A stretch of DNA of 49,438 nucleotides from Prosthecobacter sp. (lineage in GTDB: Bacteria; Verrucomicrobiota; Verrucomicrobiia; Verrucomicrobiales; Verrucomicrobiaceae), in assembly GCA_021733925.1 (NCBI GenBank), contig JAIPJY010000052.1:1-49438 (forward strand), given 5' to 3'. The translations under genes and the position numbers were made by a program. Positions 1 to 49,438 of this stretch are shown here, one piece after another; position 1 is the stretch's first letter; every line of letters starts with the position of its first letter. The notes below the pieces were generated by a model, which was not told the origin of the DNA, ran no database searches, and saw nothing but the letters and a program-made list of their open reading frames with translations.

Positions 1-2
1 AA

Positions 3-253
3 GGGATGCCGAGCCTCGGCGAGGCTTCCCTGGTACGGGCCGACACCCTCCGGGCAGCAAACCCAGCGCGCCCTTCGCACGCCGCGTCCGCCAGCAGCGC
101 CTGCCCGCCATTCCGCCGCACGCAGGCAGTGCTCCCGCAAGCCCCCTTGTCTGCTCTCGATGCCTCCACCCACTTCATGGGGGATCACTCGATCGCACAA
201 ATCTCGTCAGTCGGCTGAAAGACAGACCCGTTTTCAATCCAGTGTGGTATTAC
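3..253 (+). repeat. Dispersed repeat, right end of a MITE-like element (cut by window edge)
   Basis: Positions 3-35 and about 101-253 match 16810-16842 and 16843-16991 almost base for base and in the same orientation. This copy carries about 65 extra bases (roughly 36-100) that the other copy lacks. The block holds a palindromic GAGCCTCGGCGAGGC core. It ends in a terminal sequence (about 221-253) whose reverse complement, beginning GTAATACCAC, also appears as an inverted left end at 16673. The last bases provide the TAA stop of the sulfatase gene on the minus strand. The left end of this copy lies outside the window. I see no gene in 1-249; the short open frames here are products of the repeat. 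Confidence 0.8.
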
Positions 254-2334
254 TTCACCACCCGCAGATTCCTGAACCCGGCGACACCATCGAACACGAT
301 CATGTTGAGCTGTTCCTTGGCCTCAGCGATCACGGGATGCTTGCCTGATGCCGTGACTCCTGCGATTTGCGCGGTCACCTGATCGCCTTTGAAAGTGATC
401 CGCAGTGTCTGCCAGTCTTCGGCATTCAGTTTGATCTTCTGCCGCGCCAGTGGCTCCGTCTGAGTCTTGTCCTGACCTTGATCAGGATTCTTGGTGATCT
501 CGATCTGCGTGCTGCTGACGACCACGCGGAAGGAGTGCTTCCCCGCCGTTTGAATGCGCAGCGAATGACGCCCTGCGGTGTGCAGCTTCATGTCGTACTG
601 CAGCGTGCCATCGGTGATCGGCAGCGGGCCGGTTAACGTGGCACCCTGCTGTTCAGTTTTCGGCGCGGCATTCCAGATGGCATCATCATGCACCTGCCAT
701 GCTGCACCACGCGCCATGGTCCATGGCTTGGCCGGCAGTGATTTGAAGTCCTCCGACACCACCGGGCTTCCCATCAGCGGTGGCAGTGCGGGCGGCGCCT
801 TTTTCTCGACGATGGGCGGCATTTCTCGGCTGTAGCCACCGTCGCGGTAGCGGTTCACCAGGGCGCTCAATTCCTTCACCACTTCGGGATGCTGTTCGCT
901 GACATCCGTCGTCTCGGCGGGGTCCTTCTCCACGTTGTAGAGCTGGGGTTTGAACTGGGTCGCGTGTGCTTTGCGCGCTCCGAGTTTGATGTCGCTGACC
1001 GGGACACCTTCGATCCATTTCCATGGGCCTTGACGGATCGCAAATACGCCATCGGAACTGTGGAGGAACATGTGATCACGGGTGGGCGCGGCGTCCTTGG
1101 TGCCAAGGAAGGCTGGCAGGGCGTTGAAGCTGTCTTCCGCAGCGGTGGCGGCAGCGGGCAGTTTTTCGCCGACGATGGCCGCCGTGGTGGCCAGGATGTC
1201 CGCGACGCTGATCATGTCATCGCACACGGTGCCTGCAGGGATCTTCCCGGGCCAGCGGGTGATGAAGGGCACTTTGAAGCCGCCCTCCCACACGTCGTGT
1301 TTGCCGCCGCGAAGATCGCCATTCACTTTGAATCCGGCTTTGAAGGCCTGCGTCTGCACCGTGTCGCGTGTCGGAGTGAACACCCCGCCGTTGTCGCTGG
1401 TGAAGATCACGAGCGTGTCCTGCGCGATGCCCTTGTCATCGAGCGCTTTCAAAACACCGCCGACGCTGCGGTCAAGCTCGTGAATCCAATCGCCGTAAGG
1501 CCCGGCCTTGCTCTGTCCGGCGATGTCCTTGTCCGGCGTGACGGGATTGTGCACCGCGACGGGCGTGTAATAGAGAAAGAACGGCGTGCCCTTCTTCTGC
1601 TGCGTGATCCACTCCGCCGCCTTGGAGGTGAGCAGCGGCATGACGCGCTCATTCACACGGCGCGGCGCATCGAGGTCGAGAATGTTCGCTTTGCCGCTTT
1701 CCGTATCCTCGGGGCCGTAGGTGGATTTGAAGTCAGGATTGTCGGCATCGGGGCCGTGCAGCTTCATGCCTTCAGGGATTTTACCGTTGCGCAGGCCATA
1801 GACGAAGCGATTTTCAACGTAGATGCCGGTGAGATCACCATGATTGCTCGGCACGCCGAAGTGGTAGTCGAAGCCGATGTCCAGCGGTCCGGGCGAAAGC
1901 TCCGCAGTGTAGTCCGTGCGCCACTTCAGCGAACCATCATCCGTACCGTAGCCCAGATGCCATTTGCCAATCGCGGCTGTTTGATAGCCGTGTTTTTTGA
2001 GCATCGAAGCCATGTTCAGCCGCGTCGTTTCGATGTGCAGCGGGGAAAACGTGCCCAGAACCTCATGCGTGAGCGAGGTCCGCCAGCAGTAGCGCCCGGT
2101 CACCACCGAGTAGCGTGTGGGGGAGCAGACGGAGGAGGTGGTGCTCGCATCCGTGAAACGCCGCCCCTCTTTGGCCAGACGGTCAATGTTCGGCGTCTGC
2201 ACCAGCTTGCCATCCGCGCCGCAGCATCCCGCGCTGCCATAGCCGTAATCGTCGGCCAGAATAATAACGATGTTCGGTGTGTCAGCGGCGATGGCGGATG
2301 AAACGAAGAGAGCGAGGAGGAGCAGAAAACGCAT
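250..2334 (-). CDS. Secreted arylsulfatase-like sulfatase
   Basis: This 694-residue S1-family sulfatase hydrolyses sulfate esters, probably on sulfated polysaccharides or glycosaminoglycans outside the cytoplasm. A signal peptide is clear (MRFLLLLALFVSSAIAA). The metal-binding start NIVIILADDYGYG is followed by the core motif CSPTR at about residues 70-74. Cys70 would be converted to formylglycine by a separate maturase, which is not in this window. A second catalytic region around GKWHLGYG is visible. After about residue 530 there is an extra beta-rich domain of some 150 residues, resembling the LamG/DUF1080 sugar-binding type, which is common in this phylum. The stop codon TAA lies inside a dispersed repeat end. 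It is divergent from the membrane gene at 2465. The substrate cannot be told from sequence. Confidence 0.93.
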   Translation of the reverse strand: MRFLLLLALFVSSAIAADTPNIVIILADDYGYGSAGCCGADGKLVQTPNIDRLAKEGRRFTDASTTSSVCSPTRYSVVTGRYCWRTSLTHEVLGTFSPLHIETTRLNMASMLKKHGYQTAAIGKWHLGYGTDDGSLKWRTDYTAELSPGPLDIGFDYHFGVPSNHGDLTGIYVENRFVYGLRNGKIPEGMKLHGPDADNPDFKSTYGPEDTESGKANILDLDAPRRVNERVMPLLTSKAAEWITQQKKGTPFFLYYTPVAVHNPVTPDKDIAGQSKAGPYGDWIHELDRSVGGVLKALDDKGIAQDTLVIFTSDNGGVFTPTRDTVQTQAFKAGFKVNGDLRGGKHDVWEGGFKVPFITRWPGKIPAGTVCDDMISVADILATTAAIVGEKLPAAATAAEDSFNALPAFLGTKDAAPTRDHMFLHSSDGVFAIRQGPWKWIEGVPVSDIKLGARKAHATQFKPQLYNVEKDPAETTDVSEQHPEVVKELSALVNRYRDGGYSREMPPIVEKKAPPALPPLMGSPVVSEDFKSLPAKPWTMARGAAWQVHDDAIWNAAPKTEQQGATLTGPLPITDGTLQYDMKLHTAGRHSLRIQTAGKHSFRVVVSSTQIEITKNPDQGQDKTQTEPLARQKIKLNAEDWQTLRITFKGDQVTAQIAGVTASGKHPVIAEAKEQLNMIVFDGVAGFRNLRVVK

Positions 2335-2340
2335 GGCCCC

Positions 2341-2385
2341 TTCACGAAGAGTTCACATTCGACCTTTCGTGAATTCGCCGTGAAC
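2341..2385. promoter_or_regulatory. Nested inverted repeats in the divergent sulfatase promoter region
   Basis: TTCACGAA (2341-2348) pairs with TTCGTGAA (2366-2373), and GTTCAC (2351-2356) pairs with GTGAAC (2380-2385). Four copies of the TTCAC/GTGAA half-site thus sit just upstream of the sulfatase start in a 130-bp divergent intergenic gap. This could be a dimeric regulator operator or an mRNA leader hairpin. No -35/-10 pair was convincing. Confidence 0.35.
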
Positions 2386-2464
2386 TGAGGTTCGGCTCAT
2401 TGACCAGTCCTTCACCACCGCGCAGAATGCACACACAGGCGGATCTCCACCACGCTTTTCAAAA

Positions 2465-3292
2465 ATGCTCACATCGCCCACCTCCCGGCTCCTGTCTCTG
2501 GCCCGTGGCGGTACGGCCAGCCAGATACGCTGGCTGGAGGAAAAATCCCCTCGTGCCATGCTGCCGCTGGTCGTGGGCATCATGGTGGGATGTGGTGCCT
2601 ACGGCTTCGCCATCGGGCTGGGGCGCTCGCCGATGATGGCGCTCTTTGTCGCGATCAAAATGCCACTGCTCATTTTCCTCACGCTGGGAGTAAACGGTCT
2701 GATCAACGGCATGTTCGGCACACTGCTGGGCAGCGGCATGTCGTTTCGTCAGACCATGCAGGCATGCCTGATGAGCTTTGCACTTTTTGCGCTGATTGTC
2801 GGTTCGCTCGCGCCGATCATGATCGGCATGGCACTGGACCGCCCGGCGGATGGCACGGAGGAGCTGGACCGCTGGTATCGCATGTTTCTGCTGAGCAACA
2901 CGGCTGTCATCGCCTTTGCCGGGATCATCGCCAATCACAAGCTGCTGCGTTTGATTGAGGCCTTTTCCGGCAGTCCTGCGGCTTCCTGGCGCACTTTGGT
3001 GGCATGGCTGGCGGGCAATCTTTTCGTGGGTGCCCAGCTTTCCTACATCCTGCGTCCCTTCTTTGGCAACCCCATGCTCCCGATCGAATTTCTGCGGCCG
3101 GATCCCTTCCATGGCACCTTTTACGAAGCAGTCTGGAGCATGACGCTGGCGAGTCTGCCGGAAAGCTCCGCTGCGTTTGGTCCCCGGCTCCTTTTTCTCT
3201 GTGTCCTCATAGGCTGGCTCATAGCCCGCATGATCTATCGGAATTTTGCACCCATCGTCAAATCCATCACTCCCTCCAACCATGAAAATTGA
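2465..3292 (+). CDS. Polytopic membrane protein, unknown function
   Basis: 275 residues, not recognised. After a polar 30-residue amino end (basic, ending near EEKSPRAM) there are about six hydrophobic segments (around residues 31-50, 55-75, 95-120, 145-162, 180-200 and 250-265), so this is an inner-membrane protein. No catalytic motif is visible. Its stop codon overlaps the start of the next gene by 11 bases, so the two are translationally coupled and probably work together. The start chosen follows CTTTTCAAAA and has no strong Shine-Dalgarno sequence. Confidence 0.75.
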   Translation: MLTSPTSRLLSLARGGTASQIRWLEEKSPRAMLPLVVGIMVGCGAYGFAIGLGRSPMMALFVAIKMPLLIFLTLGVNGLINGMFGTLLGSGMSFRQTMQACLMSFALFALIVGSLAPIMIGMALDRPADGTEELDRWYRMFLLSNTAVIAFAGIIANHKLLRLIEAFSGSPAASWRTLVAWLAGNLFVGAQLSYILRPFFGNPMLPIEFLRPDPFHGTFYEAVWSMTLASLPESSAAFGPRLLFLCVLIGWLIARMIYRNFAPIVKSITPSNHEN

Positions 3293-4043
3293 AACCACAC
3301 CCGAGCCTTCCTCAACCTCGCCTCCACCGCTGCCAAATCCAGGTCAGCCTGCCTGGATGAAACTGGACATTCAGCCACTGGGAGCGCCCGCCTCGTTCGC
3401 GGTGGTGATCGAAGCCCTGCTCAAGCAGCCCGGACGCATCCTCCATGAGTGCAAACAGGGTGGCAGCAAAGTGCCTCTCATCCTCTTCCTGGGTGCGGTG
3501 TTTGGCCTGGCGGTGTTTGGTGCATTGCTCGGCACTTTTTCGGGCGGTGTGCAATACTGGGCCACCCCCCTCAAAGTCGTCGTGGGTGTGCTCGCCTCTC
3601 TGGTCATCTGCCTGCCGAGCCTGTACATCTTCAGCGCTCTCGGTGGCATGGAGGCACGGCTGTCACAGGTCGCCGGCATGCTGCTCGCCATGGTCGCTCT
3701 CACGGCGCTGCTGCTGCTGGGTTTCGCCCCGGTGGTTTGGATTTTTTCTCAATCGACCGAGTCAGTGGGGTTCATGGGATTCCTGGTGCTCACGTTTTGG
3801 GTCATTGCGCTGTTTTTTGGTTTCCGGCTCCTCCTGGCGGCGGCAAACACTTTCGGCATGACCATCGGCCATTATCTCAATGTCTGGATGGGCATCTTCC
3901 TTCTCGTGACGCTGCAAATGTCCACCACCCTGCGCCCCCTCATCGGCACCGCCGACACCTTGCTGCCGGTGAAAAAGAAATTCTTCATGGAACATTGGGC
4001 TGATGAGATGTCAGCGGACCCCAACAGCCAGCCACGCCGCTGA
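3282..4043 (+). CDS. Membrane protein with YIP1-like layout, partner of the upstream gene
   Basis: 253 residues from ATG 3282. An in-frame codon at 3246 would also open the frame, but 3282 gives the usual ATG overlap with the preceding gene. The amino end is Pro/Ser-rich and cytoplasmic-looking. Then come about five transmembrane segments between residues 65 and 225, and a charged tail (VKKKFFMEHWADEM). The layout recalls YIP1/DUF1282-type integral proteins, but I see no diagnostic motif. Function unknown. The overlapping pair 2465-4043 is best read as one membrane complex or one two-gene operon. Confidence 0.75.
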   Translation: MKIETTPEPSSTSPPPLPNPGQPAWMKLDIQPLGAPASFAVVIEALLKQPGRILHECKQGGSKVPLILFLGAVFGLAVFGALLGTFSGGVQYWATPLKVVVGVLASLVICLPSLYIFSALGGMEARLSQVAGMLLAMVALTALLLLGFAPVVWIFSQSTESVGFMGFLVLTFWVIALFFGFRLLLAAANTFGMTIGHYLNVWMGIFLLVTLQMSTTLRPLIGTADTLLPVKKKFFMEHWADEMSADPNSQPRR

Positions 4044-4115
4044 CCCGGCTCAGCTCCTTTCAAAACCGCGTTTCTGATTGCGACAGCTGCCGCACGCTTC
4101 ACAGTGCCAGCCGCC

Positions 4116-4628
4116 ATGCCACGCCGCGCCCTCTTCTCCCTTCTGCTCTGTCTTGCCAGCCTGCTCATCACCGGCTGTGAAACCACCGGTCTCACCCCGC
4201 AGCAGGCCGCATCGGTTGAGGCACGCCGCCGCCAGATCGCCATGGAGCCGCGCGGGGACTACTTCATCGGCCGCCGTTTCTACATCAATCACACCCATCT
4301 CTGGGGCTACGTGCGCAGCCCGGGACAGGGCTGGGAGACCGCGAAGCTCGTCATCATGAACGAGCGCTACCAGAAGATCCCCTACCGCCTGCCAGAAGCG
4401 CCGAGCGACGGCGGCTACGCCTACGGTGACGATCACAACGCCGAGTACACCCTCTATGGCCGCTTCACCGGACGCAAGGTGTTTGACCCCAACAGCGACC
4501 TCGTCCTCCCTGAGTTTGAACTGCGCCGCTGGGAAGTCCGCAATGAAAGTCCCGGCTGGCTCTTCAAGCCCAACGAAAGATTCAACGGCACCCAGCTCCT
4601 GCGCGGTGAACCCGGTTCCACCCCCTAG
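4116..4628 (+). CDS. Small lipoprotein, unknown function
   Basis: 170 residues from ATG 4116; a GTG at 4104 is possible but less likely. The signal peptide ends in a lipobox (LLITGCETTG), so the mature protein is a lipid-anchored periplasmic or outer-membrane protein. The body is hydrophilic with many aromatic residues (GDYFIGRRFYINHTHLWGY; DGGYAYGDDHNAEYTLYGRF) and looks like a small beta domain. It is not recognised as any named family. It lies about 70 bases after the membrane pair and 86 bases before tyrS. Confidence 0.75.
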   Translation: MPRRALFSLLLCLASLLITGCETTGLTPQQAASVEARRRQIAMEPRGDYFIGRRFYINHTHLWGYVRSPGQGWETAKLVIMNERYQKIPYRLPEAPSDGGYAYGDDHNAEYTLYGRFTGRKVFDPNSDLVLPEFELRRWEVRNESPGWLFKPNERFNGTQLLRGEPGSTP

Positions 4629-4674
4629 CCAGGAGTGGTGACAGGAGTGACGAATTAAACCCGCACCGTCATTC

Positions 4675-4714
4675 ATTCGTCATTCTGAATTCGTCATTCG
4701 TCATTTCCCCCCAC
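4675..4714 (+). promoter_or_regulatory. Heptamer-repeat leader directly before tyrS
   Basis: Four in-phase 7-mers (ATTCGTC, ATTCTGA, ATTCGTC, ATTCGTC; 4675-4702) are followed by ATTTCCCCCCAC and the tyrS ATG. The last full heptad ends exactly 12 bases before the start codon. The same layout with heptad ATTCCGC precedes the exonuclease gene at 12604. No Shine-Dalgarno sequence lies between the repeat and the ATG. Whether it acts as promoter spacer, protein site or mRNA leader is not known. Confidence 0.55.
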
Positions 4715-5980
4715 ATGCCTACAACCGACCTGATCGCCGATCTCGAATGGCGCGGCCTGCTCAAGCAGTGCAGCGACCTCGAAGCCCTCAAGGAATCCCT
4801 CAAGACGCAGCAGACCTTCTACTGCGGTTTTGACCCCACCGCAGACAGCCTGCACATCGGCAACCTGCTGCCCCTCATGGCCCTGCGCCGCGTGCAGGAG
4901 CATGGGCACAAGGCCATCGCCATCGTCGGCGGCGGCACCGGCTTGATCGGTGACCCCAGCGGCAAGGCCAACGAACGCACGCTCAACACGCCCGAGACCG
5001 TCGCAGAATTTGTGAAGCGCATCGAGGTGCAGATCCGCAGCATCCTCATTCCTGAGCAGACCATCATCGAAGACAATGCCTCGTGGATTTGCAAGCTCAG
5101 CGCCGTGGAACTGCTGCGCGACGTGGGCAAAAATTTCACCATCGCGTGGATGCTCGCCAAGGAATCTGTCAGCGCCCGTCTCGAAAGCGGCATCTCGTTC
5201 ACCGAGTTCACCTACATGATCCTGCAGTCCTACGACTTCGTGGTGCTCAATGAGCGCCACGGCTGCACCGTGCAGATCGGCGGCAGCGACCAGTGGGGCA
5301 ACATGACCGCCGGCATCGATCTCGTGCGCAAAATGCGCGGCCAGCAGACCTACGTGGTCACCTTCCCGCTCATCACCACGAGTTCAGGCAAGAAGTTCGG
5401 CAAGTCCGAAGCCGGTGCCATCTGGATGGACGCCACCAAGACCAGCCCCTATGCCTTCTACCAGTTCTGGGTGAACTCCGAAGACCCCGACGTGCCGCGC
5501 TTCCTGCGCCAGTTCACGCTGCTCTCGCATGAAGAAATTGAAGCCGTCGAGGCCGAGCACAACGCCCGCCCCGAACTCCGCAGCGGTCACAAACGCCTCG
5601 CCGCCGAAGTCACCCGCATGGTGCACGGAGAAGACGAGCTGCAAAAAGTCATCCTCGCCTCCCAGGCCCTCTTTGGCGGAGCCGATCTCGCCACCGCCGA
5701 TGTAGGCACCCTCATCGAAGCCACCGCTTCAGCACCGAGCACCGAAGTCGATCTCGCCAGCATCCCTCAAATCGCCGACCTCCTCGTCACCCTCGGCCTC
5801 GCCACCTCCAAAGGCGATGCAGGCCGCCTCATGAAAGGCGGCGGCTTCTACATCAACAACGCCCAGGTCGCCGCCGGTGCCACACCCACCCTCACCCCCG
5901 AAAACTTCCTCGGCGGCCGCCTCTGCATCCTCCGCAAAGGCAAAAAAAGCTACGCGACGGTGCGGGTGGCGGGGGTGTGA
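4715..5980 (+). CDS. tyrS: Tyrosine--tRNA ligase
   Basis: 421 residues, the usual length for bacterial TyrRS. It charges tRNA-Tyr with tyrosine in the cytoplasm. The class I signature region reads FDPTADSLHIGN (about 40-50; HIGN takes the HIGH role), and the second signature is KFGKS (about 227-231). The Tyr-binding stretch QIGGSDQWGN is present. The carboxyl end carries an S4-type RNA-binding domain (RLMKGGGFYINNAQV). The start follows a heptamer-repeat leader with a C-run in place of a recognisable ribosome site. It appears to be a single-gene unit. Confidence 0.97.
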   Translation: MPTTDLIADLEWRGLLKQCSDLEALKESLKTQQTFYCGFDPTADSLHIGNLLPLMALRRVQEHGHKAIAIVGGGTGLIGDPSGKANERTLNTPETVAEFVKRIEVQIRSILIPEQTIIEDNASWICKLSAVELLRDVGKNFTIAWMLAKESVSARLESGISFTEFTYMILQSYDFVVLNERHGCTVQIGGSDQWGNMTAGIDLVRKMRGQQTYVVTFPLITTSSGKKFGKSEAGAIWMDATKTSPYAFYQFWVNSEDPDVPRFLRQFTLLSHEEIEAVEAEHNARPELRSGHKRLAAEVTRMVHGEDELQKVILASQALFGGADLATADVGTLIEATASAPSTEVDLASIPQIADLLVTLGLATSKGDAGRLMKGGGFYINNAQVAAGATPTLTPENFLGGRLCILRKGKKSYATVRVAGV

Positions 5981-6035
5981 GCTGCGTGCAAACGGTACGC
6001 TTGCGAATGCCTCCCAAACATGGCAGAGTTCCCTC

Positions 6036-6227
6036 ATGAGTACCAAGGTTCTCGAAAAAACGATCACCGATCTAAAGCGCCGTGTTGCAAAGATCGAAGC
6101 CAGCATGAGCCCATCTGGCCGTGGTTGGAAGAAGATCGCTGGTGCAGCCAAGGAAGATCATCACTTCGCCGAGGCCATGCGGCTTGGAGCCAAATGGCGG
6201 AAGCAGGCCAACCAAGAAAACTGGTAG
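6036..6227 (+). CDS. Probable antitoxin of a PIN-toxin pair
   Basis: 63 residues from ATG 6036 (MSTKVLEKTITDLKRRVAKIE). The amino half forms a basic/acidic amphipathic helix and the carboxyl end is positively charged with Trp residues (GAKWRKQANQENW). It is too short for family assignment by eye. The small size, the 4-base gap to the PIN-domain gene and the order (small gene first) fit a type II antitoxin that binds and inhibits the downstream nuclease. No helix-turn-helix is obvious. Confidence 0.65.
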   Translation: MSTKVLEKTITDLKRRVAKIEASMSPSGRGWKKIAGAAKEDHHFAEAMRLGAKWRKQANQENW

Positions 6228-6231
6228 GCCG

Positions 6232-6657
6232 ATGTTTGTGGTGCTGGATACCAACCACTTCGCCGAACTCGTGCATGACACCGGGTGCGGTGCGCGATTG
6301 AAGCAACGATTCACCAAGCACCGCGCCGAAGTGCTGACCACGGTCATCACAGCGCAGGAGGTTTGTGAGGGTTGGAGCGCTTTCATTCGCAAACAGAAGG
6401 CCGGGAGCGAGAAGCAGATCCATGGCTATGCTCAGTTCCAGCACAGTCTCGAACTGCTGATGGAGCTCACATTGCTCCCCTTCGATGATCAAGCCGCGGC
6501 GGTCTTTCGTGACCTGCGCAAACTTCTGCCTCAGGCCGGCACGCAAGACCTCAAGATCGCCGCCATCGGCCTCGCTCATGATGCCACTGTGCTGACTCGC
6601 AACCTGGTTCATTTCATCAAAGTGCCGGGCCTGAAAACAGCGAACTGGCTGGATTGA
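6232..6657 (+). CDS. PIN-domain ribonuclease toxin (VapC-like)
   Basis: 141 residues from ATG 6232. The PIN fold is shown by LDTNHFAEL near the amino end (first acidic residue), an acidic residue in ITAQEVCEG (second), and the late ...QDLKIAAIGLAHDATVLTRN block (third acidic residue, followed by the typical TRN near the end). Such enzymes are Mg-dependent ribonucleases that cut tRNA or rRNA when freed from the antitoxin. It starts 4 bases after the small upstream gene. The target RNA is unknown. Confidence 0.85.
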   Translation: MFVVLDTNHFAELVHDTGCGARLKQRFTKHRAEVLTTVITAQEVCEGWSAFIRKQKAGSEKQIHGYAQFQHSLELLMELTLLPFDDQAAAVFRDLRKLLPQAGTQDLKIAAIGLAHDATVLTRNLVHFIKVPGLKTANWLD

Positions 6658-6689
6658 ACCGCACTGACGGATTCCCAACTCTCTTTTCC

Positions 6690-8981
6690 ATGAAGTACGC
6701 ACCCTGTCTTTTCTCCATCTTCATCGGTCTTTCTCTTCACGCCGCCGACTCATCCACCCTCGATGCAGATCTCCTCATCGTCGGTGGCAATGAATCAGCC
6801 TGCGCAGCAGCAGTTCAGGCCGCACGTCTCGGCGTAAAGAAGATCGTGCTGGTAAATGACATCGACTGGCTCGGTGGGCAGTTCAGCGCGGAAGGCGTCG
6901 GTTGTCCCGATGAGTGGACCGGTGTGAATGGCCGCCGCGTGAATTTCCCGCGCAGCGGCATCTACAGCGAAGTCATCAACCGCATCCGCGCCCACAACTC
7001 ACAGACCTACGGCATCCCATCTCCCGGCAATTCCTACTGCGGCACCGAAACCATCGAACCCGCCGCCGCCGCGAAGATTTTCGAGGAACTCGTCAAACCC
7101 TACGTCGATTCCGGTGTGCTTCGCATCGAGCGCGGCTGGCAGCCGGACAAGGTGCTCGTCGAAAACAACCAGGTCACCGCCTGCCTCTTCGTACGTAGTT
7201 CGGGCTTTAGCCCGTCTGGAAAGCCTCTCACCGTCCACGCGAAACTCACCCTCGACTCCTCCGACTGGGGCGATGTCATCCGCCTCAGCGGCGCGAAATA
7301 CGGCGCAGGCCCAGATCTAAAATCCCGCTTCGGCGAAGCCAGTGCCCCCGCAGCCTTCGATGACGCCGGCCAGCAGGAAATGAATCCCCTCTCCTGGTGT
7401 GTCGTCCTGCGCGAAGCAGGAAAGAACAGCACCATCCCCAAACCCGCGAGCTACGACGCACGTTCCTTCGCACAGCTCGACAAAACACCGCCGTGGGTGG
7501 ACAGCGACATGAGCACGGGCACCTACAGCCAGTCGGGCTGGAGCGTGTACACACATCGGCGTTTGGTGGACCGCTGGCACAACGACCTCGCACCCGGCAC
7601 CGAGGCGACGTTTCTAAACTGGCCCGTGCAGGATTACCCGCTGTGCCAGCTGCCACAGCGCGTGGTGGATGCGCTCGAAAAAACCGAGGCCGGTGCATCG
7701 AAGAAAAACATCGTCAATCTCACACCTGCGCAGCGGCAGATCATCTTCGATGACGCGAAGCAGCACACGCTGGCCATGCTCCACCACCTGCAAACAGCGG
7801 TTCATGATCGCGTGGGCGATTTCCCCCAATCGTTCCGCTACATGAAGCTCACCACCGAGTTCGGCACCTCCGATCTGCTGCCGCCAAAGCCCTACGTACG
7901 CGAAGGCCTGCGCCTGGAAGCACTCTACATGCTGCGCGAGCAGGACATCCGCGCCGAAACCCGCGAACCCAAGTGGGCGAAGGTGATGGTGCCGGATGGC
8001 CTGTTCGGCTTTCAGTTCAACATCGACTTCCATCCCACGCGCCGCCGCTTCCTCACCGAGGATCGCAATGGCCCATGGCTGTACGTGCAGACACCCTCAC
8101 GCGGCTGGCACACCGACACCGACCGCGCGATGTTCCCCCTGCGCGGCCTCGTGCCGGTGCAAGTAAACGGCCTGCTCGGCTGCTCCAAGAACATCGGCGT
8201 CAGCAGCGTGGTGCAGAGTGCACTGCGTCTGCACGGCCAGATGATGCACGTCGGTCAAGCCAGCGCCACACTCGCTTGGCTCTGCCTGCGCGATGGTGTC
8301 CAGCCACGTGCGGCAGCAGCGTCGCAAAAAAACTGGCGCGAGATTCAGCTGCGTCTCGTGCGCGGCACGGGTGGTCCCGGCGTGCTCCTCTGGCCCTGGC
8401 AGGATCTTCCCACCGACGCCTCACATTTTGAAGCCGCAAACATGCTCGCCGCGCGCGGCATCTGGCCCGCAGAAGCCAGCAGCGTCTTCTTCAATGCGGA
8501 ACACGTCATGACACGCCGCGAACTCGCCCGCGTGCTGGCCCGAATCATTCGCGCCAAATCGAACCCACCCGAGTGGAAAGTCGCCGCAACGCCACGCTTC
8601 ACAGACGTCGGCCAGGACGATGCAGATCGTGCGGCCATCGAGTCCCTTTGCTCCTGGGGCATCGTGACAACCGACAAGACCTTCCATCCCGACAACAAAG
8701 CCGATTGGGCCACGCTCTATCGCTGGGCCACCGCCTTGAAGCTCTCCGTGAATCCCGGCCTCTTCAGCAAAGACGTCGCTCAGCGTCCGCTTCTGCGCGC
8801 CGATGCCGTGGTGCAGCTCTGGCATGCGCTGAATCAGCAGGGCGAGTGGCATAACACCGACAATGCCTGGCTGCAGCCTGACAACGATCACGATGAGGAT
8901 GACCGCAAGGATCTCGATGATCCCCTGCCCTTCGACAGCAATAACAACAGCGTGCCCGACCGCCTGGAGCACCTGCCGTAA
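6690..8981 (+). CDS. Secreted FAD-dependent oxidoreductase with SLH-like repeats
   Basis: 763 residues from ATG 6690. A signal peptide (MKYAPCLFSIFIGLSLHAAD) precedes an FAD/NAD-binding Rossmann start, ADLLIVGGNESACAAAVQAARLG, with the variant glycine motif usual for the FAD_oxidored family (Pfam PF12831), then LVNDIDWLGGQ. After about residue 580 there are two S-layer-homology-like units (AARGIWPAEAS...MTRRELARVLARI and FTDVGQDDADRAAIESLCSWGI). The acidic, Asp/Asn-rich tail (DNDHDEDDRKDLDDPLPFDS) looks calcium-binding. Together these suggest an exported, envelope-anchored enzyme. The substrate is unknown. It ends 3 bases from the convergent YdeI-like gene. Confidence 0.88.
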   Translation: MKYAPCLFSIFIGLSLHAADSSTLDADLLIVGGNESACAAAVQAARLGVKKIVLVNDIDWLGGQFSAEGVGCPDEWTGVNGRRVNFPRSGIYSEVINRIRAHNSQTYGIPSPGNSYCGTETIEPAAAAKIFEELVKPYVDSGVLRIERGWQPDKVLVENNQVTACLFVRSSGFSPSGKPLTVHAKLTLDSSDWGDVIRLSGAKYGAGPDLKSRFGEASAPAAFDDAGQQEMNPLSWCVVLREAGKNSTIPKPASYDARSFAQLDKTPPWVDSDMSTGTYSQSGWSVYTHRRLVDRWHNDLAPGTEATFLNWPVQDYPLCQLPQRVVDALEKTEAGASKKNIVNLTPAQRQIIFDDAKQHTLAMLHHLQTAVHDRVGDFPQSFRYMKLTTEFGTSDLLPPKPYVREGLRLEALYMLREQDIRAETREPKWAKVMVPDGLFGFQFNIDFHPTRRRFLTEDRNGPWLYVQTPSRGWHTDTDRAMFPLRGLVPVQVNGLLGCSKNIGVSSVVQSALRLHGQMMHVGQASATLAWLCLRDGVQPRAAAASQKNWREIQLRLVRGTGGPGVLLWPWQDLPTDASHFEAANMLAARGIWPAEASSVFFNAEHVMTRRELARVLARIIRAKSNPPEWKVAATPRFTDVGQDDADRAAIESLCSWGIVTTDKTFHPDNKADWATLYRWATALKLSVNPGLFSKDVAQRPLLRADAVVQLWHALNQQGEWHNTDNAWLQPDNDHDEDDRKDLDDPLPFDSNNNSVPDRLEHLP

Positions 8982-8984
8982 TCG

Positions 8985-9596
8985 TCACGCCTCTTTGCGC
9001 TGCGCCCACTTTTTACCGGCGGCCAGAGCACGAAGTGTTTCTCCCATTCTTCGCTGGACAGTCTCCTCCTGCTTCGCGCTGCTGATCCACACCTTGTATT
9101 CCCGCTGGCTGGAAATGCTCATGGCCTTGAACCCCGCCGCAGCCGCCGGGTGTTGCTTCAGCGCCTTGGCAAGTGCCACAGGCATGGGCCACTCGGCGCG
9201 CTGCTTCATCGGTGGCGGCTTGGCCGCTTCATCGGCATCCAGCGCCACGGCGGCGTGCAGCAGACGCTGAAAGGCCTTCGCATTCAGTTTCTCCAGCTTG
9301 GTGACTCGGATGGTCTGAATGCTGGTGTTGGCCTCGCCGCCATCAAACAAGTCCGTGAGCTCGCGCAATTCCGTGCCGCGAAAGAAGGTGATGCCGAGGT
9401 GCTTTTTGCACGCGCTGAGACCGCAGATGTTTTTCCGCCCGCTGAAACACAGAATGTTCCATTTGATGGACTCCGTCAGATCCGGCTCCCAGCGCTGAAT
9501 CCAGCCGCGCACCTGCCGCGCCAGGGCCTGCGAGAACTCCGGCGCGAAATCGAGCCAGGTCTCGGGATCACCAGTGGAGGGGCGTGCAAAGTCCAT
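8985..9596 (-). CDS. YdeI/OmpD-associated family protein (DUF1801)
   Basis: 203 residues. The amino part fits the DUF1801 fold (PEFSQALARQVRGWIQRWEPDLTESIKWN, then LSACKKHLGITFFRG). The carboxyl part has the YdeI-type region with PMPVALAKALKQHPAAAAGFKAMSISSQREYKVWISSAKQEETVQRRM, typical of proteins annotated as bacteriocin-protection or OmpD-associated. The biochemical role is not established for the family. It starts 11 bases after the lipoprotein gene on the same strand, so the two may be co-transcribed. Confidence 0.85.
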   Translation of the reverse strand: MDFARPSTGDPETWLDFAPEFSQALARQVRGWIQRWEPDLTESIKWNILCFSGRKNICGLSACKKHLGITFFRGTELRELTDLFDGGEANTSIQTIRVTKLEKLNAKAFQRLLHAAVALDADEAAKPPPMKQRAEWPMPVALAKALKQHPAAAAGFKAMSISSQREYKVWISSAKQEETVQRRMGETLRALAAGKKWAQRKEA

Positions 9597-9607
9597 GCAT
9601 GCGAAAC

Positions 9608-10648
9608 TCAGCTCACCGGCGTGAGCACGACTTTGTTGACGTCGAGCACGGCGCTCTTGGTTTTCGTCACCGGATCAATCACCAGACGCATCTTGCCCGC
9701 TTTTTTGATCTCCACTTCACCGACGGCTTCTTCGGACCACTTTTGGAAGCCACCCGTGTCCTTGACCTTGAATTTAAGCTCCTGCTCTCCCAGCTTCACC
9801 GCGACTTCGCTGCCTTCATTGCCCGTGCCGCAGCCGTGGACGACGGTCACTTTGTAGCGGCCCGGCTTGGTGACTTCGAAATCCCATTCCGCGAAGTCAT
9901 CCTCGCTCGTCCAATAGCCAAGGCAGTTTTTCTCAGACTTCGGTTCGTAGCGCATGCTTTCAGACCACGTGGTGGCGCTGCTGGCTTCGAGCACGATGCT
10001 GCCATCCGCAGCCTGCACCGGTGCCGGGCCTTCAGGCGCAGGCACAAAGGCCACTTCCTGGATTTCAAATCCGGGCTCCGTTCCGGTGGCGGCGGCATAG
10101 AGCGAAAAGGGATACATCGTGGGCTTTTCCACATACACCGTCCCATAGACGACTCGCTTGGGCTTGCTGGTGGCCATGAGCGTCTTTTTCATCGGCTGCT
10201 GGGCAAAGCGGAACTGCGTGCCGAGCGAGGCATTTCTGAGCGTGTAGGTCACACGCACCTCGTAGTGGCCCCAGCGCTTGGCGTTGAAGCTCTCGCAGTC
10301 GTACTGATCCCAGTGCTGCTGTGAAGAATGCTTGATGTCCTTGGGCTCAATGACGATCACTCCACGGGTCGGCTCATCCACGCGCAAAACATGCTCGTCA
10401 CTGCCAAAGCCATTCAGATCCACCGGTTCGGCAGCAAACACTGGATCCTCCATTTTGGCGGGGGCAGGAGCAGGAGCGGGAACTGGAGCCGGGTCGGCGG
10501 GCTTGGCTGCCATGGGGGCAGGCGCTGGTGCCGCAGGCTGTGCGGCAGCAGGCTGTGCGGCAGCAGGCTGCTCTTGCTTGCCACAGGAGTTGAGAGCGAG
10601 GATCAGCGCAAAGGCGCCGGCGGCATGGGAAAGAGGGTGGCGTGTCAT
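9608..10648 (-). CDS. Ala/Pro-rich lipoprotein with carbohydrate-binding-like C-terminal domain
   Basis: 346 residues from ATG 10648 (an ATG at 10666 would add six residues). The signal peptide ends in a lipobox-like LALNSCG, giving a lipid-anchored envelope protein. Next is a low-complexity linker with repeats of AQPAA and PAPAPAP (about residues 25-70), encoded by a 15-bp DNA repeat. The last 130 residues (from SIVLEASSATTW) form a beta-sandwich-like domain with GRYKVTVVHGCG and GFQKWSEEAVGEVEIKKAGK, similar in pattern to modules appended to fucosidases and sulfatases in this phylum. No catalytic site is seen. Confidence 0.78.
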   Translation of the reverse strand: MTRHPLSHAAGAFALILALNSCGKQEQPAAAQPAAAQPAAPAPAPMAAKPADPAPVPAPAPAPAKMEDPVFAAEPVDLNGFGSDEHVLRVDEPTRGVIVIEPKDIKHSSQQHWDQYDCESFNAKRWGHYEVRVTYTLRNASLGTQFRFAQQPMKKTLMATSKPKRVVYGTVYVEKPTMYPFSLYAAATGTEPGFEIQEVAFVPAPEGPAPVQAADGSIVLEASSATTWSESMRYEPKSEKNCLGYWTSEDDFAEWDFEVTKPGRYKVTVVHGCGTGNEGSEVAVKLGEQELKFKVKDTGGFQKWSEEAVGEVEIKKAGKMRLVIDPVTKTKSAVLDVNKVVLTPVS

Positions 10649-10735
10649 GGTGGTCGGGGAGGCCATGATGCAACGGCGATCCTTCCCGGCAACTTAGATC
10701 ATTTTCCCCTGCCCCACCAATCGCAATACAACAGA

Positions 10736-10765
10736 AACGCACGGGGACTTTCATCCCCGTGCGTT
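10736..10765 (-). terminator. Intrinsic terminator of the outer-membrane protein gene
   Basis: A perfect 12-bp stem (10736-10747 with 10754-10765) and 6-base loop lie about 40 bases beyond the stop codon at 10805. Read on the minus strand, the stem is followed by TTTCTGTTGTATT, a moderately T-rich tail. Confidence 0.75.
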
Positions 10766-10804
10766 CCGACTCAACTTCTGACTCAACCCGACAAAAATTC
10801 GAAA

Positions 10805-11719
10805 TCAGAAGCGGATGCTCATGTCCATGGTGAATCGGGTGTTGGCCAGGCCGTAAGGCTTCACGACCGCCATTTCATAGGCAAAGCCGATATCGACATT
10901 CTTCTGAATGCGTGAGCGGAAACCAAGGCCCAGCATGCCCTGGGTGGCACCGCTGGCATTGCCAGCGCCGAAGTTGATCACATCATAGCCGTTGCTGCGC
11001 AGGCCGGGGATGTTGGAGGCGTTGTTGAGCGTGGTCCAGAAGTTCGCGGTGGCGAAGGGAATGAACCATTTGCTGACGTAGTAGTCCACCATCACGCTGT
11101 AATGCGCCATGGTGTTCTGTTCATCGCGCAGCATCGGAATGAGTGCGCCGACATTGCCGGTGATGTGCAGGTCGCCGTAGCCCTTCGCAAAGGAGATGAA
11201 GGGATTGAACTGGCCTGAACCACGACCATTGAACACATCTTTGTCACCGGTCGGGAGCTGGAACGTGAAGCCCGGGGTGAGGATGAACTGGTTTTGCACA
11301 TCGTTGATCAGCGCGTATTTGAAACCAGCCGCCAGATCCATCCAGCCGCTGCCCTTCACTCCGGTGCCATTGATGTTCAGATAACCGTCCTGCGTCGCGA
11401 TGAAGGCGAGGCGATCCGTGATGGCGTAGCGGAACTGAACGGCACCCACCCGGGCGCTGCCACGACCTGTGACAAACTGGTTGTCGAAGTTGTGGTAGAT
11501 GAAGATCGGCCGGATTTCGGAGCGGATCACCGGATCTTCGAAGTACATCGGGTTGGTGACTGGAGAAATGGTGTTCTCCTTCCAGTCAAAAGCATCGACG
11601 GCGGGATTTTTCGCCGCGACGGGAGCACCGGCGCTGGCGTTTGAATATGACACGGCTGCTACGACGCTGAAACTCAGCGCAAGCAACCACCGATTTTGGG
11701 AGTGTGGTTTAGGGTCCAT
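10805..11719 (-). CDS. Outer-membrane beta-barrel protein (phenol-pathway transporter-like)
   Basis: 304 residues from ATG 11719; an ATG at 11734 is an alternative. After a signal peptide (LLALSFSVVAAVSYSNASAGA) the protein is a series of alternating beta strands with Gly/aromatic turns and ends in phenylalanine (FTMDMSIRF), the sorting signature of outer-membrane barrels. The GWMDLAAGFKYALI...LTPGFTFQLPTGDKDVF pattern matches the MetA-pathway-of-phenol-degradation porin group (Pfam PF13557). The cargo is unknown. It has its own terminator downstream. Confidence 0.82.
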   Translation of the reverse strand: MDPKPHSQNRWLLALSFSVVAAVSYSNASAGAPVAAKNPAVDAFDWKENTISPVTNPMYFEDPVIRSEIRPIFIYHNFDNQFVTGRGSARVGAVQFRYAITDRLAFIATQDGYLNINGTGVKGSGWMDLAAGFKYALINDVQNQFILTPGFTFQLPTGDKDVFNGRGSGQFNPFISFAKGYGDLHITGNVGALIPMLRDEQNTMAHYSVMVDYYVSKWFIPFATANFWTTLNNASNIPGLRSNGYDVINFGAGNASGATQGMLGLGFRSRIQKNVDIGFAYEMAVVKPYGLANTRFTMDMSIRF

Positions 11720-11775
11720 GCGCTTATAAAGCATGAACGCATTCGCTTTGATCCGCGTGGATTGGCATCCATTGA

Positions 11776-12444
11776 TCAAGTTATGCGACGATCATGAGAC
11801 GCAATCTCTCCACGCTTCCAGCACTCGCAAAATAACAGGCCTAAAACGAACTCGCGCCGCTCCCACTTCGAGAATCCTGCGGCGCTCAGATAGGACTCTA
11901 CATTGACCAACTCATGCGCCGGCAGTCGTGTCACGCGGCGAAAGAACGCATACAACCCTCCAACGATCACCTGGCTGCACACACGCCGCAGACCAGCGGG
12001 CACGATTTGAAAATCCGCATGCAGCCACAGCCCGTCGGCAGCAGCCGCACTCGCGATGGCAGGCACCAGCTTCTGCAGTTGATCCACACGAAAACAGTCG
12101 AGAAAGAAGCACGTCACGATGAGATCAAACGCCGCCACGGGTGGCTGCCACGTCAGCGCATCCGCATGGATGAACTCCACCTGCGCACCTGCCAGCCCCT
12201 CCCGCTTCATTCGTGCACGTGCGAGTTCAATCATCACCACGCTGGCCTCCACCACGGTCACACGCGCCTCAGGAAAGCGACGGCACAGCTCCACCAGAAA
12301 GCGCCCGTTGCCCTCGCCATAGATCAGCACCCGCTGCGGCGCTGAAACGGACGCCAGCAGCGCCGTGCGGCAGCGCTGCAACTGCCCAGCAGCACACAGC
12401 GCCTCCATCCAGCGGTAATGCGGTGCCAGCAGATCAAAACTCAT
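11776..12444 (-). CDS. Class I SAM-dependent methyltransferase
   Basis: 222 residues. Motif I is VLIYGEGNGRFLVEL (about 39-53), followed by the acidic end of strand 2 (VTVVEAS), FIHADALTW and the post-motif FDLIVTCFFLDCF, a Rossmann methyltransferase of UbiE/Methyltransf_25 type. The Glu in the glycine loop (GEGNGRFL) is normal for the group. The substrate cannot be inferred; the pair of aromatic/hydrophobic stretches near residues 145-165 could contact a lipid. It is divergent from exonuclease III across the heptamer repeat. Confidence 0.85.
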   Translation of the reverse strand: MSFDLLAPHYRWMEALCAAGQLQRCRTALLASVSAPQRVLIYGEGNGRFLVELCRRFPEARVTVVEASVVMIELARARMKREGLAGAQVEFIHADALTWQPPVAAFDLIVTCFFLDCFRVDQLQKLVPAIASAAAADGLWLHADFQIVPAGLRRVCSQVIVGGLYAFFRRVTRLPAHELVNVESYLSAAGFSKWERREFVLGLLFCECWKRGEIASHDRRIT

Positions 12445-12521
12445 GCCGCAGTCAAAACGCCAACCCTTCGATTCGCAACCCCCACTGATTCCTCACTTTC
12501 ACGATCATCATTCCCGGCCTA

Positions 12522-12603
12522 ATTCCGCATTCCGCATTCCGCATTCCGCATTCCGCATTCCGCATTCCGCATTCCGCATTCCGCATTCCGCATTTTTCCC
12601 CCC
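12522..12603 (+). repeat. Ten-copy ATTCCGC tandem repeat leader before exonuclease III
   Basis: Ten perfect copies of the 7-mer ATTCCGC run from 12522 to 12591, followed by ATTTTTCCCCCC and the ATG at 12604. As before tyrS, the last heptad ends 12 bases from the start codon. The repeat is uninterrupted, so its copy number should be prone to slippage. It is not a CRISPR array, because there are no spacers. From memory, heptads of this type recur in other Verrucomicrobiota intergenic regions. Confidence 0.85.
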
Positions 12604-13359
12604 ATGAAACTCACCTCCTGGAACGTCAACGGCATCCGTGCCTCCCTCAACAAAGGCCTCCGCGAATACATGCTCAATGGCGATGCCGACGTCATCTGCC
12701 TGCAGGAAACCAAAGCCCAGCAGGAGCAGGTCGATCTCGGCTGGTTCAGCGGCTACCACGCCGTCTGGAACAGTGCGGTGAAGAAAGGCTATTCCGGCAC
12801 GCTCATCCTCAGCCGCGTGCCCTTCAAGACCGACACGCTGGGCTTCGGCATCGACGAACACGACCGCGAGGGCCGCCTCATCACCGTCGAGTTCCCGGAT
12901 TTCTTCCTCGTGAATGTGTACACGCCGAATTCGCAGGCCGAACTCGCCCGCCTGAGCTATCGCCTCTCCTGGGACGACGCCTACCGCGCGCATTTGAAGA
13001 AGCTGGAGAAGACCAAGCCCGTCATCGCCTGCGGCGACCTCAACTGCGCCCATCAGGAGATCGATCTCGCCAATCCGAAATCCAACCGCATGAACCCCGG
13101 CTTCAGCGATGACGAACGCGCCAGCTTTACCAAGCACCTCGACGCCGGCTTCCTCGACGTCTTCCGCCAGTTCGATCCAAACCCCGGCCGCTACACCTGG
13201 TGGACCCAGCGCACGCCCGATGCCCGGGCAAAGAACATCGGATGGCGTCTGGACTACTGGCTCGCCTCGGAGATGCTGAAGCCCGCGCTGAAGTCATGCA
13301 CCATTCGTGCGGATGTGATGGGCAGTGACCACTGTCCGGTAGAGCTGGTGGTGGGGTGA
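12604..13359 (+). CDS. xthA: Exodeoxyribonuclease III / AP endonuclease
   Basis: 251 residues, standard length. It cleaves at abasic sites and degrades DNA 3' ends in base-excision repair. All landmarks of the exonuclease III/APE1 family are present: MKLTSWNVNGIRA at the start, LQETKAQ (metal-binding Glu), NVYTPNSQ (active-site region), ACGDLNCAH (catalytic Asp and Asn), RLDYWLAS and the terminal GSDHCPVEL (catalytic His). The length and the absence of Cys-rich extensions match bacterial ExoA/Xth. The start is fixed by the conserved amino end; a C-run precedes it. Confidence 0.96.
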   Translation: MKLTSWNVNGIRASLNKGLREYMLNGDADVICLQETKAQQEQVDLGWFSGYHAVWNSAVKKGYSGTLILSRVPFKTDTLGFGIDEHDREGRLITVEFPDFFLVNVYTPNSQAELARLSYRLSWDDAYRAHLKKLEKTKPVIACGDLNCAHQEIDLANPKSNRMNPGFSDDERASFTKHLDAGFLDVFRQFDPNPGRYTWWTQRTPDARAKNIGWRLDYWLASEMLKPALKSCTIRADVMGSDHCPVELVVG

Positions 13360-13422
13360 GATGACTGGCCTGCCGTGTTTTGTCATCTTGACGCCCTGAG
13401 TTTGGAAAGCGACAATCATAGC

Positions 13423-13665
13423 ATGGAAGCCACGCTCGATTATGCTGAGACACACTTCTCCCAATTGCTGCAGCGAGTGGCTTTAGGTGAGGAGGTGCTG
13501 CTGCGTCAAGGCACACTGGCGGTGGCGCGCATTGTACCGGTGAAGTCATCGTCGCCGCTGAAACGCCCCCGTGTCGGTGAACGCACTTCTTCTCCCGTTC
13601 GCTGGAACAAAGAATCTTTTGCGGCATTGGACGACGCTGGCATGCGTGAACTTGGACTGCTGTGA
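13423..13665 (+). CDS. Phd/YefM-type antitoxin
   Basis: 80 residues from ATG 13423. MEATLDYAETHFSQLLQRVALGEEVLLRQGTLAVARIVP is the standard Phd/YefM amino-terminal DNA-binding and dimerisation fold. The carboxyl half (SFAALDDAGMRELGLL) would wrap the toxin. The last bases overlap the next start (GTGA), so the two proteins are made in coupled fashion. Such antitoxins usually repress their own promoter. Confidence 0.88.
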   Translation: MEATLDYAETHFSQLLQRVALGEEVLLRQGTLAVARIVPVKSSSPLKRPRVGERTSSPVRWNKESFAALDDAGMRELGLL

Positions 13666-14048
13666 AGCTGCTCCTCGACACCTGTGCTTTGATCTGGCTC
13701 GCCAGTGAGCCGGAACAGCTCAGTGCCGATGCGGAAAAAGCCATCAACGATCCTGGCTCAATTCTCCATGTCAGTCAGGCCAGCTTATGGGAGATCATTT
13801 TAAAACACGGAGCCGGAAAACTCGCTCTGCCTGAGCCTCCACGAACGTGGTGGCTGAACCAAATTTCGAGGTGGGGGCTCGTTGAACTTCCCATTTCAGC
13901 GGAAGCTCTTTTCTCCAGCAGCGAGCTGCCCAAGCATCACAAGGATCCCTTTGATCGCGTGATACTTGCACAAGCCCAGCTTGACGCCTGCCATCTCGTA
14001 TCGTCGGACAGCGAGTTCCCCGCTTACGGCATCCCGTTGGTCTGGTGA
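13662..14048 (+). CDS. vapC: PIN-domain toxin (VapC family)
   Basis: 128 residues starting with GTG 13662, overlapping the antitoxin stop by 4 bases. Key PIN elements: LLLDTCALIWLASE (first Asp), VSQASLWEIILKHGAGKL (conserved Glu) and HHKDPFDRVILAQAQLDACHLVSSD (DPFDR block and final Asp). This is the sub-group paired with Phd-type antitoxins. Expected activity is Mg-dependent RNA cleavage. No antitoxin-like repeat or operator is obvious upstream. Confidence 0.92.
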   Translation: MKLLLDTCALIWLASEPEQLSADAEKAINDPGSILHVSQASLWEIILKHGAGKLALPEPPRTWWLNQISRWGLVELPISAEALFSSSELPKHHKDPFDRVILAQAQLDACHLVSSDSEFPAYGIPLVW

Positions 14049-14058
14049 GGCTTCGATT

Positions 14059-14418
14059 CTAACTCTTTTTCTTGATCCCCTCCCTCACCTTCTTCGGCAG
14101 CGCATCCACCACCAGCTGATACGAATGCGCCACCAGCTCCCGCACCAGCGCTGGCGGGACGGTGCCATCCAGCATCACGGTGTTCCAGTGCTTCTTGTTC
14201 ATGTGCCAGCCGGGTTTGATGCCTTTGTACTCATCGCGCAGCTCGATGGCGCGCTCGGGATCGCATTTGAGATTGATGCGGGCGGGAAATTCATCCGGTG
14301 AGGTGACGGCAAACATCTTGCCGCCGACTTTGTACACGAGCGCCTCCGGCCCAAACGGCTGCGTTTCTTCCGCGCCGGGAAGGCTCAGGCATTGTTCGAT
14401 GACATCGGGCAGTTCCAT
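14059..14418 (-). CDS. MmcQ/YjbR family protein
   Basis: 119 residues, typical length. The pattern LPGAEETQPFGPEALVYKVGGKMFAV, INLKCDPERAIELRDEYKGIKPGWHMNKKHWNTV and the carboxyl SYQLVVDALPKKVR are diagnostic of the YjbR/CyaY-like fold (DUF419). It is described as a double-wing DNA-binding motif, but the cellular role is not established. It is convergent with vapC, 10 bases apart. Confidence 0.92.
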   Translation of the reverse strand: MELPDVIEQCLSLPGAEETQPFGPEALVYKVGGKMFAVTSPDEFPARINLKCDPERAIELRDEYKGIKPGWHMNKKHWNTVMLDGTVPPALVRELVAHSYQLVVDALPKKVREGIKKKS

Positions 14419-14660
14419 GGCGGCATGATAAACGAATCAGGGGCCGCCGCGCAAATCCTACGATGGCAGTTCCAGCCCATCGGGTGAGGGAGATTATGTC
14501 TAATGCCGCTCTAGGCGGTGTCTTCGCAAATACATGCCCTCTGCAAGGGAGATGCCGGGGTTGATGGCTGGTGCTGTGGGCTGCTGTGGAGTTGAAGGAC
14601 GGAGCTTCTGGAAAGAGGGAGAACGCAAAGGCTAGCAGCCCAGCCTGGTAGGAAGGATTC

Positions 14661-14741
14661 CAGAGACGCGCCCAACGCATCCCTGCCCTCCAGAACAGGG
14701 CATGCCGCAGGGCTGGTAGGGACGCGTTGTGCGCGTCCGTG
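14661..14741. repeat. Imperfect inverted repeat in a gene-free stretch
   Basis: Arms 14661-14687 and 14715-14741 pair over 27 bases with about four mismatches (GGGACGCGTTGTGCGCGTC on the right arm). This is the only structure I see in the 522-base gap 14419-14940, which otherwise has no convincing gene. A long minus-strand open frame across it lacks family similarity and runs into MmcQ. It may be an intergenic palindromic element or the remains of a MITE. Confidence 0.5.
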
Positions 14742-14940
14742 ATTTCGGGTCTGTCGCGTCGCAGGCGCTCAAAAAGGTGCGCCGTCCTTGGCGCGGTGAA
14801 CAGCAGGCCTTTTTCCCCGACGGCATGGCACGCCTTTGATTTGCAAAGACACCGCTCTATTCGTTTGATGAATGGTGCAACACGGTTCTTTCTTGGCCGC
14901 ATAGCTCATGCGTGCGCCCCCCCTAACCAGCCGAGGAAAA

Positions 14941-15480
14941 ATGATCGTGGTTTTTGCCTCGGCACATCTGGTCTTTCTTCTGTTCGGCATTCTGCCCGTG
15001 CGCTGGCGGGACCGGATTCAGGTGTCTTCCGTGTTCAACATGTATGAGCGCATCACGCGCTGCCACCAGCTCTGGAACATGTTTGAGACCATTCCAAACA
15101 TGAACCGTACGGAAGCGCGGCTGATCGTCCAGGAGGTGGGGCAAAAGCCACGTGAAGTAGGCATGGTGCTGCCAGGACTGCGGCGGTTCTCACAGCACGA
15201 TCAGGTGCGGCTCAACAACTGGATGGTGAATGTCATCTTCAACCCCACACGAGGTGTGTTCCGTGAGTCCTACATGGAAAGTGCGGCGGAAGCGCTGCTC
15301 AGCTCGGGGCGGTACGGCCCCCGGACCCAGGTGAGCCTGGAGGTGATCCCTGCCTACACCCGCAGCCTGCTGGGAGTGCGCTCGCTCAAGGAGATCGCTG
15401 TCGAACGCCCCTCTGTGCTGGGGCCGTTTGAGCTTGGGGCGCTCGTTGCCAAAAAAACTTCGGCTCAACCCAAACCATGA
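14941..15480 (+). CDS. HTTM-partner membrane-anchored protein
   Basis: 179 residues from ATG 14941, preceded by GAGG at good spacing; an in-frame ATG at 14908 lacks a ribosome site. A single amino-terminal membrane segment (MIVVFASAHLVFLLFGILP) anchors a soluble body with NMYERITRCHQLWNMFETIPN. It resembles the small DUF5819-type proteins that accompany HTTM-domain genes, but this is a pattern match only. It overlaps the next gene by ATGA, so the two are coupled. Confidence 0.72.
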   Translation: MIVVFASAHLVFLLFGILPVRWRDRIQVSSVFNMYERITRCHQLWNMFETIPNMNRTEARLIVQEVGQKPREVGMVLPGLRRFSQHDQVRLNNWMVNVIFNPTRGVFRESYMESAAEALLSSGRYGPRTQVSLEVIPAYTRSLLGVRSLKEIAVERPSVLGPFELGALVAKKTSAQPKP

Positions 15481-16382
15481 CGGCCGGCCCCCAGAGTTTT
15501 CAATCCCGATTCACCGGCCTGTTCCTCAACCCGGCGGACTCGCGCATTTACGCCTGCATACGCATCGCGTTCGCGCTCGTGTCGCTGCTGAATCTGATGC
15601 AGATCTGGCCGGACCGTGAGATCTTCTTCACCGATGTGGGGATGGTGGATCAGGAAGTCGTGCGGAAGTACACGGTGGGGGCTTATCTGTCCGTGTTTGA
15701 CCTCTGCCATGACGTCAGCGCAGTCAGCACCTACCTGCTTTTCAGCGGCTGTGGCATGGTGCTGCTGCTGCTGGGCGTGTGGCCCCGGCTGGCGGCAGGC
15801 ATTGTGTATGTCTGGTATGTCTCCTACGCCATGCGCGCCCCGCTGATCCTGGTGGGCTGGGATGAAGTTCTGCGCTCCACCGCGTTTCTGGTGCTGATCT
15901 CCCCCATGCCTGCCTGCTGGTCATTGCGGTCCCGCAAAGCGCGCAAAAAGTCTCCGCCTGAGCTGCAAGTGCCGTGCTACGGCCTGACCCTGATGCGGGT
16001 GCAGCTGGCGGTGATCTACCTGCAGGCTGTGCTGGCGCGGCTGGACAACGAATACTGGATGGGCGGAGACTTCATGAGCTTCTTCCTGCTCTCTCACAAT
16101 GCGCGGTGGCCCGGACTGTGGGTGCTGAACTATGGATTCGTGCTGAAGGTGGTCACCTACCTGACGCTGCTCATTGAGGTCGCGATTCCCTTTCTGCTCA
16201 TGGTCCGCCGCTGGCGTTGGTTTGGCTTCGGCGCAGGGATTCTCCTGCACGCGGGCATCAGCCTCATGTCGTACAACCTGATGCTGTTCTTTCTCGCGAT
16301 GATGACGCTCTACCTGAGCTATTTGCAGCCAGCGGATATGGACTGGCTGCAGCGCCGCCTGCCACGGCCCAGAGCAAGGTAG
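15477..16382 (+). CDS. HTTM-domain (gamma-carboxylase-like) membrane protein
   Basis: 301 residues. The opening FLNPADSRIYACIRIAFALVSLLNLMQIWPDREIFFTDVG and the later LMRVQLAVIYLQAVLARLDNEYWMGGD are typical of the HTTM family, whose best-known relatives include vitamin K-dependent gamma-carboxylases. About eight transmembrane segments are seen. Bacterial members are mostly uncharacterised. It is translationally coupled to the anchored protein upstream, suggesting a two-protein membrane unit. It ends in a hairpin directly after the stop codon. Confidence 0.82.
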   Translation: MTAGPQSFQSRFTGLFLNPADSRIYACIRIAFALVSLLNLMQIWPDREIFFTDVGMVDQEVVRKYTVGAYLSVFDLCHDVSAVSTYLLFSGCGMVLLLLGVWPRLAAGIVYVWYVSYAMRAPLILVGWDEVLRSTAFLVLISPMPACWSLRSRKARKKSPPELQVPCYGLTLMRVQLAVIYLQAVLARLDNEYWMGGDFMSFFLLSHNARWPGLWVLNYGFVLKVVTYLTLLIEVAIPFLLMVRRWRWFGFGAGILLHAGISLMSYNLMLFFLAMMTLYLSYLQPADMDWLQRRLPRPRAR

Positions 16383-16404
16383 GGAGGCTTGTCCCCAAGC
16401 CTCC
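16383..16404 (+). terminator. Hairpin right after the HTTM gene
   Basis: A 9-bp perfect stem (16383-16391 with 16396-16404, loop TCCC) starts at the base after the stop codon. There is no T-run, so it may be an mRNA-protecting hairpin and not an intrinsic terminator. Confidence 0.45.
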
Positions 16405-16499
16405 GCCGAACGTCTCCAGGCTTGCTTTACTGAATCAGTTTCAAAAAAAGCAGCAAGCTGGAGCAGCGGGCCATTTTGCCCCATCCACTCGCGAATGTC

Positions 16500-16531
16500 T
16501 TATACCACGATCAATTGAAAACAGGTCTGTA
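16500..16531 (+). repeat. Solo copy of the MITE-like terminal repeat
   Basis: TATACCACGATCAATTGAAA and the following ACAGGTCTGT match the left terminal repeat at 16673-16705 in the same orientation. No matching right end was found before the complete element, so this is either a remnant or the left end of a nested copy. Confidence 0.65.
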
Positions 16532-16547
16532 TCTCAGCAATGAATCC

Positions 16548-16625
16548 ACCACAGAGGCACGATGAGCGCAGAGATCTGAAGCCGGTCTTGATTGCAAACC
16601 TCTGTGTCCATCGTGCCTCTGTGGT
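16548..16625. repeat. Long palindromic intergenic repeat (CCACAGAGGCACGATG arms)
   Basis: Arms 16548-16564 and 16609-16625 are perfect inverted copies of 17 bases around a 44-base spacer. It lies between the two terminal-repeat copies and adds to the repeat mosaic between 16383 and 16987. Motifs of the CCACAGAGG type are, from memory, common dispersed palindromes in several phyla. Confidence 0.75.
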
Positions 16626-16672
16626 TAAAAATAGGCCCCCTTCTGTCCAGACCTTTTTTAACTGCTCATGAT

Positions 16673-16991
16673 ATTACACCACGGTCAATTGAAAACAGGT
16701 CTGTCCCTGGATCGAATCAGCCGTTCTGCCTGGAGATCATCTCTGTGAGTTTCGCCAGCGGAGCCTCTCTCCTGTCTTGAAGGCCAACGGCCTTCCGCAT
16801 CACAGCGAAGGGATGCCGAGCCTCGGCGAGGCTTCCCTGGTACTGCCCGCCATTCCGCCGCACGCAGGCAGTGCTCCCGCATGCCCCTGTCTGCTCTCGA
16901 TGCCTCCACCCAGTTCGTTGGATCACACTACCGCACAAGTCTCGTCAGTCGGCTGAAAGACAGACCCGTTTTCAATCCAGCGTGGTATTAC
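16673..16991 (+). mobile_element. MITE-like element with 33-bp inverted ends
   Basis: The left end (16673-16705) and the right end (16959-16991) are inverted copies, 26 of 33 positions matching, with the shared core TTGAAAACRGGTCTGTC. The 319-bp body holds two palindromes (AAGGCCAACGGCCTT; GAGCCTCGGCGAGGC) and no gene. The right half recurs at 3-253. The right end carries the TAA stop of the pyruvate dehydrogenase E2 gene. No transposase is inside, so mobilisation would need an enzyme from elsewhere. Target-site duplications were not clear. Confidence 0.7.
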
Positions 16992-18280
16992 ACCAGCATC
17001 AGCGCCGGGTTTTCCAGCAGCTTGCGCATTTCAGCGAGGAAGGTGGCGGCAACAGCGCCATCGACGACACGATGGTCACCGCTGAGACCGACCCACATGC
17101 GCTGACCGACGACGATCTGGCCCTTGTCATTGACGACCGGGGCGGAACGAATGCTGCCGATGGCAACGATGGCGGCCTGAGGTGGATTGATGATGGCGGC
17201 GAACTGATCGATGCCGAAGGCACCCAGGTTCGAGACGGTGATGGTTCCGCCCGCATAGTCATCAGGGCTGAGCTTCTTGTTCTTGGCCTTGCCGGCGAGA
17301 TCTTTGACGCTTTGGCTGATTTCGAGCAGCGTTTTCTTTTCCGCCTGCTTGATGACCGGGGTGACGAGGCCGTCATCAATGGCGATGGCGACGCTGAGAC
17401 CGACGGATTTGAACTTCACGATGGCATCGCCATCCCACGCGGCATTGATCGCAGGCTGGGCCTCGGCGGCGCGGATGACGGACTTGAGGATGAAGTCGTT
17501 GACGGTGTACTTGTTGCCACCGCTCTTCTCGGCAGAAGCATTGAGGTGAGCGCGGAAGGACATCAGCGGTCCGGCATCGACTTCCATCTGCAGGTAGAAA
17601 TGCGGGATCTGCGTCTTCGAGGCCAGGAGGCGCTCGGCGATGATGTTGCGCATGCTGCTGGTCGGCACGCGTTCGTCGTCAGGACCGATCACAGGGCGGA
17701 TGGCCGGTGTGGCAGCCACGCGGCCGGCAGAACCGCCGCCCACAGGGGCGTTTTCGACGTCTTCACGCACGATGCGTCCGCCAGGGCCGGTGCCGACGAG
17801 GGAATTGAGGTCAACACCACGTTCCGCCGCGACCTTTTTGGCAAGCGGGGAGGCTTTGACGCGCAGGGCAGCACCGCCAGCGACAGCGCGGCTCTTGTGC
17901 TGCGGGGCCAGGGGCAGACGCGGACCGGAAGCGGCTGCCTTCGAGGCAGATGCAGCAGGTTTTTTCTCAGCCGCAGGGGCCGGAGCCGCAGCGGCTTTGG
18001 CCTTGGCGATGAGTTCATCCAGGTCTGCCGGGACGGCCTCATCGTCTTCGAGGATCACGGCCAGCGGAGCACCCAGAGGCACTTTGCCGCCAGGCATGGC
18101 GATGAACTTGTGCAGCACCCCTTCAAACGGGCTGGCGTATTCCATGGTGGCCTTGTCGGTCTCAATGTCGGCGATGGCCTTTCCGACGCTGACTTTGTCC
18201 CCTTCCTTGACGGTCCATTTGGCGAGGGTCCCCTCGGTCATGGTGTCACTAAGCTTGGGCATTTCGATGAATTTGGGCAT
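16988..18280 (-). CDS. pdhC: Dihydrolipoamide acetyltransferase, pyruvate dehydrogenase E2
   Basis: 430 residues. E2 passes the acetyl group from E1-bound intermediate to CoA and forms the complex core. Domain order: one lipoyl domain (lipoylated Lys in ETDKATMEYASP, about residue 43), an Ala/Pro-rich linker, the peripheral subunit-binding domain (ASPLAKKVAAERGVDLNSL...GGRIVREDV, about 120-160) and the catalytic domain ending in DHRVVDG (about 402-408; catalytic His). It lies 48 bases after the E1-beta gene in the same operon. Its stop codon lies inside a MITE-like end. A branched-chain E2 is a less likely alternative. Confidence 0.95.
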   Translation of the reverse strand: MPKFIEMPKLSDTMTEGTLAKWTVKEGDKVSVGKAIADIETDKATMEYASPFEGVLHKFIAMPGGKVPLGAPLAVILEDDEAVPADLDELIAKAKAAAAPAPAAEKKPAASASKAAASGPRLPLAPQHKSRAVAGGAALRVKASPLAKKVAAERGVDLNSLVGTGPGGRIVREDVENAPVGGGSAGRVAATPAIRPVIGPDDERVPTSSMRNIIAERLLASKTQIPHFYLQMEVDAGPLMSFRAHLNASAEKSGGNKYTVNDFILKSVIRAAEAQPAINAAWDGDAIVKFKSVGLSVAIAIDDGLVTPVIKQAEKKTLLEISQSVKDLAGKAKNKKLSPDDYAGGTITVSNLGAFGIDQFAAIINPPQAAIVAIGSIRSAPVVNDKGQIVVGQRMWVGLSGDHRVVDGAVAATFLAEMRKLLENPALMLV

Positions 18281-18328
18281 GGCGAAGACGGATGAAAAGT
18301 TTTGAGAGGGGTCGATGAAGGAGACGGA

Positions 18329-19324
18329 TCAGAAAATGCTGAGCGCTTTGGCGACAACGACTTCCGCCGTCGGCAGCTGCAGGGCTTCAAGCGGCGGGCT
18401 GTAGATCGCGGGGGAGTCGAGGCTGCACACGCGCTGCACGGGAGCGTCGAGTTCGTCAAAAATTCGCTCCTGAATCATATAAGCGATCTGGGCGCCGATG
18501 CCGCAGTAGGGCTTGTTCTCTTCGACATAGACGGCGCGGTGGGTTTTCGCGACGGAGGCAAGGATGGTGTCTTCATCCAGCGGACGGATGGTGCGCAGAT
18601 CGACGACTTCGGCGCTGATGCCGTGCTCTTCTTCCAGGATCTTCGCGGCTTCCAGGCAGGTGATGACCGCCTTGCCATGGGCAATGAGGGAGATGTCGGT
18701 GCCTTCGCGCTTCACATCGGCCAGACCGAGGGGGATGAAAAGTTCGCCGTCAGGCAGTTCATCATTGGAGGGCACATCCCATTTTTCGCCGTAGAGCTTG
18801 GTGCTCTCCATGAACATGACGGGGTCATTGTCACGGATGGCAGCCTTCATGAGGCCCTTGGCATCGTAGGCGTTGCTGGGGCAGACGCACTTCATGCCGG
18901 GGAAGCTGGCCATGATGTTTTCCGGGGTGTGGGAGTGGGTGGCGCCCACGCTGGTGCCGCCGTTGGCGGGGCCGCGGATGACGATGGGGACGTTGATCTT
19001 GCCACCGCTCATGTAGCGCACCATCGCGCCGTTGTTGACGATTTGGTCCCAGGCGACCGTGTAGAAGCTCCAGAACATGAGTTCCATCACCGGACGCACG
19101 CCCAGCATGCTGGCCCCGATGCCCATCCCGATAAATCCGGCCTCGCTGATGGGGGTGTCCACCAGGCGCTTGTCGCCCCACTTGTCCCAGAGACCTTCCG
19201 TCACCTTGTAAGCACCGTTGTACTGGGCGACCTCCTCGCCCATGACCACAACCATGGGATCGCGAGCAATTTCTTCGTCAAGGGCTTCACGGATGGCTTC
19301 GCGGTAGGAAATTTGGCGGGGCAT
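18329..19324 (-). CDS. pdhB: Pyruvate dehydrogenase E1 component, beta subunit
   Basis: 331 residues from ATG 19324 (MPRQISYREAIREALDEEIARD), the conserved start; the open frame reaches further upstream but without family similarity. The transketolase pyrimidine-binding region (VMGEEVAQYNGAYKVTEGL, DTPISEAGFIGMGIGASMLG) and the carboxyl transketolase domain (VVDLRTIRPLDEDTILASV) are intact. It needs an alpha subunit to bind thiamine diphosphate, but no pdhA lies upstream; the next gene is the divergent sigma factor. The genes are therefore split in this genome. Confidence 0.95.
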   Translation of the reverse strand: MPRQISYREAIREALDEEIARDPMVVVMGEEVAQYNGAYKVTEGLWDKWGDKRLVDTPISEAGFIGMGIGASMLGVRPVMELMFWSFYTVAWDQIVNNGAMVRYMSGGKINVPIVIRGPANGGTSVGATHSHTPENIMASFPGMKCVCPSNAYDAKGLMKAAIRDNDPVMFMESTKLYGEKWDVPSNDELPDGELFIPLGLADVKREGTDISLIAHGKAVITCLEAAKILEEEHGISAEVVDLRTIRPLDEDTILASVAKTHRAVYVEENKPYCGIGAQIAYMIQERIFDELDAPVQRVCSLDSPAIYSPPLEALQLPTAEVVVAKALSIF

Positions 19325-19723
19325 GGCAATTTTGAGGGACCAGTAAGTCGGGGAAGGAGCGGGCGGTGTCAAGCGGGCGGCTGCATCGAGAAAAGACAAA
19401 CTGCCAGCCCAGATAAAAAGCGAAATTGGCTGCCCGGAGGCTCTCAAAGCTCAAAAAGTGCCGATTTGCAGGTGATTTTATTAACAAATCTTAACTTTTT
19501 TTAGAAATGATGTTGACGATTACCCGAAAGTTTAGTTGATCGGAGTCAGTCATTATATTGCACGTGCCACATTCCCTCGGTCCATTCACCTATACTGGCC
19601 GCAAACTTGCTCAAAAAACACGAGCGAAGTGTAAAATTGCTTTTATACTGACTACCCCCTGCGTCTCAGCTCGGGGCAAGGACGTTGGTCCTTGTGTTGT
19701 ATTACCCCACTAGAACGCTCAAT
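19325..19723. promoter_or_regulatory. Divergent promoter region between pdhB and the sigma factor
   Basis: A 399-base gene-free stretch. It has an AT-rich patch (about 19470-19510, ATTTTATTAACAAATCTTAA) on the pdh side. Two TATACT hexamers (near 19591 and 19653) could be -10 elements for the sigma-factor gene, though no good -35 partner was seen. A 7-bp hairpin (19677-19683 with 19688-19694, loop GTTG) lies about 30 bases before the sigma-factor ATG. Confidence 0.4.
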
Positions 19724-20617
19724 ATGGAACTCGACGGAGGCATTAAGATTTACCTGCGTGAGATCGGCAAGACTGACTTGCTGACTCCCGACCAGGAGGT
19801 CGAGCTTGCTGAACGCATCAAACGCGGCGACCCCGAAGCCCGTTCGCACATGATTCGTGCGAACTTGCGCCTCGTGGTGAAGATCGCCCAGGATTACGCC
19901 AACTACGGTCTGCCACTTCTCGACCTCATTTCTGAAGGAAACATCGGCCTGATGAAGGCCGTGGAACGCTTCGATCCGAACAAGGGTGGCAAACTTTCAA
20001 CCTACGCCGCCTGGTGGATCAAACAGTCCATCAAACGCGCCCTCGCCAACCAGTCCAAGACCATCCGCCTTCCTGTCCACATGGTGGACAAGATCAGCAA
20101 GATGCGCCGTGTGGCCATGGCGATGTCCGAAGAACTCGGCCGCGAACCCACCGACGACGAACTCTCCGAAGAAATCGGCATTGATCGTGCCAAGCTCAGC
20201 CAGCTCAAGGTCGCCTCCATGCGCCCTGCCTCGCTCGACGCCCCGATCAGCGACGACGACAGCACCGAGTTCGGCGAAATCGTCGGCGACGAAAACGCCC
20301 AGACCCCGTTCGACCTGCTCTCGCACAAGAACATGCACAGCCAGCTCGATGGCCTGCTGACCGTTCTCGACGAACGCGAACGCAAGATCATCGACGCCCG
20401 CTTCGGCCTTGCCGGCCAGAAGCCCCGCACCCTGGAAGAAGTCGGTCAGGAGTTCGGCGTCACCCGCGAACGTATCCGTCAGCTGCAAAACATCGCCCTG
20501 CGCAAGCTCCGCCGTGCCCTGCAGAAGAAGGAAGACCCCATTCCAAAAGCTCTCCGCAACGCCGGTGGCAAGAAGAAGCGCAAAAAAGCCGCTGCCGCCG
20601 AAGCCGAGGACGATTAA
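19724..20617 (+). CDS. RpoD/SigA-like sigma-70 factor (short form)
   Basis: 297 residues from ATG 19724. The region 1.2 start is GGIKIYLREIGKTDLL. Region 2 contains RANLRLVVKIAQDYANYGLPLLDLISEGN and TYAAWWIKQSIKRAL. Region 3 and region 4 follow, the last with the -35-binding helix EVGQEFGVTRERIRQLQNIA. Region 1.1 is absent, so the protein is shorter than E. coli RpoD and closer in build to primary or group 2 sigma factors of some other phyla. A basic KKKRKKAAAAE tail ends it. Whether it is the main housekeeping sigma cannot be decided here. A strong terminator follows. Confidence 0.92.
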   Translation: MELDGGIKIYLREIGKTDLLTPDQEVELAERIKRGDPEARSHMIRANLRLVVKIAQDYANYGLPLLDLISEGNIGLMKAVERFDPNKGGKLSTYAAWWIKQSIKRALANQSKTIRLPVHMVDKISKMRRVAMAMSEELGREPTDDELSEEIGIDRAKLSQLKVASMRPASLDAPISDDDSTEFGEIVGDENAQTPFDLLSHKNMHSQLDGLLTVLDERERKIIDARFGLAGQKPRTLEEVGQEFGVTRERIRQLQNIALRKLRRALQKKEDPIPKALRNAGGKKKRKKAAAAEAEDD

Positions 20618-20632
20618 GATCCATCAATCACA

Positions 20633-20663
20633 AAGCCGGAGTCGCAAGACTCCGGCTTTTTTT
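20633..20663 (+). terminator. Intrinsic terminator after the sigma factor
   Basis: AAGCCGGAGTC (20633-20643), loop GCAA, GACTCCGGCTT (20648-20658), then TTTTT: an 11-bp stem with a T-run, 15 bases after the stop. Its symmetry suggests it may also serve the convergent gene ending at 20669. Confidence 0.92.
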
Positions 20664-20668
20664 GTGGG

Positions 20669-21244
20669 CTATTTTGCCACCGGCAATAACTGCACCGCAT
20701 CCGCAATCACCACCTTGTCCGCCTCCGTCCCCTCATTGGACACCCGCACCCACCCCGCACGCCCTTCTTCAAACCGAAATGTGCCCAGCGTGCGAAACAG
20801 CCGCCCATACTCCGGCTCCTGCTGCTGATTCACAATGACCTTCGCCTCCCCATCCGCATGATGAATGGTCACCGGCGTCTTCGTCGAACGCCGCACATTG
20901 TAGCAATGCGCCAGCCGCACCTCATACCAGCCCGCTTTTGGAAGATTGGGCGTGAAAGTCACCGATTTGCTCCCCTTCCCTGCTTTCATGTCATGCAGAT
21001 AACCCAACCCCACATACGGCGGCGTGTGGGTTGAGTACTGCCACTCCCCCACCAGCTCCGCATCCATCTCATCCACCACAATTCCCGGCAGCATTGCCGA
21101 ATCCGACACAACAAACTTCACCATCTCCGGCCGGTCCACCTCGCCCGGCGGATGAATGTTTGCGATGGCCTTCGGGTGCGGTTTGAGCGCTTCGGCTGCC
21201 ATGGCTGCGCTGAAGATGGATGCTGCGATTAAAAAAAGTCTCAT
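20669..21244 (-). CDS. Secreted protein with golvesin-C-like domain
   Basis: 191 residues with a signal peptide (MRLFLIAASIFSAAMAAEA). The body fits the golvesin/xanthan-lyase carboxyl-domain pattern: IVVDEMDAELVGEWQYSTHTPPYVGLGYLHD, a middle GWYEVRLAHCYNVRRSTKTPVTIHHADG and a terminal ADKVVIADAVQLLP. Such beta-sandwich domains are usually attached to polysaccharide-active enzymes; here the domain stands alone. It lies 28 bases downstream of the large CxxCH protein gene on the same strand, so the two may form an operon. Confidence 0.78.
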   Translation of the reverse strand: MRLFLIAASIFSAAMAAEALKPHPKAIANIHPPGEVDRPEMVKFVVSDSAMLPGIVVDEMDAELVGEWQYSTHTPPYVGLGYLHDMKAGKGSKSVTFTPNLPKAGWYEVRLAHCYNVRRSTKTPVTIHHADGEAKVIVNQQQEPEYGRLFRTLGTFRFEEGRAGWVRVSNEGTEADKVVIADAVQLLPVAK

Positions 21245-21272
21245 GTCTCATATCACGAAACCTGCTGCGAAT

Positions 21273-24200
21273 TTACTTCCCCGCCTTTTCATTCATCAAG
21301 TAGCCGAGCAGGTTGATGAACGTCGCCTCATCCAGCGTCAGTCCAAACACAGGCGGCATGAGCGACATGGGTGTCGTCACATCCTTCGCGAGATCGTTCT
21401 TGGAAACACGATGTTCCTGACCTGCGGCATCGGCGAGGATCAAGACCTGACCTGCTTCGCCTTTGAGGAAGCCGCTGAGAGCGGAGCCATCCTTCAGCGT
21501 CAGCGTGTGCAGATGGAAATGCGCATCCACGTTGCGATTCGGGTCGAGGATATCTTCGCTCAACCGCTCCGCTCCGCGTGCGCCGATGCCATCGAGCTGC
21601 GGACCGATCAAACCACCCGCACCACGGATCTGATGACACACCGCGCAGTTCGTCGTGAACACCGTCTTCCCCGCCGCAACATCCGGCTTTGCTTCGGCAA
21701 ACGCAGCAGCACGTGAAGCAATCAATGCATCGAGCTGTTTCCGCTGCTCGGGTGAAACAGGCAATGGTGGTGGCGCAGGTCTGGGCGGCAGATAAGCGAC
21801 GAGTTTCTCACGCAGCGCCGCCGGTGCCGTGTGCTGTAGTAGCATGGCGAGGGTTTTGAGCGCACCGCGCGTGCTGTCTTCGTTTTGGAATTCATTCACG
21901 CTCACCACTGCGGGTTCAATGCGCGTGACACCCAGCCACGCATAGGACTTCCCGTCATCGCCATCAACGATCTCGAGCCTTACGGACTTGTCGGCATGTT
22001 TCGCGAGATCGAGTCCCACTCGCTGACACACATCATTGCGCGGCGGGAACACGCTGGCGAGCGTGGCACCGCTCTGCGCATCCACCACGCGCACGAGGTT
22101 CTTGTCATGCGCTTTCGCCGCCGGTGATCCACGATGACCGTTGATCCAAAGCGCGAGCTTCGCTGGCGCAGCAAAGGACTTGGATTTCAAGACACCGGTG
22201 AGCTTCTCCTCATCGCCACCGCCCTTGGCCATGCTTTGCAGCACCTGTGCATTCGTACCATCCGCACAATTCCGCGTCTGCAGGGACCACTTGGCATCAC
22301 CAAGAGTGGCCCATGAGGGCGCGGGCTGTTTGCTCGTGGAATCGAGAAGTTGTGTGGCGAGTTCCTGCGCCCACTGCAACAACTCGGGATTCGCAGGAGC
22401 CCCGCGCTCGCTGAGGCCGTTGTGGAGGGCCTGAATCATTTCAAGCTGGGTTGAGAGTGATTTCGTCGCGCTTTCCTGATGTTCCTTTGAAAGCGCGGAT
22501 TTCAACAGCTCAGGGTCACCATAACGGGCGACGTGTCCGAGAATCAAAGGCCGCGCCATGGAGCCTTTAGAGTCCAAAGTTTCCATCCGCCACAGCCACG
22601 CGCTGGCTTCGGCATTTGGCGTGGCCAGAACAACCTCGGCGGCACCTGTGGCGTCGGGAGGCAGAGCCTTGAAGTTCCCGGGCAGGGAGAGAGCTCGCCT
22701 CAAGGCGATCTTGGTGGTCAGCGTGATCGTGGGGTCGTTCTTCCTGGTTCCCCTGGAAAGCAAAGACTGAAGTTCCTGCACCGCCCCCGGATCCTCCGAA
22801 GCCCCAAGACACTCGATCTTAGCTTTACGATTTTCCGCAGAATCACGGGTTTCAACCGCCTTGCCATTCGTCACATTGAACTCCGTTGTCTCACCGACAA
22901 CTCTTGATGTGACAGTTACATGACTGCTCACACCTGGAATTGTGACATGGTCAAATTCAGGCAGGGCGTGAGCAAAATAACCAGGCACTGCTGTCTGATC
23001 CCTGAAGGCACTCAGGACCTTGTAGCAGTGGGCCGAGTTGAAAAGATCCAGTGATTCAATGCGCTTGAACTGGCTGGCTCCCGCTTTCCCAAACCGGGCG
23101 CCGATCCAAAGGCCATGGGCCATGCGCAGGGACATTCCTGGAGTCAGCGGAGTTTTGGGGCTCGATTGGGGTATGACTGAAACAACCTCTTCGAACGCTG
23201 CCTCGCCCCTCTGGCTGATCAGCTCTCCCGCAAGATAACGGCGTCCGAGGTTTGGGGACTCCAGCTGCTGCGCCAGCTCCTTGTACGACAATTTTTCCAA
23301 CTGGCAGTCGGTCAGAGATTTGGCGTGGTCATCTTTCACCACCCGCCAGATTCTGCCGCGCTCCTTGTCACGTCCCGGATGGTCCAACGGGACTTCGTAG
23401 TGGCCGATGATCTTGTTGTAGAAGTCGGCGATGTAGAGGGCGTTGTCGGGGCCGAGTTGGAGATCGACGGGGCGGAACCAGGGGTCGTCGCTGGTGATGA
23501 AGTCGGGCTGTTCGTTGGCCTTGGGGGTGGCACCATTGAAGGTGACCTTGTCGTGGTTCACGTTAGAGGTGACGCAGTTGCCCACCAGCGTGTGGTCGTC
23601 CCACTCGGGACCCCAGACGCCGCCGTCGAGGTAAACGATGCCGCAGATGCCGGTGGATCCGTGGCTGTGCTCACACATGACGGGGGCGAAGCCGAGGCCA
23701 TCATCGGGTTTGCCGAAGCTGGGATAGCACGCGCCACGGATGTGCTGATAGATGGGTGAGCTGTGGCAGTCGGCGCTGTAGAGATTGCCAAAGCGATCCC
23801 AGCAGAGGCCGAAGGGATTCACCTGGCCGCTGGTCCATTTTTCGACACGCGAGCCGTCAGGACGAAAGCGGAAGACGTTGCCGCTGTGGAGATCGAGCGT
23901 GCTGCCGTCCTTGGCTTTGAAGTGGCTCGTGTTGTTAAACCCATGCGTGGCATACACCCAGCCGTCGAGGCCAAGGCGGAAGCTGCTGCACATGCCGTGC
24001 GTGTCTTTTTCATAGCCGAGCGGGCCGAAGAGAATCTCGCGGTGATCGGCTTTGTCATCGCCATCGGTGTCGGCGAAGTACCAGATGTTGGGAATGCTCC
24101 AGGCGATGCAGCCGGCCTTGTGCTCGGGCTTGTGCCAGGGGAGAACACCGGTGGGGATGTTGAGGCCGTCGGCGAAGTCGGTGACCTTGTCGGCCTTGCC

Positions 24201-24542
24201 GTCGCCATCGGTGTCTGCGAGGATTTTGATCGCGTCGCGGCTGTCTTTGACGCGCGTGCCCTTCTCGTCAGACCAGCGGCTTTTGTCGGCGGCGTAGGGA
24301 TACTCAACCGTCGATGACACCCAGAGGCGGCCCCGCGCATCGAAAGCCATGTTGATGGGCTTGTTGATCATCGGCTCGCTGGCGAAGAGCTGCACGGTGA
24401 AACCCGGCGGCACGTGCAGCCCTGTGCGCTCCTGCTCCGGGGTCAGTGCGTCGGTCTCACGCACGAGGCGCATTTTATCCTCGACGGCATGAAGGCTGGC
24501 GGACAGGGTGCATGCGGTGACGAGGCAGCGGAGGAATGACAT
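21273..24542 (-). CDS. PVC-type CxxCH membrane-bound dehydrogenase-like protein
   Basis: 1089 residues with signal peptide. The amino half is a beta-propeller of the type annotated as membrane-bound dehydrogenase in planctomycetes and verrucomicrobia (GLHVPPGFTVQLFASEPMINKPINMAFDARGRLWVSSTVEYP; many DTDGDGKADK turns). The middle is HEAT-like/unassigned. The carboxyl end is a cytochrome-c domain with heme site CAVCH (in TNCAVCHQIRGAGGLIGPQL). It probably oxidises a sugar or alcohol in the periplasm and passes electrons to the heme. The bases around 22530-23350 look less GC-rich than the flanks. Confidence 0.9.
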   Translation of the reverse strand: MSFLRCLVTACTLSASLHAVEDKMRLVRETDALTPEQERTGLHVPPGFTVQLFASEPMINKPINMAFDARGRLWVSSTVEYPYAADKSRWSDEKGTRVKDSRDAIKILADTDGDGKADKVTDFADGLNIPTGVLPWHKPEHKAGCIAWSIPNIWYFADTDGDDKADHREILFGPLGYEKDTHGMCSSFRLGLDGWVYATHGFNNTSHFKAKDGSTLDLHSGNVFRFRPDGSRVEKWTSGQVNPFGLCWDRFGNLYSADCHSSPIYQHIRGACYPSFGKPDDGLGFAPVMCEHSHGSTGICGIVYLDGGVWGPEWDDHTLVGNCVTSNVNHDKVTFNGATPKANEQPDFITSDDPWFRPVDLQLGPDNALYIADFYNKIIGHYEVPLDHPGRDKERGRIWRVVKDDHAKSLTDCQLEKLSYKELAQQLESPNLGRRYLAGELISQRGEAAFEEVVSVIPQSSPKTPLTPGMSLRMAHGLWIGARFGKAGASQFKRIESLDLFNSAHCYKVLSAFRDQTAVPGYFAHALPEFDHVTIPGVSSHVTVTSRVVGETTEFNVTNGKAVETRDSAENRKAKIECLGASEDPGAVQELQSLLSRGTRKNDPTITLTTKIALRRALSLPGNFKALPPDATGAAEVVLATPNAEASAWLWRMETLDSKGSMARPLILGHVARYGDPELLKSALSKEHQESATKSLSTQLEMIQALHNGLSERGAPANPELLQWAQELATQLLDSTSKQPAPSWATLGDAKWSLQTRNCADGTNAQVLQSMAKGGGDEEKLTGVLKSKSFAAPAKLALWINGHRGSPAAKAHDKNLVRVVDAQSGATLASVFPPRNDVCQRVGLDLAKHADKSVRLEIVDGDDGKSYAWLGVTRIEPAVVSVNEFQNEDSTRGALKTLAMLLQHTAPAALREKLVAYLPPRPAPPPLPVSPEQRKQLDALIASRAAAFAEAKPDVAAGKTVFTTNCAVCHQIRGAGGLIGPQLDGIGARGAERLSEDILDPNRNVDAHFHLHTLTLKDGSALSGFLKGEAGQVLILADAAGQEHRVSKNDLAKDVTTPMSLMPPVFGLTLDEATFINLLGYLMNEKAGK

Positions 24543-24574
24543 TCAGCCATTACAGCGCAGACCGCTGTCTTCAT

Positions 24575-25018
24575 TCAAGCCGCGTTTCGTGTTTCAATGG
24601 AACAGGCCCCATTGTCACAAGTCGTCTCAGTGATCTGAGCCCGCAGCGCGTCATCGCTGCGCAGGCGCAGCAGGTGGGAGAGGCCGATGCGGTTGCTGGA
24701 GATCCAATGCACCACCCGCCGGGCGATCTGCTGCATCGCCGGGCTCGCGAGTCGCAGGGACCACTCGCGATACTCGCGCAGCGCCCACAGGCATGTCACC
24801 CATGCGCCCGCGCCCTGCCAGAGCGAGCCATCATCTCCCATGACGACGATTTCCTGATCGGCACGAAGGTTGGGCAGATCCGGACAGCGCTGGAGTGCCT
24901 GATCCGAATCGTAAGGCAGAAATTCCAGCCGCACATAGGCGGCCTGTTCGAGCATCCAGCGCCGGAAGCGCGAGCACAGGCCGCAGCGGGCATCGTAGAA
25001 GATGGTGAGGGTGTTCAT
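24575..25018 (-). CDS. DCC-family thiol-disulfide oxidoreductase-like protein
   Basis: 147 residues. The name-giving motif is DARCGLCSRF (residues about 9-18) and the thioredoxin-like start MNTLTIFYDARCGLC follows the DUF393 (DCC) pattern. The two Cys could form a redox disulfide. Members are often near lipid and membrane genes. It is the last gene of the lipid operon, 2 bases after the preceding stop. Function within the operon is unknown. Confidence 0.85.
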   Translation of the reverse strand: MNTLTIFYDARCGLCSRFRRWMLEQAAYVRLEFLPYDSDQALQRCPDLPNLRADQEIVVMGDDGSLWQGAGAWVTCLWALREYREWSLRLASPAMQQIARRVVHWISSNRIGLSHLLRLRSDDALRAQITETTCDNGACSIETRNAA

Positions 25019-25020
25019 GG

Positions 25021-25470
25021 CTAATTCAGCATTGGTTCTCGATCACGTGACCTCATGTAGGCCGCCACCATTCCTGTGACGCCAGGACTGCTCAGCAGGA
25101 AGAAGGCTTGCCAAGTGAAAAGTTCAGAACCGTTGGTTGTTGAACCATCGCGCAAAAAGGCACTCCCCCAGATGATGACCATCACACTGCTCCCGGCCAA
25201 GAATCCAAAAATCGAAGCGGGCCAGGGCCTGCGCAGCTTGGAATGATCGGGTATCAGCAGATCCACAGGCAGGAAGATCACGAGCCATGCCGCAAGTATC
25301 ACGACGCCTGTGGCCGCGCCAAGGTAGAGCACCTTCATGGCATCCTGAATCCGAATTTCGTCGAAAGGAACCTCGGTAAGCATTCCCACCCAACAGACGA
25401 TGTTCCAGGCAATCCAGCCACACAACATCGCGAGGAATGACAGCTTCAATTTGCGCATAAACGTATTCAC
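25021..25470 (-). CDS. Small membrane protein of the lipid operon
   Basis: 149 residues with four membrane segments (LSFLAMLCGWIAWNIVCWVGML, VLYLGAATGVVILAAWLVIFL, ASIFGFLAGSSVMVIIWGSAFL and the last near WQAFFLLSSPGVTGMVAAY). It starts with GTG at 25470, overlapping the upstream stop (GTGA), or at ATG 25458. Not recognised. The bases are less GC-rich than those of its neighbours. Confidence 0.7.
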   Translation of the reverse strand: MNTFMRKLKLSFLAMLCGWIAWNIVCWVGMLTEVPFDEIRIQDAMKVLYLGAATGVVILAAWLVIFLPVDLLIPDHSKLRRPWPASIFGFLAGSSVMVIIWGSAFLRDGSTTNGSELFTWQAFFLLSSPGVTGMVAAYMRSRDREPMLN

Positions 25471-25883
25471 AGCGTGTCGAGAATATCATGCGCTTTACTG
25501 ACGCGATGCATCGGTGGCACCGGCGGTGGAAGGTTGGCCAGTGTGGCGCGTCGGCGCATGCGGGTGAAGACGTAGAGGTTGAAGAAGTGCATGCCGCCGA
25601 GCATGAGCAGCACGACGCCCATCTTGCCGCTGAGCAGCTCAAAGACGCCGCGTGCGCCGGTGGTTTCCTCCGTGCTTTTCAAATACAGCGAGACGAAGCC
25701 GATGTTCATGAGGTAGAAGCCGACGACGAGCAGGTGATTGACGCTGTCGGCGAGATCCGTGTTCCCGTTGAAGCAATCGACGAGGAAGATGCGGCCGTTT
25801 TTGTGCAGGGTGCGCGCCACCCAGACCGTCATGCTGACGGCAAGGATGAGGTAGAGGCTGTAGCTGATGACGGTTTCGTTCAT
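25467..25883 (-). CDS. Small membrane protein of the lipid operon
   Basis: 138 residues from ATG 25883; the open frame extends upstream but into the previous gene's frame. Three or four hydrophobic segments (VISYSLYLILAVSMTVWVART, NHLLVVGFYLMNIGFVSLYL, MGVVLLMLGGMHFFNLYVFTR) and a basic carboxyl end with Pro-rich LPPPVPP. Not recognised. It overlaps the next gene's GTG by 4 bases. Confidence 0.72.
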   Translation of the reverse strand: MNETVISYSLYLILAVSMTVWVARTLHKNGRIFLVDCFNGNTDLADSVNHLLVVGFYLMNIGFVSLYLKSTEETTGARGVFELLSGKMGVVLLMLGGMHFFNLYVFTRMRRRATLANLPPPVPPMHRVSKAHDILDTL

Positions 25884-25923
25884 ATGGGTGTGTGGTTTGG
25901 GTTTGTGTTGAGGGGAAAAGTTT

Positions 25924-26334
25924 TCAGCGAGGAGCCAGTGCCGCGAAGGCATAGACCGCGGCCTGAGCGATGAAGGCTGCTGTGAGCGTGTGGTAGCCGA
26001 TCTTGCGTGCCGCGCTGGTGAGGAACTCGCGCGCGTCGAAGATGAAGAACTGCACGAAGAGCCGTGCCGACCAAAAGACTGCGATGAAGGCCGCCAGCGA
26101 ACGTGCCACGGGCTCGCCTGCAGCCATGGCCTGGGCATGCAAAAGTGTGAGTGTACCCAGACCGGCGATGGTGAGCACAATGAACGCGCCATAGACCCAG
26201 AACAGCGTACGCAGGAAAGGAGGCAGCGCGGCGAGGTGCTTGTCCCACTGCAGCGCCTTCGGCACCATGAAGCTGGCGATCAGGATGCCAAAGTGTCCAA
26301 GACCGGCGAGAATGAGTAGTGTTGTGTGGTTCAT
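25924..26334 (-). CDS. Small membrane protein of the lipid operon
   Basis: 136 residues from ATG 26334, overlapping the acyltransferase stop by ATGA. Four membrane segments are clear (LLILAGLGHFGILIASFMVP, FLRTLFWVYGAFIVLTIAGLGTL, AAFIAVFWSARLFVQFFIF and TAAFIAQAAVYAFAALAP). Not recognised. The coupling to the wax-synthase-like gene suggests a helper or partner role in the same membrane process. Confidence 0.75.
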   Translation of the reverse strand: MNHTTLLILAGLGHFGILIASFMVPKALQWDKHLAALPPFLRTLFWVYGAFIVLTIAGLGTLTLLHAQAMAAGEPVARSLAAFIAVFWSARLFVQFFIFDAREFLTSAARKIGYHTLTAAFIAQAAVYAFAALAPR

Positions 26335-27128
26335 GGCAGGGCTCCGATGGCTTTCAAAAAGGGCAGCATCACTTGGTGGATGAAGGGCGGGTGAAACAGC
26401 AGGCCTGCTGGCACGATGAGGAAGGCGAGGGTCCACACCCGGCAGATCCAACCCTCTCTCAGGTGAAGGCGGCGGCTCAGGTCCATGCCGAGCGCCTGCA
26501 GGAGGAAGTAGGCCATGGGACCACCCCAGCCCGCCCCTGCAGGCAGCGAGATCACCGCTTCATGCAGCAGGCCCGAGAACAGGAAGACAAGCCAATGGGC
26601 AGGTCTCACACCCCAGCGCATGGCCATGGGCCGAAAGACGAGCAGGTTCATCCCATCGCGAAAGGCGGTGTTCCACCTGCGTCCCCAGAAGTCGGCCAGC
26701 GAGCCAGCCGCGATGGGGTTCTTCATCAGCGGCTCGACAGCACGGCCGCGTTGCATCCAAAAAGCGGTGACGAGGTGAAAGCTGCCGAAGTGCAGCACGA
26801 AGATGAGACCCACCATTGCGACCCACGCAGCCAGCATCGGCACTTGGGCCAGATGCCAAGCCAGCCCCCAGAGCAGCCCGGCTCCGAAGATGAGATTCAC
26901 CATCCCAGCGAGTGCGAGACGGAGCGCGGCCGCGTGGGGGGCCACGCTCCTGCGGTGGAAATTGGTGAAGCTGAACGTCGGGCACAGCAGCAACCAAGCC
27001 GCGATTTCTGCAGCCGGTGCGGCCACCTTCGCTTTCCACAGAATCACCCCCTTGAAGCTGAAATAACAGCCTGCCGCCAGAAGCCACATGAGCAGCCATG
27101 GAGGGCAGTGGATAGAGGTTTCGTTCAT
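26331..27128 (-). CDS. MBOAT / wax-synthase-like acyltransferase
   Basis: 265 residues, many membrane segments. The signature is FWGRRWNTAFRDGMNLLVF (about 167-185) and then FLFSGLLHEAVISLPAG (about 200-216), with the conserved His expected at the catalytic position of the wax-synthase-type MBOAT group (PF13813). These enzymes move an acyl chain to a lipid alcohol or similar acceptor. It overlaps both neighbours by ATGA: desaturase upstream, small membrane protein downstream. The acceptor is unknown. Confidence 0.82.
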   Translation of the reverse strand: MNETSIHCPPWLLMWLLAAGCYFSFKGVILWKAKVAAPAAEIAAWLLLCPTFSFTNFHRRSVAPHAAALRLALAGMVNLIFGAGLLWGLAWHLAQVPMLAAWVAMVGLIFVLHFGSFHLVTAFWMQRGRAVEPLMKNPIAAGSLADFWGRRWNTAFRDGMNLLVFRPMAMRWGVRPAHWLVFLFSGLLHEAVISLPAGAGWGGPMAYFLLQALGMDLSRRLHLREGWICRVWTLAFLIVPAGLLFHPPFIHQVMLPFLKAIGALP

Positions 27129-28045
27129 AATCCAGGCGTCTTGAGAGGAATAAGCTCAGGCCGTTCCGGCATGTCGGCGGGCAGCTTCACCTGAGTGATC
27201 AGGCCGAAGAAATTCAGTGCTCTCAGCGCCCACCAGCCGGGATCTGGCTGGGCCTGTGTCAGTCCCAATCGTGCAGAGTCGGGAAAGGCGTGGTGATTGT
27301 TGTGCCAGCATTCTCCCATCGTGATCAGCCCGAGGTGAGGGATGTTGTAGCCCTGCACGGCATGCCCTTGCAGATGCCAGTCACGCTGGCCGGTGTTGTG
27401 CGCGAAGTAGCCAATGAGCCAGTGCCCGATCAGCGAAACCACAATGCGCACCGAGATGCCCCAAACGACCCAGCCAATGCCACCGAGCAGATAAAACAGC
27501 ACGGCATACGGCAGTTGCTGCAGCATCCAGGTACGTTCCAGCACTTGGTAGAAGCGATCCTCGCGCACCTCACGCTCGATCTCAAACTGCGGCGGATGTT
27601 TCAAGTTCAGACGGCAGTGAAGCTGCCAAAGCGCATCACGCCAGATGGGCCGTTGGTCGATGAAGAATGGATGACAGGCCGGATGCCGCTGCGCCCAGTC
27701 GCGGATGTCATGCAGATAGAGCATGGCAAAGGGGCCGCCCATGCCAACCACCGTCCCGAGATGCACCAGCGCATGCTCCAGCCAGCGCGGACAGTTGAAG
27801 CTGCGGTGAATCAGCAGGCGATGCAGACCCACCGTGTGGCCAAGGCACAGGGTGATCACCGTGAAGCCGCCTGACAGCAGCACCGCCCCCGTGCTGATGG
27901 TTAGCCAACCACCAACAACCGCGATGACCAGATGCGTGGTGAACCACAGCGACTTCACCGGACTCCAGATGATCTCGCCTTCGAGCGGATTCGTCTCATC
28001 ACAGACCGGGCGCATGCGGCGGACTTGGAGAGGCGCGGTGTTCAT
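27125..28045 (-). CDS. Fatty acid desaturase (acyl-CoA delta-9 type)
   Basis: 306 residues from ATG 28045; the frame upstream lacks family similarity. Diiron membrane desaturase: the first His box is GHTVGLHRLLIHRSF, the middle is HDIRDWAQRHPACHPFF and the third is ECWHNNHHAFP. Membrane helices lie before, between and after these boxes. It introduces a cis double bond into an acyl chain. It is the first structural gene of the operon, 56 bases after a GbsR/MarR-like regulator gene, and is coupled to the acyltransferase by ATGA overlap. Confidence 0.92.
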   Translation of the reverse strand: MNTAPLQVRRMRPVCDETNPLEGEIIWSPVKSLWFTTHLVIAVVGGWLTISTGAVLLSGGFTVITLCLGHTVGLHRLLIHRSFNCPRWLEHALVHLGTVVGMGGPFAMLYLHDIRDWAQRHPACHPFFIDQRPIWRDALWQLHCRLNLKHPPQFEIEREVREDRFYQVLERTWMLQQLPYAVLFYLLGGIGWVVWGISVRIVVSLIGHWLIGYFAHNTGQRDWHLQGHAVQGYNIPHLGLITMGECWHNNHHAFPDSARLGLTQAQPDPGWWALRALNFFGLITQVKLPADMPERPELIPLKTPGL

Positions 28046-28059
28046 TGTGGCGGTATATT

Positions 28060-28071
28060 CTGAATTTTCAG
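28060..28071. promoter_or_regulatory. Possible operator before the desaturase gene
   Basis: The palindrome CTGAATTTTCAG lies 14 bases upstream of the desaturase ATG. Its ACTGAAA half also appears upstream of the regulator gene (28637-28643). An inferred site for the adjacent GbsR/MarR-like protein; not proven. Confidence 0.35.
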
Positions 28072-28101
28072 TTATTTGTGAAACATATAAGCATGAAAAA
28101 A

Positions 28102-28623
28102 TCAGCCGAGAAGGCGCATGGCCCATTGCAGGGCGGAGGCGTGCTTCATGGAGATCACGGTGTCGGCGACTTTGACGCCAAAGCTGAGGAATTCGTCGAG
28201 GTCCTGCATTTGCTGGTGGAAATCCTTGCCCGGCCCTGCGGCTTCGTCCTTGGTGCGGGCGGCGCAGTCGCGCAGGAGGTGGATGGCGGGCTCGATTTCA
28301 CGGCGTTTGCGCTCTTTCGAGATGGTGATGAAGATCTTCCACACATCTTTCTCAGCCTCGAAGTACTCCTTGCGGTCGCCCTTCTTGGTGATGATGCGCA
28401 CGAGGCTCCAGCCGACGAGGTCCTTCAAATTGGTGTGCGCATTGCCACGGCTGATCTCCAGCCGCTCCATGACATCGTCCGTGCACATCGGCTCCGGGGC
28501 GGTCATGAGCAGGGCGTGAATCTGGGCCATCGTGCGGGGGATGCCCCACTGCGTACCGAGCGAACCCCACTGGACCACGAATTCCTCGCGGGCTTTTTCC
28601 CATTCTGGTAGTTCTTTGCTCAC
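28102..28623 (-). CDS. GbsR/MarR-family transcriptional regulator
   Basis: 173 residues starting with GTG 28623. The winged-helix core is GIPRTMAQIHALLMTAPEPMCTDDVMERLEISRGNAHTNLKDLVGWSLV, typical of the GbsR subgroup; the C-terminal half is a long alpha-helical dimer/ligand region. It lies on the same strand 56 bases ahead of the desaturase and so is probably its regulator and, via the inverted repeat upstream of its own start, self-regulated. The ligand is unknown; an acyl compound would fit the context. Confidence 0.87.
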   Translation of the reverse strand: MSKELPEWEKAREEFVVQWGSLGTQWGIPRTMAQIHALLMTAPEPMCTDDVMERLEISRGNAHTNLKDLVGWSLVRIITKKGDRKEYFEAEKDVWKIFITISKERKRREIEPAIHLLRDCAARTKDEAAGPGKDFHQQMQDLDEFLSFGVKVADTVISMKHASALQWAMRLLG

Positions 28624-28624
28624 G

Positions 28625-28653
28625 CTTTCATTAAAAACTGAAAGTAATGAAAG
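28625..28653. promoter_or_regulatory. Inverted repeat upstream of the regulator start
   Basis: CTTTCATTA (28625-28633) and TAATGAAAG (28645-28653) are perfect inverted 9-mers around an 11-base spacer, immediately upstream of the GTG start. Fits a dimeric autoregulator site. Confidence 0.45.
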
Positions 28654-28757
28654 GCAAGTGGCGAGTTGCGTTTATTTTTGCCGCCGAGATGCCGGACAAG
28701 CGCTGGCGATGTTGTGTCTAATTCGGCAAGAGTGTCGGCTGGCGGTAGCGCTGGGCT

Positions 28758-28776
28758 CCTCTCGCGGAGCGAGAGG
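28758..28776. terminator. Hairpin downstream of pdxH
   Basis: CCTCTCGC, loop GGA, GCGAGAGG: an 8-bp stem about 10-28 bases beyond the pdxH stop, with no T-run. It could be a REP-like palindrome or an mRNA end hairpin. Confidence 0.4.
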
Positions 28777-28785
28777 GCTACTGTA

Positions 28786-29439
28786 CTACGGGCTCAGGCG
28801 CACTTTGACCCAAGCGCCGTTTTCTTTGCGGTAGCGGATGCGGTCGTGCAGACGGCTCACGCGGCCCTGCCAGAACTCGATTTCGTCTGCCTGCAGTGTG
28901 TAGCCGCCCCAGTGAGGCGGGCAGGGGACCTGGCCTTCGGGATACTGCGCCTTGAGTTCGACATCGCGCTGCTCCAGCCATTCACGGCCTGAGATCACCA
29001 CGCTCTGATCGGACACCCAGGCGCCGATTTGATGCCCGTAGGGACGGCTGGCGAAGTATTTCTCTGCATCGGCACGGTCGAGCTTGGAGATGGAACCGCG
29101 CAGACACACCTGATGATGCCGGTCCGTCCACAGAAAGCAGGCGGCGGCACGTGCATCGGCGGCAATCTCGTGGCCCTTCCGGCTTTCGTAGTTCGTGTAG
29201 AAATGAAAGCCACGCTCGTCGATGCCCTTGAGCAGCACCGTGCGGACGGTCGGCGTGCCATCGAGGCCGTTGGTGGCCAGGCTCATCGCATTCGGCTCCG
29301 GCAGCTTGTGCGCGAGGGCGTCGCTGATCCATTGCGTGAAGAGCTCCACGGGGTCGGCCGGGGCGCTGTGTTCATCGAGTTCGCCCTGGTCGTAGCTCAC
29401 GCGCAGGTCAGGCAGGTTCGGTTTGTCAGTCGGGTTCAT
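28786..29439 (-). CDS. pdxH: Pyridoxamine/pyridoxine 5'-phosphate oxidase
   Basis: 217 residues from ATG 29439, standard length. It oxidises PNP/PMP to pyridoxal phosphate using FMN. Family landmarks: NAMSLATNGLDGTPTVRTVLLKGIDERGFHFYTNYESRKG (FMN-binding region), RGSISKLDRADAEKYFASRP, and the carboxyl signature EFWQGRVSRLHDRIRYRK. Single gene; it diverges from hpt, 72 bases apart. Confidence 0.96.
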   Translation of the reverse strand: MNPTDKPNLPDLRVSYDQGELDEHSAPADPVELFTQWISDALAHKLPEPNAMSLATNGLDGTPTVRTVLLKGIDERGFHFYTNYESRKGHEIAADARAAACFLWTDRHHQVCLRGSISKLDRADAEKYFASRPYGHQIGAWVSDQSVVISGREWLEQRDVELKAQYPEGQVPCPPHWGGYTLQADEIEFWQGRVSRLHDRIRYRKENGAWVKVRLSP

Positions 29440-29511
29440 GCAGGTTACAAGAAACGCGTGGCGAGCGGCCTGCGCTACGCCAGCTTTGGCCTTTACGCAT
29501 ACTTTTGTTCC

Positions 29512-30069
29512 ATGCCCTCCTCCGTCACCGGCGTCATCCAAGATCTCGAACGCATCCTGCTCACTCCCGCGCAAATTAGCGCCCGGGTGGACGCCATGGC
29601 TGCGAGGTTAAATGCGGAACTCGCAGGCAAAGTCGTCACCGTCGTGGCGCTCATGGACGGCGGCCTCTTCTTCGTGGCCGATCTGCTCCGCAAACTCGAA
29701 CTGCCTGTGCGCCTCTACACGCTGAGCGCCAGCAGTTATCAGGGAGGCACCGCCACCACCGGCGAGGTGACGGTGAACTGGCCTGCCAGCCTCGATTTGC
29801 GCGATCAGGACGTGCTACTGCTGGATGACATCCTCGATACCGGCCTCACGCTCAGCGCCATTTGCGAGCGCATCCTCGCGCAACAGCCCGCCACGCTGCG
29901 CGCATGCGTCCTGCTCAGCAAACGCCGCCCGCGACTGCGTGAGGTGCCGCTGGATGATGCCGGCTTTGAGATCGACGACGAATTCGTGGTCGGCTACGGC
30001 ATGGATTACATGGGCCGCTTTCGCAATCTGCCGTGCATCGGCATCCTCAACCCAAACTCGCCGTCATGA
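29512..30069 (+). CDS. hpt: Hypoxanthine phosphoribosyltransferase
   Basis: 185 residues from ATG 29512; the upstream part of the frame is antisense to pdxH. Type I PRTase: PRPP loop LLLDDILDTGLTL (about 102-114), MDGGLFFVADLLRKL near the amino end and the purine-contact region DDEFVVGYGMDY. Salvages hypoxanthine/guanine to nucleotides in the cytoplasm. It overlaps the MoaD-like gene by ATGA. Confidence 0.94.
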   Translation: MPSSVTGVIQDLERILLTPAQISARVDAMAARLNAELAGKVVTVVALMDGGLFFVADLLRKLELPVRLYTLSASSYQGGTATTGEVTVNWPASLDLRDQDVLLLDDILDTGLTLSAICERILAQQPATLRACVLLSKRRPRLREVPLDDAGFEIDDEFVVGYGMDYMGRFRNLPCIGILNPNSPS

Positions 30070-30311
30070 AACTGCGCGTGCTCTTCTTCTCCGTCCTGCG
30101 CGACATCACCGGCACGGACGAAATCACTCTCGAAGTGCCTGCCGGTGCCACGATGGGCGACTTGCTCGATCAGATCGAAACCCGCTGGCCCAAGCTGCGC
30201 GACTGGCAGAACAGCCTCCTCCTGGCCCTGGACCAAACCTACGTGAAGCGCGATGAGCCGCTGCACGACGGCGGCGAAGTCGCCATCATGCCGCCGGTGC
30301 AGGGGGGGTAG
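30066..30311 (+). CDS. MoaD/ThiS-family sulfur-carrier protein
   Basis: 81 residues from ATG 30066. The ubiquitin-like fold is suggested by MKLRVLFFSVLRDITGTDEITLEVPAGATMGDLLDQIETRWP and the carboxyl end PPVQGG carries the diglycine used for adenylation and thiocarboxylation. This is the pattern of the small molybdopterin synthase subunit. No MoaE or MoeB is next to it; instead it overlaps hpt by 4 bases. ThiS-like roles are an alternative. Confidence 0.85.
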   Translation: MKLRVLFFSVLRDITGTDEITLEVPAGATMGDLLDQIETRWPKLRDWQNSLLLALDQTYVKRDEPLHDGGEVAIMPPVQGG

Positions 30312-30314
30312 GGT

Positions 30315-31496
30315 TCACGCATGGCGCGTGGTCACGAGATCTGCCTGCGCAGCCCAAAGGGCGATGTCCTCCTTCTTGATCGCGGCGGCCATGAGCGCGG
30401 GGAATTTGTCCGGCGTGCAGGCAAAGCTGGGAACACCGAGCAGGCTCATCCTGGCGGCGAGCTGCTGGTCATAGCAGGGGGCACCTTCGTCGCTGAGTGC
30501 CAACAAGGTGATGAATTGGACGCCGCTTTGCACCAGCTCGTTGGTTCGCTGGAGGAGATTCTTTTCCACACCGCCTTCGATGAGGTCGGAGATCAGCACG
30601 AGGATGGTGTTGGTCGGATCCGTGATGAGACTCTGGCAGTAACCGACGGCTTTGTTGATGTCGGTGCCGCCGCCAAGCTGGGTGCCAAAGAGCAATTCCA
30701 CGGGGTCATCGAGCTTCTCCGTCAGATCGACCACGGCTGTGTCGAAGACCACGAGCTGCGTCTTCACGGCGGGCAGGGAGGCCATCACGGCACCGAAGAT
30801 GCTCGAATACACGACGCTGGCGGCCATCGAACCGCTCTGATCGATGCAGAGGATGATGTTCCTCTGGGTTTTCTGCGCCTTGCGGCCGTAGCCAATCAAG
30901 GTCTCCGGCACCACCGTCTGGTAGTCCTTTTGGTAATGGCGCAAATTGGCGCGGATGGTGCGGTTCCAGTCGATTTCGGCCAGTCGTGGCCTGCGATTGC
31001 GCACGGCACGGTTCAGCGCACCGGTCACCGCCGTGCGCATGGGCTCGGCAAGTTTGCGCATGAGTTCTTCCACCACCTTGCGCACGACCATGCGGGCGGT
31101 CTCCTTCGTCTTGGCGGGAATGACGCCGGAGAGTGAAATCAAACTCGCCACGAGGTGCACATCCGGCTGCACGGCCTCCAGCATCTCCGGCTGCAGCAGC
31201 ATTTCGCGCATGCCGAGGCGGTCCAGCGCATCCTGCTGCATCACCTGCACGACGCTGGCGGGGAAGTATTTGCGGATGTCGCCCAGCCAGCGTGCCACGC
31301 GCGGCGCGGACTTTTCGGTTCCGCCACGCCGGGGGCCCTTCATGCCGCCGGGTCCATCAGGCTCATAGAGTGCGCCGAGCGCCTGGTCGATCTCGATGTC
31401 TTCGCCGCTCAGACCACAGCAGGATTCATTCGCTTCGCCGCCGAGGGCGAGGCGCCAGCGGCGCTGACGTTCGGTGTCTGTGCGTGACGTGCTCAT
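30315..31496 (-). CDS. VWA-domain protein of the MoxR/SWIM cluster (YehP-like)
   Basis: 393 residues. The amino half is helical; the carboxyl half is a von Willebrand A domain with a complete metal-ion site: DQSGS (about 219-223), Thr in GGGTDIN (about 278) and Asp in LISDLIEGG (about 304). VWA proteins of this kind work with MoxR ATPases. Length and order match E. coli YehP as I recall it. Last gene of the cluster; its start overlaps the DUF5682 stop by ATGA. Confidence 0.88.
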   Translation of the reverse strand: MSTSRTDTERQRRWRLALGGEANESCCGLSGEDIEIDQALGALYEPDGPGGMKGPRRGGTEKSAPRVARWLGDIRKYFPASVVQVMQQDALDRLGMREMLLQPEMLEAVQPDVHLVASLISLSGVIPAKTKETARMVVRKVVEELMRKLAEPMRTAVTGALNRAVRNRRPRLAEIDWNRTIRANLRHYQKDYQTVVPETLIGYGRKAQKTQRNIILCIDQSGSMAASVVYSSIFGAVMASLPAVKTQLVVFDTAVVDLTEKLDDPVELLFGTQLGGGTDINKAVGYCQSLITDPTNTILVLISDLIEGGVEKNLLQRTNELVQSGVQFITLLALSDEGAPCYDQQLAARMSLLGVPSFACTPDKFPALMAAAIKKEDIALWAAQADLVTTRHA

Positions 31497-33760
31497 GAGT
31501 TCAGTCCGAGGATTTTTTCCAGCACAGCCAGCGGCTTCTGGGCGCGTGCTTCATTCCATTCCACAGTGACGGCTGTCTGAACTGCTGGACTGGCCGCACC
31601 GGAGTGCTTTGCACGCGCACCGAGCTGGGTGCGCTCCGTGCCGGGGAAGAGTGAGAAGGTGCGCCGGACCAGCGGCAGGATGCGGATGAAGCTTTCATCA
31701 ATCAAGGAAGCAAGCCATGCGTCCAAGGTCTGCCACAAACGGTCATCGTGGAGCAGCACCATGCCGCTCTGGTGAAGGAATCCCTCAAGCCATGCCGCAG
31801 CGGGCGCGGGATCGTTGCCGATGGAAAGCGCCTGGCTCATGCGCGTGGCCGTGGCATCGGCATCCTCGGTCTTTTCATCAAACAGCAGCCGGGCGGCCAG
31901 CCCGCACACGAGTCCATGCGTACCGCCCAGCATGGCCAGGCGTGTGAGTGCGGGCATCCAGTCGGCGAGATGGCTTTCGTTACCGATGAGCTTGATGGCC
32001 TGATGCGTGGCGATGATGCGTTTGCGCATGGCGGCGGCGGCATCGTCATCCAGAGAAGCACATGCACCGCCGAGGCTGATGCAGGCGCGCGTGACGAGGC
32101 CGTCGAGCACATGACCGACCAGCGAGGCATCGGTCTGGCGCACGTTGCCGTAGCGGAAGATGTTGGCCAGCGGAGGAATGGCTTCGAGCAACTGCGAGGC
32201 ATCGCCCGCGATGGCAGCCAGGTTTTCCAATGCGCGCGTCACGGGCTCCACGGCATGCGGGAGGTGGGCAAGCAGCACGCGATCGACGAGCGCGGAGAGC
32301 GCGGGCAGGGATTCAGCCTGCTGCGCCTGATCGATGGCCAGCGCCGTGGCTGCGTCACTGATCGTGTGCCCCCAGCGGCAGGCTTCAATGATGGCCACTG
32401 CGAACTCGGGCTGCCATTGCAGCTGCCACACTTCATGAAAGGTGCCCTTGGCACTGCGGCCGGTGCCGCGTACTTCTCCCCACTGAATGCCGAGCAGTTT
32501 CAGCCGGTGCAAAAGGTGGCTGCGGCTGAGGTCGTTCTCGTTGCGCAGATCCAGATCGAGCTCCTTCGCGAGTGCTTCAGGCTTCAGGCGCAGGCTGCGC
32601 TGCTGCTTCTCCAAATCCTGCTGCAGTGGCACGGTGGGCACATCTGGCGGGACGCGACCCAGTTTCTCGCCCACGATCAATCGGGCACGAATGAGCTTCA
32701 GCGGCGCATCCTCGCCCATGCAGATGACCGTGCGGATGGACTCGTTGATTTCATCGAGTCCGGCGGCGGGACGCTCGCGCATGGCGGCGAGTGCATCGCT
32801 GAGACGTGCGGCTTCGATGACGTGCGCGGAGGAGCAGTCGATGTCTTCCTCACGCATCAGCCGCGCGACTTTGGAGATCCATGCGATGGAGCGCTGCGAA
32901 GCTTCGGCGGCCTGGTTTTTCCAGAGAAACTCATACCAGCCTGGCGACAGCACCCCGGCGCCATAGCCGCTGGCCGCAGCGAGGCGGCCATATGTCCAGG
33001 GAGCCCATGTCGCAGCCACTTTGACCTTGGGCAGTCCTTTGAGCAGATCGTTGTCCGCCTTTGCGCTCGGCATGGTGGCGAGTGCGGGCACATGCCATGC
33101 GCCGCACACCACGGCGATCTTTTGAAACCCATCCTTCTCAGCCTGACGGATGGTTTTGCGCATGTGTGCTTCACGCAGTGCCTCGCGCTGCTGTGACTGA
33201 GGTGGCAGCTTGCGCGGGATCTCCGCACGGACACTCGTCATCGCCTCCTGGATAGCGGCAAAGAGGCCCGCGCTGTCGGCATCGCGGCGTTCTTCGACCA
33301 TCTGGTTCCACCATGTCTCGCCATCGCCATAACCCGCCGCGCGGCCCAGCCAGTCAAGCGGATCGCCCGAGATGTCATCGGCTTCAGCTTGATCGGACTG
33401 ATCGGTCCGATCTGACGGATCTACGGCCATGGAAGGCTCATCCCGCAGCGCCAGATCGTGCGCCTGCGGCAGATCCATGAAGCGCACCGGTACGCTGCGC
33501 GTGAGTCCAAAGCGGATGGCCTGCCACTCCGGCGAAAACTCCGCGAAGGGATAAAACGAAGCCTTCTTCGTATCGTCCGGGCAGTACAACAGCAGCGCCA
33601 CCGGCGGCTCGATCTCCGCATGAATCGCCGATGCCAGCACGGCCTCCGCCTCAGGCGGGCCTTCGATCAAGATGCAATCCGGCGACAAATCCTCCAGCGC
33701 CCGGATCAAAGAACGAGCGCAACCGGGGCCATGATGGCGGATGCCGAAGAGGTGGGTCAT
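31493..33760 (-). CDS. DUF5682-family protein (YehM-like)
   Basis: 755 residues from ATG 33760. It begins MTHLFGIRHHGPGCARSL and continues LSPDCILIEGPPEAEAVL. Around 219-226 it has CGAWHVPA. The pairing of His-rich strand ends with EGPP recalls the TraB/TIKI/EreA-type fold, so a hydrolase or peptidase activity is conceivable, but this is inference. The rest is mostly helical. Size matches E. coli YehM (about 760 residues, from memory). Overlaps genes on both sides by ATGA, showing tight coupling with the VWA and the unrecognised upstream protein. Confidence 0.85.
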   Translation of the reverse strand: MTHLFGIRHHGPGCARSLIRALEDLSPDCILIEGPPEAEAVLASAIHAEIEPPVALLLYCPDDTKKASFYPFAEFSPEWQAIRFGLTRSVPVRFMDLPQAHDLALRDEPSMAVDPSDRTDQSDQAEADDISGDPLDWLGRAAGYGDGETWWNQMVEERRDADSAGLFAAIQEAMTSVRAEIPRKLPPQSQQREALREAHMRKTIRQAEKDGFQKIAVVCGAWHVPALATMPSAKADNDLLKGLPKVKVAATWAPWTYGRLAAASGYGAGVLSPGWYEFLWKNQAAEASQRSIAWISKVARLMREEDIDCSSAHVIEAARLSDALAAMRERPAAGLDEINESIRTVICMGEDAPLKLIRARLIVGEKLGRVPPDVPTVPLQQDLEKQQRSLRLKPEALAKELDLDLRNENDLSRSHLLHRLKLLGIQWGEVRGTGRSAKGTFHEVWQLQWQPEFAVAIIEACRWGHTISDAATALAIDQAQQAESLPALSALVDRVLLAHLPHAVEPVTRALENLAAIAGDASQLLEAIPPLANIFRYGNVRQTDASLVGHVLDGLVTRACISLGGACASLDDDAAAAMRKRIIATHQAIKLIGNESHLADWMPALTRLAMLGGTHGLVCGLAARLLFDEKTEDADATATRMSQALSIGNDPAPAAAWLEGFLHQSGMVLLHDDRLWQTLDAWLASLIDESFIRILPLVRRTFSLFPGTERTQLGARAKHSGAASPAVQTAVTVEWNEARAQKPLAVLEKILGLNS

Positions 33761-34575
33761 GGGGCTTTTCCAAAAAGTTTGCTCCAGAATCCTTTTTTGG
33801 CTGGAGTTACGTCTTGGGACGGACTGTCCGAAAGAATTCGTCCCGACAGCCAAAACGAGCCCTGCACCAAACCGCCCACCACAGGCTGACGCTCCACAAG
33901 CGCCGGATCAATGACAACGTCAAACTGTCCGCCGAGAGTCTGCACCAGCGCCCACCAGTAGGAGATGTTGGTCAGCGAGTTCGTCTTATGCTCGACTGCT
34001 AAAATCTTGCCCACGAACAAGCCGCGCGCCTTGGTTCCCTCCCGATCTCCGAACAAACCGGACGGAATAAATGACTCCGCTGCCATTTTCAGACTGTCCT
34101 CTGTTTGTGCTGCATAGAAGGTCGCCTCATCTTCAAAGAGGGCGATCTCATGAGCAAAAGCTGCAATCTGGACTTCCCCAATTATAGGCAAAGTTTGATT
34201 TCGATGCACGGATGCATCTGGCGCGTCGAACACAAACGGATAGGTCCCAGTCATCTCGTTGCTTTCTGCTGCCACTGCTGGCTCCGACCAGCCATGAAAG
34301 CTTCCGTCCAAGACGGATGGTGTCTCTGATGGCATGTAAGCGGTCAATCCCACGCGCATTCGTGCCGGACCATGGAAGTGTGGATTGATGCCTGCATACT
34401 CACGATTTCGATCAATTTGCAGCCAAAGCTCAGCTCCGCATGTCGAGCGCCATTGCAGGTACGTGCCATCTATCGAAGGCAGCTGCTTCGTTTGCGGAGC
34501 CACTGCTTTGGCAAAATTGTTGATGTCCTCCATTGAGGAGACCGGCATTCCAATGGTTGAAAAGTGACTGGGCAT
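33757..34575 (-). CDS. Unrecognised protein inserted in the MoxR/VWA cluster
   Basis: 272 residues from the ATG at about 34575 (MPSHFSTIGMPVSSMEDINN); the longer frame to 34683 overlaps the AAA gene and is unlikely. No signal peptide or membrane segment. Visible blocks are GAELWLQIDRNREYAGINPHFHGPARMRVGLTAY, LDGSFHGWSEP and VVGGLVQGSFWLSGRI; the body appears all-beta. Not assigned. It lies 26 bases after the AAA gene and overlaps DUF5682 by ATGA, so it belongs to the operon. Its bases look less GC-rich than its neighbours', hinting at a later addition. Confidence 0.78.
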   Translation of the reverse strand: MPSHFSTIGMPVSSMEDINNFAKAVAPQTKQLPSIDGTYLQWRSTCGAELWLQIDRNREYAGINPHFHGPARMRVGLTAYMPSETPSVLDGSFHGWSEPAVAAESNEMTGTYPFVFDAPDASVHRNQTLPIIGEVQIAAFAHEIALFEDEATFYAAQTEDSLKMAAESFIPSGLFGDREGTKARGLFVGKILAVEHKTNSLTNISYWWALVQTLGGQFDVVIDPALVERQPVVGGLVQGSFWLSGRILSDSPSQDVTPAKKGFWSKLFGKAP

Positions 34576-34601
34576 ACAAGTGAGAGCAGGTGCTTGCTGT
34601 T

Positions 34602-35681
34602 TTAAATCACCTCCCGACACGCGCGATACAGATCCTTCCAGTCGTCGCGTTCCTTCACGACGGTTTCGAGATACTCCTTCCACACCACCACGTCCTGCAC
34701 GGGATCTTTGATGATGGCTCCGACCAGACCGGCGGCGACATCGCCTGCGCGAAGAGTGCCGTCTCCGAAGTGCGCGGCGAGTGCGATGCCGCTGTTGAGC
34801 ACGCTGATGGCTTCGGCGGTGCTCATGGTGCCGGTGGGTTGCTTGAGCTTGGTTTTGCCATCGGCGGTCTGGCCGTCGCGCAGTTCGCGGAAGACCTGGA
34901 CGATGCGGCGCACTTCCTTGAGTGCGGGTGGTTCGGATGGGAGTTCGAGCGCCTTGCCCATCTCCCCCACGCGCTTGGTGACGATGGCAATTTCCTCGGC
35001 TTCGGTGGCGGGCACAGGCAGCACAACGGTGTTGAAGCGGCGTTTGAGTGCGCTGCTGAGTTCGTTCACGCCTTTGTCGCGGTTGTTCGCGGTGGCGATG
35101 ACGTTGAAGCCGCGGTTTGCCTGCGCCTCGCTGGAGAGTTCAGGAATGGGCAGCGTCTTCTCGGACAAAATGGTGATCAGCGTGTCCTGCACATCCGCCG
35201 GGATGCGCGTGAGCTCCTCCACACGGGCGATGCGGCCATCGCTCATTGCCTTCATCAGCGGGCTTGGAACGAGCGCCTCTTTCGACGGACCTTTGGAAAG
35301 CAGCAGCGCGTAGTTCCAGCCGTAGCGCATCTGCTCCTCGCTCGTGCCAGCGGTGCCCTGGACAAGCCGGGTGGAGTCACCGGAAATCGCAGCGGCGAGG
35401 TGCTCTGACACCCAGCTTTTCGCGGTCCCAGGCACGCCGTAGAGCAGCAGCGCGCGGTCCGTGACCAGCGTGGCGACGGCAATCTCAATCACCCGCCGGT
35501 TGCCGATGTATTTAGCGCTGACCTCAAAGCCGTTGTCGAGCCTGCCGCCGAGCAAGTAGGTGGCCACCGCCCACGGCGACAGATTCCAGTTTGTGGGCCG
35601 CTGCCGTGTGTCGGCTTTTTGCAGTTCATCGAGTTCGTGAGCAAAAAGCTGTTCGGCGTGTTGGCGGAGGGTGTTCATCAT
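34602..35681 (-). CDS. MoxR-type AAA ATPase (YehL-like)
   Basis: 359 residues. Walker A is GVPGTAKS (about 82-89). The Walker B region is RIARVEELTRIP, with the catalytic Glu but without the usual preceding Asp. Sensor 1 is NVIATANNRDKGVNELSSALKRRF. This matches the MoxR branch, whose members act as chaperone-like motors on VWA partners. A tandem start (two ATGs, 35681 and 35678) is present. It lies between DUF5691 (26 bases) and the unrecognised gene. Size matches E. coli YehL (about 362 residues, from memory). Confidence 0.92.
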   Translation of the reverse strand: MMNTLRQHAEQLFAHELDELQKADTRQRPTNWNLSPWAVATYLLGGRLDNGFEVSAKYIGNRRVIEIAVATLVTDRALLLYGVPGTAKSWVSEHLAAAISGDSTRLVQGTAGTSEEQMRYGWNYALLLSKGPSKEALVPSPLMKAMSDGRIARVEELTRIPADVQDTLITILSEKTLPIPELSSEAQANRGFNVIATANNRDKGVNELSSALKRRFNTVVLPVPATEAEEIAIVTKRVGEMGKALELPSEPPALKEVRRIVQVFRELRDGQTADGKTKLKQPTGTMSTAEAISVLNSGIALAAHFGDGTLRAGDVAAGLVGAIIKDPVQDVVVWKEYLETVVKERDDWKDLYRACREVI

Positions 35682-35707
35682 GGATGGAAGGTTTCAGTTT
35701 TAAAGTT

Positions 35708-37228
35708 TCACACAGAGAGCTGGCGACGTTGATCGAGCACCATGCCGACACGCGCCACGGCCTCGGCGAAGGGCTGGGCTTCTTCTTTGGTGAGATCCCA
35801 GCCGTTCGCAAAGTCGTCAAAAGCGACTTGCGGCATGATGCAGGCGAGCTCGACGAGTGATGCACGAAGCTGCCAGTCGTAGCGCGCCTCGCCGCTCTGG
35901 ATGCGCTGCTTCAGGATCTGGATCACTTTGGCCGCAGTCGCAGGTGACAGCGTCGGTGCGCCGAGCGGGAGGCCTTTGATGAAGCGATCAATCACCGTGC
36001 TGAAGGCGACCACATTGGAGTTGTTGTCGGTCAGCAGCTTGAGGAAATGCGGCTCCCGCATGGCAGGTGGCAGAGTTTCGAGCAGGTCAAAAATGGTCAG
36101 CGGCCCGTTCGGCGGCAGGGTCGTGCTCAGGAAAGCCTCCGCCCACTCCACGCGACGCTGCACCGCCTGAGCTTCGGCCCAGGCTTGCAGCAACACGTCT
36201 TTCCAGTCTGACTTCTGCGCCCAGGCCAGGCACTCGGCAGGGGTCATGCCAGTCTCGGTTTCCCACCAGCGCAGTGGCACCTGACGCACGATTTGAAACA
36301 GCCACCACGCGCGTTCGCCAATGCTCAGGTTCTTGGGCTTTGCTTCTTCAATCAAATCGGTTTTCCAAGTGGCATCGTAGGCGGCGGGCGCTTCGAGAGT
36401 GATGACCGATCCGCGCAGCAGCTTTTTCTCGGACTTCAAACACAGCGCCGCACGCGCCGCCATGCGCTGGGCGAAGCGCGAGTCAGGCAGCTTGGAAAGC
36501 AGCCGTGCCGCCACCTGCCGGGCCTCCTTGCTTTTGTCCGCGAGTGTCGCTTCAAGCAGATCCTGATCATCAGGAGTAAGTCCTGTGCCAAGGCATTCGA
36601 TGAACGCGGTGCGCTCCTTCGCGCCTTCCGTGGTCATGGCGGTGCGGCACAATTCGCGCGCCTGCTCGGCATCGGTGGCTCGTAGGGCCATGAGATAAAG
36701 CCGACGCTGATCCAGACTGCCGAGGTGCCACACATCATCGCTGATGGTGTCCATGTTCACAGCGCCTGCGGCATAGCCCCATGCATCGTTTTGCGCAGCG
36801 AGCCAGGCCCCACGCGGGCCGAGCACTGCCAGCAGGCTGGGACGTAAGGCCGTGCTGCGTCGCCCGCATTCCAATGCCTTCGGCAGCAGGCGATGCGGGA
36901 GAAGTTTGCCCGTGCTGGCAATGGCTTGAAACGCCTCGGCCTGCAGACGCTCGGGCCCGTCCGCCAGGATGGCTGCCAGCAGATCCATGCGCACATCCTG
37001 GGGTCCAGATTCTGAAGGTGCAGGAGCGGCACCCATCTGCGCTGGCAGCAGGCCCGCGAGCTGGAAGGTGCCGAGCACGCCGGCCGATTGCAGCAGTGCT
37101 TTCTCCACGAAATCACGCGGGATGCGTCCGAGAAGGGCTCCGACTGGGCCCTCAGGAGCCGGCCATTCGGGCGGATGTCTTGCGGTGCCAAGGAGCGCAC
37201 TGGTGGCAAGGGATGCGAGTGCGCTCAT
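35708..37228 (-). CDS. DUF5691-family protein
   Basis: 506 residues, alpha-helical repeat-like throughout (LGTARHPPEWPAPEGPVGALL near the start; later LLEATLADKSKEARQVAARLLSKLPDSRFAQRM). It has no catalytic motif. The HEAT/TPR-like make-up suggests a scaffold or adaptor. Its start overlaps the SWIM gene stop (ATGA). In this family it is always seen by me next to SWIM, MoxR and VWA genes. Confidence 0.82.
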   Translation of the reverse strand: MSALASLATSALLGTARHPPEWPAPEGPVGALLGRIPRDFVEKALLQSAGVLGTFQLAGLLPAQMGAAPAPSESGPQDVRMDLLAAILADGPERLQAEAFQAIASTGKLLPHRLLPKALECGRRSTALRPSLLAVLGPRGAWLAAQNDAWGYAAGAVNMDTISDDVWHLGSLDQRRLYLMALRATDAEQARELCRTAMTTEGAKERTAFIECLGTGLTPDDQDLLEATLADKSKEARQVAARLLSKLPDSRFAQRMAARAALCLKSEKKLLRGSVITLEAPAAYDATWKTDLIEEAKPKNLSIGERAWWLFQIVRQVPLRWWETETGMTPAECLAWAQKSDWKDVLLQAWAEAQAVQRRVEWAEAFLSTTLPPNGPLTIFDLLETLPPAMREPHFLKLLTDNNSNVVAFSTVIDRFIKGLPLGAPTLSPATAAKVIQILKQRIQSGEARYDWQLRASLVELACIMPQVAFDDFANGWDLTKEEAQPFAEAVARVGMVLDQRRQLSV

Positions 37229-38568
37229 GCGAGTGTGGGCACCTCCGTCCAGCAGGGAGTATTTTCATTGAGCTGCCAGGCCGTCAGTGGCCGCCAGAGG
37301 ACTCCATGCCACTCGCCGAAGAGGGTCAAAGGATGACCACCGCCAAGGGCGAGCAACTGCCAGCCATCGTCATCGCTGACGCGCAACGGTGCCTCGCGCC
37401 CATCGGCATCACGTGCCAGCCACTGCCGCCCGCGAAGAACCGGCGTGGCATGATGCAGGAGCACTGGCAGGCGTTGGAACCAGGGCTGACGTGCCAGTGC
37501 CAACGCGACAGAATCCAGCGCGCAATCCCAGGTCACGATGGGTTCACCCGGGGCGCTTACCGAGGCCTCAACAGGAGCATCCACCAGCAGTGCGCGCAGT
37601 GGCGACGCACTCGGGAAGAAGCACAGCGCGGCCTTCAATCGCGTGCCCGCTACAAACACCTGGTCATAGCGCCGGCCGCCGTGTGAAAAGTCGAGCAGCA
37701 GGGCATCGCGGCGCGTTGTCGATCCACGCAACCACACGCGGCGTTCCCACAGCTTGTCATTCTCATCGTGGCTTACACCTAGTACCTGCCATGTGTCCTC
37801 CACACGATCGTTGCCGGCCAGCACTTCGTCCTTGTCCGCCGTCCAGCCCGCGCTGCTGCGTACATCATGACGGAGTGGCTCTGGCAGCGAGTCCAAGCGC
37901 TGCAGGGCGTCAGTGAGCAGTTGCATGCGCCCCATCTGCAACAGCGCACGCTCCTGCCAGCCCTCGCCTGATGACACCGCAGCCTCAAGCTGGCGCACCC
38001 ACACGGCAAGCCCCGTGGCCTGGGCGTCCACCAGTCGTGCGGCAGCCTCCCGCCAGTAGGTGACCGGCTTCGCCGGCAGATCCGCAATGCCCTGACGCAC
38101 GAGATCTGCCAGCCAGCGCTCCAGATCACGAGCACCACCGAGCATGCGGTCGAGGCGTTTCGCCTCCCGCTTCGCGGTGGCTGCCTCATCGACGGGCTTC
38201 GCCTCGGCCTGCACCGCTTTTTTCTCCGCCTGCTTTTCGCTGCGCTGCTGCCGTGCGGAGAGCCATTCATTCACCCAGGCCGGCTGCGTGTTCGCCGTGA
38301 AGGCGCTCTGCTTCTGCGCCAGCAGCAGGTACAACGCCAGTCCATGCTTGCATGGAAACTTGCGGCTTGGGCAGCCGCATTTGAACGATGGTCCGCTGAC
38401 ATCGATGATCACCTGATAGGGCTTGGAGCCACTCCCCTGGCACTCACCCCAGATCGCCACTTCATCATGCCCGAGAGTCGGCCACTTTGCTGGAGCCAGC
38501 AATCCTCTGGCCGCCTTGGCCGACGAATCGTCGGGAGAAAGGGCAAGGATTTGGTCGGCGGTCAGCAT
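37225..38568 (-). CDS. SWIM zinc-finger protein (YehQ-like)
   Basis: 447 residues from ATG 38568. The zinc motif is C64-x-C66 ... C73-x-H75 in FKCGCPSRKFPCKHGLALY, the SWIM pattern for nucleic-acid or protein binding. A charged KRLDRMLGGARDLERWLADLVRQGI stretch and a long Trp-rich carboxyl part follow. First gene of the six-gene cluster and translationally coupled to DUF5691. The longer frame to 38688 has no family similarity. Confidence 0.88.
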   Translation of the reverse strand: MLTADQILALSPDDSSAKAARGLLAPAKWPTLGHDEVAIWGECQGSGSKPYQVIIDVSGPSFKCGCPSRKFPCKHGLALYLLLAQKQSAFTANTQPAWVNEWLSARQQRSEKQAEKKAVQAEAKPVDEAATAKREAKRLDRMLGGARDLERWLADLVRQGIADLPAKPVTYWREAAARLVDAQATGLAVWVRQLEAAVSSGEGWQERALLQMGRMQLLTDALQRLDSLPEPLRHDVRSSAGWTADKDEVLAGNDRVEDTWQVLGVSHDENDKLWERRVWLRGSTTRRDALLLDFSHGGRRYDQVFVAGTRLKAALCFFPSASPLRALLVDAPVEASVSAPGEPIVTWDCALDSVALALARQPWFQRLPVLLHHATPVLRGRQWLARDADGREAPLRVSDDDGWQLLALGGGHPLTLFGEWHGVLWRPLTAWQLNENTPCWTEVPTLA

Positions 38569-38742
38569 TTTAACGCATCCAAGCGAAAGTCCGACGAATT
38601 GGCAAGAAAAGCCTTCGTCTCTTTCAATGTCTTGCGGATGTCTCCCACAAGTCATCGTAAAGCCCGGAAAGGATAATTCTGCTGACAAGCCGGATCATTT
38701 GTACATGATTGCAGGTGTCCAGTCTCTTAACTGCCAAACCAC

Positions 38743-39369
38743 ATGCGATTGATTCTCGTCGATAGAGGTAAAGAGCTTTGTGACGTGCTGCGCTGGGAGT
38801 TTCGCGCACACCCCGAGGTCGAGATCGTCCATGGTCGTTTCGAAGATCTGCCTGTGTTTGATTGCGTGATCACCGCAGGCAACTCATTTGGCTTGATGGA
38901 CGCAGGAATGGACCTCGCCGTCGTGCGTTATTTTGGCAGGCACGTCATGGAGCGTGTTCAGAAACAGATCCTTGATGATTACCTCGGGGAACAACCGGTA
39001 GGCACCTGCATCCTCATTCCGACGGATCATGCGTCACATCCTTTTGTAGCCCATGCACCCACGATGCGAGTCCCCATGAACATCCAGGGCACGGATCATG
39101 TTTATCTGGCGCTGTGGGCATCGCTCACTGCGGTGCATCGGCACAATCGTGTTGAGGCAAGGCAGATCAAAAATCTTGCGTGCCCCGGTCTAGGCGCGGG
39201 GACCGGTGGGGTGGATGCACTTGAGGCGGCCATGCAACTACGTCTGGCCTATGAGCACTTTCAGAGGCCGGCGAAATTCATCAATCCAACCATGGCGCAG
39301 GAAAGACACGAGCGCATCCACTACGGTGGATGCTCCGGGTTTGCCAATCCTCGTCAGTCAGGTCACTGA
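38743..39369 (+). CDS. Macro-domain protein
   Basis: 208 residues. Macro-fold ADP-ribose-binding signatures are FDCVITAGNSFGLMDAGMD (about 39-57) and LACPGLGAGTGGVD (about 145-158). Macro domains bind or hydrolyse ADP-ribose and its derivatives. It has no membrane segment or other domain; the last part (NPTMAQERHERIHYGG) is charged. It is divergent from the SWIM gene (174 bases between starts), so shared regulation with the cluster is possible. Convergent with the channel gene. Confidence 0.85.
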   Translation: MRLILVDRGKELCDVLRWEFRAHPEVEIVHGRFEDLPVFDCVITAGNSFGLMDAGMDLAVVRYFGRHVMERVQKQILDDYLGEQPVGTCILIPTDHASHPFVAHAPTMRVPMNIQGTDHVYLALWASLTAVHRHNRVEARQIKNLACPGLGAGTGGVDALEAAMQLRLAYEHFQRPAKFINPTMAQERHERIHYGGCSGFANPRQSGH

Positions 39370-39413
39370 TCGATTGATGCCAGCAGATAACATCATCGGC
39401 ATCCGAATGAGCT

Positions 39414-40292
39414 CTACTCCAGCGCCACGCCACACTGCTGACAGTGCCGCGCACGGGAATCATGGTCGTCCCAACCGCACTCCTTGCACCGGCGGCGGAT
39501 GCGGGATCCTTTCAGCTCACGGCCAAGCTCGGACGTCACAATGCCCGTGGGCACGGCGATGATGGCGAAGCCGGTAAGCATGATCACAGACGCCATCATT
39601 TTTCCCAGCACGGTTACCGGCGCGACATCGCCGTAGCCGACCGTGGTGATGGTGACGATGGCCCAGTAAATCGATTGCGGGATGTTCGCGTAGCCGGGAT
39701 TGGCATCGTGTTCGATCACATACACGATCGTGCCTTCCACACACACGAGTGAGAGCACGGCGGAGAAGAAGATGAGGATCTTGCGCCGGCTGGCGCTCAG
39801 TGCGTTCATGAGTACGCCCGCCTCGCCCATGTACTCGGCCATCTTCAGCACACGGAACATCCGCATGAGTCGCAGAACCCGCACCGTCGTGAGATAGTGC
39901 GAACCCGGCAGCAGCAGAGAAATGAAAGCCGGCAGAATCGACAGCACATCGACAATGCCGAAGAAACTTCGTGCGTAGGTCCATCGCTTTCGCACCACCC
40001 ACAGGCGCGTCAGGTACTCCAGCGTGAACAACCCGGTGAACACCCATTCGAGTGTGTTGAACAACGAGCCGTGCTGCTCCCGCAGCGAGTCAACGCTCTC
40101 CAGCATGATCGTCAAAACACTCAGGCCGATCAGCCAAAGCAGCAGAACATCGAAAACGCGGCCTGCCTTCGTGTCAGAAAGGAAGATGATGCGCCAGATG
40201 CGTTCGCGGGTGGAATCCGGATCCTGGGAGGGGCCTGTCATGCGGAAGAAGAGCAGGCGCAGCCAGTGCATGCAAGCCATCAACCGCAGCAC
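39414..40292 (-). CDS. Voltage-gated potassium channel with C-terminal zinc ribbon
   Basis: 292 residues. Six membrane segments; S4 is VRVLRLMRMFRVLKM (about 137-151) with regular Arg, and the pore filter is TVGYGD (217-222). At the carboxyl end CKECGWDDHDSRARHCQQCG (269-288) has four Cys in CxxC pairs, a zinc ribbon that is not usual for KvAP/Kch-type channels. Start at 40292 or at a later in-frame ATG. Its own start is 34 bases after the DUF1501 stop, so it may be read in the same transcript. Confidence 0.92.
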   Translation of the reverse strand: MLRLMACMHWLRLLFFRMTGPSQDPDSTRERIWRIIFLSDTKAGRVFDVLLLWLIGLSVLTIMLESVDSLREQHGSLFNTLEWVFTGLFTLEYLTRLWVVRKRWTYARSFFGIVDVLSILPAFISLLLPGSHYLTTVRVLRLMRMFRVLKMAEYMGEAGVLMNALSASRRKILIFFSAVLSLVCVEGTIVYVIEHDANPGYANIPQSIYWAIVTITTVGYGDVAPVTVLGKMMASVIMLTGFAIIAVPTGIVTSELGRELKGSRIRRRCKECGWDDHDSRARHCQQCGVALE

Positions 40293-40326
40293 CTTCGAAA
40301 GATCGCCCCAGCTTACCGTTGTGAAA

Positions 40327-41778
40327 TCACACCAGCAGATCCTTCACCACGTGGCCGTGGATGTCGGTGAGGCGGTAGTCGCGGCCTTGGAAGCGGTAGG
40401 TCAGGCGCTCGTGGTCAAAACCAAGGAGATGCATCACAGTGGCTTGGAAGTCATGCACATGGACTTTGTTTTCAGCGACGCTGAAACCGAGTTCGTCGGT
40501 GCTGCCGTACTCGAAGCCGCCCTTCACGCCGCCACCGGCCATGAAGAGTGAGAAGCAGTCGGGGTAGTGATCGCGGCCGAGCACTTTGCTGGCGGCGGTA
40601 CGGCCTTCGCGGAAGGGTGTGCGCCCGAATTCACCGCCCCAGATCACGAGGGTGTCATCGAGCAGACCTCGCTGTTTGAGGTCTTTGATCAGCGCGGCCA
40701 CGGGCTTGTCGGTGGCGGCCATTTTGTTCGTGAGGCCGGTGGTGATGCCGCTGCCTTCGCTGGTGCCGTGGAAATCCCAGCCCCAGTCGAAGAGATTCAC
40801 AAAGCGCACGCCTTTTTCAATGAGACGCCGGGCGAGCAGGCAGTTGTTGGCAAAGCTGGCCTCGCCGGGCTTGGCGCCGTAGGCTTCGATCACATGCTGC
40901 GGCTCCTTCGAGATGTCCATGACCTCGGGCACGCTGGTCTGCATGCGAAAGGCGAGTTCATACTGGGCCATGCGCGTGACGGTCTCGGGATGGCCGAATT
41001 CGGCAACCTGCTGCTGATTGAGATCCTGCAGAGCATCGAGCGTCTTGCGGCGCATGGCGCGGTTCATGCCGGCGGGATCGCTCACAAAAAGAACGGGGTC
41101 GCCTTTGCTGCGGCATTGCACGCCCTGATACACGCTGGGGATAAAGCCGCTGCCCCAGCAGCCCTGGCCGCCGCTCGGCTGCGTGCCGCTGGAGATGAGT
41201 GCGACAAAGCCCGGCAGATCTTGATTCTCCGTGCCCAGACCATACGTGGCCCAAGAGCCCATGGAGGGCCGGCCCTGCCGTGCATGCCCGGTGAAGAGCA
41301 GCAGCTCCGCTGGCGCGTGATTGAACTGATCCGTGTTCATGGAGCGGATCATGCACATCTCATCGGCGATGGTGTGGAAGTTTGGGCAGGCATCGCTCAT
41401 CGTGATCCCGCCTTTGCCGTAACGCGCAAAGGTGCGGGGGGTGCCCATGAGCTTGGGCACTCCGGTGGTGAAGGCAAAGCGCCGGCCTTTGAGAATCGAG
41501 TCGGGGCAGTCCTGCCCGCTGCGCTTCACGAGCTCCGGTTTGTAATCAAACAGATCGAGGTGCGGCGGCGCTCCCGACATGTGCAGGTAGATCACCCGCT
41601 TCGCCTTCGGGGCATACTGCGACTTCTTTGGCGCGAGTGGATTGTCCGACGCCGCACTGGCGCCCGCCTTCTGCTGCATCGCATGCATGGCGATGGCCCC
41701 GAGGCTGAACTGGCCCGCGTTGCCGAGGAACTGACGGCGCGTCTTGAGCTGAAGGGTGTCGTGAGTGATGGGGTTCAT
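40327..41778 (-). CDS. DUF1501 (PVC sulfatase-fold) secreted protein
   Basis: 483 residues. A twin-arginine signal, TRRQFLGNAGQFSLGAIAMHA, directs folded export. The body fits DUF1501 (alkaline-phosphatase/sulfatase-like fold): HMSGAPPHLDLFDYKP, RSMNTDQFNHAPAELLL, VIWGGEFGRTPFREG and VHDFQATVMHLLGFDHERL. It is the invariant partner of PSD1 proteins. Nineteen bases separate it from the upstream PSD1 gene. Confidence 0.94.
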   Translation of the reverse strand: MNPITHDTLQLKTRRQFLGNAGQFSLGAIAMHAMQQKAGASAASDNPLAPKKSQYAPKAKRVIYLHMSGAPPHLDLFDYKPELVKRSGQDCPDSILKGRRFAFTTGVPKLMGTPRTFARYGKGGITMSDACPNFHTIADEMCMIRSMNTDQFNHAPAELLLFTGHARQGRPSMGSWATYGLGTENQDLPGFVALISSGTQPSGGQGCWGSGFIPSVYQGVQCRSKGDPVLFVSDPAGMNRAMRRKTLDALQDLNQQQVAEFGHPETVTRMAQYELAFRMQTSVPEVMDISKEPQHVIEAYGAKPGEASFANNCLLARRLIEKGVRFVNLFDWGWDFHGTSEGSGITTGLTNKMAATDKPVAALIKDLKQRGLLDDTLVIWGGEFGRTPFREGRTAASKVLGRDHYPDCFSLFMAGGGVKGGFEYGSTDELGFSVAENKVHVHDFQATVMHLLGFDHERLTYRFQGRDYRLTDIHGHVVKDLLV

Positions 41779-41796
41779 GGGGAAATCAGGTTAAAA

Positions 41797-45192
<3,396 letters not shown>

Positions 45193-45388
45193 CTCAGTGA
45201 TACGCCGGATAAGCGCCGATCTTGACGCGTAGCGGCATTCTCCATGCCTGAAGCGGATGCGCGGTGGCGGCACGCCATGAGGGATGGCCCGGCTCATCCT
45301 CAGCGGCCACTGCGGGCCCTCCAGACGCAAAAACCCCGCCTTTACCTTCGGCGGCATTCCGCTACCATCCGCGCTCTCTTTTCCAGCC

Positions 45389-48301
45389 ATGTCCGCCGTT
45401 CCTACCGCCGCCCAGATCCGCCAGAGCTTCCTCGACTTCTTCAAGGAGAAGCAGCACACCATCGTCCCCAGTGACAACGTGGGCTACACCAGCCGCGACG
45501 GCGCACGCATCTTCACCAACGCCGGCATGAACCAATTCGTGCCCATCTTCCTCGGCGAGCGCAGCGCCGACGTGGACACCTGGCCCGGCGTTCTTCACAA
45601 AGGCCTCCCCACCCGTGCGGCGGACACCCAGAAGTGCATCCGCGCCGGCGGCAAGCACAACGACCTCGAAGACGTGGGTCTGGACACCTACCACCACACG
45701 CTTTTCGAAATGCTGGGCAACTGGTCCTTCGGCGACTACTTCAAAAAGGAAGCCATCTCCTGGGCCTGGGAGCTCATCATCGAGCGCTGGAAGTTCCCGC
45801 CGACCCGCGTGTTTGCCACCATCTACCAGCCTGGCAAAGACGACCCCGCTGACCGCGACCAAGAAGCCTGGGACATCTGGGCCGAAAAATTCCGCAGCAT
45901 CGGCCTCGATCCCGACATCCACATCGTCAACGGCAACAAGAAGGACAACTTCTGGATGATGGGCGACACCGGACCCTGCGGCCCCTGCACCGAGATCCAC
46001 ATCGACCTCACGCCCGGCGCTCCGAACCTCGACGAAGACCGCCAGCGCGCCGGTGCCAAGCTCGTGAATGGCAGCGACGCGAGTTGCATCGAGATCTGGA
46101 ACAACGTCTTCATTCAGTACAACGCCAATCCCGATGGCACCTTCGTCCCGCTCCCCGCACAGCACGTGGACACGGGCATGGGCTTTGAGCGCGTGTGCTC
46201 CATCATTCAGGGCACGAAGAACTTCACCGACTTCGAGACCGCCAAGATCAGCAACTACGACACCGACGTCTTCAAGCCCATCTTCGACGAGCTCACCAAG
46301 CTCTCCGGCAAAACCTACGCCAGCACCCTGCCCAAAGCCAATGAGCAGGGCCACGTCGTCCCCGTGACCGAGCAGGAAAAAATCGACGTCGCCTTCCGCG
46401 TCATCGCCGACCACCTCCGCACCCTCAGCTTCGCCATCGCCGACGGCATCCAGCCTGGCAACTCCGACCGCAACTACACCCTCCGCCGCATCCTCCGCCG
46501 CGCTGTTAAGTATGGCCGCACGCTGGAGTTTAAGGAGCCGTTTTTCTTCAAGCTCGTCGATGTGCTGGCCGCGCAGATGGGCGATGTGTTTCCTGAATTG
46601 CGGACGAAGAAGGAGCAGATCAAGAGCGTGCTGAAGCTTGAAGAGGAGAGCTTCAACCGGACGCTGGACAATGGCATGTCACTTATTGAGGGATACATAC
46701 GCGATGCTAATGAGGCGCTCGCTGAGCATCACCGAAATACTCCCCCTGACGCCGGAAGTTTCGGCTTAACTCCACTTCTAATTAAGGTTCGGGATAAATG
46801 GGAACCTGCGATAACATTTAGTGCACGAGGAATAGAGATTGCAGCAGCACTTGCTTTTCAGCTTTACGACACCTTCGGCTTCCCGCTCGATCTCACCGAA
46901 CTCCTTGCTCGCGAACGCGGACTGACAGTTGACACCGTAGGCTTCGAAGTCCTCATGAAAGAGCAGCGGGATCGTTCTGTTGAAGCTGGCAAAAAGAACA
47001 AAAAGGTCATCTCCGTCTCCGAAATCGAGACCAAAGCCCCGACCAAGTTCATCGGTTACGACAATCTCGAAGCCGACGTGCGCGTGCTCGAAGTGGTTGA
47101 GATGAAGGACAAGACCGCTGTCGTGCTGGATGTCTCCACCTGCTACGCGGAGATGGGCGGGCAGATCGGCGATGCGGGCCAGCTCATCCTCGGCGCCAAC
47201 ACCTACCCGATCAGCGCCACCACCAAAGTCGGCAACACCTGGCTGCACTTCCTCGAAGGCGATGAAGCTCCTGCTGTCGATGCCACGGTAAAACTCATCG
47301 TCGATGCGCCGCGTCGTCATGCCATTGAGCGGCATCACACCGTCACGCACATCCTCCATTGGGCCCTGCATGAAGTGGTGAACAAGGACGCCACGCAGAA
47401 AGGCTCCTCCGTCACGCCTGACAAACTCACCTTCGACTTCAACAGCGCCGCGCTCACCGCGCAGCAGATCAGCGACATTGAGCGTCTGGTGAACGAGCGC
47501 ATCGTCGCCAACGATCCCGTGTCCTGGACTGAAGTCCCCTACGTGGAAGCCAAGGCCAACAACGGCATCATGGCGCTCTTTGGCGAGAAGTACGGCGACC
47601 TCGTCCGCGTCGTGCAGATCGGTGGCCAGCGCAACAAGCTCGACGGTTGGAGCATGGAACTCTGCGGCGGCACTCACACCCGCAGCACTGGTGAGATCGG
47701 CCTCTTCCGCCTTGTCAGCGAAAGCGCCGTCGCCTCCGGCGTGCGTCGTATCGAAGCCATCGCCGGCCTCGAAGCTTACAACGCGGCCCGCAGCGATGCT
47801 GAGTTGCTAAAACTCCTCGCCGGCAAAGTCAGCGCTCAGGGTGCTGCCGATCTGGAGAAGAAGCTACAAAGCATCCTCGACCAGCAAAAGGCATTAGAGA
47901 AGGCCCTGGAAGCATCCTTGCAACGCGAAGCGATGGCAAAGGCGAAAGAGATCGTCTCCAACAATTCCAACTACGTCATCAAGTGTAATGATGTTCCTGT
48001 ACTGACTTACGCAATCGGAGAACAGCCGATTAACTACCATCTGGCTTTGGCAGATGCACTCAAGAGCCAGTTCAATGGAGTTGCAGTGCTTGCGAGTACT
48101 CAGTCTGGTTCCGTGTCTCTTTCTGCAAACGTTTCCGGCCAATACATTCCACAATTCCAGGCTGGCAAGATCATCCAAACTATCGCCCCCATCGTCGATG
48201 GCAAAGGCGGTGGAAAGCCCGATTTTGCACGCGGCGGTGGCAAGGACGTGGCCAAGGTGGATGCGGCGCTGGCGGAAGCGCGGAAGGTGATCGGGGCGTA
48301 G
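45389..48301 (+). CDS. alaS: Alanine--tRNA ligase with internal insertion
   Basis: 970 residues from ATG 45389 (most bacterial forms are about 870-880). Class II core (IRQSFLDFFKEKQHTIVPS; RIFTNAGMNQFVPIFLGE), the editing domain with zinc ligands (ERHHTVTHILH and CGGTHTRSTGEIG) and the DHHA1 carboxyl domain (GGGKPDFARGGGKD) are all present. About 40 extra residues lie between SLIEGYI and ALAFQLYDTFGFP (bases about 46694-46858). The bases there, and again near 47880-48180, look markedly less GC-rich than the rest. It shares a 196-base divergent region with the PSD1 gene. Confidence 0.95.
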   Translation: MSAVPTAAQIRQSFLDFFKEKQHTIVPSDNVGYTSRDGARIFTNAGMNQFVPIFLGERSADVDTWPGVLHKGLPTRAADTQKCIRAGGKHNDLEDVGLDTYHHTLFEMLGNWSFGDYFKKEAISWAWELIIERWKFPPTRVFATIYQPGKDDPADRDQEAWDIWAEKFRSIGLDPDIHIVNGNKKDNFWMMGDTGPCGPCTEIHIDLTPGAPNLDEDRQRAGAKLVNGSDASCIEIWNNVFIQYNANPDGTFVPLPAQHVDTGMGFERVCSIIQGTKNFTDFETAKISNYDTDVFKPIFDELTKLSGKTYASTLPKANEQGHVVPVTEQEKIDVAFRVIADHLRTLSFAIADGIQPGNSDRNYTLRRILRRAVKYGRTLEFKEPFFFKLVDVLAAQMGDVFPELRTKKEQIKSVLKLEEESFNRTLDNGMSLIEGYIRDANEALAEHHRNTPPDAGSFGLTPLLIKVRDKWEPAITFSARGIEIAAALAFQLYDTFGFPLDLTELLARERGLTVDTVGFEVLMKEQRDRSVEAGKKNKKVISVSEIETKAPTKFIGYDNLEADVRVLEVVEMKDKTAVVLDVSTCYAEMGGQIGDAGQLILGANTYPISATTKVGNTWLHFLEGDEAPAVDATVKLIVDAPRRHAIERHHTVTHILHWALHEVVNKDATQKGSSVTPDKLTFDFNSAALTAQQISDIERLVNERIVANDPVSWTEVPYVEAKANNGIMALFGEKYGDLVRVVQIGGQRNKLDGWSMELCGGTHTRSTGEIGLFRLVSESAVASGVRRIEAIAGLEAYNAARSDAELLKLLAGKVSAQGAADLEKKLQSILDQQKALEKALEASLQREAMAKAKEIVSNNSNYVIKCNDVPVLTYAIGEQPINYHLALADALKSQFNGVAVLASTQSGSVSLSANVSGQYIPQFQAGKIIQTIAPIVDGKGGGKPDFARGGGKDVAKVDAALAEARKVIGA

Positions 48302-48339
48302 CTCCCTTTCGCTTCGCCGCTATCGCATGCCCAGCGTGC

Positions 48340-48427
48340 GTATTGTAGTCCCGCCTTCAGGCGGTTCCGGGCGTGCGTCCGCGAAACACCCGCCATCCAG
48401 AACCGCTTAAAAGCGGGACTACAATAC
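48340..48427. repeat. REP-pair element, copy 1
   Basis: An 88-bp unit with inverted ends: GTATTGTAGTCCCGCC at the left and GCGGGACTACAATAC at the right, each arm forming a smaller hairpin (CCGCC-TTCA-GGCGG; CCGCTTAAAAGCGG). It matches copy 2 with one mismatch. Surrounding bases also match, so a block of about 224 bp is duplicated in tandem. The gene-free 48302-48690 consists of these repeats. Confidence 0.88.
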
Positions 48428-48563
48428 AGCCTTGCATCCCTCGCACGCTTGCATTGAAAGCACCCCTGTGTACCAGCACAAGGTCGATCCAACCCGCACG
48501 AAGGTTCGAAAGCTCATGTGGCATTTCCTCCCTTCGCTTACCAGCATCGCCTACCCACCGTAC

Positions 48564-48651
48564 GTATTGTAGTCCCGCCTTCAGGCGGTTCCGGGCGTGC
48601 GTCCGCAAAACACCCGCCATCCAGAACCGCTTAAAAGCGGGACTACAATAC
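48564..48651. repeat. REP-pair element, copy 2
   Basis: Same 88-bp unit as copy 1 (one difference, in the central GCAAAACAC). It ends 39 bases before the start codon of the RAYT gene, where a RAYT would be expected to bind or cut such hairpins. Confidence 0.88.
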
Positions 48652-48690
48652 GGCCTTGCGTGACTCGGACACTCGCGCTGAAGTCACCCC

Positions 48691-49290
48691 ATGTACGCCT
48701 GGCGAAAATGGACGCAGGAGATGCGTGAAGAAGCTCTGCAACGCCGCAGGTTACTGATTCGTCCTTGGCATGGACCGCCGCACTTCACTGGCCAGCAGAC
48801 AAGTCAGTATCTCATCACAGGCGCATGCTACGAGCATGAACCCATCATCGGAGCCTCGATAGAACGCATGGATGATTTCGTGAAGCAGGTACAACACGCG
48901 TTTGAGTCAACCAACGCCGTCATCCACGCATGGTGCGTCTTGCCCAATCACTACCATGTGCTTGCGACCACTCCAGACCTCGCGCCCCTCATTGCGAGTC
49001 TCGGCAAGCTGCATGGGCGCATGTCCTTTGCCTGGAATGGTGCTGACAAATTACGTGGGCGTATTTGCTGGCATCGCACCACAGATCGCGCCATGCGCAG
49101 CGAAGCCCACTTCTGGACGACCGTGAACTACATCCATCACAATGCCGTAAAACACGGCCATGCGTCCAAATGGACCGAATGGCCTTGGTCCAGTGCCCAT
49201 GATTACCTGCGAGAGACCGGCCGGGATCAAGCGGCCCGCATCTGGCAGGCCTATCCCCTCCTCGAATACGGCTCCGGTTGGGATGATTGA
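48691..49290 (+). CDS. REP-associated tyrosine transposase (RAYT)
   Basis: 199 residues. The Y1 HUH-type signature is LPNHYHVL with His87-x-His89 at the metal site. The catalytic Tyr is probably Tyr147 in TVNYIHHNAVKHG, a strongly conserved stretch in this family. The ITGACYEHEPII amino region and WPWSSAHDYL near the end are also typical. RAYTs cut and rejoin single-stranded REP hairpins. The gene is intact and directly follows two REP-pair copies. It is domesticated in most hosts and not usually an active insertion sequence. Confidence 0.94.
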   Translation: MYAWRKWTQEMREEALQRRRLLIRPWHGPPHFTGQQTSQYLITGACYEHEPIIGASIERMDDFVKQVQHAFESTNAVIHAWCVLPNHYHVLATTPDLAPLIASLGKLHGRMSFAWNGADKLRGRICWHRTTDRAMRSEAHFWTTVNYIHHNAVKHGHASKWTEWPWSSAHDYLRETGRDQAARIWQAYPLLEYGSGWDD

Positions 49291-49302
49291 ATCTTCGTAT
49301 TG

Positions 49303-49438
49303 ATCGGGTCGCCCTGACGGGATTTGCACCCGTCAGGGCTCCCACACCACCGGACGTGCGGTTTTCCGCATCCGGCGGTTGGCAACTTTGCGGGGCTTGT
49401 CCCGCGAGGCGAGGTCTGATGGCGTGATCAGCCCATAT
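49303..49438 (-). mobile_element. 3' end of a group II intron (partial)
   Basis: Read on the minus strand, 49379-49346 folds as domain V: ACCGCCGGATGCGG, AAAA loop, CCGCACGTCCGGTGGT, with the CGC triad and two-base bulge. It is followed by a domain VI hairpin (GCCCTGACGGG, loop TGCAAAT, CCCGTCAGGGC), an unpaired A and the terminal CCCGAT. The 3' splice end would be at 49303. The rest, including any reverse transcriptase, lies beyond the window. It sits 12 bases past the RAYT stop on the opposite strand. Confidence 0.78.

Follow-up and report, generated by a model that had tools for sequence, protein, structure and literature searches.

The operon examined here consists of a conserved, mobile five-gene unit, encoding a SWIM zinc-finger protein, a DUF5691 protein, a YehL-type MoxR ATPase, a DUF5682 protein and a VWA protein, together with a sixth gene that is dispensable cargo in a slot of the unit and not a sixth member of the machine. 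We propose, with moderate confidence, that the five proteins would form an ATP-driven YehL-type MoxR-VWA machine for loading or switching a client of its own, the TraB-like DUF5682, with the SWIM-OB and DUF5691 proteins acting as adaptors.

Layout, conservation and mobility of the unit

The six open reading frames are tightly spaced and co-directional on the minus strand, at 30315-38568 of the window (the whole stretch of 49,438 nucleotides that was analysed), and the source genome measures 7.3 Mb, with its nearest DUF5682 relatives in the Verrucomicrobiaceae. The features are as follows.

37225..38568, minus strand: SWIM zinc-finger protein, 447 aa from the start given in the earlier note
35708..37228, minus strand: DUF5691 protein, 506 aa (PF18944, 8.2e-125)
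34602..35681, minus strand: YehL-type MoxR AAA+ ATPase, 359 aa (AAA_5, 4.5e-38; 41% identity to YehL)
33757..34575, minus strand: slot (cargo) gene, 272 aa (homologues: 60% in one congener, 41% in Enterococcus raffinosus)
31493..33760, minus strand: DUF5682 protein, YehM homologue, 755 aa (DUF5682, 1.8e-273)
30315..31496, minus strand: VWA protein, YehP homologue, 393 aa, intact MIDAS residues (VWA_CoxE PF05762, 1.6e-51)
30313..38712, no strand: mobile unit, the stretch absent from a congener's empty site (L137 joins window 30312 to 38713)
30033-30311: moaD, with the end of the VWA gene 3 nt away

Overlaps of 4 nt at three of the five junctions (SWIM/DUF5691, unknown/DUF5682 and DUF5682/VWA) and gaps of 26 nt at the other two, all on one strand, bear out the earlier proposal of a single coupled six-gene operon. 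Promoter-like sites numbered 2 against 1.8 expected, and terminator-like sites 12 against 7.0 expected.

A scan of species genomes gave at least 590 pattern matches, at least 575 of which encode a relative, and the best 80 were retained as loci. The exact order SWIM-DUF5691-MoxR-DUF5682-VWA recurs in 60 of these best 80, and because so many loci share it this order is not due to chance. Among the other 20, L057 and L082 have the same order with a split reading frame, L045 has SWIM and DUF5691 fused in a single one, L072 puts VWA in front, and the remaining 16 are not complete: roughly half lie at contig ends, and in the others some members are absent from the stretch fetched. The best 80 span Verrucomicrobiota, Pseudomonadota, Cyanobacteriota, Chloroflexota, Bacteroidota, Acidobacteriota, Planctomycetota and others. 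Among 288 genomes from the phylum, 10 encode DUF5682 (9 above the cut-off), 7 DUF5691 and 6 both, leaving DUF5682 alone in 4 (one below the cut-off) and DUF5691 alone in 1; the association has a Fisher p of 1.9e-9 with kinship ignored. Three genomes in which DUF5682 is unlinked (L018, L063 and L076) all encode a YehP-type VWA protein and a YehL-type MoxR, and two of the three a SWIM protein, with no other unit member within about 10 kb of the YehP-type VWA gene. Such co-inheritance without linkage is good evidence for joint function.

DUF5682 is found in 3 of 34 congeners in addition to the window. We compared ten regions, nine at moaD from nine congeners plus the locus of genome G009. Eight of the nine moaD regions are without the unit, and L137 passes from window position 30312 directly to 38713, a clean empty site. 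In L144 (genome G011) and L003 the unit sits at the window's moaD site, and the G009 locus (L145) has only 30341-38569 in common with the window, so there the unit is located elsewhere. In a DUF5682 tree, built by a quick method with a midpoint root and a very long E. coli branch, the window's group of three joins 30 mainly pseudomonadotan rows with a support of 97 and stands apart from the other verrucomicrobial rows. The five-gene unit is mobile, and the empty site, the relocation and the tree together favor its horizontal gain, with loss in some lineages less likely.

The exchangeable slot between the MoxR and DUF5682 genes

We regard the sixth gene as the occupant of a slot because close relatives have different content there. 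The window shares 89-91% DNA identity along the unit with its near relative L003, yet this identity ends at 33761, the start of DUF5682, and restarts at 34604, the MoxR stop, and the L003 slot holds an unrelated 241-aa gene with no Pfam match. In L004 the homology ends at 33764 and 34600 around another unrelated gene of 118 aa, with a DUF705 score of 20.6 bits, which is presumably HAD-like. The extra gene singled out in the earlier note is therefore present in the operon, but as a guest whose place is filled differently in relatives. Among close relatives, the window's slot gene has a homologue only in L083 (60%), and a further one (41%) lies on an Enterococcus raffinosus megaplasmid; in the 288 phylum genomes, a sample that does not include the L083 genome, the window's own copy is the only one. 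The gene has a weak DUF3881 match (E 0.0019, below the cut-off), and its PDB matches to antibody chains, at E 0.033 and worse, were set aside as chance.

Gaps above 200 nt occur at the MoxR|DUF5682 junction in 10 of 76 loci. The other three junctions have them in 6 of 209 cases (Fisher p 0.002), and DUF5691|MoxR has them in 1 of 69 (p 0.0098); kinship is ignored in both tests. The counts are for junctions of intact genes on one strand at distances from -3000 to 7000, without the copies L001, L084 and L085; the same loci recur as L003/L084 and as L004/L085/L145. The occupants include a C5 DNA methylase with a partner gene in L006, a nucleotidyltransferase in L043, a weakly TPR-like protein in L013 and what we take to be a transposase in L040. 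A small slot gene is also present in Deinococcus and Hymenobacter plasmid loci, and there is none in Methylosinus. In the five other phylum genomes with both DUF5682 and DUF5691, which lie outside the gap count, the slot holds DUF4132 in three, and two have none. These slot DUF4132 proteins, in L154-L156 from other Verrucomicrobia, are 1023-1034 aa long, and in L156 the gene stands alongside a PIN gene and a likely antitoxin.

The slot is only one of several places in which DUF4132, the family of E. coli YehI, is found. The DUF4132 profile matches at 10 of 103 DUF5682-bearing loci, near-copies counted, and the gene lies upstream of MoxR in E. coli and Iodobacter, between DUF5682 and VWA in Sinorhizobium, after VWA in L049 and L051, immediately before DUF5682 in L087, and within the slot in L154-L156. 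These varied positions across phyla argue for a functional tie to the unit. DUF5691 was considered as a counterpart of DUF4132 and rejected, with profile probabilities of 0.2 and 0.5.

Domains and motifs of the unit proteins

The MoxR protein aligns with E. coli K-12 YehL at 41% identity over 356 columns (BLASTP, E 5e-80), and its profile matches that of YehL and two plasmid homologues with a probability of 100. This full-length relationship, the intact motifs and the nearby VWA gene place it in the YehL subfamily. Residues G82, P84-K88, E155-E156, N199 and R214-R215 are invariant in 72 rows and represent Walker A, Walker B, sensor 1 and the arginines. The window's P-loop reads GVPGTAKS, with S89 present yet outside the positions conserved at 97%. 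The closest solved chains are Midasin (E 1.2e-10) and NorQ (E 0.0031). The VWA protein is 36% identical to K-12 YehP over 368 columns (BLASTP), and its D219, S221, S223 and D304, the MIDAS residues that grip the metal ion, are invariant in 73 rows. In the SWIM protein all 64 rows share C64, C66, C73 and H75. The motif rows cover proteins of ordinary length and without stops, from loci up to L082. Because these motif residues are invariant, the MoxR motor, the metal grip of the VWA protein and the zinc finger should all be functional. The AAA-VWA pairing anticipated in the earlier note is also borne out by the MoxR and VWA genes themselves, which occur together in an order conserved in 60 of the best 80 loci. 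YehL is one of seven MoxR subfamilies, and RavA and YehL are the two MoxR ATPases of E. coli K-12, according to an excerpt of PMC3893208; the literature that we searched assigned no role to YehL.

The DUF5682 protein is 28% identical to K-12 YehM over 494 columns (BLASTP). Several lines of evidence support a TraB/Tiki-like domain at its N-terminus (residues 1 to about 265), namely a structural-model match, a short profile match, paired GX2H motifs and a conserved glutamate, and the remainder of the predicted model appears mostly helical-repeat-like. Paired GX2H motifs and a conserved glutamate define the TraB/Tiki superfamily. Here GIRH, E33 and GAWH are conserved in 82 rows, and the two GX2H motifs lie 214 residues apart, compared with 195-227 in 17 TraB proteins; the TraB profile was built from 17 of 18 loci. 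Residues 1-235 of the predicted model share the common TraB/Tiki fold, in a VIA-align comparison that covers the families listed there. The TraB half of the TraB/EreA-like fold suspected earlier is thus supported. Ere-type enzymes carry a 2His/2Glu site, as described in an excerpt of PMC6254334. By motif position, with no structural superposition, two histidines and one glutamate of that site have counterparts in DUF5682, and the first glutamate has none in GIRH. The EreA and ChaN profiles reached probabilities of 1.0 and 5.2, but with 2 and 3 sequences they are too small to be informative. Because PF01963 (TraB_PrgY_gumN) gave no match at E <= 1, we name the protein TraB-like and not a member of PF01963. 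It likewise had no match among PDB sequences up to E 1, and Foldseek returned nothing at E <= 0.001 for the DUF5682 and SWIM models; PHROG 30700 matches DUF5682 at E 5.2e-34. DUF5682 shares its fold and GX2H spacing with the TraB/Tiki proteins compared and differs from them in its long helical-repeat part and in being encoded with its own MoxR-VWA machine.

The SWIM protein scores 19.0 bits against its Pfam model, just below the cut-off of 19.6. Its model suggests a ZSWIM8-like SWIM fold in residues 1-112, a helical stretch in 113-245 and probable tandem OB folds in about 247-437, where the OB match is weak; no PDB sequence matches it up to E 5. DUF5691 has HEAT (E 0.1) and HEAT_2 (E 0.13) matches, both below the cut-off, and may perhaps be a HEAT-like scaffold. 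The literature searched contained no paper on DUF5682 or DUF5691, and two papers in it name at least two of yehL, yehM, yehP and yehQ.

Kinship with known systems and the possible functions of the operon

The E. coli locus yehI-yehK-yehL-yehM-yehP-yehQ likewise encodes a YehL-type MoxR, a DUF5682 protein and a VWA protein in matching order, plus a SWIM protein. The K-12 locus differs in having no DUF5691, DUF4132 (YehI) upstream and no gene between yehL and yehM, and its SWIM protein, YehQ, comes last and can be aligned with the window's only in the finger, with no significant BLASTP match and the zinc finger as the sole common part in profile comparison. The resemblance to yehLMPQ noted earlier therefore holds for the homologues of YehL, YehM and YehP (41, 28 and 36%), but extends to YehQ only in the finger, and DUF5691 has no place in it. 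NorQ-NorD, CoxD-CoxE and RavA-ViaA also combine a MoxR ATPase with a VWA protein, the one here being of the VWA_CoxE type. Those pairs serve respiratory or metal enzymes, whereas the MoxR and VWA proteins here are encoded with DUF5691, a TraB-like protein and a SWIM protein that probably has OB folds. NorQ-NorD act on nitric oxide reductase and provide a model for metal loading or switching.

MoxR-VWA pairs commonly remodel a client or insert a metal, according to an excerpt of PMC7159879. In the mechanism that we propose, DUF5682 would be a dedicated client made in the same operon, with a TraB/Tiki-like and probably metal-dependent hydrolase domain; it is put forward as the built-in client because the TraB-like domain is the only enzyme-like fold besides the ATPase. 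The VWA protein, with its intact MIDAS, would grip DUF5682 through a metal-bridged contact, and ATP use by the MoxR ring would drive either metal loading of DUF5682 or a change in its conformation. Recruitment or licensing of the complex, perhaps on nucleic acid, would fall to the SWIM-OB and DUF5691 proteins. The client relation, the hydrolysis, the metal loading and the nucleic-acid binding are steps that we infer.

An NTP-dependent system against phages or other elements, in which SWIM-OB would sense foreign nucleic acid, MoxR-VWA transduce the signal and DUF5682 or the slot gene act as effector, is an unlikely account, although several observations speak for it. The unit is mobile and patchy (3 of 34 congeners and the window; 10 of 288 phylum genomes, 9 above the cut-off), its cargo swaps include the methylase pair of L006 and the PIN gene with likely antitoxin of L156, and, on plasmids, the copy in L117 neighbors type I restriction genes and that in L124 a PDDEXK nuclease. 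The P-loop has the GxxxTAKS form that an excerpt of PMC7159879 reports for the FtsH and beta-propeller MoxR-vWA conflict systems. Those ternary systems likewise combine MoxR and VWA with further conserved proteins. They also have an exchangeable effector in a stable operon; the slot genes here change too and may be effectors, although most slots are empty. Pfam found no VMAP, iSTAND, FtsH or beta-propeller in the six proteins, the bpMoxR model reached 26.8 bits against a cut-off of 27, the window's VWA protein has no domain matched C-terminal to its VWA, and the main text of PMC7159879 mentions neither SWIM nor Yeh. PADLOC-DB 2.0.0 gave the six proteins no strong match, only weak local hits, the best being PDC-S62 (1.7e-5, SWIM region), WGR_XIII (8.5e-4, DUF5691) and IetA (0.0029, MoxR).

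The genomic surroundings offer this account little. A survey of the nearest qualifying gene on each side covered 108 of the 187 proteins gathered, a rough look with no background rate, and revealed no clear defense context. Single neighbors match reverse transcriptase, AbiEi and HEC-06 models, but among the 25 shown of the 85 PADLOC models that match the 108 neighbors none hits more than two proteins, again with no baseline, and the neighbors' Pfam families, among the 25 of 107 listed, belong for the most part to ordinary metabolism and transport. When flanking frames are grouped by similarity, the largest group comes from 7 loci and resembles ABC ATPases; the others are close relatives or general families, DUF4132 apart. 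Of 5426 E. coli genomes, 5301 match the yehL-yehQ DNA (5162 with 80% cover), so that the locus is near-core there, unlike the MoxR-vWA ternary conflict systems or a typical patchy defense locus. A scan of viral contigs yielded 40 pattern matches and no confirmed relative, and the one 'phage' record with DUF5682, MT835988, has long chromosomal-looking genes and was taken to be a mis-binned bacterial contig. Lastly, 66 of 76 loci have no gap above 200 nt at the slot. The conflict role advanced in the earlier note survives as a rival, weakened by the scattered defense-model matches in the 108 flanking proteins and by the near-ubiquity in E. coli.

Slightly less probable is a chaperone for general assembly or metal insertion that serves a client from outside the operon, as for RavA-ViaA, with DUF5682 as a structural adaptor. 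Excerpts of PMC3893208 and PMC7159879 indicate that MoxR-VWA pairs mostly serve outside complexes, the VWA protein best matches VWA_CoxE, and the cassette lies beside moaD in three of four cassette-bearing congeners. However, the moaD region is present in 32 of 34 genus genomes regardless of the cassette, so we regard it as an insertion site alongside which the cassette merely came to lie and rejected a link to moaD or the molybdenum cofactor, and no specific flanking family is widely common among the loci. Least probable is a genome-stress system in which SWIM-OB would bind single-stranded DNA at sites of damage, and stalled protein would be remodeled or cleaved by the machine together with YehI/DUF4132: the OB-like C-terminal half of the SWIM protein and the repeated encoding of DUF4132 with the unit speak for it, but the OB match, weak as it is, says nothing about function, and DUF4132 accompanies just 10 of the 103 DUF5682-bearing loci, near-copies counted. 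According to an excerpt of PMC8533742, depleting the damage repressor DdrO strongly upregulates a Deinococcus operon with DUF4132, which also favors this account, and no such upregulation is seen in irradiated irrE-deleted cells.

Beyond the client machine that we prefer, a broader and speculative idea, which we place between the anti-phage and the external-client accounts in probability, is that yehI/yehLMPQ-type loci are one widespread mobile NTP-driven switch, in which a SWIM-tandem-OB sensor would act through MoxR-VWA on a TraB-like metallohydrolase, and the slot would hold DUF4132/YehI, restriction, toxin-antitoxin or other genes as exchangeable effectors or specificity factors answering damaged or foreign DNA. 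New in this work are the TraB-like domain in DUF5682, the predicted ZSWIM8-like finger and probable OB folds of the SWIM protein, the cargo slot and the mobility of the unit. The precise cargo slot offers a naturally occurring experiment on the range of things under the control of such a machine. In combination, a TraB-like domain for the YehM family, the tie to YehI/DUF4132 across phyla and a probable OB half would turn an orphan locus into a testable machine, and the model raises the questions of which metal and which substrate are involved and whether VWA-MoxR switches DUF5682.

The insertion site beside moaD

The stretch running from moaD to the next conserved gene (40327-41778), which spans 30312-40327 in the window, differs in content across the genus, being near-empty in some members and elsewhere holding a macro-domain gene with an ion channel, a trypsin-like gene, 4.3 kb of other genes or the cassette itself. 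In three of the loci fetched from other genomes (L138-L140) the gene that occupies this interval reads like trypsin, and the 4.3 kb of other genes is found in L141. Two features of the window lie outside the operon:

38743-39369, + strand, macro-domain protein (Pfam PF01661, 4.1e-11)
48691-49290, + strand, ORF resembling a REP-associated tyrosine transposase

The macro-domain gene adjoins the operon and is transcribed divergently from it. As a congener that has the empty site (L137) carries this stretch there too, the gene is part of the site and not of the mobile unit. The ORF at the far end of the window gave no Pfam match at E 0.01.

Insertions within the unit

A homologue of the slot gene, the cargo between MoxR and DUF5682, is encoded on an Enterococcus raffinosus megaplasmid (L091:4001-4747). 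An ORF a few kb away resembles the EsaA/YhgE membrane proteins, and a secretion or immunity context is possible for this homologue. In L055, MoxR and DUF5682 are separated by a short open stretch (9727-9992) that reads like part of a 3'-5' exonuclease-like gene and is perhaps the remnant of a former cargo. An ORF between DUF5691 and MoxR in L004 (7912-8643), with a weak Kinase-PolyVal match (1.1e-4) below the cut-off, is a second insertion point in that locus.

Dispersed, apparently broken and joined members

The genomes of two cyanobacteria and of one of the Chloroflexi (L018, L063 and L076) keep the members of the unit, though dispersed genome-wide. The VWA matches of a Methylosinus plasmid copy (L121:11157-12382) are spread over three overlapping ORFs in different frames, and its VWA gene thus looks broken. 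The phage protein family PHROG 30700, which has no assigned function, matches residues 4-483 of the DUF5682 protein (31493-33760, - strand; E 5.2e-34). SWIM and DUF5691 occur together in single ORFs:

L124:3183-6212, 1009-aa protein, Hymenobacter plasmid
L045:5560-8784, 1075-aa ORF, Hydrogenophaga

This arrangement supports a physical association of the SWIM and DUF5691 proteins.
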